64,000 nucleotides of DNA from Siphonodentalium dalli (taxonomy: Eukaryota > Mollusca > Scaphopoda > Gadilida > Siphonodentaliidae), in contig CP136069.1 in the NCBI GenBank assembly GCA_032622095.1, positions 155,299,043-155,363,042 on the forward strand, in the 5' to 3' direction. The notes beneath the pieces were generated by a model, which saw only the letters and a list, made by a program, of their open reading frames with translations, was not told the origin of the DNA and searched no databases. Shown here piece by piece: positions 1 through 64,000 of this stretch. Every line of letters begins with the position of its first letter. Positions within the stretch are counted from its first letter, which is position 1. The position numbers and the translations under genes are program-made.

Positions 1-61
1 TGGGTCCCCAAAACTGAAAAGCACAAAATTTCCACCTTGTTTCCGTAATTTTTTTCCCTGA

Positions 62-81
62 CCCCCCCCCCCCCCCCCCCC
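62..81. repeat. Poly-C tract of 20 C
   Basis: An uninterrupted run of about 20 C follows a T-rich stretch. A similar T-rich plus poly-C arrangement occurs at 25962-25977, so it may belong to a dispersed repeat. Such runs are prone to length error in assembly. Confidence 0.9.
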
Positions 82-240
82 TGTTCAAAGTTGTATTTTT
101 CGTGACTTCAATGCGTCTTTTTGTGACACAGAATGCTCGTAGAAAGGTAGTTCGGGTATTTATGGACCTATTTCGATACCGCTGAAAATTCAAAAGCGAA
201 TAATATTAGGTGTATTTTGGAGCGTAAACCGCCATGTGGC
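81..240 (-). repeat. Dispersed repeat family R1, copy 1
   Basis: This stretch matches, in reverse complement, 15174-15300 and 53343-53480. Shared blocks include AAAGCGAATAATATTAGG, a TTTCGATACCG block, and a TAGAAAGGTAGTTCGGGTAT block, in the same order in all three copies. No protein is encoded and no terminal repeats are evident. It is an unclassified interspersed repeat, probably a non-autonomous element. A shorter related piece lies near 13366-13395. Confidence 0.6.
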
Positions 241-315
241 TTTACTATTTCGATCTATATGGAAAAGATTCAAATGAATTAAGAGCTGTTGGTATGGCGC
301 CTGACGAGGGACCAG

Positions 316-640
316 CATTCAATTTCAATTTATTTATTCTGGTCATCATATAGTGATATTACAGATGGGATGTTTTGAATTACATAATCAGATACATAAT
401 ATATATATATATGCATGCACATGCGTTATATAATATATCGAGCACATATATACGAAAATATGGTAATGTTTATGCTTGTTGCTTTTAGATGGTAATAATA
501 ATAATACTACCAATGTATTGATCAATGTGGTCCAGTTAGTGGGGTTTGTGTTATGGATGCTACTTAGCCTCAAGAGGTTTCTAATTAGGGAAGTCCCTTC
601 TCCCTATTCGTTTTAGGGACCCGCTGATAAGCATGTCATA
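316..640 (-). mobile_element. Possible retroelement 3' end (antisense)
   Basis: Read on the minus strand, the segment ends with AATAAATAAATTGAAATTG, which looks like a LINE/SINE tail with a short repeated unit. An AT microsatellite (about 396-411) lies inside. No reverse transcriptase coding is visible, so this is at most a 3' UTR fragment. Confidence 0.3.
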
Positions 641-2409
641 GGGCTCAAGTCCTATTTTTCACCTCAACATGAGACTTCTATGGTCCAATAAGTTTGCTAT
701 CGCTTTAGATTACACTGGTGTAAATAAGGTTCGGAGAGACCTCTAGCGGATGCGGGAGGAATATATAGGAGAGAATAAAATAGACACTGGGCCCTGATTG
801 GTCAATAGCCTTGTGTGTTTTTTGCATAATAAAATCATCACACCTCTTCCCTATGATTTCCCACAGGTAAAATAGCTATTGGCACAGGAATTAACCCTTT
901 GTAGTGAAGTTTGAATTTTTTGGTGTGGTCTAAAATATCACAGTATTTTTTAGTGCGGTTCTGACACTAGTTACGAAAACACAAGATTTAAAGGCGAATT
1001 CCCTGCTAGACGGACGTGATTTTTTTGCGTAAAAAGTTTCCCCAAATGTCAATTTTTCAGATTTAAAGAACATTTTTGACCCAAAATTTATATTGCCAAT
1101 ATTGCTAAAACGTTATGGAAAACATTTACACCAGTGTACTTTTTTGGGAAATTTGTCCACTATATTATAATTATATTAGAACATTTGTTGCAATTAGTTT
1201 CGGATAAAATCATAAATGCACTGGACTAGCCTATATCGCCCGAAGGGAGAGTATAACTCGGGAAAGTTGGATTTCACTGTGTCAAAAAATTCACATGTGT
1301 TAATTGGTTTACCAATATGAGTAAATGTTAGCCCGAAATTATCATTGCTTTTCTTTGTTATCATATGAAATCGTAGTAAACCAGCTTCGAATCTGATCAA
1401 ACCAGCCCGATATATACGATGAGAAGAAGCAAATAGTTAATTAAAAGTAAAATAGTTAATATTATTACTGACCTAGTAAAGTAAATAGGTTTATAAAAAT
1501 GTTAATTAAAACAAACTCAATACCATGTGCGTGTGTTCACTGTGGGTCACAAGTAGGGACGCAGTGAAAGGGGGTTGGAGTGTAAGTACTTATATTGTAT
1601 GGGACACTATCGGGTTTAATTGAAAATTACATGCATCCGTCTTGGATTTTATACTCTTTGCGTCATTAAAGTCTTTGGATTACGTTACAGCCCGCATCTA
1701 TCCGTCTGCATATTGGATGTCACGATTTGAATCTATCGATCGGCAAATCATATAGCCCATATTTATGTGTATGTAATTATCAAATTTGTACATACACGAT
1801 CAATCTTCATATCTATGGGTAATTTGGTCATGTAAGCATCGTGTGCTTGGTCGTGAGTACACCATGCAGATATCTCGTTCTGATAGATGCGTATATTTGA
1901 ATTTCTAATATTAACTGTATAGCATTTCCCCAATGTATGTGGCTATTTTTTTGTAAAATAATTCATGGGCGATCTGATGCATGCCTCTTCTTGTCTTGTA
2001 CATGAATGGTCTCCGTGTGTGGCCAAATAAATGCGTTGAGTCTACGTTATTGGGCACTCACCAGTATGACCGATAAATACTGCATGGTTATTCCTTCACT
2101 GCTGACTGATTCTGACGATGGCTGTTAAGTTTTCATGCAAAGGAAACTAGCACCCATGTTATATACCATGCTCCAATCCCATTATGATATAACACGAAAC
2201 GAAGATGGATTGAAGAAAATTAGATTTGCCAGGATCATGTACACAGTACGCAATGTGTTATCTGACTTGACATATACATCGTTAAATAACAGTCCCTTCG
2301 CTTCATTGTGTGCGTTATATTTCAGAACCTGCAAGCGATAGCAACCAGTCGACAGTCGGAGAACAATAACTGTACAATGATGAACAACAATGTCAAATAA
2401 TGTCGATGC
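641..2409. other. No recognisable feature
   Basis: I see only short AT-rich open frames without recognisable protein content, and no terminal repeats, tRNA-like boxes or tandem arrays. Confidence 0.5.
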
Positions 2410-2518
2410 ACTTAACGCGAGGTATTCAGTCTTATTCAGATGTACTTAACGCGAGGCTTTCAGTCTAATTCAAATGTACTTAACTCGAGGCTTTCAGTCT
2501 AATTGAGGAGCACTTAAC
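2410..2518. repeat. 34 bp tandem repeat, 3.2 copies
   Basis: Three consecutive 34 bp units begin with ACTTAACGCGAGG or ACTTAACTCGAGG at 2410, 2444 and 2478, followed by a partial ACTTAAC. Copies 2 and 3 are closer to each other than to copy 1. Confidence 0.9.
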
Positions 2519-2720
2519 AGATAGTCCAGTTAATTACACAAATTTCATATCCGAATTTTGAACACAGCAGCGTCCTTATGCGTGTGCACATGCATTACAC
2601 GCAGCACCTCTCGTTTGTGGTGGAATCACTCTCGCGTGATTATCGGAATTTGGATCGTTGGAATGAAATACTGAATATTTATATTTCATCTGCTTATATG
2701 CCGATCAACCGGTACTTGTA

Positions 2721-2873
2721 TTTTGTTGGCCATAATACAAATAGTTGTACTTATAATTGCTAAGGACCAAAACAAAATAATAACAAATTATTGAAACAAA
2801 ACAGCGTATAGTGTTTCGTAAATATCCACAGTCCGATTATGCGCCCAAAGCTAGTAACCGAGAGCGCTCTTGT
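2721..2873. repeat. Direct repeat pair R2, left copy
   Basis: This is about 150 bp homologous to 3409-3568 in the same orientation. Shared blocks are GGCCATAATACA, ACCAAAACAAAATAATAACA and AAACAGCGTATAGT. The copies have drifted by several substitutions and small indels. The family is unrecognised; the ~690 bp spacing suggests a local duplication or two ends of one element. Confidence 0.75.
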
Positions 2874-3408
2874 TAGTAGTAGCAGTCGTAGTAGTATTTT
2901 ATTTGTACAATATATATAGAAATATAAAATAAAATATAAAATATTCAATTATGAGGATAAGTATATTGTACAGGAGCGTCATGAACAAATGGATCGTCTT
3001 CCTGCCGCACATGTGCACATATGATGGTTGTACTGTGCTTAATATTACTTTTCATAGATGCAGGGTCTGGCTAAGTATGATGGCTTTATACAGAATTAGA
3101 GCAAGAGCCTGTTGAGGTTGTTTTTTCATATTGTTCGCACTCATCTGATTATAACGACTAAGTTTTCGTATCGTCCAGCCAAAATGCAAGGTGAACATAT
3201 ATACCAGTTGTTTTTATTTAAAAGTATAGATAATAGTGGTGGGGCTCATGTCGTGCATTTAGACGTATTTGTACAATCTCGAAAAAATGTCTTGCTGCAT
3301 TTAATTTTTGACGAGTATCGCGATATATAACTTTTTGTCAATAACTTTTAAAATCGATTTCGAAAGGTTATGTTCTTGATCCAATGAGTTCCATATGTCA
3401 GGGAATGT

Positions 3409-3568
3409 GTGTTTCGGCCATAATACAGATAGTTGTATAATTGTACTTTCTAAGAACCAAAACAAAATAATAACAAATCGAATCAAAACAGCGTATAGTT
3501 TGTTTTTTTAAATACCCACGGTCCAATCAATAGACACCCATAGCTCATAACTGAGATCGCTCTTGGTT
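3409..3568. repeat. Direct repeat pair R2, right copy
   Basis: Second copy of the repeat at 2721-2873. It ends about 40 bp before the TTAA-flanked element at 3610. Confidence 0.75.
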
Positions 3569-3605
3569 ATATACTACCTGCGCACGACAGAAGCAAGAAT
3601 GTTCT

Positions 3606-4595
3606 TTAACCCTTTCAGTGCCAAGTTCGATTTTTGTATCAACCCATATTTCCTTGATCATTTTTCAAATTTATTGATTATAATAGTGTGATACATTGAT
3701 GGAAAGAGCTCTTTGAACGCCTGCCAAAAAGCTTTAATATGCGTGTGGTTGACGGACATCTTATGAAAGAGAAATGAGTAATGATGTGATGCTCAAATAA
3801 ACAGAAGGTAATAATGTGAATCTGCGTTGACATTTTCTATAAGCCTGCAATCGTGTTTAAAAGAAAAATTCAGTGATGTGACTATTATTTCAATTAATAC
3901 CTTGTTATTCGCTTACCACTGGCAATAAACAATACCATAATACCCTATACAATAGTAGTGCACACCAGTACGTCATATGATTGCGGTTATCATCAATACA
4001 ATATCGTTTTATATGCTTTTTAAAATTCTCATAATTCAGGATGATAAATTTTTGTGGGTCTCGAAAACTATTCAAGAGTGTTGTAACTCTTTTTGAAAGA
4101 ACTTGGCTGACACCATTCATAGAGTGTTAAAACTTTCAGTGCCAGGTCCGATTTTTGTATCAACCCATATACCCTGTGCCAATGCATTCTCTTATATATG
4201 CGAGTCGACCATAGGTCGCCTCGCATATATAAGAGAATGAATTGGCCTAACAATTTTTTTATCATTTGTTATTATTTTTTACAATTGTTTACAATTTTAA
4301 TAATTTTTTCTTATATTCTTTAACAGACTTATTTTGTAGGTTACGTTTTTCATGGGCATCAAAATTATTACTATGAATACTTGGTGATAGTTTTGAGTTA
4401 TAACATGCCCCTAAGGTTTTATCCAGTTTGTTTTTAAATTTGCTATAGCATGCTTAAGCATACCCAAAAATAATTAAGCCCAAAAAAATTTAAAAGAAAA
4501 ATAATTTAATTTTTAATTTTTTAATTATTTAGGGCCGATTTTACAGACCGTAAATTAGGGCCGATGAGATCGGCCCCTGGCACTGAAAGGGTTAA
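3606..4595. mobile_element. TTAA-flanked non-autonomous element (piggyBac-like MITE)
   Basis: TTAA lies immediately outside both ends (3606-3609 and 4592-4595). The termini CCCTTTCAGTGCCA and its reverse complement form a 14 bp perfect TIR, extending imperfectly through a CCGAT block. TTAA duplication with CCCTTT termini is the piggyBac pattern. The 982 bp interior has no transposase. A second, imperfect left end (ACTTTCAGTGCCAGGTCCG) lies at 4131, and a hairpin element sits right after it, so this is a composite. A fold-back derivative of the same family lies at 32876-32975. Confidence 0.8.
4172..4246. mobile_element. Hairpin MITE arm (CCCTGTGCC family), solo
   Basis: A palindrome with 33 nt arms (4178-4210 and 4214-4246), two mismatches, and only ATA between the arms. 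The same block occurs at 17132, 34110 and, inverted, at 34260. It starts with CCCTGTGCCAATGCATTCTC. Here it sits inside the TTAA-flanked element. I see only one of the two palindromic ends, so this copy appears partial. Confidence 0.75.
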
Positions 4596-4861
4596 AACTT
4601 CCTTTTTTGGATGTCGATATCTGGCAATCAATTATATTAATGGGCGCTTGTGTCCGATTAATTAGATTCTATTATCGAAAACTTACAGATTGTGGATGTA
4701 TGGTGTCATATCAGACAGGTCATCTTTAACATCGATCCCTGTGTATATTCACGGGTAAAGACTGACATATCAAGAGGCTTCTCTCACCAGGAAATAATCT
4801 GTTTCTCCAATGTTTTTTTCTTTCAATAAAGCATTTCTGTATCATTAATGTGTTGTTATCC

Positions 4862-5052
4862 TTATCCCATAGGAAATGTTCAGATAATAAGTTCAACAAA
4901 CATATGTTGAACTTATTAACTAAACATTTCCCTCAATAAATAGGGGTACTTCTGCACTTTTATTGATCTGTTGTCTGCTTTTATCATCTTGACATCCCTC
5001 CAAATCAATAATAGACCATTCCGATATACACTTTTTAACTGACTGAGAGAAT
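4862..5052. mobile_element. Small MITE-like repeat, TTATCCCAT family, copy 1
   Basis: This is homologous along its length to 10300-10475. It opens with TTATCCCATAGGAAATGTTC and includes CATCCCTCCAAAT in both copies. In this copy 4872-4931 folds as a hairpin (GGAAATGTT with AACATTTCC outside, AAGTTCA with TGAACTT inside). The right end is degraded compared with the second copy. Confidence 0.65.
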
Positions 5053-6813
5053 CCATTTAGTATAGAAAGGGTTATCAGGGACAGTAAGTGTAGCTATTTT
5101 CTGAACATCGTATTTTTTATTGAACATCTATCCTTTAAAACACATATATTCACTTGGGGTTAAAAGATTCCTGCAGTTTTGGATCTAACCGATTTTTATT
5201 GCTGTTTTTTATGAGGCTCCGACTCTATTCCGATTTTTTAAACATTGTGTAGCTTTTAGCGCCAAAAAGAACTTTGTTGACAGAATTGTGGATGTAATGG
5301 ATTCGTGATGAGTTCGTTGTTCCTTGCATACCACAATAATCGCCATATTTTGGTTACAGGTCCAGAAACTCGTTTACTCCGACTCTTTTCCGCTTTCATG
5401 GTTCAGATAACTAATGATCCGATTCTGCCCTGTTTTTCGCTCTCAGTTCGACTGGCCACGATTAACTGAGCCATAATGTGCAGAAATATGTAACGGAGTG
5501 ACAATTTGAAATAAATTGTCAAATTCGATGTATTAAGTTTTGCGAACATTCAAAAATCCTATAAGGATACTAACTATGATCTATTTTCAACACACTTATG
5601 TCTGTTTGTCCACTATCTACAATGTAGATGGCTCCAAACGGGTCTAACAGGGGTATTTTATGGGGACATCAAATGGTATTATAATTTGATAAAGTTGCCA
5701 AAGTAACGGTGTCGTGTCGGGGATGCGATCGGGGAGGGGTGCCAGAAGGATATTTCTGCTATTAATATTCACCAACCCTTTATATGTATATAAGAAGATC
5801 ATACTTATATGTATAGACGTGCTTCTGTGATCGTCGGAGTGAGGGCTGGAGCCGAGTTAGAGATTATGGTGTTCGTGGTCTGATCACAACATGGATTTTG
5901 AGCTGTTTTTTAAGGGGGGGGGGGGGGGCGACCATGCAGTTTTGGCTGGATACTGTTTGAGCGGGTCTAATCCGCGATTTGCGGAAAACAGGACTGATTG
6001 CCGAGCCCGGTCTGAGCTGAGGGACATCTGGATGTGCCATTCCGGTCGTAACATAACCGTTCGATGAAAATATCAGTATAAATAAATCGATATATATCAC
6101 TGAGCGAGTGCGGGTCAAAAGCGGGGAGTCGATATCAGGAATGGCAGTATATAACAATATTTTATTATTTGCTTTAGAAATGTATGTGTGAATATCCAGA
6201 TGGCCCAATTCAAAGGAATTTTGGGGAAAATCTAATTACGCGTTTTGCGAAATTGCAAGAGTTACATTTTTAAAATCGGTGAATGTGGTCCTGGGTTGAA
6301 GGCACCAACACGGATAAATTTCGACAGTCCATGTATGATGTTGGGACCCTTTTCAGTCGATTCCCACAATGTGTTATATATAGGTGTATATAGGTGCCGT
6401 CCAATTCATGGGAGACAGAAAACATAGCCACCAACTGTTTAGCCCGGAAATCCCTTCTAGTTAAGTAATAAAATATTCACATTGATGAATTCTTTCTCGT
6501 GAAATATTTGATGATTGAAGTTATGTGGGGAAACTCCATTATATGCCTTCCATACAATGAAACAGTTATTTTAATCCTGTGTCACATTCTAATAAGTTAC
6601 ATATGTCTACACCATTATGTAGAATGTGCATATATAGTATGTCACACTCATTATGGGAACTTTCCATACACATTGTTTACTTTCAGATGACCCAGGTATC
6701 GATGTGTTTATATATGCTCAACTCAATGTTCATTCAATGTTGCTAATTGATTTGCCGGCGTGAATATGGTGCGAAATGAGGACGGTGAAGTGTTAATGGC
6801 GATATAATCTACT
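5053..6813. other. No recognisable gene; poly-G tract
   Basis: I see no coding feature. A run of about 15 G lies near 5914-5928. A short block at 5164-5190 (CCTGCAGTTTTGGATCTAAC) recurs inverted at 8910-8933, hinting at a degraded larger inverted structure around 5.1-8.9 kb. Confidence 0.5.
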
Positions 6814-6932
6814 ACGAAAGACGAATCAACATCACTTTGTTAGAGTCGGAACCGATCAATTCGCCCAGGATAAGGTTAGGATCCATCGAAAATTAGAGTC
6901 GGATCCAAAGCAACACTTTTTATTTTGAGTTT
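6814..6932 (+). repeat. Inverted repeat pair R3, left arm
   Basis: About 120 bp that match the reverse complement of 8511-8637 at roughly 85-90 percent by eye. Shared blocks are AATTCGCCCAGGATAAG, GGATCCATCGAA and CAACACTTTTTATTT. The arms enclose a Helitron end and the 7784-8477 element, so they are either the TIRs of a larger host element or two opposed copies of one repeat. Confidence 0.75.
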
Positions 6933-6941
6933 TATATAATA

Positions 6942-7370
6942 CTAGCAGGTTAGCCCGCCACTGGCGGCAATCGTCAGAAACATGACAATTTTAATTTGTT
7001 TTTAATTTATTTTTTTAATTATTTTTTTAATTTAATTATTTTTTTTCAATGAGTTAATTGTGCCTTTTTAATTTACTGGCTTTTTAAATTAATTTTTTTA
7101 TTTAATTTTTTTTGTTCAATGAGTTAATTGTACCTTTTGAATTTTTTAATTTAAATTTTTTTTTTTTCAATTTTACCCGATTTGACCTTGAATTTATCAT
7201 TTTCAAGGTCAAGGTCAGGTCGGGGTCACAATTTAACCCGTCCATGACACTTCCCGTGGGTAGCAAGTTTGAGCTCAATCGGTTCGAGTCTATAAAGGAC
7301 ACACACATATATATCACATGTGGGTACCCGTTTCAAGGTGAAGATCACATCGGGTGGAAAAACTGACCCG
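6942..7370 (-). mobile_element. Helitron 3'-terminal fragment (antisense)
   Basis: On the minus strand the segment ends in CTAG followed by T, preceded by the GC-rich hairpin GCCGCCAGTGGCGGGC (about 6953-6968). This is the Helitron 3' signature. The interior has an AT-rich stretch, a TCAAGGTCAAGGTCA block, and CGAGTCTATAA near the other end, as in the Helitrons at 17.7-18.5 kb. The 5' end could not be fixed, so the right boundary is approximate. Confidence 0.55.
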
Positions 7371-7667
7371 ATGAAAATCTCCCCCGTTCCCAGGAAGCCC
7401 TAAGTACGTAAGAATAACACAACACGCTCATTTCTGGATACAGTCACGCTCACATGTGGACCCAGACGTAAGAATCACATTACACGCATGTACGCTCTTT
7501 ATCAACGACACTGCGGATACGAACGCTCTTTAACTATCATCGCGATTAACTTTACAGTGCCGAGGACGGTCATTTTTGTGACTAGTAGTGGAGAACGGGT
7601 GCTCGGAGCTTCTCCAAAACGTCGCGACGACCATTCCCGTGAGTTTTTACCCTTAGATGGGATGTTT

Positions 7668-7670
<3 letters not shown>

Positions 7671-7730
<60 letters not shown>
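7671..7730. repeat. (TA)30 microsatellite
   Basis: An uninterrupted 60 bp run of TA. It generates spurious Tyr-Ile open frames on both strands. Confidence 0.97.
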
Positions 7731-7733
<3 letters not shown>

Positions 7734-7783
7734 AAGTCTCAAAATATATAGTTGAAAAAGTCAATACCAGGAGATGATATTTT

Positions 7784-8477
7784 CACCCCTGGTCAAGTGG
7801 TCCTGCAGAGGTGCTATGATGTTGGTGGGTCCTGATGTTTTGCTATGATGCGGTTAGTACAAAGCGATGCGGGTGACCGCGTTCCGCGTCGTGTTTACAC
7901 CGTGCGCGAGTCTGGGGGCAAATGTACGCTATGTTTACTAAGACTGGCCCACCCTATGTTATGTTAGAAAAACCGAAAACAGCACCCTTCTAGCCCGTGC
8001 TGTTGCCCTAAATACCGAAACGGCAATGAGTGTTTTTTTTTGCCACCTCGTGTGGGAACAACACGGGCCAGAAGGGTGCGGTTTTCGATTTTTATAGTAT
8101 AACTTGGGGTGGGCCACACTATCGCATGGTTTATTTCGTCAACATCGGTCCACAAATACCGAAACGGCAATGTGTGTCCGTTTTGCCACCTTCTGTGGCA
8201 ACCACACTGGCTAGAGGGGTGCGGTTTTCAGTTTGTATAGTATATCTTGTGGTGGGCCACCCTACCGTGACATTTATGTTATCGAAATCGGTCCATAAAT
8301 ACCGAAATGACAATGTGTGCCATTTTGCCATCTCGTGTGGCAACCACACGGGGTAGAGGGGTGTGGTTTTCTGTTTTCATAGTATAACTTGGGGGTGTGC
8401 CACCCTATCGCATCATAGCAAAACAGCAAGACCCACCAACATCATAGCACTTCTGCAGGACCACTTGACCAGGGGTG
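7784..8477. mobile_element. 694 bp TIR element with internal 143 bp tandem repeats
   Basis: Near-perfect 68 bp TIRs (7784-7851 and 8410-8477, about three mismatches) begin CACCCCTGGTCAAGTGGTCC. ATTTT flanks both sides and may be a 5 bp target duplication. The interior consists of about three tandem units of 143-144 bp, each with a CCGAAACGGCAATG-like block (8015, 8159, 8302) and a GTGGGCCACCCTA block. No transposase is encoded and the superfamily is not assigned. It is nested between the R3 arms. Confidence 0.85.
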
Positions 8478-8510
8478 ATTTTTCTCATCGTGGGTCCGAA
8501 AAGTCATAGA

Positions 8511-8637
8511 TAAAAAAACTCCAAATAAAAAGTGTTGCTTCGGATCCTACTCTAATGTTCGATGGATCCTACACTTATCCTGGGCGAATTTATCGGTTCC
8601 GCCTCTAACACAGCGATGTTGCTTCGTCTTTTGTGGT
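8511..8637 (-). repeat. Inverted repeat pair R3, right arm
   Basis: Reverse-complement partner of 6814-6932; same blocks in reversed order. Confidence 0.75.
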
Positions 8638-9722
8638 TGACTCGATTTTGTGCCTTTAGAATTTTATATTCACTCAAACGAGTTAAAAGAACTTGATGGA
8701 GTCTGAAGTTCGCGAGTTACCGATCAAGACGTCGATTGAGCACAATAATATCGTCAATTTTCGTCAAACCTTGTGCTTGCATAAAAACTGATTCCACAAG
8801 GAGTTTAAAGAGCCAATTAAGAAGATCGTCCAAAAAAATTAGCATTTTCACAATGTTCCAGTTGTTTTCTTGAAGAATCGCCATTAAAAGCGACTAGGAA
8901 CCGAATCGTGTTAGATCCAAAACTACAGGAATCGTTGAACACCAGTGATATCACCAGATATTTCTGTGAGTGTTTTTGAAATTTTATTGTTGTTAGAAAC
9001 GTTTCTATAAGAAGAGATGGAGCAACGTTAATATTCCCCATGTCACACAATTTATACATCTTTATTTCCTCCAGTTCTGAAGAGTACAATTATGAGCAAG
9101 TAGAACAAAACAAAAAAATGGTACATTAAAGATACGGGCGGCGTTGGAGGTGGGTATGCTGTTAAAATATTCACCTCCGTCAAAAACGCCTTAAACAGAA
9201 GGAATAGTAAATTATAGACAGACCTTGTTCTTGTGCCAATAAGAAATATGGCATAAACAGTATGTTATTGTCAATTGTTCCCATTTGGTATGTAAACAAA
9301 AGCAAAACACGATACGTTTCCTGGCTTTTGTTTAGATCCGGATATGGTAAACATAAAGAGTGTTATTTGTTACTGTTTTCCTGATATGGATATAATAAAG
9401 AGCGTTTATATCATGTTTATGTTATGTAAACAGAAGCACAACTTCTGTAACACGAGCAGTCTCTTGTTTACGTACATCATCGTACGTCTTGACGACAATA
9501 TACTATTTACGCGTTGATTATGTTTGGCATATGTATATATTGTTGGTGTTTCTTCTGTTGATGGCGATTTGAACAAATATAAATATTTCTGCAACGAACA
9601 CCGCCCATGCCTTTAAAAAGATGGAAAATAACATATGCCAACCGCCTGAACAGAAATGTACAAATATAAATAATATTTAGATTTTATGAGATTCGTCTTC
9701 TCTAACTGTTCCGTTAATGACA
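8638..9722. other. No gene seen; recurring AATAAAGAGCG motif
   Basis: This stretch is downstream of the copper transporter's stop codon and could include its 3' UTR, but I found no clear AATAAA on the minus strand close to the stop. The motif ATAAAGAGYG occurs near 9354 and 9397, as at several places up to 15.4 kb. Confidence 0.4.
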
Positions 9723-10101
9723 TCACACCCGGGCCTCTTCTATTATCCCAGGTTTTATCATTATTTCACGCGTTCTCGTGCAGCGTTTAGGTATCAATGG
9801 ATCTTCTGACGTTTGTCGCTGCGTGACGCAGCCGGGGCCACGTGGATTTCTTCCCACCGAACTGGTTGTCTTCACTTTATCGGTTATGATGACGTATTTA
9901 CAGACTACCCAGATGAGAGGTCGAGCTATGCAATAACCGAATCCCGCACCAGTCATGACACTTATTAAGATCCATACGTTGTAACTCATCGTCATGAGCA
10001 TCAAAGAGTACGCTACCAACAGACGTGTGGAGTTCATCACGGATTGAGTGAAGCGGGTCCAGAACTTCGGCGATTTCCTAAACGTCGCCAGAAATCGTCT
10101 C
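9723..10101 (-). CDS. SLC31/Ctr-family copper transporter, terminal exon
   Basis: Ctr proteins are trimeric high-affinity copper(I) channels of the plasma or endolysosomal membrane, with three TM helices per subunit. This exon encodes TM2 and TM3. MLMTMSYNVWI carries the family's MxxxM copper-selectivity motif, and GAGFG is the GxxxG packing motif of TM3; the order and spacing match SLC31A2-like proteins (compare MSYNTWIFL in the human paralogue, from memory). The exon starts after a consensus acceptor (TTTTATCTTCGCAG), taking phase 2, and runs 125 complete codons to TGA at 9723-9725. The cytosolic tail after TM3 is long (about 60-70 residues) and lacks the C-terminal HCH of human CTR1. It joins in frame to exon 11941-12046. 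The intron is about 1.84 kb. Confidence 0.85.
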
Positions 10102-10299
10102 CTGCGAAGATAAAATCCCAACTTTAATATAAAGTTCATAAATGTTTCCAGGGACTTTTTGGGCAAATAGCGGGGACAAAATATACTCCGTTCGCAATGG
10201 GAAATATTCAGATCAATCCACAATTTCTTACCACTAAAATCCCCAATTTACAAACATTCTTTATTGGCAACCCTACACTAAGGTATCATTGGTGAGTAG

Positions 10300-10475
10300 T
10301 TATCCCATAGGAAATGTTCAGATAATAAGTTCAGAAAACGACTTTATAAAACATTTCCCTCCATCAATAGGACTGCCCTTTCATTTATATGTCGTCTGTT
10401 TTATCACCTTAACATCCCTCCAAATGAATAATAGATATTTCCAATGTACACTTTATAACTGACTGCATGGGATAA
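10300..10475. mobile_element. Small MITE-like repeat, TTATCCCAT family, copy 2
   Basis: A 176 bp repeat with 9 bp terminal inverted repeats TTATCCCAT / ATGGGATAA, homologous to 4862-5052. It lies in the copper transporter intron. Confidence 0.7.
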
Positions 10476-11132
10476 TCCATTTCGTATATAAATGGTTAAC
10501 AACATATATGATTTCCCCGTATAAAGTTATGCATATGCTCTATATGTACACAATAAGAACAATATATTACAAAATTCAAACTGATTGATTACACTGATTT
10601 TCACGATGATTATACTTGTTCATATTTTCTGCCACTCATAGAAATTCCCAATTATATGGTGTAAACATATTTTTTTCTCTAAATCATGCGCATGAATTAA
10701 CAAAATTGTATAATATATAAAGACAATTATTTTTAGAGAATGGGAGTTGGCAGAAAGTATGACGCTTATATTAGCAATTGCCCTATCGTTGGCATATACA
10801 TGTAGTGTCTTTATTGCTTTTTCATAAAGTTCTTTTCCAGTTAGATTTTGCTTTTATGTTCATTTTTCTATCTTATTGTCATTGTCAGGGCATAGACTGT
10901 CCAACAGTAACCTATACTAACGAGTCACTGTTGGGCAGTCCATGCATCAGATGAACTGAATTATCTCAATTACATGAGACTCTACGGCGTATGAAATTTC
11001 CAATGCAAAGGTTACACACAACTAAATCATTCCATACAGAAGACAGTGTTAGGTTTAACATATACCCGCGCTACATTATCAAACCTATCCGACTGAGATA
11101 GTATGGCGATTAGAACTCCAATGCAGACATAA
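10476..11132. other. Intron sequence, nothing recognised
   Basis: Inside the copper transporter intron. There is a near-palindromic pair around 10898-10943 (GACTGTCCAACAGT / ACTGTTGGGCAGTC) that can fold into a hairpin. Confidence 0.5.
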
Positions 11133-11136
11133 TTAA

Positions 11137-11390
11137 CCCTTTCATGGCGGGGCTGCGCTGGTGCAACATTAAAGATCCTCTGCCAGTGCTCTTATTTATG
11201 CTAGTCTCCCATAGGGAGCCTCGTATGTATTAGATAATTCACTGGCTTACAGTGTCAAGGAAAACATTGTTAGGCCAATGCATGCTTTTACAAAATTCCA
11301 GGCTCCCTATGGGAGACCCGCATATATTAGAGAATGCACTGGCACGTGATATTTAATGCTGCACCAGCGCAAATTTTAAATCCAAGATGG
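11137..11390. mobile_element. TTAA-type MITE, left end and double-hairpin body
   Basis: TTAA at 11133-11136 precedes CCCTTTCATGGCGGGG. The body has two hairpin-forming halves: one around TCTCCCATAGGGAG (11205-11218) closed by GCCAGTG / CACTGGC, the other around CTCCCTATGGGAG, ending AGAGAATGCACTGGCAC. Outer arms GCGCTGGTGCA and TGCACCAGCGC pair with each other. The expected right terminus is missing, but the right end of a related copy (CCCCGTCATGAAAGGG) is seen at 62756-62771. It sits within the copper transporter intron. Confidence 0.6.
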
Positions 11391-11940
11391 CTGCCGGTGG
11401 CCATTATTGTTTAGCGAATTCGGGAAAAAAACAATAGATTCAAATGTGAAATTACAAATGGCCGACCAAAATTCGGGAAACATTGTAGGCTCACACTTAG
11501 AGGTCACCCTGAATAATCATATGAAGTTTGGTGACGATCGGATGAGGGATGTGGCCTGTAGCGTGTCCAAAGGAAATTGTTGATCAAACGCATGGCAGTC
11601 TGGGCGCACGATGGACGCAACACATGGCAACAGCTCAAACATGACTTTGTCAAGTTGAGTTAAAAAGCATTGAATTGGCCTACAAGGTTCAATTTGAGGC
11701 ACAGTTGATATGAGTCACTTTGCAGATAATGCAAGGAGAATGTACTGCGAGTGATGTGAAAGTCCATATATGACCACGAAACCCCCTGTCCCACATAACA
11801 TGTATCAAAGGGCTGGACTTATATGTACGATCTGATTATTATTCTTGTGAAGAGAACGTACAAATGCCATCCATTTTGAATCGCCGATTTGAGCGACCAC
11901 TAGGAACATTCTGCATTATGCCTATAGACATGAACCGTAC
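11391..11940. other. Intron sequence, nothing recognised
   Basis: Contains one of three ATCCAAGATGGC motifs in the window (near 11395). No coding or repeat structure beyond that. Confidence 0.45.
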
Positions 11941-12046
11941 CTTCCGATTATATTGGAGAGCTGAAACAGAAAGCCATATTGGTATTCCTGCAACCCTTCA
12001 AGGAACGCTGAACCGACGAAGCCGACGACCAGCGCCACGATGAGAC
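11941..12046 (-). CDS. SLC31/Ctr-family copper transporter, internal exon (TM1)
   Basis: A 106 bp exon. The acceptor is AATCTCTATTTCAG before GTCTCATC, and the donor is GGAAG/GTACGG. It encodes GLIVALVVGFVGSAFLEGL followed by QEYQYGF. It aligns without gaps to the end of Ctr TM1, where the family has a hydrophobic run ending in YEGLK or YEGIK. The exon contributes two bases, 34 codons and two bases; the trailing AG joins the first G of exon 9723-10101 to make Arg, so splice phases agree. The first Gly needs a G from an upstream exon. That upstream exon, which should hold the Met-rich ectodomain and the start of TM1, was not located. A phase-compatible donor only about 55 bp upstream was considered and not accepted. 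Confidence 0.75.
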
Positions 12047-12760
12047 CTGAAATAGAGATTCGGCAGAAATATACCTCAAAACCACGGCAATGGCGTTCTT
12101 ACCAAAACAAAGAAAAAAAAACAGATGCACATTAGAACTTTTCCAAAACTTTATCTCAATGGCGTTTAACTCACATTCGTTAAATCATTTAAATATTTTG
12201 GAAATTTTTGGTCATGTGCTGAATGACGACCTCACCGACGATGCGGACATTCAAAGAGAATATCGAAGCATCTGGGTTAGAGCAAATGGAATTTCAAGGA
12301 CTTTTTTCTATTGTTCTGAGGATGTGAAATAATATTTATTTATTTCTCCATTATATTGCGCTTACATGTGGTCAAATTATGCTAAAAAGTATATCAATAA
12401 ACTTACTGTCTGCTATGTAATAATGCTTATAGAATTATACTGGGCTATGAAAGGAAATGTTGTGCTAGTGGTATATTTGTGAATGATCGAATGTCTTCCG
12501 TTAGTATGTGCTGTCGTAAGTGTCTGTATGGAATTCGAGACAGGCTAACTATTGCTGGAGGGGTCCGGTTACTACGTTTTTCAAATTTCCTCAGTTATGG
12601 AACAGGAACAAGTCTATTCGACAAGAGACATTGAGTCTATGAGCTATGTGTAAGCATATAAAACAATTGGGATCCTTTATATTAACTCGATGCCAGTCAT
12701 TGTCAATGTAGGTATACGTGTACATTGTATTTGGTGCGTGTCTTTATGCTTTGTCTTTAG
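12047..12760. other. No recognisable feature
   Basis: Presumably an upstream intron of the copper transporter. I see no convincing exon or repeat. Confidence 0.4.
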
Positions 12761-13073
12761 GCCTCGGTGGCTCAATCGGTTAGGGGTACAACTCCAAACC
12801 GATCGCCCACCAGCGCTGGTAAGGGTTCAAATCCGCATATTTCCATCGTGGACTTTGTAACTCGAAATCGCTATCTGGTGGAGTTGCCAGTTACTCAGCG
12901 ATGGCCGGTGGTTTGCCGCACATGGTCGACGAGTTTATCAGCCATTGAAATCACTGTTAGATTAGCCGTAAGTGTGCGAATTTCCACCACCATTAAAATT
13001 GGCAATGTCGTGATATGGCCTTATATAGTTGCTGAAAGCCACATTAAACCCCAATCATCAATCAATCAATTAT
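12761..13073 (+). mobile_element. tRNA-derived SINE
   Basis: The head resembles a tRNA: A box TGGCTCAATCGG and B box GGTTCAAATCC at normal spacing, preceded by GCCTCGG. The body is about 200 bp, and the 3' end is CACATTAAACCCC followed by (ATCA)n. TTTGTCT lies on both sides (12750-12756 and 13074-13080) and may be the target duplication. The CCACATTAAACCCCAATCA type of end is common in molluscan SINEs (general knowledge). It is not a functional tRNA gene because the acceptor stem does not close. Confidence 0.8.
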
Positions 13074-13130
13074 AGTTTGTCTGGAGATTGAACGGGTATG
13101 GTTCATTTGACCCTCAATATTATGTATTGG

Positions 13131-13347
13131 TACAGTAATGCTCTAAATAATCGACTTCTTAACAACAGCAGAATTATGGGTAACTTTTCAGGATTTAGTC
13201 GGAAATATGGCTTGTTGCCATTCATCGGAAAGCTCTGCCCGAGAACATTCCGATGAATGGCAATAAGCCATATTTCCGACTAAATCCTGAAAAGTTACCC
13301 ATAATTCTGCTGTGGTTAAGGAGTCGATTACTTCGGGCATTACTGTA
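13131..13347. repeat. Long near-perfect hairpin, 100 nt arms
   Basis: The arms 13131-13230 and 13249-13347 pair over about 100 nt with roughly eight mismatches, concentrated at the outer end; the inner 70 nt have about one. The loop is 18 nt. Arm blocks include GCAGAATTATGGGTAACTTT and GATTTAGTCGGAAATATGGC. No protein is encoded. It could be a fold-back MITE or, if transcribed, a hairpin RNA source. Confidence 0.9.
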
Positions 13348-13438
13348 GTTGGTTGTAAGGACCATGTAGGTCGATAAATACCCGAACTATCGGTATATAT
13401 ATAGCCCTGACATACCCGTACCATAAACAACACGCACA

Positions 13439-13733
13439 AAATGGAGATGAACCCTCTTTATTCATACCATGCATATCAGGAATAAATCGCCAATAAACGC
13501 TCTTTATGATTCCACGCTCTATGCCCCCCGGGTATTTTTCCGCGGCATGACTGAGTGCTGCTAAGTTGAACGGTGCCAAAACAAAAAAAAACAAAAAAAA
13601 GATTGTCCCAACACAATATGTGCCTTTAAATATTTCCGAAAGTCACTAGTACGAATAGACCAGGTCATGGCAGAGTCCGCTCTTCCGTGTCCTGATATGC
13701 ATGGTATGAATAAAGAGGGTTCATCTCCATTTT
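13439..13733. repeat. Fold-back repeat with 44 nt arms
   Basis: The arm at 13439-13482 (ATGGAGATGAACCCTCTTTA...) is the reverse complement of 13689-13733, where TGGTATGAATAAAGAGGG occurs. Arms are near identical. The right arm overlaps the end of the inverted-repeat unit at 13556-13694. Confidence 0.8.
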
Positions 13734-14838
13734 GTGCAACTTAGAATTATGGGTAACATATGAAGCCGACAGATAAGCGATTCTCACGTATTTGTCTATT
13801 TATTTTGACGCCCGCGGAACCGAGCCATGCATGATGTCACTGAATGCCATTCCGGATTTTGGTACCATAACTGTGAAACCAACTCCTCCTATACTTCGTG
13901 TAGGCGAGCAAACATTCACATTCACGCGCCAAGTGGTTGTAATGATATAAACTATGCCAATATATACATTCAAGAAACCAACATACTATCTGAATAGAGA
14001 AGTGTGTGCATACATTTCTAATTGAATTACCTACATTCAATTGGAGCCAATAGTTATTGAAAGGGAATGTGTACTAAATTACTCGTATCTAAATTCGCAC
14101 AGTACTGCACCCTTATACACCCTTATGCGCGAATTCAAAACTGAAAAAAAAACAGTATCGTAAAAGTATTGTATCTGATGAAAGTTTCAGTTTTGAATTG
14201 CGCTTGAGGATATATTTGTCTCCGGAATTTTTCAAAGTTCAAAGAACTTTATAAATAATCTTCGTCCGTCCGTCCGTCCAGATTTTGGTACCCTAACTGA
14301 AATCAACTCCTCCTATACTTCGTATCATATTTACCTAAAACATCAGGACATTCTTACTGACTCATTGAAGATGTACAGCAGGTGTTGCATGTGTTGACGG
14401 AAAATGTTTTATATTAGAGTTGTTGACCCTTTCTCAACTATATAGACATGTTTTAGTGAATATGCACGTGGTTGCCTTAACTGTGAAATCAACTCCTCCT
14501 AGAGTTCGTATCATAGTGACCTCTAAACCCCCCCCCCATATTTTCTCTAAACATGTGACAATAAAGAGCGTCCGCTTTTAATTAGGTCTTTATACGGTAT
14601 ATACCGGTAAACATAAAGAACGTTTAATTAAAAAAATTTTTTTATTGTGAACAAAGAATAACAAATACATACTACACGCACTCAGTCATGCTCTCGACCC
14701 AGGACACGGAAGAGCGGACTCTGCCATGACCTGGTCTACTTTCGTACCAGTGACATAATATTTAAAGGCACATATTGTGTTGGGACAATCTTTTTTTTGT
14801 TTTTGTTTTGTTTTGGCACCGTTCAACTTAGCAGCAAG
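13556..14838. mobile_element. 1.28 kb element with ~140 bp inverted repeats
   Basis: The arm at 13556-13694 matches the reverse complement of 14700-14838. Blocks are TGCTAAGTTGAACGGTGCC, GATTGTCCCAACACAATATG, CAGGTCATGGCAGAGTCCGC and TCTTCCGTGTCCTG. The interior repeats a module three times (about 13853, 14280 and 14470) with AATCAACTCCTCCTA-type blocks, and has a short (CCGT)n stretch near 14265. No transposase is seen. Confidence 0.75.
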
Positions 14839-15173
14839 ACGAAGCAGTGATATTAGTTTCTACCTTATCATATCTTTGACCGAAAATTAGCTTTCTTTAG
14901 CTAAAATAGTGGTGATAAAGACAATAGACTATTTTGTTTCCTTCAGAATAATTTTGAAAGTGGTTGATGGTGTGTAATAAGTATTTCAGGTTTGCAGAAT
15001 CAAAGTTCCAAACTATATGTGCAACTTTTATTATTTTACGTTCAGAGTTTACCATAAACAGTATAATTAGTAAATTAACCATATTGGAACTGTATTATTA
15101 ATATTGGTTCGACAGCGAACGTTCGTGTATTTACCGTGCAAAACATTGAAAGTTAATTTGTTTAAAGCCACAA
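14839..15173. other. No recognisable feature
   Basis: AT-rich, no coding or repeat structure identified. Confidence 0.5.
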
Positions 15174-15300
15174 GCCGGCCTGCGCTCCACAATACGCCTA
15201 ATATACTATTCGCTTTTGAATTGTCCCGGTATCGAAATATGTCGATACATACTTGAACTATACCTTTCTACGGGCATTATAAGTCCATGCAGATGTACGC
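15174..15300 (+). repeat. Dispersed repeat family R1, copy 2
   Basis: Matches 53343-53480 in the same orientation and 81-240 in reverse. Blocks: TGCGCTCCA, CCTAATAT, ATTCGCTTTT, CGGTATCGAAA, GTCGATA, CCTTTCTAC. Confidence 0.65.
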
Positions 15301-15704
15301 ATTGAACCCATACTCTATATATAGAACTCTGAACACGGTCCAAAACAAATAACAGCCATGTGAATGGACTTGAACAGAAAAGAGCGTTCCGTATTAGTCT
15401 ATTCCTGATATGGTATAAATAAAGAGCGTTTTTTCACTTCTGTGAGAAAAACTAAAAATTGCTGGAAAATGGCTGTGACCATGGCAAGTATTTTTCACAG
15501 GATATGAAAGCCGGTATACCAATCATTCGTATAGTTGTCAACCTCTATTATACCTCTGGAAGCTCGAATGAGCCATGGCCGTTTAAGAGTTTATTTGCGC
15601 ATGATAGGGTGACTGGTCAACATATATAGTTACTCATTGATCTCTGCACATAGTTATTACATTATTTTGAACACAGGATTATTTGCACATTACATGCACG
15701 ACAT

Positions 15705-15980
15705 GGATTTCTTTGTGATCGCCTCCGTCTGGGCAGAATATACAGCGTCTGAACAAACTATTGTTCGATCGGTCCAGAAACATGCCTATATGAGCGTATA
15801 TGAGCGAGGTCAAGGTCATGGTCAAGGACACGATCGCTCGTGAAATTGGACCCGCCCATATTGTTCGCGGGGTCAAAGTAGGCCTACATGCCAAATTTGA
15901 GTCGGATCGGTCAAGCAGTTTTCGAGTCTATAATACATACACACATATACATACATACAGAATTTCAAAAACATATAATA
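15705..15980 (-). mobile_element. Helitron fragment related to 18061-18515
   Basis: Homologous to 18097-18480. Blocks are CGTCTGGGCAGAATATACAG, CAGAAACATGCCTATATGAG, GAGGTCAAGGTC, and CGAGTCTATAA before an (ACAT)n stretch. The 3' Helitron terminus is missing, so this is a 3'-truncated copy. Confidence 0.55.
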
Positions 15981-17084
15981 AATTTCGTAGCTATCAAATA
16001 TGTTACTGGCCATGTGCCGAGTTATATCATATATGCGCATGTACATTACTATTATTGGTTAGTGCACAGGTATTTGGCCAAAAAAATAAAATACAAATAT
16101 ATAAAGGTAAGTATCAAGGCTGATAGTGAAAATAGGAGGTCAAATTTTTTTAATCATCCTCACAAAAGCAATTTTTTTTATCAAATTGATCTGGAATTCT
16201 AGCATTATGTGCCCAATTAATCATATTTTTTGTTAAAGTTTAGCTTTCCGTCGTACTTTAAACAAGTGAGCATAGAAAATCATTCGAAAATGGCCTCCCG
16301 CGAAAAGAATCATGTAAAACTGACGGACAAAAATGACAAAAATCTTTATTAAACTCGATGTATGTTGAGTACCATACCCAAATTAGCTGTCCTTCGTGAA
16401 ACAACGTATGTTTGACAATAGGGCTATTTAGTTTGATGATTAGAGTATAGATTTCGGTGATTTAGGGGTTGGATTGTTTGATTTTTTTATTTTTCATTGG
16501 ACGGACGTTTCGGGTACCAACCAAATAAATTTGATTTATCAACTTTAAATGTTTTTCTATGTTCACTAATCTCAAATACGACGGCGAACCAAACTTTTTT
16601 GAAAACTATGATTATTTGGTCACATAGTGCTGCAATTACAGATCAATAAAAAAGAAAATGTTGCTTTTGTAGAGAAAAATGCTGACCTCTATCAAAAATG
16701 AGATAGATACCTTTCCGATATTTTTATTAAATTAAAAAAAAAATTGTGCCTAATACCTGTGGGTTAGGTGATGGTAAATCGGAGGAAATTATATTGTTTT
16801 TGTTTGTTTCTAGTATAGGATACTGGCGTCAAACAGGCGCGCATTATGAACGGCGCATAAGGGCCGTGCATGCGGTCGGGGTTGGTGGGATGGGGTGGTT
16901 CTCACCTTCAAAAGATGTTGCCTTCCAATCCTTGAAGAGCAGATGGCTGTGTGACTTCACTGTCAAGAAACTCTGTAAAAAATATTAACTGTCATATATC
17001 TCATGTAACCTGAAACATGTAGGTGCGGACGAAACCAGTTTTTTACAATGTACAAGAACCTCTCTCGTGCCACTCTGTGTGGAC
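15981..17084. other. No recognisable feature
   Basis: Neither coding sequence nor clear repeats were recognised. Confidence 0.45.
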
Positions 17085-17085
17085 A

Positions 17086-17529
17086 TATGTGACCCGCCAA
17101 ATCAAATCCAGTCGTAAGTCGGGATTTGTTACCCTGTCCCAATGCATTCTCTTATATATGCGAGTCGACCATAGGTCGCCTCGCATATATAAGAGAATGC
17201 ATTGGCCTAACAATATTTTATAATTTTGTTAAAATAAATGTTTCTTACAATTTTTACGACATAAAATAAAAAACATCCACCACCCCGCAGGGAGCCCCAC
17301 ACATATATAGAAGCATATAGAAGTGTGTCGTCTGCTCATGTTTGTCTGGGGCTCTGTATGGGTGAAATTATAAAATTGTTAAAGAATACAAGAAAAAATT
17401 ATTAAAATTGTAAAAAATTGTTAGGCCAATGAATTATCTTATATATGCGAGGCGACCTATAAGAGCATGCATTGGCACAGGGTAAAAAAATCCCGACTTA
17501 CGACTGGATTTGATATGGCGGGTCACATA
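17086..17529. mobile_element. MITE with 46 bp TIRs, host of a nested hairpin MITE
   Basis: The terminal repeats 17086-17131 and 17483-17529 share TATGTGACCCGCCA and AATCCAGTCGTAAGTCGGGA. They abut the nested element 17132-17482 directly, so almost nothing of this element remains between them. TA lies at both borders. The superfamily is not assigned. Confidence 0.8.
17132..17482. mobile_element. Hairpin MITE (CCCTGTGCC family), full length, nested
   Basis: Begins CCCTGTCCCAATGCATTCTC and ends GCATTGGCACAGGG. The left end is a palindrome with arms 17138-17170 and 17174-17206; the right end (17424-17476) is the same palindrome with its centre deleted. The AT-rich spacer holds an unrelated GC-richer patch around 17280-17350. 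Confidence 0.8.
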
Positions 17530-17654
17530 TACATTAAGCAGCATATAGAAGGGAGCATTGAGTTATTCATTCAACTCGCAGATCCCCGACACAAAAATAG
17601 TCATAACAATAAGACAAGATTCGTAACTCTTCGAATTTAATCATTATATTCCTA

Positions 17655-18060
17655 CTAGCTGATGTGCCTGTCCGATCTATTTAGGGATCCGTCCATATTG
17701 TTCCCGGGATCAAAGTAGGCCTACAAATCAAATTTGAGTCGGATCGGTCAAGGCTCAGAAACATGCCTATATGAGCGCTATGAGCGAGGTCAAGGTTAAG
17801 GTCAAGGACGCGGTCGCATTTGAAATTGGACCCGCCCATATTGTTCCTGGATCAAAGTAGTCCTACATATCAAACTCGAGTCGGGTCGGTCGATGTCCAG
17901 AAACATGCCTATATGAGCGAGGTCAAGGTCAAGGACACGGTTGCCCATGTTGTTCCCCGTATCAAAGTAGGCCTACATACCAAATTTGAGTTGGTCGGTC
18001 GAGCAGTTTTCGAGTCTATAACACACAAACACTGACAGAAGTTCCAAAATATAGAGTAGA
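17655..18060 (-). mobile_element. Helitron, first of a head-to-tail pair
   Basis: Minus-strand 3' end is CTAG (17658-17655) followed by T. The proposed 5' end is TCTACTCTATATTTTGG at 18060, directly abutting the CTGG end of the next element. The interior has about 2.5 units of a ~120 bp repeat with CAGAAACATGCCTATATGAG, GAGGTCAAGGT, GGACCCGCCCATATTGTTCC and CAAAGTAGGCCTACATA. No Rep/helicase is present. Confidence 0.6.
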
Positions 18061-18515
18061 CCAGCAGATGTACCAGACTTCGTCGTCCGGGCTATTTAGA
18101 TATTTCTTTGTGATCGTCTCCGTCTGGGCAGAATATACAGCGTCTGGACAAACTATTGTTCGATCGGTCCAGAAACATGCCTATATGATCGTATATGAAC
18201 GAGGTAAAGGTCAAGTACACGGTCGCAAGTGAAAATGAACCCACCCATTTTGTTCCCGGGATCAATGTAGACCTACATACAATATTTGAGTCAGATCGGT
18301 CGACGTCCAGAAACATGCCTATAGGAGCGAGGTCAAGGTCAACGACACGGTCGCACATGAAAGTGGACCAGCCCATATTGTTCCCGGGACCAAAGTAGGC
18401 CCACATACCAAATTTGAGTCGGATCGGTCGAGCAGTGTTCGAGTCTATAAGACACATACATACACACATACATACATACATACATACAGACCCATGCATA
18501 TATATGTGTAGGAGA
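18061..18515 (-). mobile_element. Helitron, second of a head-to-tail pair
   Basis: Minus-strand 3' end is CTGG, preceded by the GC-rich CCCGGACGACGAAGTCTGG. The 5' end TCTCCTACACATATATATG is preceded by A. Internal repeats are as in the neighbour, with an (ACAT)n stretch near the 5' end. Non-autonomous. Confidence 0.65.
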
Positions 18516-18552
18516 TAGCCGGGCTATGATAATACTCTTTCACCTGAGTTGA

Positions 18553-18779
18553 GGAATATTCACCCAAATCCAAGATGGCGGCCAAAGTGTTGGGAACTAT
18601 TAAAATAGCCGGTGTCCGTCCGCGCATACTCACCAGAACTCACTTGTGGGTTTTTTTTATATTGTTCTCCGACTTGTTGGTTGCACCCCAAGTCGCATAC
18701 CGGAGAAGTATGTTTAAAGGGCGGGAACATGCGCATCTGCGATTCTGAGTTCATTTGGAGTCATTTGGGTGAATATTCC
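18553..18779. mobile_element. 227 bp MITE with 17 bp TIRs
   Basis: GGAATATTCACCCAAAT at 18553-18569 is exactly inverted at 18763-18779. There is no clear target duplication. It contains one of the ATCCAAGATGGC motifs. Confidence 0.65.
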
Positions 18780-19051
18780 CAAATATGACCATTGCGCATG
18801 CGTCGTGCACTTACAACTTCTACTGTTTTTCTCAAAAAACCCAGGTTGTATCGATGGGATCGGATAAATTTACCAGCTGTGGTTGTGTATCTTTATCTAA
18901 GCAACATTCCCTACCAAAATAGGGAAATAATTGCTCAAATCTTCGAAGAAATCAAACTTTCTTCGATTTCATTCATTGAAATATACATGTCCTTGACCTT
19001 ATGGTAAGCACTGTCAAACCGGAAGTGAAGATTTGACAACACAACGAGGAC

Positions 19052-19366
19052 ATGTTTTCCGGTTGTTTTCTGCTTTTTCAAGTAAGTTTAGGCCTTCTGG
19101 TCTCAACCAAACCCGAAAAAGCACCCAAGTATGTGCTCTTTGGGACAAGCACGCAAAATTCATGGAAACTAATGGCACAGAAAATGAATAATTGTGCAGC
19201 CTTGCTAAATGTTTTGAAGAGAGGTTATCTGAGCAACCAATTTCAAAAACCAAAGTTGAGGCACCGTTGGCTACTGTACTTGGCACTTCTTTTGATCTCA
19301 CTGTCCTCGGACATTGAGACAAACCCTGGGCCGGATACCGTAGTCAGTCCAAATTCACCACCATAA
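19052..19366 (+). pseudogene. LINE ORF start with hydrophobic segment and 2A peptide
   Basis: The open frame starts at ATG 19052. Residues 73-86 are strongly hydrophobic (WLLYLALLLISLSS) and lead into DIETNPGP at 19310-19333. D-x-E-x-N-P-G-P is the 2A ribosome-skipping motif, in which translation breaks between Gly and Pro. 2A sequences at the N-terminus of APE-type non-LTR elements are documented in sea urchin and molluscs (Odon and colleagues), where some also act as signal sequences. A TAA at 19364 interrupts the frame, which then continues directly into the PHD finger. Confidence 0.85.
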
Positions 19367-19546
19367 TTCCCCTGCGGGAACTGTAACATGGCTGTCCTGG
19401 ACGACCATCAAGGACTAGAGTGTGATGGATGCCCACAATGGTTCCATGCACAATGTCAAAACATGAACAACGAAACATACACAGTACTGGAACAAATGAA
19501 TAAGTCATTTTCTTGGAAATGTACTTTTTGTGATCAATCTGTCAAA
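19367..19546 (+). pseudogene. LINE-encoded PHD finger
   Basis: In the same frame as the 2A segment, after one stop codon. Zinc ligands follow the C4HC3 order: CGNC, CDGC, W-F-H-x2-C, CTFC, with the conserved Trp before the last pair (SWKCTFC). PHD fingers bind histone tails; in LINEs they are thought to influence target choice or RNP function, which is unproven here. A frameshift follows at about 19540. Confidence 0.8.
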
Positions 19547-19719
19547 CTCATCATTTCTTTCAAATTCATTCGAAACTCACAAGGGTTACTCTGTCCTCTC
19601 ACAACTTGATCCGGACACCCAGTCGGGAAACGAAGCTAGCCAATCAATTATAAACAAGCCGCTAACTAACATGGAATCCCCACCCCGTCAAAAAAAGTCA
19701 TGGAACATGAATCCTAAAA

Positions 19720-20375
19720 CAACAAGACTTAAACTTATGAACATAAATTTCTGTTCCATCATGAACAAAAGAGATCAGCTCCAAGCCATTCTTGAAACTG
19801 AGTCTCCTGACATAATAGTTGGCACCGAAACATGGTTGAAGCCACACATCGCTGATGGTGAAATCCTGCCAGTCTCTTGGGTATTCAATATTTAGAAAGG
19901 ACAGACTCAAAGTAAAGGGAGGAGGGGTTTGAATCATTGTCAAAAACTGCCTGACAGTAACAGAACGCTTTCTACCATCCAACATATGTATACCACAGGA
20001 AAGCGAACAGTTATGGGTGAAAATCAAACTCCACTCATGTAAGGGGCTTTATCTTGGAGCTTTCTACCGCCCTAAAGAAAGTGACAAAGTTAGCATAGAT
20101 GCATTGAACCTTAATCTAGAATCAATTGCTAAATTAAACGGACACATTTGGGTAGCCGGGGACTTCAACTTCCTTAATCTCGATTGGGACAAGGAAAATA
20201 TACCCAAAATAAGAAGTAAGTGTCCCAACCTAAAGCTCTATGATGAATTTATCGACCTACTTGACGACTTCACACTAACACAAGTAGTCAGAGGGAAAAC
20301 CAGAGACAAAAACACTCAAGACCTGGCCTTAACATCAGACCCCGCACACAATCAATATAAACTCAGGAGTATCCG
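19720..20375 (+). pseudogene. LINE APE endonuclease domain
   Basis: Begins LKLMNINFCSIMNKRDQL. It contains ETWL (catalytic Glu), YRPKESDK, VAGDFNFLNLDW (GDFN) and a C-terminal GVSDHY (SDH). Two frameshifts split it, one near 19890-20016 and one just before GVSDHY. The domain would nick the target for reverse transcription. The nested LINE starts immediately after the SDH codons. Confidence 0.8.
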
Positions 20376-20381
20376 ACCACT

Positions 20382-20382
<1 letters not shown>

Positions 20383-20412
<30 letters not shown>

Positions 20413-20437
20413 TAATAATAATAATAATAATATTTAT
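20383..20437. repeat. (ATA)n tail of the antisense LINE
   Basis: About 18 trinucleotide units with one GAT interruption. It is the 3' tail of the minus-strand LINE. Confidence 0.9.
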
Positions 20438-21084
20438 ATAGCGCCTATCCCCCGTAAGGGGCCCTAAGCGCTTTACACATTATATAAATACACAAGAAAT
20501 GCACATGCAAAATAATCAATAGATATGTGGAATTATATATACTAGTAACCAGATTTTGTTAGTTTTCTTTGTGTCGGGGTAGCGTCTTCGGAACATATCA
20601 GTTTTAATGCAGATCTAAAATCGGTTAGCAAATAAGATTGCCGCATTTCATTTGGTAGAGAGTTCCAAATGTCGGGACAGGCAACAGAGAAAGCTCTGTC
20701 GCAGACGGTCATAATATGTGCACCTTGTGTTCGCCGGGGAGTGTATGGATATACCAGATGGTTAATATATTCGGGACGGGAATCAGAGACAAATATCCGA
20801 CGGAAACCAAATGTGGCTATTTTGAATTGTATCCGATCTTTGATAGGTAGCCAGTGAAGGTCAGCGTGCATGGTTGTTACGCTACAGCCTTTCCTTCTGC
20901 GAAGTAATATTCTGGCGGCGGTGTCCTGCAAGCGTTGAAGTCTGCTGATTTGCGAATCGGGGAGCCGGAATAATAGTATGTTACAGTAGTTTAGACGACT
21001 CGTTACAAACGAAGCAACAAAGGTTTTTGCTGCGTCAACAGTGAGATATTTGCGGACCTGGCCAAGGCGTCGCAGTTCCAAGAA

Positions 21085-22165
21085 TATATACCTGCAGAGG
21101 TGGTAGATTAATATTATCCATCATGACCTGGGTGTGGGATGGAAAAATCTCACCCGAGGGGCCAGATATTTGGGCCGGACACGAGGCTTGCCGAGTGTCC
21201 GGACCAAATATCTGGCCCCGAGGGTGAGATTTTTCCATCACACACCCCAGGTCATGATGGATCATTTTTCTCCCAACCCAAGAGCCACATTCCGATTTTT
21301 TGTTTTATACCAATCTTTGGCACATTCCAGTAGCTTCGTAACGGTATATCTGGGGAGAAATCTGATTCGATATTCGTGATTAACTGGGATGATGTCGGTA
21401 TATACCAAAGGTATATACACTATAAACAAAGCGCGTTACCCGTGCTCGCAGGGTTAATACGTTAGAGTGAAATCGACACGGTCTTGTGAAAACGACATGG
21501 ATACGTCACATCGTTGCACCTGCATAAATTCCGAGAAACGCGCGTATTGATATGAAGTATATACAACTGGACTAATCGTGTTTGTCATCGGAAATGACCA
21601 TATCGATACCATTTAGAAAAGGAAACATGTGAATATATGACAGACAAATGTTAGTTAGACGCGTTCCACGATTTATTGCAACGATGACAACTGTTCGAAT
21701 GTGGAATTATTTCGTTCGTCATTTGTGAAGCGGTTATTGTTTACCTGTTACGGAATGTGCCAGTGGTACCAGTTTCGCTCGTGGTCTTCCGTTTTATGGA
21801 ATATGTTCGCAAATTAGTCGTTTATATTTCATGTTATATATGCAACTCTGTGTCTGCAAGTGAGGTTACGTTGAAGGTTTTTCGTGATTAACAGTTGAGG
21901 CTTATCTCCATTTGTATTAGCGTCCACGAATTCGTCAGTATTTATTTACTTGAAACGTGAAGCGTAACTGGTTGCATGGTCGCCATTGTTTTTATCTGTT
22001 TTAATTCACACAAAACATGATGATGGATAGTTAAATTAGTTCCGGCTCTTAATTAACTAGGCAAAGCAGTCACGTGGGTGTTGTGAGATAGATGGCCACG
22101 TGTTATGTGAGACAGGGAAATCTCACCCAGCTATCTCACACTGGCTGCCTGTGCTAACGTGTTTA
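21085..22165. mobile_element. Unclassified ~1.08 kb insertion inside the antisense LINE
   Basis: It interrupts the RT between THFSH and ELRRLGQVRKY, residues normally about 10-15 apart, so the insertion limits are good to within about 20-40 bp. Each end carries a hairpin: 21116-21262 on the left, and TGTGAGATAG...CTATCTCACA (about 22083-22140) on the right. Both include a GTGAGATTT- or AAATCTCACC-type block. No coding potential is seen. The superfamily is unknown. Confidence 0.65.
21116..21262. repeat. Hairpin with ~67 nt arms
   Basis: ATCCATCATGACCTGGG at the left end pairs with its complement at the right; the arms include GGAAAAATCTCACC and GGCCAGATATTTGG. The loop is about 12 nt. There are few mismatches. 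Confidence 0.85.
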
Positions 22166-23111
22166 GGGGTGGGAGAAATGTGTCTCCATAGACAGTGTTC
22201 GATCGAGATGGACTCCTAGATTTTTGACACACGGAGAGAAGAAAATAGTGTCACGGTCAGCATGCAGTGATGTAATGTACAATTGGTTGACAATGGATGG
22301 TTTTGCAACCCACATGACTTCAGTTTTGTCATTGTTTAACATCAGTTTATTGGAGGTCATCCAGGTTTTAACAGAGGAAAGACAGCACTCGATCCTATTC
22401 ACTAGGTATGAGTATTGATCGGGTCTGCCGGAAAGTTATAACTGTGTGTCGTCTGCATACATGTGCACACATATTCCTTGCGATCGTATAACATCACCGA
22501 TAGGTTTGGTGTACAGCAGGTATATAATTGGTCCTAGAACTGAGCCCTGGGGCACGCCATAATCAAGATTGTAATACTGTGACAACACATTGCCAATTTG
22601 TATTCTCTGTTGACGACCAGTTAGGTAAGAAACGAACCACTGTAGAACAGTACCGGATATGCCGAATGATCTTTCAAGTCGATGTAGTAGAATTTGATGA
22701 TCAATCGTGTCGAACGCTGCCCTAAGGTCTAACAGACACATAATAGAAACGAGACCTTCATCAGAAGCAACAAGAAGATCAGATGTTATTTTCAGCATTG
22801 CTATGCTCTGTGCGATAAGCAGACTGGAAAGGTTCTCATAGTTTATTATTGTTGTGGTGCGTTTTGAGTTGAAACAGAACAATTTTCTCCAAGACTTTTG
22901 ATATAAACTGCAGGTTAGAGACTGGTCTATAGTGAATATCAGGATCGAGACCAGATTTCTTCAAGAGAGGAACCACAATTGCTTCTTTAAAACAGGCGGG
23001 AACTGAACCACTAGAAAGTGACGCATTAATCAAGTTGGTCAATGGCTCTATCATGAAGTCAATATGTTTAATTATGAGGTATGTAGGTATTGGGTCCAGA
23101 CTGCACGATAT

Positions 23112-25319
23112 TGTATGCATAACAGCAAATCTTAAACCACCAATCACCAAAGCATCACCTAGAACAGTATAACTATACTCCGACGCAGACTGGGAGAGCT
23201 TCAGGGAATACATCCGAACTAACTTTGCCACCATCTTTTGCTCCAAGATATCAGTAGAGGAAATATGGACCCAGTTAAAACACCACATTGAAATAGGTAC
23301 CTCAAAATTTGTCCCTAAGAAAAACATTAAAACCAAAACACCTCTGCCTTGGATTAACAAACGTATCAGGCGCATTATCAAAAGGAGGGACCACCTATTC
23401 CAACAGATGAAAAGATCAGTCAGCCCATTAATTAAACAAAAGCACAGGGCCATGAAACATCTAGCTAAGAAAGAAATTAAACTGGCATATGATAAACACC
23501 TCAGCACCATCCTTGAAGTTGCCAATGAAATACACGTGACGACTCTCAAAACAACAACTACCGACCAATCACTAAGAATCTGTTCTCATTTATTAAGAAA
23601 ACAAAACAGTCCCAGAGCAGCGTTGGACCCATAAAGACACAGCAGGTACAATATAAACAAACAATATAGACATTGCAAATACCCTAAATAACCAATTTCA
23701 GTCAGTCTTCTCATCCAGGAACGCTCTCACTCTGTCACAATTCTCTCTAGCCTCCATCATGTGCCATTTCAGTGAAACCTTTGTGACCATCAACAACTTT
23801 GGATATCCCAACATGGAAAACATAGAGGTCTCAGAGGAAGGAATCCTCAAACTCCTATCAAATCTTAAAATAAACAAAGCAGCTGGACCAGACAATATTA
23901 AACCAATCATTCTGAAACAACTCCGCTACGAAATTGCCCCCTTCTTACCAATCTTATTCAAAAGACCTTGAGGGAAGGTGTCCTCCCACAGGACTGGGTA
24001 AAGGGTAATGTGGTTCCTGTATACAAGAAGGGTGATAAAACAAACCCGGCAAATTATAGACCGATCACCCGTACCTGTATCATCTGTAAACTAACTGAAC
24101 ACATCATCGCAGCCAACATCACGAAGCATCTGAAAAAGAATAAGATCCTCACTGATCTGCAGCATGGCTTCCGGGAAAGAAAATCATGTGAAACACAACT
24201 CGTGCAACTAGCTGATGATCTCATGAGACGCCTTGCTGCAGGTCAGAAGACCGATCTTATCTTACTAGACTTCAGTAAAGCCTTTGACAAGGTCAATCAT
24301 GGCACATTGCTCTATAAACTTGACCATTATGGCATCGGTGGAACCACATTAAACTGGATCAGAGACTTTCTCAACAACAGACCCCAAGTTGTTGTCCTGG
24401 AGGGGGGTGCCTCCACTGAGGTCTCAATAACATCTTGGGTACCCCAGGGCTCTCTTCTGGGGCCCCTGATGTTCCTGCTCTATACATCAATGATTTACCA
24501 AACCACATAACCGCTCAAACACGCTTATTTGCTGATGACACCGCACTATACATGACAATAAATTTCTCAAAAGACTGCGAACAATTACAAAACGACCTGA
24601 ACAAACTACAGACATTGGAGCAAAATTGGGATATGGCCTTTAACCCCTCAAAATGTCAAGTCCTCACAGTCAGCCGCAAAGCAAAACCCATAATTTATGA
24701 CTACATCATACACTCTCAAATACTTGATCATGTCAATAATGCGCGATATTTGGGAATTGACATCACAAGCAATGCCCACATACAACGAACTACTTTAAGT
24801 GCAAATCAGTCCCTGGGATTCCTAAAAAGGAATGTCAAAACAAATAAAGCACTCAAGAAAGCAGCTTATCGGGCCATGGTTAGACAAAAGTTAGAGTATG
24901 CCGCTGCAATTTGGTCCCCTCATACTTCAGAAAACATAACTAAAATTGAACGAGTACAAAATCGGGCCATCCGTTGGATCTTTAATGACTATTCAAGATT
25001 CTCAAGTTTGTCAAAAATGAGGGAAGAATTAAAACTGAAACCCCTTGAGGACAGAAGAACCATCTCAAAATTATCCCTCTTCAGTAAAATAGTCCATAAC
25101 CAAGTATATATCACTATCCCAGATTACCTTCAGAAACCACTCAGACATAGCAGATATAGCAACGCTGACACTTATCGACGAATTCACACTGGGCCAAATT
25201 ATTTTAGACACTCATTCTTCCCAAGCACAGCTATACTCTGGAATCAACTCTCGTCTGATCTGATTAAGCTCTCTGACCATGACCAGTTAAGGAGGAGAGC
25301 TTATCAGCTACAACCATGA
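23112..25319 (+). pseudogene. LINE reverse transcriptase and C-terminal region
   Basis: Resumes the split LINE. A basic linker (KRIRRIIKRRDHLFQQMK) is followed by RT motifs: AAGPDNIKP, VPVYKKGDKTNPANYRPI, LQHGFRERKSCETQL, LLDFSKAFDKVNH, VPQGSLLGPL, LFADDTALYM, YLGIDI, RAIRWIF. Frameshifts lie near 23570, 23960 and 24476. The C-terminus ends ...RRRAYQLQP, a normal position for a CR1-group ORF. Confidence 0.85.
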
Positions 25320-25484
25320 ACCCAACAGCAACCTTTGTTTTAAACATGCTTTTATCTGTACATATTCTTTTAACTGACAAACTTGTCACCACTATCACTC
25401 TATTTCCCACTAACCCGCACTGACTGCGCCTGGTGATAACACCCATATGGGGGTCGACCAGTATCAATAGATAGATAGATAGAT

Positions 25485-26127
25485 TTGGTGAAGATATTGC
25501 CATTTGTCGACACAGAGTCGTACATCGTGTGATGCATCTTGGTCCGAACCCGTATTCTGCCATTTTCCAGACAATTTTGTTTTTGATACTAACCAGCATT
25601 GGAACCTGTGATACTGTAAACTGACTGCAGGCAGTTATCGTGTTGTATTTTGTTGCACATTTTGAAATCCAAGATGGCCGCTGGCAGCCATGTTTTTTTT
25701 GGCCGATTGACCTCAAAATGACTCATTCCTATTTACATGTCCATGTTAACATCCATGATAAATAGTATGCACAGAAATTCATATACAGCTGTTTACAGTG
25801 AATTTCCCCCCGCAAATCTCTGTTTTAGTGTTAAAAGGGGGTGGGTGTCAAAAAATGGTCGGAAAAAACTGCCGAAAACGGAAAAAAAATTGGCAGTGGG
25901 TGGGTACAAAAAATGATCGAAAGGGAAAAAATGCCATACGTGCCTGAATTTTTTTTCCGACCCCCCCCCCCCCCCCCTGGAGTTCTTGCCATTTTTGTCG
26001 ATATTTCTTGATTTTCAGCTCGTTACTCATTCAGATTTATGTCTGATGTATTGCCCTTTATCAACCAGAAATCCTTCAAACCTGCCACCTTCAGGTTGGG
26101 GGCCATTTTGGTCATCGACCTTTTATT
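25485..26127. other. No gene; ATCCAAGATGGC motif and poly-C tract
   Basis: Holds an ATCCAAGATGGC motif near 25670 and a run of about 16 C at 25962-25977 after a T run. No protein is recognised. Confidence 0.5.
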
Positions 26128-27077
26128 ATCCCCCGCCAAATTGAAAATTTGCGGGGGATATAGGAATGGGTTCCGTCCGCCCGTCTATCCGCCCGTCCGT
26201 CTGTCCATCCGTCCGCCCGCCCGTCTGGCCATCCGTCCTTCCGTCCCACATTTGTAAGAGTCATAACTTGAACAAATGTCAACGGATTTGAAAGGTTTTT
26301 GGTATATGAGTTCATCTGACCATTACCTAGAATGAGTTCGCAAGCCAGGTCCGGCCGGATATTTTTACCGGAGTTATTGGACTTTGTTTATTATTTTTGT
26401 CGGATTTACCAAATAGCAAATAGAGACGTCACGGGGTTCATTTCCACAAATCTCATCGGATTTCAAAGATATTTGGTATATGAGTTCACCTGACCATTAC
26501 CTAAAATGAGTTCGCAAGCCAGGTCCGGCCGGATATTTTTACCGGCGTTATTGGACTTTGTTTATTATTCTTGTCGAATTTACCAAATAGCAAATAGACG
26601 ACGTCACAGGGATCATTTCCACAAATCTCAACGGATTTCAAAGATATGTGGTATATGAGTTCACTTGACCAGTATCTAGAACGAGTTCGCAAACCAGGTC
26701 CGGCCGGATATTTTAAGCGGACTTATTGGACTTTGTTTATTTTTTTGTGTGCAAATGGACGACGTCACAGGGCTAATTTCCACAAATGTCAACGGATTAA
26801 AAAGATTTTTGGTATATGAGTTCACATGACCAGTATCTAGAATGATTTCGCAAACCAGGTCCGGCCGGATATTTTCAGCAGAGTTATTGGACTTGTTTAT
26901 TATTTATGGTGCAAATGGACGACGTCACATGGCCAATTTCCACAAATGTCAGTACCTAAAATGAGTTCGCAAGCCAGGCTTTTTGACACAATACCACTTC
27001 TTGTTTAGCACAATCATACTGTGAACGCAAACATTATTGAGAATGCACTTCCCCAACTGCACAATTCGGCGGGGGAT
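26128..27077. mobile_element. 950 bp TIR element with ~170 bp internal tandem repeats
   Basis: The ends are ATCCCCCGCC (26128-26137) and GGCGGGGGAT (27068-27077). The left end itself folds (CCCCCGCCAAATTG against AAATTTGCGGGGG). A (CCGT/CCGC)n tract at 26165-26245 is followed by about 4.5 tandem units, each with GGTATATGAGTTCA (26301, 26475, 26650, 26811), CCAGGTCCGGCCGGATATTT and TTATTGGACTTTGTTTA. Unit lengths are 174, 175 and 161 bp. No transposase. Confidence 0.8.
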
Positions 27078-27259
27078 ACCACCATCTGCGACTGCTTGTT
27101 TGATGTTAAATTGAAAACCGTTTGATAGTAGACGTGTCATAAATTATATGATAATTATCTTATCCATACGTATGCGTAGCTTTAAAGGCACGAATGGCCT
27201 TGGATTTAGATAATAATTTAGAAATAAAAGTTAACAAATTCTGAAAATTTCCTCAAGAA

Positions 27260-27470
27260 TCTATGTATATAAAACAGTAGGATCTGTGTTTCTGTCTGTC
27301 TGTCTGTTTGGATTTTTCTCCAAGACCCCTAGACCGATTGCAACCAAGCTTGTTGTGCATGTGACTCGGGGTACCCTGGCGGAGGCGTTAGTTTTTCTAA
27401 ATTTCGATTAAAAAATTTCTATAGTAATCTTCATGCGTCAGGCGCATGGGAGGAGTAGTTTATTGTTAAC
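27260..27470 (+). mobile_element. Helitron 5'-end fragment
   Basis: A followed by TCTATGTATATAAAACAG, a (TCTG)n stretch, then AGACCGATTGCAACCAAG. This is the same plan as the Helitron 5' end at 57157. No CTRR 3' end was found, so the right boundary is arbitrary. Confidence 0.45.
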
Positions 27471-28545
27471 ATTCTCAATTCAGGAGAGCATATATACAAA
27501 TGACAGAGTGTGCACTAAGCAAAATAACGTGGTACAATTTTAACTAAAGATCGCTTGGTGGGATCTCCCCGGTGTTGAGTGGTTAGCTTATTGCATACTC
27601 TTTACCCACTGTGCTCTAACACAACATGGCTTTTGTTTACTAATACTACGTACGATATTGACAATAGCATGTTATTTATGCAATACTTATGATTGGTATA
27701 AAAGTACAAAATCTGACTATACATGTATTTTAATATTCTTTCTATTTATGGTGGTTGTTAACGGATGTGACTACTTTGACAGCAATACCCACCGCAAAGG
27801 CCATTATTACCTTTATAACACAAAACATTTCAACTTACCTGCATCCTGTTAAGTTTGAAAATGCTCCACACGATATTGGACGTTCGATTCTTCACATCAT
27901 TCAGCGCACGTTCGATCCTTCAGTCCATTCAGGGCACGTTCTACATAAGTCGGAGTTAACTTTTAAAAAGCACATTTGTACTATGCCGAAACCATACACC
28001 AACATAGCACTGATGCATTAAATACACGACAGATACCACGTATCGGATACACTTTGAACACCAAATAGTGTGGTCAGTCTAGCGGAACCAGTAAACTGAG
28101 AATTTGGTGTCATGCTACAAATATTTAACACATTGTAAATTTATAAAGCTCCGACTTCTCTCTATTGTGAACACCGTAATTTGAGAGCTTCGGTTTAACA
28201 AAGAACGTGCGATCAGAGGAGGTAACCTGATTCGCTTGTACAGATATACTAACTATGTTTAACCCCAATAGCGACATGCTTACCGACTCCATGAATGTAT
28301 TACATAATAATCTATAAACTAACATTTATGTTCACTATATAAGTATTGTGGTAATTGGATTGCAATAGGCAGATGGCATGCTTTATTGCTTATCGCGATT
28401 TAACATGTTACATGCAAATACATAGTTAACAAATGTGGATTATAATGCCGACAAAGGGACACAAGCCATTGGAGCGACAACTATTTATGAACAGTGCACA
28501 CCCTCATCGAGAAAGCAGGGTGCTAGTTACATGTGTCCCGTGTAA
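27471..28545. other. No recognisable feature
   Basis: Short open frames only, without recognisable protein content. Confidence 0.45.
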
Positions 28546-28750
28546 TGTGAGAGACATCTTGCTCAAAAATGAAATTTTTTAAAAACAAATTAAATACAAC
28601 TTTAATTTCTTTCAAAATTTTAATTAAAAAAATAAAGCTTTCATAACATCTGACGGCGTACCCCGAGGCACCATACACAATTTTGTTGAAATCAGTCAAG
28701 GGTTCTGGAAGAAATATCGCGAACAGACCAGAACAGACAGACATAATAAT
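28546..28750 (-). mobile_element. Helitron 5'-end-like fragment (antisense)
   Basis: The minus strand reads TATGTCTGTCTGTTCTGG and then TGATTTCAACAAAATTGTG, GGTGCCTCGGGGTACGCCG and an AT-rich stretch. It parallels 31314-31470 (GACCGATTTCAACCAAATTT, GGTGCCTCCGGGTACAC), which is in the opposite orientation. Confidence 0.45.
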
Positions 28751-28976
28751 CCTGAACTAAACCAGAGAACACACATTCGTTTTGCCATTAAATGTGAAAA
28801 TTGTGACAAGAGTCATGCTAAATGAAAAACATTGTTATAATCACGGATTAATTTATAACATCATGGCGCAAATATAAATCTCAATATAATATGATTTGAC
28901 AAAAAAAAAGTTGCTTGAATATAGCCAATGTGACACTGAATGTATGCATGGATATCAAAATTAGGGTGAAGAAATA

Positions 28977-29060
28977 TATATATAAACATCGCCCACATCC
29001 TCTTTATATATAAACATCGCCCACATCCTCTTTATATATAAACATCGCCCACATCCTCTT
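28977..29060. repeat. 28 bp tandem repeat, 3 perfect copies
   Basis: Three 28 bp units containing AACATCGCCCACATCCTCTT at 28977, 29005 and 29033; they look identical. Confidence 0.95.
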
Positions 29061-31313
29061 ACAATGGTGCTGATCACCGTGATTGTTGGAAACTCCATTT
29101 TTTGTATTTTTAGTACAAGTCGAGGTTTTGGATCGCCATGGCTGTTCAAAGCTATATTTACCAAAGATGGACACCTCGATATATCATGCCCGGAATTGAT
29201 CACAATATTCTTATGATTGGCTACTGAGTGTAGTTAAGATATTCTCCGTGGAAAACAATATCATCAGCCATTGATCCCATGGAAGCCACAACTTGTTAAT
29301 AGCAACCACCAAGTGTGCTTATACCTATAAGGCAGGTGAATGACGTCATATATTTATTTCTATATCCATCAGTGATTTTTCAAGATCGCGGGTATATATT
29401 TTGGAGAAATTGTCACGTGACTTCCGGTTAGCAACCGTGTGGAGATTGCAAAAACGCGGAATTGGAAATGAAGCATCGCGATAAAAATGAAAGTAACTAC
29501 TTCACAACTTACGAAAAATGCACATGTGATTTAAGTCTATTAATTCCATTTAGACCAAATTCGTTGGTCAGCTTAATGAAAACGAAAAATGAAGAAGTCA
29601 TGACGATAATCCAGACAATATATTACAATCCACGACACGTCTTGTCAATTTGGCATGTCGTCTCCGTCGTGCCACTGCATGATGTTACATAAATTATACT
29701 TAGCGTTATGTCGCCGAAAAAAGGAAAATTTGAGGCACATCATGTGTGGCTGCTCCACTATACGTGTCACGCACGATTCATATTAATGGAGGTAGGATCC
29801 TAATATTGATTTTTTACTCTGCCTGTTCCCCTGATAATAAGCTCACAATGAACATATTTGAAAAAAAAACAAATAAGCCCATATCGGCATTCCTTAAATC
29901 TGAATTACGCTGTATATGAACCTAAATTTACTTACCAGATGTACTCTATTTATGGTGTGTTCTCACTGTGCCCGCGCCATAAAACGGAATAACGGTTATA
30001 AATAATTCCGCTATGGGCTTATTTAAGAATCAAATAAGTCCAATATGAACCTATATAATATTAATAATGTATAACATTTATGTATAGCATATACCCCGAG
30101 CTGTCGGGCATTCGGAAAAATAGTTCAGCGAGGCAAAGCCTATATTTTATATAGAGCTTAATCCCTGGTGTAGCTCGAAGCGCTTACATTATTACACCGG
30201 CTGTTTTGATTAATGTCGAGTCTTGTGTCTGCTGTTATTTTACAGGCGCTTCACAAGGGTGGCATACGCTTACCCAACAACCAAAGTGTGTAAGTCTGTA
30301 CTCGAGGAATGGCCTTTTTTCGAATTATATGCTACTACTTTCTTCGGATTTTCAAATATTTTCGCCTATTTAGACTGCGGTACCTTTGTAAAAACGACGT
30401 TTTCACACACTAAATTATCATATCAGCTAGCAATCGCTATTTTCCCGATATCTAGATTGATAGCTAAAGGTATATATCCAATAGAATTGGGCATTTGGAA
30501 TAATGTTGCAAAGATATTCCTCATTTAGTTGGCAAATATATCTCAATCGGAGTATAAAATGTTATCTTGGGAAACGCCTTATAATTGCATGGTACACAAC
30601 GTGAGTACATTATAGTGTGGGAACAATAGTACTGAGTAGAGAAGTAGAGAACACGTTGAAATAAATTGTGGTTCAGATAATCGATGTTTTAGAATGAACT
30701 CGCTGTACCACATTAGTCGATCGCATACAAATGTGTAACCGTTAGTCGACATTGAAAAATGATTTTTTCATTATTATGATTCAAATCGACAGATAACGCA
30801 CTGTATAAAGCACATGTTTCATGTGCACACGATGTCTGCAGTGTGCCTATAAGTATGGATATGTACAAAAACCTCATTGGTTACAATGCATGGATGAATT
30901 GTTTATTAGCATATCCAGTATATCATAAATGGGGGTTTTGGTACACCAGTTCTTTTAAAATTTACAGTGCTAGGATTTGTGGATCTTACCACAATTGATA
31001 TTTTCACAGTTGTCAATAAAAACACTATTAGCAATTATTTTCGACCAATAAGCGACTGAGCCGGTAGCTTGTTGCAATGCAAATTCTAATGTATCTTTCT
31101 TCACCTTAATGTTGATATCCGTGTATACTTTCAGTGTTGAATTGCCTATATTCAAACAACTGTTTTTATTGTCAAATCATAATGTACTGAAATTTATATT
31201 TGCCCCATGATGTTGGAAATTTATCCATAGTTATAACAATGTTTTTCACTTTGCATGAAACTTAACATAATTTTCACAATTAAAGGCGAAAATGTATGTT
31301 CTCCGGTGTATAT
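29061..31313. other. No confident feature
   Basis: A short inverted pair AAATAAGCCCATATCGG / CCGCTATGGGCTTATTT lies at about 29871 and 30008. CCAATATGAACCTAT at 30042 recurs near 62040. A possible 44 bp exon (acceptor TGTTATTTTACAG, donor GTAAGT, about 30246-30289) has no recognisable product. Confidence 0.4.
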
Positions 31314-31470
31314 ATTCTATAATATTAAAGAGTAAGATCAGCATGTCTGTTCCCGGCCTCTGGACCGATTTCAACCAAATTTGGTGCGGTGCCTCCGGGT
31401 ACACAGGCGGATGTTATAACGGAGTTATTTTTGTTTTCATTTTAATAACAAAAAAAATAGTTTTAATTTT
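31314..31470 (+). mobile_element. Helitron 5'-end-like fragment
   Basis: TCTATAATATTAAAGAG, then CATGTCTGTTCCC, then GACCGATTTCAACCAAATTT. Related to 28546-28750 in the opposite orientation. No 3' end found. Confidence 0.4.
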
Positions 31471-32339
31471 TTAAATGTTAAATTGAGCAATGAGTCCTCT
31501 AAAAAAAATGAATATGTGTGGGGAAAACTCCATTAAGGCTTCGATCTGATATCCAAATCAACGTCCGTTGTGTAGAAATCTCACCGGAATTCGGTCTGTA
31601 GAAATAAACAATCATTGACCCAGTTTAAGTGACACGGTGAAATGTGATGACAGAAAAGACAACGAAAAAGACGAGTTAGAGGAATACAATCGATATGATG
31701 AACCCACATGTATATATTGTATACTAGTACAGGAACTTGGGACTGTAGACCTTTGTGGCTTTCCCATAACCCAATTTGAAAATAGCCATTAGTACAGTGT
31801 CATTTGGCTTGTCTGCAAACAGAAGTCCACTTAACGACTAAAGTAGTACAGACAGGATAACTACTAGTAGACCAATTCCGTTGCAATTTTTACTAAGTTC
31901 CCGTCGTCAACTCCAACCACCAGGCTCTATATACAATAAAGGGGAAAAATAGTGGTTGTACTGACAAGTCATTTGTTCCTGGATATAGTTAAGGTATTTT
32001 GAGTATGAATACATTTTATCGCCTATGCGAAACGAAAACTTAACACAAAATCTGAGAAATATGGCGTTTATTTGTATACATATGCATTTGAAAAAGTTGT
32101 TTTGGTCTGACTAACAGATTTAGATCATTAGTTAGTCGCGTGGTTAAGTTGACGTATTCAGTAGTTTTAGTCAACAGTGTTGCAAAATCCGAAGAAAGTA
32201 GTAGAAAATAACCCGAAGAAAGGCAAATCCTCGAGTACAGGTCCATATTTCTCGTCTATGTACGACGAAGCGAGCACAGTACACTTGACCTGGCCCAAGG
32301 GTCATAGCCTGGCGCGAGATTTGAAACAGGGTGTTGGTC
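31471..32339. other. No recognisable feature
   Basis: No protein, terminal repeats or arrays recognised. Confidence 0.5.
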
Positions 32340-32470
32340 AACAGCACACACAACGCTTAATCCGGCCAATCCACTGTTGCGAAGTCCACCGGCTGGGCGT
32401 GGACGCATACCGGTGTGTTAACACCATTGTAAGTCCGACACACTAACCACTGGGATACCGAACCTGTGTG
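32340..32470 (-). mobile_element. Degraded tRNA-derived SINE head
   Basis: The minus strand reads TCCCAGTGGTTAGTGTGTCG, which resembles an A box, and about 35 nt later GGTATGCGTCC, a poor B box. The tail is not clear. Confidence 0.35.
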
Positions 32471-32875
32471 AATATTTAGGTCCAATACGAGGATATATTG
32501 TGCATTAGTAAGCAGTGAGTGTTGTCTGTCGCCGAACACCTACATTAGTGTAGCGTTGGATTTTGAAGTATAGTTTCTCTTACAAAAGAATGTAAGACAA
32601 GACAGCTGCTCATGCAGATTGATGCTCGAGGCAGTTACGAACGAGTTTCTAAAACATACTATAGGGCCGGATTCGTCATCTCGAGTTTAACCCGGGTTTC
32701 AACCTACATTGACGGTACAACCAAACCGGGTCTAAGTGGACGTTTGTGACCGGGCAGTGCTTGCTGAGTATGTGAGATGAGCATAGAATCAAACTACCCA
32801 CTTACCAGGCGGACCCAAGTAGGCAGGTAGAATGATTAGTGTTACGCCCCCAATTAACGCGAATATAAGAGCATG

Positions 32876-32975
32876 CCCTTTCAGTGCCAAGTCCGATTTT
32901 TGTATCAACAATAATCAATACATTTGAAAAATGATCAAGGAAATATGGGTTGATACAAAAATCGGACTTGGCACT
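32876..32975. mobile_element. Fold-back derivative of the CCCTTTCAGTGCC element
   Basis: The left part repeats the terminal ~33 bp of 3610 (CCCTTTCAGTGCCAAGTCCG). From about 32910 to 32975 the sequence is the reverse complement of about 3618-3680. The result is a 100 bp snapback with about 29 nt arms. TTAA is not present on either side. Confidence 0.8.
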
Positions 32976-33349
32976 ACGCTGTTTGAGAATGAATCAATTG
33001 TGACGTATAAATGTGCAATCACACTATAGTAACTCAGTAAATTGTGACAACGTGGAATGCCGAGATTGTAGAAAGTAATTGGAACGATAAATATACATCC
33101 GTTATGTATAATTGCGCTTAAGAAACGTGTCCTCGTCATGTGACGTAACCCTGCATTACTCATCATTTATGGGCACAAATCCATAGATACGTAATTGTAT
33201 AGACATTATATTTGATCATAGCTGCCCGAACAAAATGGATAAATAAAACACAACCCCAAAAGTGTAACAAATTCTCTCAACCACGTACAGCAACATCTCG
33301 ATTGTCACACAACAATATGATCGCCATCTACTTATTTTCTATTGTGTAT

Positions 33350-33471
33350 AAGGGGCGACATGAAGACGGCCTGTATCGCCATGCCGCTCATGTGCAAATT
33401 TTCAGGATATATTATTATGTTTTTGTATTATGTATTTAATTTGTGCAAATAAACAATCCAATCCAATCCAA
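33350..33471 (+). mobile_element. Retroelement 3' end with (AATCC)n tail
   Basis: Ends with GTGCAAATAAACAATCC and three AATCC units, preceded by T-rich 3' UTR-like sequence. No coding remains. Confidence 0.45.
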
Positions 33472-33961
33472 ACCTGAATACCAAACCGCCACCCTCACCA
33501 TATAGACACGCTGTCAATCGATATTATGTACAGCTCCACCTATGTAAACCGCGGTCCAGAAAAGACGGGATCGTCATCCCAAGTCCAGCCTCGCTAAACG
33601 GGGTTTAGCTGGACTGATGAATTATATGGTTTATTTTCCGGTCTAAGGTTATAACACACACAAGATTATCGCAATTGATCAAAATAAATTATCCCTACAC
33701 TTTTTACTTGTATGGGTGTTTATTGGTTATAAATATCCAATTAAAATATGCTCGTTGTCGTAATTATCGACTGAGGCTGTGAATTGAACGCGGCGGTCCG
33801 CGTGATGCATGGAAGTACGATTAATTACATTGACGATACAGAGACGCTACAGCTGAATCATGGGACTGGCTGCATCAGGTTTAAACCAGAGATGACGAAT
33901 GCGTCACTTAGACCTGCGGTCTCTGGTTTATCAGGCGGAATTAGGCTTACGTAGACCAGGT

Positions 33962-34361
33962 TTAACCCTTTACCCAACAAACCGGCCAAAACCGGCCAAA
34001 TAAAGCTTCAACAGCCTAAAATATCTTCGGTCTGTCTAAATAGAACCATACAAATATGGATATCATTGGAACCGGCTCCTTGACCACATTGTGATAGTTA
34101 CAGTTATGTCCTGTGCCAATGCATTCTCTTATATATGCGAGTCGACCATAGGTCGCCTCGCATATATAAGAGAATGCATTGGCCTAAAAAAATTCTTTTT
34201 TTAACACTTTTTACCATTTTTTCTTACATTCTTTAACAATTTTATAATATTTAATGTGTTAAGCCAATGCATTCTCTTATATATGCGAGGCGACCTATGG
34301 TCGACTCGCATATATAAGAGAATGCATTGGCACAGGGCCCTTCTGTTGGGTAAAGGGTTAA
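33962..34361. mobile_element. TTAA-flanked MITE (piggyBac-like) with nested hairpin MITE
   Basis: TTAA at 33962-33965 and 34358-34361. TIRs CCCTTTACCCAACA (14 bp) begin at 33966 and end at 34357. The element proper is 392 bp, of which 34110-34336 is a nested hairpin MITE. An uninterrupted paralogue at 33878-33905 shows the TTAA site unoccupied. Confidence 0.85.
34110..34336. mobile_element. Hairpin MITE (CCCTGTGCC family), intact symmetrical copy
   Basis: Starts CCTGTGCCAATGCATTCTC and ends GCATTGGCACAGG. Each end is itself a palindrome of about 66 nt (34115-34183 and 34263-34331), so the element is a palindrome of palindromes with a ~75 bp AT-rich spacer. Same family as 4172 and 17132. Confidence 0.85.
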
Positions 34362-34390
34362 ACAGGAGACGACGAATCCGGCCTAAGATA

Positions 34391-35328
34391 ATTCACCGGT
34401 AATTCATCTCCACCGATGGACGACACTTAATTGTGTGAAAGCAGAGTTTGGAGTTTGACCCACGTTTGAATGCCATAGTGCCGCTGAAGAGCGTTTGTTG
34501 GGTTTGGTTGTGAGTGTTTAATAGTCATTTGATGTTTGCCTGTAGAGTATGGGTTACATGCCACCCAAGCAGGAAGCAAATCCCCCCCACGATTTCAAAA
34601 GCGGACCGGCGAGAAGACTTACCTTGTTTATAGTACGAGTTGTGTGTTTATAACTTAGTTGATATCTTTTTATTTAGTGGTTTGTTGTTAACTAGTGTCC
34701 TAGTTAGTGCATGCATAAACTCCGTTGCCTTAGTCTGTTGTATTCATGGCTTACACTACGGGCTCAACTCTATAAGGGTGTGCATTGCCGGCCGGTTGAC
34801 TTAAGGTCGGTCGGGGCTCCACCAACTCTCGGTGGTGCAATGCCCGCCTTACACTCCTGTATGAGTCTCAGAACCCGTTGAACTGATTGTGTTGAAATGA
34901 GTAGATGAGGAAGCAGCTGAGGCCAGACTGTTGGTGGTATGTCTCTGAAGGTTGCAGGTTGAGTACCGAGTGCTATTGCTAGTAGTTATGTCTTCATGTA
35001 CGCACGGGTGTGGGTGAAAGCATGTATTTAAATTTATGTGTGAAAGAGAACAAGACATTCTATTGTAGTAGCCAAGTGCTCTGCCCAATCCAACACAGTC
35101 AATCAAAGGTAACCAACGCGGTCACCGGGACTCTGATTGGTGAGCTGGCAGATATATTGACAGCAGTCGTTCAATTGTAAAGTAGTCTGCGCTATTTAGA
35201 CACGCGCAATTATTCACGCCCATCGGGTGTATACTGGTGGGGAAATTTTAGATCGCCGTGTGTCGCCGAATGCGCCGTGTGTCTGTGGAGCTTTTATAAT
35301 TAGATAATTGGTTTTTCCTTTTTCCGGT
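34391..35328. other. No recognisable feature
   Basis: A GC-rich imperfect inverted pair (GTGCATTGCCGGCC / GGTGGTGCAATGCCCG) lies at about 34780-34845. No gene recognised. Confidence 0.45.
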
Positions 35329-35510
35329 TGTGACAATTCGCAGTAGGTCCCTGTTTGCGGAGTTCCCCGAATTCGCGGAGGTCGCCTAAAATGGTCGAAA
35401 TATGTTGATTTTAATGAGGGAACGGGTGCGTATATGTCAATTGATACGTATTTTAAACAAATAACGACACGATCATCATAATAGTGGTTTGTTCTATCAA
35501 TCATATCATG
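35329..35510. repeat. ~180 bp direct duplication, copy 1
   Basis: GTGACAATTCGCAGTAGGTC through CTATCAATCATATC. It recurs at 35672-35867 with about 90 percent identity by eye and a ~15 bp insertion (GGTCTATTTGCGGA) in the second copy. Confidence 0.9.
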
Positions 35511-35671
35511 ATCATGATCATCATAATACGGAACAAGTCTTGCGACTTTTCGTCCCAATAACATTATTTGCAATGCTTGTTTACAAATATATGTATCGTC
35601 ATTCGATATTTACTTGTTAATTTACTTTAGTAAAAAGGGAAATAGTATTCAACCAACTGATAGATAGCATG

Positions 35672-35867
35672 TTGTGACAATTCGCAGTAGGTCCCTGTTT
35701 GCGGAGGTCTATTTGCGGAGTTCCCCGAATTCGCGGAGATCCCCTAAAATGGTCGAAATATGTTGATTTTAATGATGGAAGGGGTGCTGATATGTCAATT
35801 GATACGTATTTTAAACAAATAACGACACGATCATGATAATAGTGGTTTGTTCTATCAATCATATCAA
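35672..35867. repeat. ~180 bp direct duplication, copy 2
   Basis: Second copy of 35329-35510 at a 343 bp offset. Confidence 0.9.
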
Positions 35868-38639
35868 ATTCGCTGGATTGATAGTTGCAGTATGTAACTA
35901 TTATGACCGCATTAATTGCTTTCAATGTTTAGATATCATCAACAATGGCTGGACCACTGTTGAAGATTTTATGGCGGGAACACAATGACTCCGATTTTTG
36001 ATCCGCATTTAGAAACTTCTGGTGTGGTGAATTAGAAACCTGCAATAATAAGCCGTAGTTTTTTGTAATAATTTGAAGGATTAGTTTTTTTAACCAATAT
36101 ATTTTACATTTTTTTAATAATTTATATTTATGCGTAATAATATAATCTTGAGGGCGTTACCATTTATGATTATGGGTTTCTTGTATTATTTATGCATAGA
36201 TGCTAATTTAAAACCAATAAACTGTTATCCGATCTCGGGGCTGCAATAATTTGCGAACCTGCTGTACTCGAGTAAACACATGTGTGAAGTAGTAGAAATA
36301 TGACATACCGGGGGTACAACAATGCAAATAAGTGTTTTTACCACCATAACCACAAATATATCATCTTCATCACCATTATATAACCTTTATCATCATCACC
36401 ATGTAAACTAAATTATTTGTTTGTTAACTTACTAATGCGCTTATGTTACATATTGATTTATGGCTAAGGCATAATAAAACAATGAAATAGAAAACAAATT
36501 AATTTGAATTGGTTAATAGAGCTGTCCGTGTAAATGCCTAGCAGTCTTCAATCTACGAATACGAAGTGGGTTGACTAAAAGGCTACCATTACAAATATTC
36601 TGCTGAGATTAAATTCTTTTTAGTAATTATGCCATACTAAGTTTCATCGATGTTCTTCCAACCACACATGTTGTCTTATGTTTCTGCAACAAAGTCAGTT
36701 TGTGTATCGATAAGTCTAAGTGATATGTGACTTTTGTATTATTAGACCAAAGTCCATAGCGATGTTAATGATATTTTGTATGTTGCTGTAACTGGAGGTT
36801 TGGAATCCCAAAATAGTCTGACCTCTAATTCCTTGTACGTTTAACAGTGTTGATGACTACACTCTGTAAGCAGAGAAAATGTCAACAATGTAGCTGGTTA
36901 ATTATTTGAAGAGCATTCAACATTTGAGTAATTTAGCGGCCATTTTGGTTGCCATATTTAAACATATTTAACGAATTGTCCCCGTTGGTATAAACACGAA
37001 CTTCACTTGCATTTGGCGGGTTCAGAAAGACGCTATAGCATCTTTCAAATTGATACAATTAACCTTCTGCCATATAAGATACGAAAATTAATACTGATCT
37101 TGATTAATTCAGTTCATTTTTAATATAGTAGAGTCGCTTTTGTCAGACTTTGGGCTCCCGCGGGAAAATAGTGACCAAATATAGAGACCATGCATGCTCA
37201 TGAGCCAGTATATAGTCTCTTCTTTAGAAAAAAAAGTTTCGATATATTAAGGGCAAGTAGGCCTATAATGAATGTCTAACGTGTCTACTCACTCTAATGG
37301 ATCAAATTATCGGACCCTCTCCGTCAGAGGCGGACAGATTTGGATACTTGTCAGTTGGACGACGTATCTAGGAAGTTCTATAATACTCACGACAAATGGG
37401 TTATGCCCCACATAAATGGGCATTTGACATAAACTAAAATAACTTGACCCACATTTCTATTTTTCATAGCCCTATACTTGATGCTATAGCCAGTCTTGAC
37501 TAAGACTTATTTTCGCACCGGTGAGAGATGCATCATCGTGACAGCCACAACACGATATACATGTACATCAAAGCGTAAATTCCAACTCTAATGCACAACA
37601 GTTGGTACTGCGTGGTACTGCAGAGACTATTGTGCTAATGGAAATAACATACTATTTAGTATGGAATGAATTGGTATCATAAGTCTGCATAGTACTTACA
37701 TGTACATGCTTCTAATAATCCACATATATGTCCTACTATTTTCTTAAATCGAATTAAAACACATAATTATGAACAAAGCAGATGATACATTCACGTCCAC
37801 GCGAATTCGGTCAATGGGGAAAGTTACATGATGACGATTATACGTCGACTTTCTTTGAAATCTACATGATGACATCTTATGAATGAAACGAACAATATGA
37901 AAATGGACACCTTTCTCCATCAAGCCTGATTACATCAAGTGGAGACCCCCTCCCAGCGCGTCAAGTAATTGAATCATACGGCACAATTGTTTTGACAACA
38001 ACGATGCAAGGGCATATTAACGATTCAGCGACCAAACTGATGTGGAAAAAACAAAAAACATATAAAGACATGAATGTTTCTCGAAATACGGAGAAAGTAA
38101 GTGTAGATTATATTCAATTAGATACGGCGATGTTCCATTCAATAATCTGTAAAAAGTTCAGCACTTGATGCTTAGCACAACAATGCACCATCTCTGACAT
38201 AAATACCATCGCACTCAGTTGACAATAAACACCGACTACTGTGACAAAGACGATTATGCGATCAGCAATTGAAATTTCATTACGCGCGCCGCGTGTATAC
38301 AGATGTACAAATTATTGCCATAGCGCATGGGGGTTCTATTAATTCGCTCATATTTTCATACAAGAAAACTAAGATGCATGCATCAGATTAGTGAGATTAC
38401 CCATGAACTATTTGGCATAAAATAATTGAGCTCGGTCACATCTGTCCTGCAATTTCGGTTGACGTTTGACACATGGATTCATCAGCGACGTTACGACTGA
38501 GATCGATGCACCGATTACATCATGGGTTATAATCGGTTTAACGAAGAGGTAGATTAGATACGGACGTGTGCTCGATATATGTGTGGACCGATGATTGGGA
38601 AAAAACAACCAGAGATGACTGTGGGTGGTGGGCTATTTT
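35868..38639. other. No recognisable feature
   Basis: The longest unexplained stretch. There is a loose CAT/ATC-rich patch at about 36360-36400. I see no coding exon, terminal repeat or tandem array. Confidence 0.4.
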
Positions 38640-38771
38640 TTCTATAACTTTTAAAGAAAATTCAGCAGTTGCAATATGGCAACAGCAAAGAAGGATGTAC
38701 ATTTATTCTATAACTTTTAAACAAAATTCAGCAGTTGCAATATGGCAGCAGCAAAGAAGGATGTACAATTG
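38640..38771. repeat. 66 bp tandem duplication
   Basis: Units begin TTCTATAACTTTTAAA at 38640 and 38706 and differ at a handful of positions. 66 bp is 22 codons, and one plus-strand frame stays open across both copies (NSAVAIWQQQRRMY), but no family is recognised. Confidence 0.9.
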
Positions 38772-39159
38772 GCAAATGGTGGGAGCGGTGTGGCGTGTAA
38801 CTACGATTGAAACTAGATATACAGTTTGGAGATTATTGAATGAGGAATGTGATATTAAGGGATACTGCACCTTTTTTCTTTTGGTGTGCAGATTGAATAT
38901 CAGTTAAAATGCACAATCCTATTAAGCGGCCGTCAATTTTTATTTATATGGATTTGAGCGGTCAGAAGTAGTAGATTCGAGTCGAGGAACCCACCAATCA
39001 AAGGCCAGATTTATTAGAAATGGATGTTTTAAATCTATTATTTTTTTGCAATCGAGTATTACTGGTCTAGTAAAGAATCGACGAGTTGTCGGTATCGGAC
39101 ACAATTTATCATGAAGATGGATAACACTAAAATGAATCGGCTTTCTGTTTATAACAAGT

Positions 39160-39320
39160 CCAAATTTGGTCCAACATGTTGATAAATATAACAATTTCGG
39201 GCAATTTTATACCACATTTGACAGCGGTTAGCATTATTTTCGGCAATTAATCGATTCCGATAACGGCATGAAGGGGATTCTAAAAATGTTGTTGTTGGAA
39301 TCGGTACCTTTAAATAAAAC
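39160..39320. repeat. Diverged dispersed repeat R4, copy 1
   Basis: Blocks AACATGTTGATAAATATAAC, TTTCGGGCAATTTT and TTCTAAAAATGTT recur in the same order at 40795-40935. Confidence 0.5.
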
Positions 39321-39787
39321 ATTGAGTGGAATTCAGGACCTATGTGGATAGATACGAACAGGAACTTGGGCCGAGTTGAATTTCGTTCAAATATCGGAAG
39401 AAAGTGGAATGTTGATTTTCAAATGTGTCAACAATGAATAAAACAGGCTTGCCCAGTCAGAGGGCCATGGCCACAAGTGTATATGATATTGTTGTTAAGA
39501 GATAACTTGTAGTGGACAATAGTGGACATGCATGCTTTCCCAGTCACTAATAAAATCAGAGGGGTACCATGGTCCCTTGGCCGAGTTAGACAGACTGGTG
39601 TAATCGAGATAATCGGTATGTTATCTGCCTGCCACCTGGTCTGGTTGTTATATATCAAGGAACCCATCTTGAGTATGAAATAGATTTTATAGATTGAGAA
39701 TTATTAGTATCCCAACAGACAGTCGACTATTAGAGGCCAAATTAATATTTACTATTTAATTACGCTTCGGTGTAATACACACTACGC

Positions 39788-40382
39788 TTAAAGTGATACT
39801 GTACCCAACATGTTGTTGTTGGTTTCTATAGTCTCCGAGTCGGAGAATAAGGTAACAATTGTTCCATTATTTGAACGTCTGTTGAGTACGAAGTAGTATT
39901 ACGGATGGCAAATTTACCGGAATGCAAAAATACAAATTGTCGTTGTCGAGTAATTTTTTTACAGTTTTCAACCAAATGAATCAAATAAAAGTTATATTAT
40001 ATGCATACTAGTCCCATATAATCATTTAAGTTATTGTATCGTCGCTATAGTCAGTGAGTGGCTTGAGTGTTCTCCCCGTATCATCATAATATTTTAAGCG
40101 ATCCTGTGTGCGATCGGTTTAACAATCCAGTATCCCTCAATTACTTTATTTGATTACGGAAATTCGTAATTTAATTGACGCCATTTTATGGCTCCAGTCA
40201 TAAATTCAATTTATATCAAATTATTAACTTTTAAATTATTAAATTTTAAGATAGCCTATTATAACCTGAGCGTTTACAGAATACATCTTCGAGTCAAATT
40301 ACTTATGTTTCTATATATTATCGATATTAGATCGTTGTTGTCACCGGAAATTTAATGAAAATGGCGTACAGTACCCCTTTAA
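39788..40382. mobile_element. TTAA-flanked MITE, 587 bp
   Basis: TTAA at 39788-39791 and 40379-40382. The ends AGTGATACTGTACCC and, inverted, AGGGGTACTGTACGCC form an imperfect 16 bp TIR. Interior AT-rich, non-coding. TTAA duplication fits piggyBac or Kolobok; the superfamily is left open. Confidence 0.7.
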
Positions 40383-40794
40383 GCATAATAGCCTCATTCA
40401 CAACTCCATTACGCTTGCGTAATGCCGGTAATGCCATTAAGCTTCACTGCAATATGTTTTCATAACCTTACTACCTTACATATAATGGTATCATCTAAGG
40501 TATAGATATATATTAAAAGTTACTAGCATCAGTGATGGGCTGCTTCCATTTTAGGTTCAGGAGAGTTTTTAAATATGGAATTTGAATTATACTAATCGCA
40601 ATGCCATATAGCTTAAATGTAATGGAAATCTGAATTACGCTGAAGCTTTATGGTTGAGAGTAATGGAATTACGCTTATGCGTAATTGGTTATCAAACGTG
40701 AATTTGGCCTCCCCTAGTCGACAAGTTGCTGGTGTGGGACCAAATTGGGGACGAAAATGGATCACTTAAAGAGGCTTTATGTGGATAATAAGGC

Positions 40795-40935
40795 CAAATT
40801 TCATCGAACAACATGTCGTTAAATAACACGTTTCGGGCAATTTTGTACTATACTCTGGAGAGTAGTTGGGAATATTTTATGGAAATTAATTGGTAACTGA
40901 AGTGGCATTTCTAAAAATGTTTTTTGAATCTGATT
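40795..40935. repeat. Diverged dispersed repeat R4, copy 2
   Basis: Counterpart of 39160-39320. Confidence 0.5.
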
Positions 40936-41227
40936 ATATGGGGACCATCGAATCATATTGAGTACCTTTAACCTTTTCGCATCCGTGTTGCAGCAATGAA
41001 ATGTTTGGGGCTGTGTGGCATCTATCATGTATGTATGCGAGTATCCCATAGGGTAATTCATACAAACGAGAGAACGACGGAGAGATATTGGTAAATAAGG
41101 GCAATGTTGTTTCTTGTATATGGGAGTATCCAAACGGGATATGCACAGATGGTAAGAAAACACATTGGCTCATTGTTTTCACTAACTTTAGGAAGTTTCC
41201 CGTAAGGAGCGTTGGGACACAGGTGGT

Positions 41228-41400
41228 CTAATGTGAGAACCCACCCTCGTATGACTGGTGGATATTATGAGACTCTCCCCCCGCATATATGACCGACGGA
41301 TAATATGAGAACCTGCCCCGCGTATGAACGGTGGATAATATGAGAACCTCCACATCATATGACGGCGGATAATATGTTCATATGAGAACATCCCACACAT
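41228..41400. repeat. ~36 bp minisatellite, left block
   Basis: Units resemble CGTATGACCGGTGGATAATA followed by TGAGAACCTCC. About four to five units. It continues at 41708 after an insertion. Confidence 0.85.
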
Positions 41401-41707
41401 TATCACATGTTTTACTTTCGCCTCAGCATAGAATGCAAACTCGGCGTTGGCACCCCCCACAAATCACTCTCACTGACTCACTTTAATCTTTCCTCAATAA
41501 TTTGTTACAATCTGCCATCACCATCTTTCTCATTCACCACATACAGCTGTAAATAGGTTACTTATTGTGCCATTTTGTTAAACAAATTGTTTGTATAAAT
41601 GTATACCGGAGAGGGGCTCATTAAGTTTTGTAACTTGTGCCCCAATCCATTTTGTATTATACTACAAATAAAATATGTTTAAAAAAACAAAAAAACAAAA
41701 AAAAACA
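41401..41707 (+). mobile_element. Retroelement 3' end inserted in the minisatellite
   Basis: About 300 bp of non-repetitive sequence ending AATAAAATATGTTT and then an A-rich tail (41680-41706). The end resembles, in reverse, 62286-62450 (both have TTGTAC- or TTGTGCCCCAATCC). It is a 5'-truncated LINE 3' UTR. Confidence 0.6.
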
Positions 41708-42150
41708 CATATGACCGGTGGGTAATATGAGAACCTCCCTCGCATATGAGAATCTCCATCGTGTATGACCGGTGAATAATATGAACCTCCGTCGCGTATG
41801 ACTGGTGAATAATATGTTCATATGAAAACCTCCTCCGTATCACCGGTGGATAATATGAGAACCTCCCCCACAGATGACCGAGGATAATATGAGAACCTCC
41901 ACCGCGTATGACTGGCGCATAATATGTTCATATGAGAAACCCCCCCCCCGCATATGACCAGCGGATAATATTAGAACCTCCCCCTGTATAACCAGCGGAT
42001 AATATGAAAACCTCCCTTGCGTATGACTGGCGGATAATATGAACCTCCACCGCGTATCGCCGGTGTATAATATGTTCATATGAGAACCTCCTACACGTAT
42101 GACCGGCTAATAATATGAGAACCTCCACTTCGTATAACCATCGGGCATAT
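41708..42150. repeat. ~36 bp minisatellite, right block
   Basis: About a dozen units of the 41228 array. Several contain TATGTTCATATGAGAA, giving variant longer units. A C-rich run lies at about 41939-41950. Confidence 0.85.
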
Positions 42151-43575
42151 AAGTTGTTCAGTCTATGAACACTATTTGATTTGAATATTCTTTTGAACAG
42201 TCTGACCATTGACATATTCATGCGTTCAAACCATGCAGTTAATCTATTTTGTAACTTGGCTTGTAATCGCCGGACACCGGCTTCCGGTATCTGCGTTTTC
42301 AGTTACAACTGAAATAAAAAAATAAGTGTGATTTATAACAAATGAAAAGCGCAAAGCCTTTAAAAAATCACACTAAGTTTGATACGTCTTCTGGTACATG
42401 GTATAATCGTATTTTGTGGATGAAGTGCTGCTAAAAACAGGCTTAGTTGGACCGATAAAACGCTTCAGTCAGCCATTCTATTTTTTACGAGAAAAAGTAG
42501 CTCTCTCTCTTTGAGCGAATTTATGCAACAATTTCACTGGGTGGTGGAGCCATTCGGACAGCATTACATTCCATGTGTCAAATCCTATATTTTGATATAC
42601 TACACACCCCATTATATGGAATATATCAGCTGAAATCAATCCTGTTATTGTAAACATCGAGTCTATTTTTAGCTGTTTTCATAGGCGCGTTGTTTTCGTG
42701 TTCGCCGTTACAGTATTCGTACTAAAACAGCCATATTGTAGCTAAAACGAATGCGCAGTATTCCACTGTGCCAATTGATACATAATAATTGTTTGCTAGC
42801 GTATTTATCGAGAAAAATAAATTCTAAACATTGATGCGCAGTCTTTCGTATTTCGTGGCGCCTTCCCATGGGTGGGTTAATCGGTCTCTATGTGTGCATT
42901 AATTGCAGCTTCGCTCGAATTAATAAATTTGTTTTGTGCAATAGATGATAAACTTCATTTTAATACCAAATTTTCTTCTGGGCATAGCGTTATCGCTGTA
43001 AAAATGCATTTTCTGCAGCTGTTCCACGGCCTTGATTTCGAAATAATGTTCGGTTGTGTTCGGCTTTTATGAGGACCGCTTTTATATTGATCGGTATATA
43101 CGCAGACCCTTAGCACCCGTCAATATATTTGGGCTGAATTCATCTGATGCGGTATGATTCCTCGAAAGTAAACAAAACAAGACAAAACCATCGTTACTTC
43201 GAAATGTAGTTTGGGCTAACATTGACACAAATCCTCCACATGTTCTATGCTGGCACACACAGCATTCGTTTTTCCGTAGTTAATTAAATACCCTTTGGGT
43301 AAAATAAACACCTTTTTAAAACTCAACGGTCAATAATATATCGAGGATGTCTTTATATGTAGGGCCTACCCAAATAAACAGAATATGACTAAAATAGCTT
43401 ATAACTCATGTTATGGTGAGTGGCGACATTTTCGAATGAACAAGTCAACTTTCCAAAACCACTGGGTGCACTAGGAGGGAAGATGCCCATGTTCAAATGG
43501 CATAATTCTCGGTTATTGACAGGCGGACATCTCCTAGCTGACTTGATCTCTATGGTAACACAGGTTGGGATCAGC
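42151..43575. other. No recognisable feature
   Basis: No gene or repeat recognised. Confidence 0.45.
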
Positions 43576-44374
43576 CTAAACTATGGAATCCTATTACGGC
43601 CACTTGCTAATGGCGCTTTCGGCGCACTTTTTGTCGCTTTCGGCGCGATCGGCGCATCGCGCCGAAAGCGACAAAATGTGCGCCGATCGGCGCACTTTTT
43701 GTCGCTTTCGGCGCTTTCGGCGCGCGCGCCGAAAGCGACAAAATGTGCGCCATTAGCGTTGTTTCGGCGCGCGCCGAAAGCGCCGAAAGCGACAAAACAT
43801 GCGCCATTACGGCGCACTTTTTGTCGCTTTCGGCGCTTTCGGCGCACCGCGCCGAAAGCGACAAAATATGCGCCATTAGTGCAATCGGCGCGGTGCGCCA
43901 TTAGTGCATTCGGCGCGGTGCGCCATTAGCGCGGTGCGCCGAAAGCGACAAAATATGCGCCATTAGCGCATGTACAATTAAGTATGTGATCACCCCAGCA
44001 GGGGTGCCGGAAGAGGGGGCAGATGGGGCAGCTGACCCCCTGCCCTTGACCAAGGGGGCGAGCGGGGGCAGGACTTGCCCTTTTTCTGGAGAAAGAAAAT
44101 GCTTTTTGTGTGTTTAATCTCATGTTTTTACAGTAAAATGTGACTTTTTTTTGTCCAAATACCACCAATTTCACAAGGAATATAAATTTTTTGTCAATTT
44201 TGTCACAAAACGGCCATAAAAACCGACAAATACCTTTAAAATAGGGATTTTTGCCACAATGAATTTATGGTTATTTTTCCGAGTTTGCGGAGAAAATGCC
44301 CTGACCATTTCGGCGACAAAAAGTGCGCCGAAAGCGCCATTAGCAAGTGGCCGTAATAGGATTCCATACTAAAC
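43576..44374. mobile_element. Palindrome-array DNA transposon, copy 1, 6 bp TSD
   Basis: The element proper is 43582-44368 (787 bp) with CTAAAC on both sides (43576-43581 and 44369-44374). TIRs of about 50 bp begin TATGGAATCCTATTACGGCC and run through CACTTGCTAATGGCGC. The interior has about nine alternating-orientation copies of GCGCCGAAAGCGACAAAA, so it can fold repeatedly. A region at about 43970-44300 lacks the array and holds a G-rich patch. No transposase. Termini TAYGG with 6 bp TSDs match what I recall for the IS3EU superfamily; this assignment is from memory. Confidence 0.85.
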
Positions 44375-46123
44375 ACATTATTGGTTCCACGATTTGCTCA
44401 TTACAACGAGGGCACGGTGCCTAACATTATTGTTGTACCATGTGCTTACACGCAGAACTGAGCTGCCTGTCCAGTGTCAGATACGTCTTACAAATAAACA
44501 TTACCGTTCTACGAGTCGCATAATCGTCGTTGTCATGGTCGAACCGGGGCGTTGCCAAATAGTCGACATTGTTACTGCATTTCTGCGTCGAGTTTAACCG
44601 AATATTGCGTCAACACACGTACGAATTTGACAAATCCTACATTTATGCATATCAAAGCTTACGTTGGATGTAAATTTTCGCACTGATAATGTCCCCTTGT
44701 AGCCCAAACAATATTTTTTTTAGATCGGTTTGCGGTTTGGTGTGACGGTCCCGATTTGATTGTTACTAAATTTATGTATAGATCTCATCCCCGTATGATA
44801 TCCGTGAGTCAATCGGGTGGACTTGCAGAGTCTACTGTATACAATGAACACAATAAGCCAACTTTTATCGTCCCAATTATGTAAAAAGCCCCCTTATCTA
44901 AGTTTGTCAAATAATGTCATGTATGATACGGTCGCTGAATTGTTAAAATGCCGTTGCACCGCTCAGATACCCTGATATACGACTGGCCTACTTTATGAAC
45001 GAAATTAGTATTAGGGTCCATTATTTTAGACGAACCGTTGTGCACGGAATGTAATTAATAAAAATTACATAACGAAATAAGTCTTATGTGAATCTTATTT
45101 GGTGGGAATCTATAAAATGATTTTAATAAGAATTGTTTTAAACACCATATATACCATCGTGTGAGTGGTTGAGCTCTGTTTCGTTAATTATGCTATAGCG
45201 TATGATCATATTATTAAGAAATGATTGTAGTAGGTGTGGTCTTTGCATGGGGTACAAGCGGTGTACACTATATGTGCCACTAACGACGACAGCGCCGTTC
45301 CCCCAACTAACACACACCCACTACATACCCGATAATTTGAGACTAACACATTAAGTCTTTCCAATATAGGATTCCCAAACTCCAAGCTACGGTAACGTGA
45401 TCGGTATAAATAACTGGTTTCAGATGCAATTCGGATGAACTCTGAAAAGCACGCCCAACTATTATGCTGACCGCTTTTAGTGATTAGGTCAAATATGTGA
45501 GATATGTTTTTCATTCCTGACTGAAAGGTACTTAATGTTTTAATTATAGCTGACCTACACACGTGTCGTGTTTGACCGACTTATCAACATATGACGCCTT
45601 TTACAAGGAAGTAATAAGCAGTTACAATATATTTACAATAACGAATTGTGTTTTGTAGTTCGCTATAATAAAGCTGTCATCAAACGACCTATAATATCCA
45701 ATACTCTAGATGCAGTCCACGCCCACGACAATAGTAAATTATCCCGAACAAACGTAGCACAATTCACATACAGGTTCGTGCACATATGTATATTTAGAAT
45801 AAGGAGCAGACAGCAAGCTAATACGGGCTACTTCAAAGTAATGTCATCGGGGGAAATGTTACATGTACCTCAGGTGAAAAGATGTATCACCTGAGGTAAA
45901 GAAGACGGAGCAGTTCGGTTTGTTTAGAAAGTTATCGAAGAATGGATACAATAGGGTAGTAACGCGTAACGGACTTGATGGCGTGCATGGCCTTCATATA
46001 TGACAAGTTTTAAAACTAAGTATCTTGGGTCGAATTATATTCCGAGAATACTCGAATGCATATACTTGAATCTGAATTACGCCACGAAAACAGTCGTACA
46101 TGAGCTTATCCATTTCACAAATA
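44375..46123. other. No recognisable feature
   Basis: No coding exon, terminal repeat or array recognised. A short inverted pair, CACCTGAGGT around 45866-45896, is present. Confidence 0.4.
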
Positions 46124-46409
46124 TACGGAAGCGTATTCGGGACATGGTAGAAAAAAATAAAGTCAAAATTTTGACTTTTTATCTCAAAATTTTGACTTTA
46201 TAAACTCAAAATTTTGACTTTTTATCTCGAAATTTTGACTTTCAAACTCAAAATTTAGAATTTTCTAAAAAATAGAATAAGCAGTGTGAATCTATTTTTA
46301 GATAATTCTAAAAAGTCAAAATTTTGACATTCAAAGTCAAAATTTTTAGATAAAAAGTCAAAATTTTGACTTTATTTTTGTTCTACCATGTCCCGAATAC
46401 GCTTCCGTA
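46124..46409. mobile_element. Fold-back MITE with self-complementary internal repeats
   Basis: Terminal inverted repeats of about 55-60 bp begin TACGGAAGCGTATTCGGGAC. The interior repeats AAAGTCAAAATTTTGACTTT, itself a perfect 20 bp palindrome, several times. Total 286 bp. No clear target duplication. Confidence 0.8.
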
Positions 46410-46540
46410 CAAAGTAAGAGGAATTTTAAATTATATCAGCTGATTATAAACCTCATTTAACTCAGGGACAACCGCATTTTACTTTTTCTCTAGATATTCC
46501 CACTTATATCCCCATTCAAAATTGGTCACAGGCTCCCTTA

Positions 46541-47298
46541 ATGGTATCTTGTAATATGATTCCAAGTCTGTTCAACTGGTTCTCCTATTCACTATTACAA
46601 CGAATACATTATGTCATGAAACGATCTTTCGAATACAAGGAGAACGATATTATATCTGCGCTTGTATGGACATTGATCCGGTCGATTATAGAATATGGGA
46701 ACAGCGTGAGTAGTGTATACTTACTAAAACACTCTAGAGCTATCGAGTCAGTTCAAATGAGGGCTACAAAGAATATTTCTAAATTTTGGACATTACCTTA
46801 ACTCTGCAAATCCTGTCTTATGTCGCTCAAGCATCGCCGTAAAATCATGTGTCATTGAGGTGTTTAAACTGATGCACGGATACTATAATATCGACAATAC
46901 CATTATTTTCGAAAAAGCGTCATATAAAAGAACGCGAGGACACAAACTAAAGATACAGAGAAAAAAAACAAACAAATAAAGATGTTCTTCTTCTTTACAC
47001 AAAGGATTGTTTCGTCGTGAAACAATTTTCCAGATCAAATTATTTATGCAAACACACCAGACGAGTTCAACAACAAAACGATGCTGTTTTCTGGTGCAAA
47101 AGATTCGAATTTTACTAACTGCATAAATATAATATACAGTACGGACAAATTCATACAATATGAACGGTCGTTCCATCTAAATACTTTATATTAATTTATT
47201 ATTGCAAGGGGTAAAAGTCATCGCGACTTATCCCCTAAAATTGATGATGATGATGATGATGGATGATGATGATGATGATGATGACGACGATGATGATG
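46541..47298 (+). mobile_element. 5'-truncated CR1-group LINE fragment
   Basis: The C-terminal RT region is recognisable: SIIEYGNSV, AIESVQMRATKNISKF, then in another frame VIEVFKLMHGYYNID and KRTRGHKLKIQ. The 3' end has a hairpin (GGGGTAAAAGTC / GACTTATCCCC) followed by (GATGAT)n at 47240-47298. At least one frameshift and a stop. Confidence 0.7.
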
Positions 47299-47412
47299 AA
47301 CATAAAGATGTGTGTACATCCTGCTGACAAGATGCTTTGAATAGATCATTACCTTGCGGTTCAAAAAGTATACCGCTGTTTTTCTCACAACATTCGCGGT
47401 CATAAACCTCAT

Positions 47413-48263
47413 TGTGATGACATAAATAAATTTAATGTAATTGTGATGACATAAATAAATTTAATGTAATTGTCGGTAAACTTAAGCAAAGATTACGAAA
47501 TGAACACGTCGCCGAATTTATCAAATCGATCTTCGATGACAACAAGAAAAGTGGTGAAAATAAATTACGAACTTATAGGCTTTTTAAAGATAACTATTCT
47601 ATGGAGAAATATCTTATTGGAACAAAATGTGTGGAAGATAGAATGCGTTTTACAAGGCTAAGGATTAGTAACCACAATTTATCCATTGCAAAAGGTCGAC
47701 ATTTCAAACCGAAGAAGAAATCCATTGAATATCGAATATGTTTACATTGTCCGATCAAACAGAAACTAGTTTAAGATGAATTTCATTTTATAATGAAATG
47801 TCCGTTATATGCTGATTTGAGAAATGAACTATATGAAGTAATGAACGTGCAATATAATGGATTTAGCGCTATGTCAGAAACTCGGCAATTCAATTTGATT
47901 CTCAAAAATGAAAAACCAGATTCTTGTTATAAAATATGCAACTTGATTAGAAAATGTTTTGATCGAAGATCCCAGCAGTAGCAACTATATGTAGAGTAAT
48001 ATTCAACCAAACTGCATGGTTGCATCCTATACATGTATATAAATGTATATAAGGTAGTTTTCATTTCAAAGTATTAAGAGGCACTTATATATATATTATA
48101 TTGTATATGAACTAATAAATAACTAATTATATATTCAATGAAATAACTACATCACTTGTTGTATATTACTTGTTGTTGTATTTATTTAATATTGTTATTG
48201 TGTGCATACAGCCTTACACGGTGTTTTATGCTAATAAATGTTATGTTATGTTATGTTATGTTA
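47413..48263 (+). mobile_element. 5'-truncated LINE fragment, C-terminal zinc-motif region
   Basis: Encodes KLRTYRLFKDNYSMEKYL, LRISNHNLSIAKGRH, then CLHC and, after an in-frame TAA, DEFHFIMKCPLYADLR. This is the Cys/His-rich C-terminus typical of I/Nimb-like elements (tentative), and it resembles the C-terminus of the LINE at 49354. The 3' UTR ends in (ATGTT)n at 48240-48262. A 22 bp duplication (GTGATGACATAAATAAATTT) lies at its left edge. Confidence 0.65.
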
Positions 48264-49353
48264 AGATGACATACATGAGGGCGTTGAGTGTGGTGTGTTC
48301 ATGTCGATGTATAGGAAGAAAACACACGGAAAGTTCCTACATTATGTTAATGTGACACCTATAATAAATTAGGCGGCCATAACCATGCATAATGGCAATG
48401 TCGCGTGCTATCTCTGGTTTTGTGGTTTACTAAAAATAAAGTTGTGCTCTCGAAATAGACATAATAAACACACGATGGGGCGCTGGAAGGAACTAATTAT
48501 TTCCCATTATAGGGCGTGGTGTTAGCGTTCTGTCTCGACTTTCCCCTTCAATTCCAGAGGAACCAAACCTGGGACATAATTTGAATTGGAAAAATATTCG
48601 GGGTACGGGTCTTTTCAGTTTAAATTTCTCGCTTTCATAACTACCAATTCAGCAGCAAATTTTGAAAACACAAATTCACCTACTCTATATCATTTATAAT
48701 CCCAAATTCCCACAATAATAAATACAGTTCATATTCAATAAATACATGATCTGATCAGGAAATGCATATTTTAAAATTTTATGCATTTAATTTTCTGAAG
48801 ATAATACACTAATCGGGTGCCTGGGATGTTTTAATCCGTAGAATAGTACCCCTGTATTTTTCCAGCGAGAGTATTTAATAAGTTTAATTGAATTGAATTA
48901 AGAAGTTTCAAAACAACATCTCGATAGCCCATGTTGCACATGTATGCGTCCACCAATGCGAAGATGCTGATAACTATTTCTGCATATGTTCCCGCTATAA
49001 CTTTTGAACGAATGGATATATATATTTCGCTATATATAGAGAGAAGGATTTAAACTTACACATATGAATGATTTTATGTCTGGCATCCAGAACACCCGTA
49101 CCAAACGAAACGTGAAACTAATCAAAATATTCCAACAACTTATTGCAACGAAATTGTTTTGATCACGACAATTAACTAATTAATTAAGGAAAATATCATG
49201 TTCCGCCGCACCAAACACAATGCAATGGGTGCTGGCACCTCCAGTCGAGGCGATAAATAACAACATTAATAACTCACCCCCACTTCACTCACCCCCCCCC
49301 CAACCCCAAACCTGAAACTAAACCCACCACCCCCACACCTATATTTTCCTGAT
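48264..49353. other. No recognisable coding; possible 5' UTR of next LINE
   Basis: The C-rich stretch at 49275-49345 directly upstream of the LINE ORF may be its 5' region. Nothing else is recognised. Confidence 0.4.
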
Positions 49354-50545
49354 TTGATAGAGAAAAACACTCAGCACCCCTTAATAAATAATCTACCCAT
49401 CCAAACAGATATGCAGCATAAAAATAACACGGCGCACGGTGATGCTGATTGTGATGCTGATGATGATAATGATGATGTTGACGACGATGATGTTGAAGAT
49501 GGCGATGGTGAAGACGACGATGTTGGTGATGATGATGATGAAGACGACGACGATGATGGTGAGGGTAATACGAGTGAAGGTGTTGGTAAGGTAAATGTAT
49601 TAGCACTCAATGTTGGTAGCTTACGTAAGCGACTACATTATCCAGAATTCATTTCATTACTGAACACATTTGACATAATCTGTCTGTCAGAAACAAAGCT
49701 ATTCGCGGGTGAATCGATTGATATACCTAACTTTGACGTTGTGTCACAGAGGGGAAGGCCAACATCAGGCAACAGTTGTGCAGGTGGATTAATTGTTGCG
49801 ACTAACCGGTTAACAGGTATAAAAGTGAAAAACATCGATTGTGCTTTGGAGAACATGTTATGGGTTCAACGTTCAACCCATGATAACGTTACCTCACGAT
49901 GCCTTCTTATTGGTTTTGTTTATATTCCCCCAGAGAATACAAAATATGTTAATAATAACTAGAATGCAGAATTAGAAGGGGAGCTTCTTCAAAAGCGTGA
50001 ACATGATGTAGATATTCTTCTAGTCTGTGACTTTAATGCCCGCACAGCGCGCTTAGATGATCGTATTGAGTTAACAACCGACTCACACCCTGATATCACA
50101 AAACCCTCACTTGTGCGAGTATATGTTCGATTGTGATAATATGGCCACTTTTGATATTCCGGAAAGATGTACCGATGACACTGGTAAAGCTAACTCATTT
50201 GGCTATAAACTAATTCACACCTGTCAATTTGGGAACATATATATACTGAATGGTCGCGTTGGAAAAGACAAGGGGATTGGCAAACGAACATGCCGCAATG
50301 CAAGTTTGGTTGATTATGCCATTGGATCGAGGACTGTTTTTGCTTATGTTACTGATTTTGAAATATTAGATTTCTGTTCTCTTTTTTCTGACGTCCATTG
50401 TGGAATTAGTGTCCAACTAGACTTACGACATTTGAGTATTGCGCGTACAGTCGATGTGGCGAATGACAAGGTAAGTTTTGCGTTGGGACCGAGGATAACA
50501 CCATTACATGGGATAACCTCAAGTCTGAAGAATATACGAAACACG
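49354..50545 (+). pseudogene. LINE acidic leader and APE endonuclease
   Basis: Residues about 33-70 are almost all Asp, Glu and Gly, encoded by GAT/GAC repeats (49440-49570). Endonuclease follows from about residue 78: catalytic Glu in LSETKL, DFN in VCDFNARTARLDD, and the C-terminal SDVHCGI where SDH is usual. A TAG at 49960 and frameshifts near 50105 and 50475 break it. Confidence 0.75.
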
Positions 50546-50574
50546 TCAGCGAACGTCTTGATGCATTACGTAAC

Positions 50575-52783
50575 ATGATGAACTGTGTGGAAATGAATCC
50601 CACAAGACATGGTATAAATAATTTGGCCCATTTGATCTCTCGTGTTTTATCGGAATCGGCAGTTGATACATTTGGGACTTACCGTGAACGCAACAAGCGT
50701 ACAAAACAAACATGCAAACCAGATCAGAGGTGGTTCGATTATGAATGTCGTAGTTACCGAAAGAAATTCAATTCTGCGCGGAAACGATATAACAGAAATA
50801 AGTCAAAAACCACCAAATCTGATCTAAGACAGGTGAGTACATGGTATAAGAAAATTATGGAAGAATTAGAATGTACAGATCACCTTAACCTACCAATTTG
50901 TTCAGAAGAGATATCTGCTGTTGTCGGGGCCATGAATCAAACAAGGCTGTAGGTATCGACAACGTGAACAACAGTTACATTAAATACACACTTAATATAT
51001 TACTGCCATTTTATACTAGGTTATTTAATTTGATTCTTGATACTGGATTTTTTCGTGATGTCTGGACAACCGGTATGATTAAGCCATTATATAAAAATAA
51101 GGGCGACAGATTATGTCCCGACTCTTATAGAGGCATAACCTTACTGAGTTGCGTCGGTAAGTTATTTACTGGTATTATCAACAACAGACTTAATAGTTAC
51201 GTAGAAGAAAACCACATACTTAAAGATAATCAATCCGTTTTCGGAAAGGTAGATCTAAATTAGACAACATCTTTAATTTATACAGTTTAACAGAAATATA
51301 TTTGCGGAATGGGAGAAAACTTTTCTGCTCATTTATAGATTTCAAAAAAGCGTTTGATACTGTTTGGAGAGAGGGCCTATGGGTAAAACTTTTACGAAAT
51401 GGTATAAACGGTAGGATTTTCAAAGTTATTCGTAACATGTATGACTCAACTAAATCTTGTGTATTGAAAGGTGACGTAAGATCTGAGTATTTCATATATA
51501 ATATAGGTGTTAAACAGGGTGACCTGTCACCTTTACTCTTTTCAATGTATTTGAATGATCTTGAAGACTTTTTAGAAAATTGCGCTGTAAATGGACTCAA
51601 GTACTTGAATGATCAAGCCTTTAAACATATTGGTTGTTATCTGAAACTTTGGTGCATCTTGTACGCTGATGACACCGCTTTATTGGCGGATAACCCTACT
51701 GATATGCAGCGACTTCTTGATGCATTCGCAGACTATTGCGAATCATGGGAACTTACCGTCAACGTATAAAAGACAAAGGTTACGGTTTTCGGAAATAAAC
51801 GTATTCACACGCCGCCAAAGTTTATCTTGAACGGTAACGAGCTTGAAATTGTGGACGAATTTACATACCTTGGTATTGACTTGTTCTATAACGGCAGATT
51901 TTGTCGTGCAGTCAAGAAAACTCGGATAAAAGCTACTAAAGCAATATACGCGCTACTTTCGAAAGTGTGTAATCTTCATTTATCTGTCGATTTATCTTTG
52001 AAACTATTTGACTATCTAGTCCAACCGATTTTATTGTACGGTTGTGAGATTTGGGGGTTCGAAAATTGTCGCGATATTGAAACGGTACACTTATGATTTT
52101 GTAAAACATTGACGAATATGAAAAGTAGCACGCCGAGTTATATGGTTTATGGAGAGTTAGGCCGATGGCATCTTTCTATTGAGATCAAGAAGAGAATGAT
52201 CTCATATTGGTGCCGTATTATAAAGAAAGATATAGGTATAACATCAGTACTTTATAAATTATTGCTTGAATTGCACAAAACTAAACGCGTACGTTATATT
52301 GATCATATTTCAGGAGTTATCGAGTCCGCAAATCTCAATGATAACTGGGACAACCAAACTCCTCTGCCATGCAGCTCCTTTAGAAGATTTAATGATACAC
52401 TAATTCAAGAGTTTAGAACTCAGTGGCGAATCGATGTTGATTCTTCGGATAGAGGGGAGTTTTATAAACACATGAAAGTACAGCCTTCAATTAGCTGGCA
52501 CTACATGAACATGCCATTTGGCATGATGGTTTACGTTCAGAAAATGAGAACGTCCAATCATAGATTAGGTGTTGAGACCGGTAGATGGAAAAAACGGAAT
52601 CGCAATCATAAAAGCAGCAACAAAGATAGTTCATGCGCACTTTGTAACGCCTTGCTATGCGATGAATTCCATTTTATTATTATGAACAATTACGAAACAA
52701 ATACATTCCGAAGGCATGTTATGACGAACCTTCGAGAGAACTATTATTCGAACTTCTTAACTCGACCAACCCTGACATATTAA
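50575..52783 (+). pseudogene. LINE reverse transcriptase and C-terminal domain
   Basis: Basic linker (YRERNKRTKQTCKPDQRWF), RT fingers (AVGIDNVNNSYIKY, MIKPLYKNKGD, YRGITLLSC), palm (FIDFKKAFDTVW, GVKQGDLSPLLFS, YADDTALLA), thumb-like YGCEIWGFE, MVYGELGRWHLS, then the C-terminal CALCNALLCDEFHF motif. Frameshifts near 50940 and 51240, and stops at 51767 and 52094. Confidence 0.8.
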
Positions 52784-53110
52784 ACAATTTGGCAATCTTT
52801 ATAAAACTCGGGTTGAAAAAATGTTAGTGGAAAGGACACAATCATGAATGATGAATAAGATTCGTAATAAATGCAAATATTGTTTGTTTGTTTGTAGCTT
52901 TATTGTGCGTGTTTTGTATATGTTTAGTGTATGCTAATGATGCGTGTTTGTTTGTTTCAATTTGTCAACTGTATCTTGTATGTTTACAACATCTAGTTTA
53001 TTGTGATCATTATATATAATGTTCTATATGTGTAAATAATGTAAATAGTTAACCATCGCTCATGTTCCATGTAAAAATGGCTGAGATTAAAGCATCATTC
53101 ATTCATTCAT

Positions 53111-53342
53111 GTGCACATTTATAATATGCATAATGCATACGTTGAACGACCACATTATTGCCCCCCCCGGGCCTATATCACCTCGACTGATTGAGTCATT
53201 AAACATTCTGAATTCTCAATTCAGCCATCTCACGTCACCCCACCATCTTATAGTATATACCATCTGACAACAACGAGCTTCCGCATCCGTTCACAGTGCT
53301 CCATCCTCAGTGTTCACATGTGAACAAATTAATATATTGTTG
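53111..53342. other. No recognisable feature
   Basis: A short C-rich tract at 53161-53168; otherwise nothing recognised. Confidence 0.5.
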
Positions 53343-53480
53343 CAACATGGCGGTTTTGCGCTCCAAAATCCTCCTAATATTATTCGCTTTTCGATTCCCC
53401 CGGTATCGAAACAGGTCGATAAATACACGAACTGCCTTTCTACTAGCATTCTGTGTCATGCAGTAATGAAAATTACAACT
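53343..53480 (+). repeat. Dispersed repeat family R1, copy 3
   Basis: The best-preserved copy for comparison with 15174-15300 and 81-240. It holds GCGCTCCAAAATCCTCCTAA, ATTATTCGCTTTTCGAT, CCGGTATCGAAACAGGTCGA and CTGCCTTTCTACTAGCATTC. Confidence 0.65.
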
Positions 53481-54950
53481 TTGAATACGATGTTATAGAC
53501 ACGCCGATATTTTATATTATATAAATACTATAGTACTTCGTGAATCACTATATTAGCACTTCAAGATTATGCCATTGAGAATTGAAACCGGGGTGACAGG
53601 AATTCACAGTTAATCCTGACTATGCCACCCCCTCACTCTTACACATACATTTTATAATATTAGAATTTGTAATAAGCTTCGAAAAATAAGTGACACCCAT
53701 TGGCATATCCAACGAAATGTGATGTTTTCAACAAAAACCGTGTTACAAGAGATAAAGTTAAGTAAGTTTACAAATTAAAACACTTATTGTTTTTTTAGTT
53801 ATGCACAACCACGTTTTAAAATGGACAAAACGCGCCAAATTGTACTTTTTTTTTTGGAAAAGAGTCAATACAAGACTAAGGATTCATTTAGGTCCAACAG
53901 TCAATTTTCATCAGCTTTTTTGTAGAATTTACTTCACAGTGTGATTAACCCAGTATATTTAAGAGATTATCAGAAATATAGGAGATATGGATATCAATTT
54001 ATTGAGTTACGGGCATCAAATATGGCATTTCTTCACGCTTGTTTCATCGCCCGTAAGTTCACAAAATTAAAAACACATTTTGTTCAAGAATATTTTTGTC
54101 TTCTCAATCATAAATACATAAGTAATACTTTGTTTGTACAAAATCTAGTGAGATAAATACTAAAACATAAAGCCCTTCATTTTTCTCTAGTTTTTTAAAA
54201 TACTTGACCATAAAATATTGATTTTAGCTAATTCTGAGAAACTGAGACTCTGAAATAAAATAAAATCCCAAATTTGGAGGTACGTAATTTAGAATATATA
54301 CTCAACGAATCTACGTAGGTTTTCTGTCCTGTAACCGGAAGGATTTATGAAATGGAGGTTTTTATATACATCCTTGAAAAGCTGTAAATTTATACCCAAT
54401 TTTTACAATTTTATTCCACAAAATTCACCAATTTCGTATTTCTTGTTTCTTTTTTTTAATTATTAGTATGTTGTTTATAATAGGTTAATGTGCGTATTGC
54501 TGCAAAGAAATATTGTTTTGCAATTAGATTGAGGTTTGGCATTCTTTTCTCGTAAATGCATTGGAATATTCCAGATATACTAAAATTAAAGAACGTTTAC
54601 TTCATTTCTGGGCTAACAATTGAAAACATCTAAACAATTTCTATGACCCTGGCCACACTCTTTTCAAAGCCGACTGAAATTTGTTCAGATAATTTGATAG
54701 AAGGAACCAGAATTTAGTATGAAATATGTTGTTTTCATACCAAAAGTCGAATATGTTTGTACTTTCGATCAGATGTTTGGACTGAAATGGCAATCATTTG
54801 GAGAAATTTGCAGACCATAGGAGAGGGTAGGTTGGAAATTTACAACGTTGGAAAGTTTGAGGTACCAGCTGGAAAATTCTGACCTAAATGTGCACATGGA
54901 ATTTATCAGACATGGACATTTCGGCCAGATTCAAGGGGATGAGGCTGGAA
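53481..54950. other. No recognisable feature
   Basis: AT-rich; no coding sequence or repeats recognised. Confidence 0.45.
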
Positions 54951-56587
54951 ATATCAAGACGGACACTCCTCAGCGGAGACCATATAGCTACGTCCTATAG
55001 TACAGGTTATCGCGGACACTCCTCAACGGAGACCCTATATACAGCTACGTCCTGTAGTGCAGGTTATCGCGGACACTCATCATCGGAGACCCTACATACA
55101 GCTACGTCCTATAGTGCAGATTATCACGGACACTCCTCATCGGAGACACTATAGCTACGTCATATAGTGCAGGTTATCGCGGACACTCATCATCGGAGAC
55201 CCTATATACAGCTACGTCCTATGGTGCAGGTTATCACGGACACTCCTCATCGGAGACCCTATATACAGCTACGTCATGTAGTGCAGGTTATCGCGGACAC
55301 TCCTTATCAGAGACCCTATATACAGATACGTCCAATAGTGCAGGTTATTGCGGACACTCCTCATCGGTGACCCTATATACAGCTACGTCCTATAGTGCAG
55401 GTTATCACGGACACTCCTAAACGGAGACCCTATATACAGCTACGTCCTGTAGTGCAGGTTATCGCGGACACTCCTCAGCGCAGAACCTATATACAGCTAC
55501 GTCATGCAGTTCAGGTTATTGCGGACACTCCTCATCGGAGACCCTATAGCTACGCCCTATAGTGCAGGTTATCACGGACACTCCTCGTCGGAGACCCTAT
55601 AGTTAAGTCCTATAGTGCAGGTTATTGCGGACACTCCTCATCGGAGACCCTATATACAGCTACGTCCTATAGTGCAGGTTTTCACGGACACTCCTCATAG
55701 GAGACCCTATATACAGCTACGTCCTATAGTGCAGGTTATCACGGACACTCCTAAACGGAGACCATATATACAGCTACGTCCTGTAGTGCAGGTTATCACG
55801 GACACTCCTCAGCGGAGACCCTATATACAGACACGTCCTATAGTGCAGGTTATCGCGGACACTCCTCATCGGAGACCCTATATACAGCTACGTCCTATAG
55901 TGCAGGTTATCGCGGACACTCCTCATCGGAGACCCTATAGTTAAGTCCTATAGTGCAGGTTATCGCGGACACTCCTCATCGGATACCCTATATACAGCTA
56001 CGTCCTGTAGTACAGGTTATCGCGGACACTCCTCGTCGGAGACGCTATATACAGCTACGTCCTATACTGCAGGTTATCACGGACACTCCTAATCGGAGAC
56101 CATATAGCTACGTCATGTAGTGCAGGTTATCGCGGACACTCCTCATCGTAGACCCTATATACAGCTACGTCCTGTAGTGCAGGTTATCGCGGACACTCCT
56201 CAGCGGAGACCCTATATACAGCTACGTCCTATAGTGCAGGTTATCGCGGACACTCCTCATCGGAGACCCTATAAACAGCTACGTCCTATACTGCAGGTTC
56301 TCACGGACACTCCTCATCGGAGACCCTATAAACAGCTACGTCCGGTAGTGCAGGTTATCACGGACACTCCTCGTCGGAGACCATATATACAGCTACGTCC
56401 TATAGTGCAGGTTATCGCGGACACTTTTCAGCGGAGACCCTATATACAGCTACGTCCTGTAGTGCAGGTTATCACGGACACCCCTCGGCGCAGAACCTAT
56501 ATACAGCTACGTCCTGTAATGCAGGTTATTGCGGACACTTCTTATCGGAGACCCTATAGCTACGTCCTATAGTGCAGGTTATCGCGG
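54951..56587. repeat. 57 bp minisatellite, about 28 copies
   Basis: The unit contains GTGCAGGTTATCGCGGACAC and TCCTCATCGGAGACCCTAT. Some units are 51 bp, lacking a 6 bp ATACAG. Because 57 and 51 are multiples of 3, two frames stay open for long stretches, giving 19-residue repeats VQVIADTPHRRPYIQLRPI or YSAGYRGHSSSETLYTATS. Stops recur in both frames across the array, so I do not call a gene. Confidence 0.95.
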
Positions 56588-57156
56588 TGTCTTGAATTTG
56601 ACAAACACTTTGAAAAATTAAATTTTCCTAAAACTGCAGGGTTCGATTTGACACCAAATTAGTGAACACTTACGGAGCCAAGTTGCCATTCACAGGAAAT
56701 ATACCTGCAATCTACATACGCATACAGCTGTTTGACAACGAAAGGAGTAGAAACGTTCATAAATTAGAACGCTCTTTGTTATCGACCACTTTGGGGGAGG
56801 CGCGGCGGTTTGGTCATTTTGGCAGAACGACAAAAAAAATCGAAACGCGTTAAAACTTCCACTTTTGAAAGTCGATATTTGGTAATCAGAAACATCCTAA
56901 TTGGCCAATGAGTATGATCTAATTATTTTCTGCATGGGGTAGAAACGTAACAATGCTAGGTTCATGTGTATACCAACAGGACTCACTAATAACATCGCAA
57001 TAGTATGGCCGGACAGGTTGACCAGGGTTATGAGAAAGTGATAACAAAAACGTATGTACATATATCAAAATTTAGTTTGCATTATGTCGAAAAACATCTT
57101 TCAGCGTATGTGTCTATCGATAACGGTTTTGTTTCAATGTAGTCCTATCTAAGGAA
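56588..57156. other. No gene; short similarity to 4592-4650
   Basis: TTAAAACTTCC followed by GTCGATATTTGGTAATCA at 56850 parallels TTAAAACTTCC...GTCGATATCTGGCAATCA at 4592, the right flank of the TTAA MITE there. Confidence 0.4.
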
Positions 57157-57724
57157 TCTATATCTATATTTGCGAATGTCTGTCTGTCTGTCTGTGTTCT
57201 ATAGAAATTCACAGGGCACCATCTAGATGATACAAAAGGGGTCTACTAGGGGTAACTTTTTACGAGAAAGATAATGGTGTGGGTTATAATTTTCTAAAGT
57301 GACGCCGTTGTTGTTAGGGGCAGAAAGGGGGAGGGGCAGAATTTTGTTTTGTCGCCGATTGCCACGAAATTTACATATAATCATCCACATGATATGAATA
57401 ATCTAATGGTGTGGTTTAAATATGTCAAAAGTGGCGTCGTTCGAGTCAGGAATGCACGGAAGGGGAGAGGGGCACCAAAATTGCTAAAACTAATTTTAGC
57501 GCCGATTTCCACCAAATTGTTATATATTCTTCTTCGTGATACAAGGATTCTAATTATGCGATTTAAGGACGCCAAAATTGTGTCGTTTGGATGAGAGATT
57601 GGGGGTGGTGGGCACTAAATTTGATAAGAATGGGTTTAGTCGCCGATTGCTTCCACACTTATACAAAATCATCGACATGGTATGAGGAGTCTAATGATGT
57701 GGCTTAAATCTGTCAAAAGTGGCC

Positions 57725-57919
57725 TCATTTGTTACGCTTGTTTTTTACTACAAAACTCGTCGATATTTTACTACAAAACTCGTAACCCAAACTACTACAT
57801 AACTCGTCGATTTTACTACAAAACTCGTGAGCTAACACAAAACTCGTCGATTGTTACTACATAACTCGTGAGCTACCACAAAACTCGTCAGTTACTACAT
57901 AACTCGGTGTAACATCATT
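57725..57919. mobile_element. 185 bp mini-element with TCATT duplication
   Basis: TCATT at 57725-57729 and 57915-57919. Element 57730-57914 begins TGTTACGC and ends GTGTAACA. The interior is about eight irregular copies of CTACAAAACTCGT or CTACATAACTCGT. It interrupts a Helitron unit; neighbouring units give the empty site (CGTTCGAGTCAGG against CATTCGAGTCAGG). Confidence 0.75.
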
Positions 57920-58229
57920 CGAGTCAGGGGTGCACTGAAAGGGAGAGGGGCCCAAAATTGATACACAATATTTTTGCGCCAATTTCCACCAAATTGATAC
58001 ATGTTCTTATCCATGATACGAGGAATCTAATCGTGTGATTTGTAGACGCCATATTGATGATGTTTGGGTGAGAGATGGGGAGGGGAGGTTGGGCAAAAAA
58101 TTTGATAAAAATTAGTTTAGTCACCGATTAGCACCAGACGTATAAATAATCATCTCCATGATATCAGGAGTGTAAGTGTGTGGTCTAAGGATGTCACAAG
58201 TGGGGTCGTTCGAGTCAGTGGTGCATAGA

Positions 58230-58726
58230 GGTGAGTATGGAATCCTATTAGGGCCACTTGCTAATGGCGCCTTCGGCGCACTTTTTGTCGCTTTCGGCGC
58301 GCGCCGAAACATACCCTAATGGCGCACTTTTTGTCGCTTCCGGCGCGCGCCATTAGGGAGTGGACCTAATAGTATGCCTAATGGCGCTTTCGGCGCGCGC
58401 CGAAAGCGACAAAAAGTGCGCCATTAGTAACGCGCCGAAAGCGACAAAATGTGCGCCGTTACGGCGCACATTTTGTCGCTTTCGGCGCGCCGATACATGC
58501 GCTAATATCGCACATTTTGTCGCTTTCGGCGCGCGCGCCGAAAGTGCCGAAAGCGACAAAAAGTGCGCGGAAAGCGACAAAAAGTTCGCCGTAACGGCGC
58601 ATATTTTGTCGCTTTCGGCGCGTTACTAATGGCGTTTTTTTGTCGCTTTCGGCGCTTTCGGCGCATCCCGTCGAAAGCGCCGAAAGCGCCATTAGCAAGT
58701 GGCCATAATAGGATTCCATAGGTGAG
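58230..58726. mobile_element. Palindrome-array DNA transposon, copy 2, 6 bp TSD
   Basis: Element proper 58236-58720 (485 bp), flanked by GGTGAG at 58230-58235 and 58721-58726. TIRs TATGGAATCCTATTAGGGCC / GGCCATAATAGGATTCCATA extend through CACTTGCTAATGGCGC, as in copy 1. The interior is the same alternating array of GCGCCGAAAGCGACAAAA. It sits in the Helitron at 57157, so it is younger. Confidence 0.85.
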
Positions 58727-60861
58727 AGGGACACAAACAATGATAACAATATGTTTAGCGCCGATTTCCACCAGAGTGTTACATATTCTTTTCCGTGATA
58801 CGAGGAATCTAATCGTGTGGTTTAGATACACCAAAATTGGTGTCGTTTGGATGAGAGATATGTGGACCTTAAATTTGATACGAATTTGTATACTCGCCAA
58901 TTTGCATCAATTTTAGATTTATGCATCTCCATAATAATTAATGTGCGGTTTTATGGTGACAAAAGTGGCGCCGCTTGAGTCCGAAATAGGGACGGGAGGG
59001 TCACCAAAACTGATAAAACATATTTTTTGTACCAATTACCATCAAATTCATACACGTTCTTCTCAAATTATACGAGGAATCAAATCGTGCTGTCTGGTTT
59101 TCTGTCTGTCTGTATGTGTTCTATATATAACTTCACGTAGTACAATCGAGATGGCACCAAGGCGGTATAAGAGGGGTAACTTTTACGAGGAAGATAATGG
59201 TGCGGGTTAAACATTTCTAAAATGACGTTGTTTATGACAGGGGAAGAAAAGGGGGAAGGGCGGCAAAATTTAAAAAATATGGTTAAATAGTTTTGTCGCC
59301 GATTTTCACCAAACGCATACATAATAACGATATGGTGCTGTTCGAATCAGCGTTGCAGGGGCATCAACAATTTATTTGATAAACTATTTTAAGCGCAGAT
59401 TTCCACCAAATTGATAATTATTCTTCTCTATGATACAAGGAATATAATCGTGTGATTTAAAGACGCAAAGTTGCTGCCATTTGGGTGAGAGAATATGATA
59501 ATAATTCGTTTGCTGATTACCACCAAACCAATTTATAATCATCTCCAGTATATCATGCATCCATGAGTCTAATGGACGTGGTTTGAATATGTCAAAATGT
59601 CAAAAGAGGCGCCGTTAAAGTCATGCATGAGGATGGCAAAGCTGATACAAATATATTTAGCACTAATATCCACCAAATTCATACGCGTTCTTCTCTAATG
59701 ATACGATGAATTAAATTTGGTGTCGTTTTGGGTCACGGATGGCGAGAGGAAATGCACTATCATTGATAGGATTGATATTCGCCGATATCCACCTATAAGT
59801 TATATATAGTCACCCAGGCCATCTCCATATCGTTTAAGGAGTTTTTGGCGTTCAAATTTCACAATCTCGACAAATGTGACCAAATTAAGTAATTTCACAT
59901 CAGGGCATTCACATAACGAGCTAGCAAAAACAGATACATAGAAGAATCATTAAAATTATATTGATCATTCTATTTAAGAGATACATATATTCCTGCAAAC
60001 TGAGAGACCTCCAACCGTCAAATGATTGCATATTAGAATATATGTATATATTATAACACAATTGAGTCTGTTCCATTCAATACAGTTTCCCACAAAAAAA
60101 GTTACTATTTGCCAAGAGATATGGAAATGTATCGAAGGCCTGTTCAAAAATAGTGGTTACAGTGTGCAGTCAAATATATTTTCTTCTGATTTAAAAGAAT
60201 CGCAGTCAGTAGCACATGCCTTTTCATGATCCTCCAATACTGACAACTGACAAGGGTATATCTGTCCGATACAGCGGATTATTTAGAATAGACTCATCGA
60301 CTAACATAAACAACTCAAAATATCGCTCTGTGTCGGGCACATGTAGCTGATATACATGCGCAGCAACACTTATTTTAAACTGAGAATATTTAGCCAATAT
60401 ATAGCACCTGCATGGACATTTCTTTAAAACATCTGTATCTTCATGGAGATATATATGATAACCAGGTGTCCTCAAAATCTTAGTCTAACCCACTAGATTG
60501 ATTGATACATCTCTATATGAAAACCCAATTGTCGTCTTTTATTATTGCAAACTAATGTGTTTATGATGTTCATGCATCATGTTATAATGTCTGAAGTATA
60601 CGCAGTTGTAAATAAATAAATACTTCTTTATTCGTGGAACGGAGTAATTGCGATAAACAAAATGACAACCGACAAGGTGAGCCACTACTTATATTCCATG
60701 ACTGTGTAAGAGTAATGTTTTGTGATGCTATTTGAATATACAATTTATGAGTATACGTGTAACACTTTGAACAAGAGTATTCTCCATTCTCAACAAATAT
60801 CCACAGCATGCAGAGGGTTTCACATCACTTTAACCTGGGCAACGCCGGGTAACCCTGCTAG

Positions 60862-61383
60862 TATATTAATATACATACAGCTCAAGGGTATAACACTCAA
60901 AACTAGGCGTGATGTTAATTTTAATTGATGTAGAAGGAATTTGGAAATTGAACCGGTGTCGGAATTGACGGTTACACTGGAAGAAGTGAGAAGGTCTTGC
61001 CTTGACTAGAAAGAAAACGAAACACTCGATAAAATGAAATAATTTTACCCGCAAAGGCTATGGACAGTTCATGTCTCTCGGCCTCAGGGTATGTTTCCGA
61101 AAATATACCGATCTATCAACAACATGCCCTCGAGCCTTCCCCAACTGCTGATGAACAGATCTTTCACCACTCAAGTTTGCACGAGCCATCATGCCCCGAT
61201 GCAGTCCACATGCAGTAATGCACAAAGCATTGTGTATAGTTTAAAACAATGGAGCGTTATTTACATGTGATTATTTATATTTGTTTGCGTGTTGCATTGT
61301 AGTTACATGACACTGTAACGGTAACGGCATGACATGGGTACTATGTCTTCATCACGAATTAAACGTCTAAATCCACACACTGG
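60862..61383. other. No recognisable feature
   Basis: Non-coding as far as I can see; lies upstream of the candidate promoter. Confidence 0.45.
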
Positions 61384-61391
61384 TATAAAAA
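61384..61391 (+). promoter_or_regulatory. Candidate TATA box
   Basis: TATAAAAAG in a GGTATAAAAAGAG context. The ATG of a signal-peptide-like exon lies 95 bp downstream, leaving room for a start site near 61412-61418 and a ~65 nt 5' UTR. Confidence 0.4.
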
Positions 61392-61478
61392 GAGTTCGTA
61401 AATTGACTTCATCCCTATCTCGAATTCAACACAGTAACATCACATCCAGTGTGTATCACGTTTAGCTACTCAGGAAAT

Positions 61479-61502
61479 ATGAAGACTATACTCTCTTGTC
61501 TG
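61479..61502 (+). CDS. Candidate first coding exon of a secreted protein
   Basis: ATG in the context GGAAATATGA opens MKTILSCL, a basic-then-hydrophobic start typical of a signal peptide, and is followed at once by a consensus donor GTGAGT at 61503 (phase 0). Combined with the TATA box, this resembles small secreted-peptide genes in which the signal peptide is split by the first intron. I could not find the next exon in the remaining 2.5 kb: the acceptor at about 61680 leads to an early stop, and the one at 62297 lies in a retroelement 3' end. Without a second exon the function is unknown. Confidence 0.35.
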
Positions 61503-62285
61503 GTGAGTTCATTATTGCCATTTATCATAGCGAAATTTGGATCCACCGCATTTAAACTCTAAAAAGATCTAAAAACTATACAACATTCTATTTGCGTGGT
61601 TAGAAAATTAATTAAATGATGAAACGGATATAGGCCTTTAAACAAAATCCCTTTATCAGATTTCATACCTTTTATTGTAGGCATTAGAATAAGAAACATA
61701 CCATTTTACAGTCTGTATTATAACGCTTGTGCATGGTAGTCTGGCTTTGTCGGCGTATATGTCGACCGATTTAAATTGCTTGCAATGCAGACCGTTCTCC
61801 GGAAAATCGGCACGTTATGGGCCTATAATATAATTTGTTTTAGGTTAATAATCGGTGTATAATCGCCTCGTTTTGAGTCAATAACGAACTGAAAATGAGA
61901 GTGTTTTAGTACCCTTATCGACTCATAATGACTTAGTATAAGTTCATAATGAGCGGAAAATAACACGAATAAACCAACTCACGACTTACTAAATGTACGC
62001 TCTTTTAAAAAGTCCACAATTGGCTTATTTCAGATTCAAGTCCAATATGAACCTATGTGAATATTTAGATCCAATATGAACCTATTTGTATGAGGATATG
62101 TTGGACAACAAGTAAACTCACCCAAACGAAACTTGGTCCAGCAAACTTGCACAATGCGGCTTGGAGTCTCCAGGATTATACAACCCAATTATATAGGGTT
62201 ATATTTTACTGGTTTTTTATGTCAATATATATTAACGCGAAATTTAGGTAACGCGCCGTATACTGTTACACTGAACTGGTTGTTG
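61503..62285. other. No recognisable feature
   Basis: Candidate intron of the 61479 exon. CCAATATGAACCTATGTGAA and a second CCAATATGAACCTAT near 62042-62090 recur near 30042, and a related block lies near 32467. Confidence 0.4.
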
Positions 62286-62450
62286 TTTTTTTTTAGTTGA
62301 ACATATTTTATTGCCAATACATGCAAATGTATATGACAAACAGGGATTGGGGTACAAGTGCCCACCACTTAGATATGCCCCGCTCCTCACAAGTTGACAA
62401 AAAGTAATGAAAAATATAGCGCCGGGAAATGCAATACAGCATTTATAGCT
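62286..62450 (-). mobile_element. LINE 3' end (antisense)
   Basis: On the minus strand it ends GGCAATAAAATATGTTCAAC and then poly-A (the T run at 62286-62296). TTGTACCCCAATCCC parallels the retroelement end at 41640-41700. Only the 3' UTR remains. Confidence 0.6.
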
Positions 62451-62674
62451 TCAATGAGAGTACATATAGGATGAAACACGGAGAGTGAAATCTGGTTGTT
62501 ATCCCATGGCTCTCGGTAGGCTTATTAAGGGTACGTTCATACACTCTAAAAAAATGCCAGGCATTTCGCTATAGAAAGCTACAATATGCGAGAAACGGAA
62601 TGCAAAAAAGCTTATAAAATTCATCGGAATCACATTATTACAGCCAACTATACATGAGAAGAAAACTATGAATT

Positions 62675-62774
62675 CCTTTTGGGAGGCTCGCATATACAGG
62701 AGAATGCACTGGCACATGCTTTTTAATTCTGCACCATCGCACCCCCCTCATGAATCCCCGTCATGAAAGGGTTA
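62675..62774. mobile_element. TTAA-type MITE, right end of the 11137 family
   Basis: AGAGAATGCACTGGCAC and TTCTGCACCATCGCAC parallel 11327-11375. It ends CCCCGTCATGAAAGGG followed by TTAG, the inverse of the 11137 left end, with a mutated TTAA. The left part of the copy is not clear. Confidence 0.55.
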
Positions 62775-62828
62775 GTACTACTACTAGAGATGTTTTGCAA
62801 CCATTCGAATACAGTTACATGAACAGGT

Positions 62829-64000
62829 AAAAATAATATTAGGCTATCTAAACTGATACAACATAGATAATCGGAATAGCTGGTAAAATAATATTACGCT
62901 ATCTAAATTGATACAACATACAGCATCGGACTATCAGGTAAAATCATATTACGCTATCCGTATACTGATACAACATACAAAATCGGACTAGCTGGTAAAG
63001 TTATATTATGCTATCTATACTGATACAACATACACAATCTGACTAGCTGGTAAAGTTATATTATGCTATCTATAATGTTACAAAATACAGAATCGTACTA
63101 GCTGGCAAAATAATATTACGCTATCTAAACTGATACAACATAGATAATCGGACTAGCTGGTAAAATAATATTACGCTATCTATACTGATAAAACATACAG
63201 AATCGGACTAGCTGGCAGAATAATATTACGCTATCTAAACTGATACAGCATACAGAATCGGGCTAGCTGGTAAAACTAATATTACGGTATCTAAACTGAT
63301 ACAACATACAGAATCGGACTAGCTGGTAAAATTATATTATGTTATTTATACTGATACACCATACAGAATCGGACCAACTGGCAGAATAATATTACGCTAT
63401 CTAAACTGATACAACATACAGAATCTGACTATGGTAAAATTATATTACGCTATCTATACTGATACAACATACAGAATTGGACCAGCTGCTAAAATATATT
63501 ACAATATCTAAAATTATACCATGCATATACAGAATCGGACTAGCTGGTATAATCATATTACGATATCCAAACTGATACAACATATAGAATCGGACTAACT
63601 GGTAAAACTCACATTACGCTATCTAAACTGATACAACATACAGAATCGGACTATGGTAAAATTGTATTACGCTATCTAAACTGATACAACATACAGAATC
63701 GGACTATGGTAAAATTGTATTACGCTATATATACTGATGCAACATACGGAATCGGACTAGCTGGTAAAATAATATTACACTATCTAAACTGATACAACAC
63801 ACAGAATCTGACTAGCTGGTAAAATTACATTACGCTATCTATACCGATAAAACATACGTAATTGGAACAGCTGCTAAAATATATACTATCCATGCATATA
63901 CAGAATCGGACTATCTGGTAAAATCATATTACGATATCCAAACTGATACAACATACAGAATCGGACTAGCTGGTAAAATCATATTGCGATATCCAAACTG
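62829..64000. repeat. 55 bp satellite, at least 21 copies, runs off the window
   Basis: The unit contains ATTACGCTATCTAAACTGAT, ACAACATACAGAATCGGACT and AGCTGGTAAAAT. Units vary by substitutions and small deletions (some lack GCTAG before CTGG). No open frame of interest. The array continues past position 64000. Confidence 0.95.

Follow-up and report, generated by a model that had tools for sequence, protein, structure and literature searches.

A fold-back transposon family with IS3EU-like ends in Siphonodentalium dalli, in which palindromic arms turn over by blocks around near-identical interiors

IS3EU transposons are characterized, as far as the account in PMC10045372 extends, by TA..TA termini and usually 6-bp target-site duplications (TSDs). 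Those of rust fungi carry terminal inverted repeats (TIRs) longer than 30 bp that end in TAYGG..CCRTA and are flanked by 6-bp TSDs, according to the part of PMC12730594 that describes them. That the arms of fold-back elements are dynamic is already known from Galileo and Tetris; for IS3EU, no report of fold-back arrays or fast arm turnover was found in the portions of the open-access literature available, Repbase aside, and no report of an IS3EU minicircle was found in the open-access literature. Here, we describe a palindromic transposon family in Siphonodentalium dalli whose ends match this little-studied group. The new point is that its palindromic arms turn over by blocks while its interiors stay near-identical.

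The family was recognized in a 64,000-nt stretch of genomic DNA (the window) from a 787-bp element at 43582-44368, which has TATGG...CCATA termini and CTAAAC on both flanks (Table 1). Its TIRs, estimated at about 50 bp in a preliminary description of this DNA, are 56 bp each and 100% complementary with zero mismatches, and the 6-bp duplication reported there is present at both ends. The left 394 bp comprise the TIR and an array of the module GCGCCGAAAGCGACAAAA in both orientations, including several partial modules, whereas the right arm is a bare TIR. About nine strictly alternating modules had been proposed; both orientations do occur, with eight exact copies (five forward, three reverse), but in the mixed order - + - + + - + +. 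Nor is the whole interior modular, as had been thought, since the array is confined to the left side and is followed by a non-modular core. With up to three mismatches allowed, the module has 27 matches in the window, all within two elements, against 0.02 expected from shuffles. The GC content of the array is 59.5% compared with 38.5% for the window, and its folding is far stronger than that of 100 shuffles (z = -15.8), in agreement with the earlier impression of a GC-rich, self-folding block in AT-rich surroundings. The core aligns in inverted orientation with a 3-kb relative, L055, over 331 columns at 85% identity with gaps. The best genome matches span bases 7-727 of 799 in one piece and leave the remainder uncovered; because they stop at base 727, the window copy looks like a shortened derivative of longer relatives, with its right arm cut to the bare TIR.

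Table 1. Features of the two family members in the window (positions counted from the first base of the window).
Feature	Position	Strand	Remarks
Left TSD CTAAAC	43576..43581	.	From sequence; exact 6-bp match
Left TIR, 56 bp, TATGGAATCCTATTACGG...	43582..43637	+	100% complementary to 44313-44368
Palindromic module array	43608..43975	.	GCGCCGAAAGCGACAAAA, 8 exact (5 +, 3 -) plus partial copies
Non-modular core of window copy	43976..44312	-	Inverted homology to right interior of L055
Right TIR, 56 bp, ends ...GGATTCCATA	44313..44368	-	Complementary to left TIR
Right TSD CTAAAC	44369..44374	.	From sequence
Left TSD GGTGAG, second copy	58230..58235	.	
Second copy, 485 bp	58236..58720	.	Modules in both orientations along its length
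Right TSD GGTGAG, second copy	58721..58726	.	

The preliminary description captured the element at 43576-44374 and missed a second modular copy at 58236-58720, which has a left terminus of the GGGCCA type. When the window was searched for inverted pairs, perfect over 20 bp and flanked by exact 6-bp repeats, the 43582-44368 element and four further pairs were recovered; the second copy is absent from this list because its perfect TIR match is only 15 bp. All four further pairs fall in one palindrome near 34.2 kb, and their "6-mers" are self-complementary. This palindrome (window 34112-34334, about 220 bp) is either another fold-back element or a nested palindrome, and each of its arms contains GCCAATGCATTCTCTTATATATGCGAG plus an inverted copy of GCCAATGCATTCTCTTATATATGCGAG. 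Elsewhere in the window, open frames at 19933-25319 and 49273-52783 resemble, by eye, the reverse transcriptase and endonuclease of non-LTR retrotransposons.

A whole-genome search with the TIR, as the preliminary description had advised, recovered many copies. In the genome of 2.23 Gb (9 contigs), 1,871 places match the outermost 21 bases of the TIR with at most one mismatch (941 + 930; reversed control, 0 + 0). The terminus comes in two types, CGGCCA and GGGCCA, and a 34-place terminus pattern left open at this C/G base has 698 + 693 matches. There are 8,206 exact modules (4,106 + 4,100; reversed control, 0 + 0), and a 30-base interior marker of one 3-kb subfamily matches 55 + 56 times with up to one mismatch. 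The module was absent from the viral contigs searched, a collection that may leave out records close to the genome of the window. Copies are scattered over all 9 contigs and range from 114 bp (L016) and 263 bp (L026) through about 0.5 kb, 0.8 kb, 1.2-1.8 kb, and 2.8-3.3 kb to multi-unit forms. The perfect TIR match is at least 34 bp in 28 of the 30 elements measured, the shortest being those of the second window copy (15 bp) and L007 (14 bp). Members share the structural feature of the fold-back class, namely long, internally repetitive inverted arms that are able to fold. At L034 1340-2812, one element is nested in another, and both have a 6-bp TSD of their own (ATATTT inside, GATTTA outside).

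The smallest member bears on the role of the modules. L016 is a 114-bp hairpin with about one module per arm and an exact 6-bp TSD, CATATG, which suggests that module iteration is dispensable for mobility, unless the element shrank after inserting. With the same proviso, and from L016 alone, about 57 bp per end may be enough for mobility. The modules had been interpreted as amplified transposase-binding or fold-back units; the fold-back part agrees with their form, while an amplification of binding sites is, subject to the same proviso, not supported by this one-module-per-arm copy with its exact TSD.

TSDs were assessed in a non-random sample of 47 paired termini, reduced to 37 outermost pairs by dropping those with an end at an internal TIR or at a boundary between two units. 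It comprises both window copies, the best matches to the window element (L002-L008), the non-duplicate loci among the first 30 C1 termini (L009-L038) that have a partner inside the stretch, a set picked for two termini up to about 9 kb apart (L039-L058), and two loci fetched later (L079 and L084). The preliminary description had made the definition of the element depend on 6-bp TSDs in other copies. An exact 6-bp duplication is present in 27 of the 37 outermost pairs, compared with 0 of 1,332 in a cross-paired control, and no pair among the 37 has an exact duplication of 3, 4, 5, 7, 8, 9, or 10 bp; on this test, the definition holds in the copies sampled. At position 2 of the duplicated sequences C is avoided, as is G at the symmetrical position 5 (1 of 54 positions). 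Mutator-like fold-back elements have TSDs of 8-11 bp and members of the P superfamily, such as Galileo, of 7-8 bp; neither assignment fits, since exact TSDs in the pairs sampled are 6 bp only.

The same counts bear on whether the repeat is mobile at all. A satellite-like or host-functional palindromic repeat, with a coincidental match of the flanking 6-mers, could account for the thousands of exact modules and for a site at C5:251677023-251677586, where the terminus TATGGAATCCTATTA itself is the unit of a tandem array with a period of about 38 bp. Such an origin is contradicted by the 27 of 37 pairs that carry a 6-bp TSD, against none in the control, and the dispersal of copies across all 9 contigs also argues against it; we consider it highly improbable. 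The C5 array is a satellite growing from a transposon end.

In four of the remaining ten pairs, 4-7 bases of filler separate the element from a displaced 6-bp duplication (control, 8 of 1,332). The fillers are CATAG in L004, TATATGG in L008, TATG in L053, and CATAC in L058, and each includes four or more bases of the TIR tip, forward or inverted. By eye, L053 and L058 could be read as longer TSDs, of 10 bp with one mismatch and about 11-12 bp with a gap, respectively. The other six of the 37 pairs (L002, L009, L041, L047, L079, and L084) have no recognizable TSD even when displacement is allowed.

Copies of one 3-kb subfamily allow the arms to be compared with the sequence between them. Thirteen were examined, and the most diverged, L045, was dropped because its anchors were not found. 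In the 12 others, left arms measure 132-759 bp and right arms 221-661 bp, whereas the interior between the anchors measures 2,101-2,224 bp; left arms are distinct in 12 of 12 copies and right arms in 11 of 12. Interiors were compared pairwise in 10 copies (45 pairs; L049 and L056 were also left out), with aligned bases 99.82% identical and a gap fraction of 0.011. In contrast, the gap fraction of the arms (12 copies, 66 pairs per side) is 0.37 on the left and 0.32 on the right, although their aligned bases are 98.1% (left) and 99.5% (right) identical. Gaps of at least 8 bp number 5.5 per pair in the left arm, 3.3 in the right arm, and 0.93 in the interior. Because aligned arm bases are near-identical and gap fractions high, arm differences are mainly the gain or loss of whole blocks. 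Whole interiors compared with L055 by blast, with gaps counted, are 97.2-98.5% identical. The observed/expected ratio of CpG is 1.7-2.1 in arms and 0.35-0.38 in interiors.

The preliminary description also likened the ends to those of IS3EU. Exact 6-bp TSDs at 27 of 37 pairs, TATGG..CCATA termini in both window copies (and, by construction of the search, in fetched relatives), and a perfect TIR of 56 bp in the window copy, where fungal families exceed 30 bp, all fit the features in the published accounts available; no transposase has been tied to these ends. In the 22 long stretches (L039-L058, L079, and L080), no transposase-sized frame was found by a search that could miss an intron-split gene, and the longest stop-to-stop frame, 247 aa, runs through modules. 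The preliminary description had advised looking for a longer relative with the same ends and a transposase; relatives of up to 3.3 kb do exist, and none in these stretches was seen to carry such a frame. A recurring 131-aa frame in the 3-kb relatives was set aside, being conserved no more than neighboring non-coding sequence; its Pfam matches are all below cut-off, and we take it to be open by chance, the family being young. The family appears to be non-autonomous, of the fold-back type.

The genome does carry IS3/IS481-like genes. Of 241 candidates for genes with an rva_4 (PF24764) integrase core, which we infer to be the IS3EU transposase, 150 were scored as hits; many contain no stops, and some occur as near-identical copies. 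One of them (L082) also matches IS481 and IS3 transposase models weakly, below cut-off; at 1264-2801 of this locus there are two overlapping minus-strand frames, the downstream one being the rva_4 integrase core and the upstream one having weak SAM and helix-turn-helix matches. TATGG..CCATA ends were not found to enclose any transposase gene, and no rva_4 gene was found tied to them. By eye, no terminus lies within 100 kb of an rva_4 hit in the full pattern-search lists or among the first 100 places of the 21-base and 34-place terminus searches. Two closer approaches were noticed by eye. The complete copy at C2:180587276-180588841 has a degenerate rva_4 fragment (37.5 bits, 4 stops) about 2.8 kb beyond it, a proximity that we estimate is expected by chance; on C8, an rva_4 hit and a marker of the 3-kb copies are about 15 kb apart. 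No such terminus is present in the 3' flanks of L083 and L085, which represent two rva_4 families, and no inverted ends with a 6-bp flanking repeat were found around the rva_4 genes in 1.2-3.6-kb stretches of L081, L082, L083, and L085.

Other candidates for an autonomous partner were likewise rejected. Twenty IS481-profile loci, with frames of up to 1,043 aa, were tested against the 15-base tip at a limit of 4 mismatches and gave only poor tip matches. Genome searches with terminus patterns that exclude the known continuation linked no partner. L084, with an odd terminus, is a 167-bp array element without a TSD. Two long spans proved to be a dimer (L079) and a stretch with a pair of left ends but no right end (L080). 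Separately, L083 (C1:167967200-167969200) and about 20 similar places form a young rva_4 gene family. It includes three copy pairs about 24-62 kb apart (e.g., C9:100236397 and C9:100259985), and in many of its copies the alignment breaks off at L083 position 1896. Near 137.72-137.75 Mb on C3, the flank contributes a 183-bp piece that recurs about every 3.5 kb.

With no transposase linked to the ends, the family could instead be mobilized by an enzyme of another superfamily with a similar stagger, such as a Polinton-type integrase or one of an undescribed lineage; Polinton TSDs are likewise 6 bp, by the relevant part of PMC10045372. We think this unlikely, as TATGG..CCATA ends, TIRs of more than 30 bp, and 6-bp TSDs together form the IS3EU signature in the published descriptions consulted. 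To our knowledge, no other superfamily combines these ends, this TIR length, and this TSD.

We propose as the best explanation that this is a non-autonomous fold-back DNA transposon, probably moved in trans by an IS3EU/GingerRoot-type DDE transposase, with arms that turn over blockwise. The presumed enzyme would recognize a putative binding site consisting of the TATGGAATCCTATTA[C/G]GGCCACTTGC terminus and the first module, and both ends would be joined to target DNA with a 6-bp stagger, matching the TSD observed. The outermost module is part of the TIR, and its inward reiteration in both orientations yields hairpin-forming arms. These gain and lose whole blocks, the probable route being template switching among inverted copies, or gap repair between them that is interrupted. 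The window copy would have retained a single modular arm together with some of the interior, its other arm being trimmed to the bare TIR.

Several loci contain more than one unit or an internal terminus. L040 (5.6 kb) has an internal right TIR and a single outer TSD, GTTTAG; either the whole moved together or an internal duplication followed its insertion. In L047, which lacks an outer TSD, three units meet at two internal junctions that both read CCATA-C-TATGG. As judged by blast, its unit 1 is of the L055 type across the interior, unit 3 is of the other type, and unit 2 is of the other type on the left and the L055 type on the right; because unit 2 joins these types in this way, one unequal crossover may have turned a two-unit tandem into three. 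L079 is a dimer without outer TSD in which the TIRs are joined without their tips, as in a collapsed abutted junction. The left arms of L046, L055, L057, and L079 each terminate in an entire inverted TIR that is followed directly by the interior GTAACTTC, and L056 has the identical inner TIR followed by sequence about 130 bp further in. Deletions anchored exactly at the inner TIR end would fit transposase cutting there.

Within the IS3EU-type explanation, a sub-case is that the element moves, at least sometimes, by IS3-like copy-out/paste-in via a circular intermediate with ends abutting over 1-2 bp, leaving head-to-tail multimers and tip filler as traces of the abutted junction; its arms would be rebuilt during replicative copy-out, which would explain their block-wise change beside 99.8% identical interiors. 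Both internal junctions of L047 and the collapsed junction of the L079 dimer agree with it, as do L004 (CATA-G-TATGG) and L008 (CCATA-TA-TATGG), where an opposite-end tip and a 1- or 2-bp spacer, respectively, stand between the element and a displaced 6-bp TSD of a kind found in only 8 of 1,332 control pairs. The spacer of the IS2 circle junction is one or two bp in a ratio of 90:10, as given in the relevant part of PMC3299598, and IS30 tandem dimers are described, in the material available on them, as arising from one or two copies. However, these are just four loci of 37, and no further case of ends meeting within 3 bp turned up among the termini listed. The fillers of L053 and L058 are tip copies in direct order, an arrangement not predicted by the model, and they could be imperfect duplications of 10-12 bp; the array of L047, lacking an outer TSD, could result from end-to-end joining or an adjacent deletion; and no circle was observed. 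We regard this route as distinctly unlikely, and a circular-intermediate reading of the abutted ends in L047, L004, and L008 as speculative. If the junction traces are real, they would bear on whether eukaryotic IS3 relatives kept the circular-intermediate pathway.

Overall, this large, recently active fold-back family is well suited to testing how palindromic arms are rebuilt, with near-identical interiors serving as an internal clock for measuring arm turnover. L016, if it moved at 114 bp, would limit the sequence required for mobility to about 57 bp at each end.

Finally, the family can be placed beside the closest described systems, within the extent of the published accounts available for each. 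It resembles IS3EU/GingerRoot in TAYGG..CCRTA ends, TIRs longer than 30 bp, and 6-bp TSDs, and differs in that no transposase was seen in its copies or linked to them. With the circle junction of IS2 and the IS3 family, it shares abutted ends with a 1- or 2-bp spacer (PMC3299598); those junctions are bacterial and experimentally shown, whereas here they are a few genomic junction sequences. Tetris and DAIBAM of Drosophila virilis are similar in that a non-autonomous fold-back element shares TIR ends with a MITE and internal repeats seed satellite arrays, but the TIRs there contain tandem repeats of about 220 bp (PMC4079207). Similarly, the TIRs of Galileo, of the P superfamily, are long and internally repetitive and differ widely in length from copy to copy, with recent activity and gain and loss of repeats within them (PMC3573991). 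Its repeats are direct tandem units of about 210 bp together with recruited sequence, whereas the arms described here are built from a unit of about 18-35 bp in both orientations.
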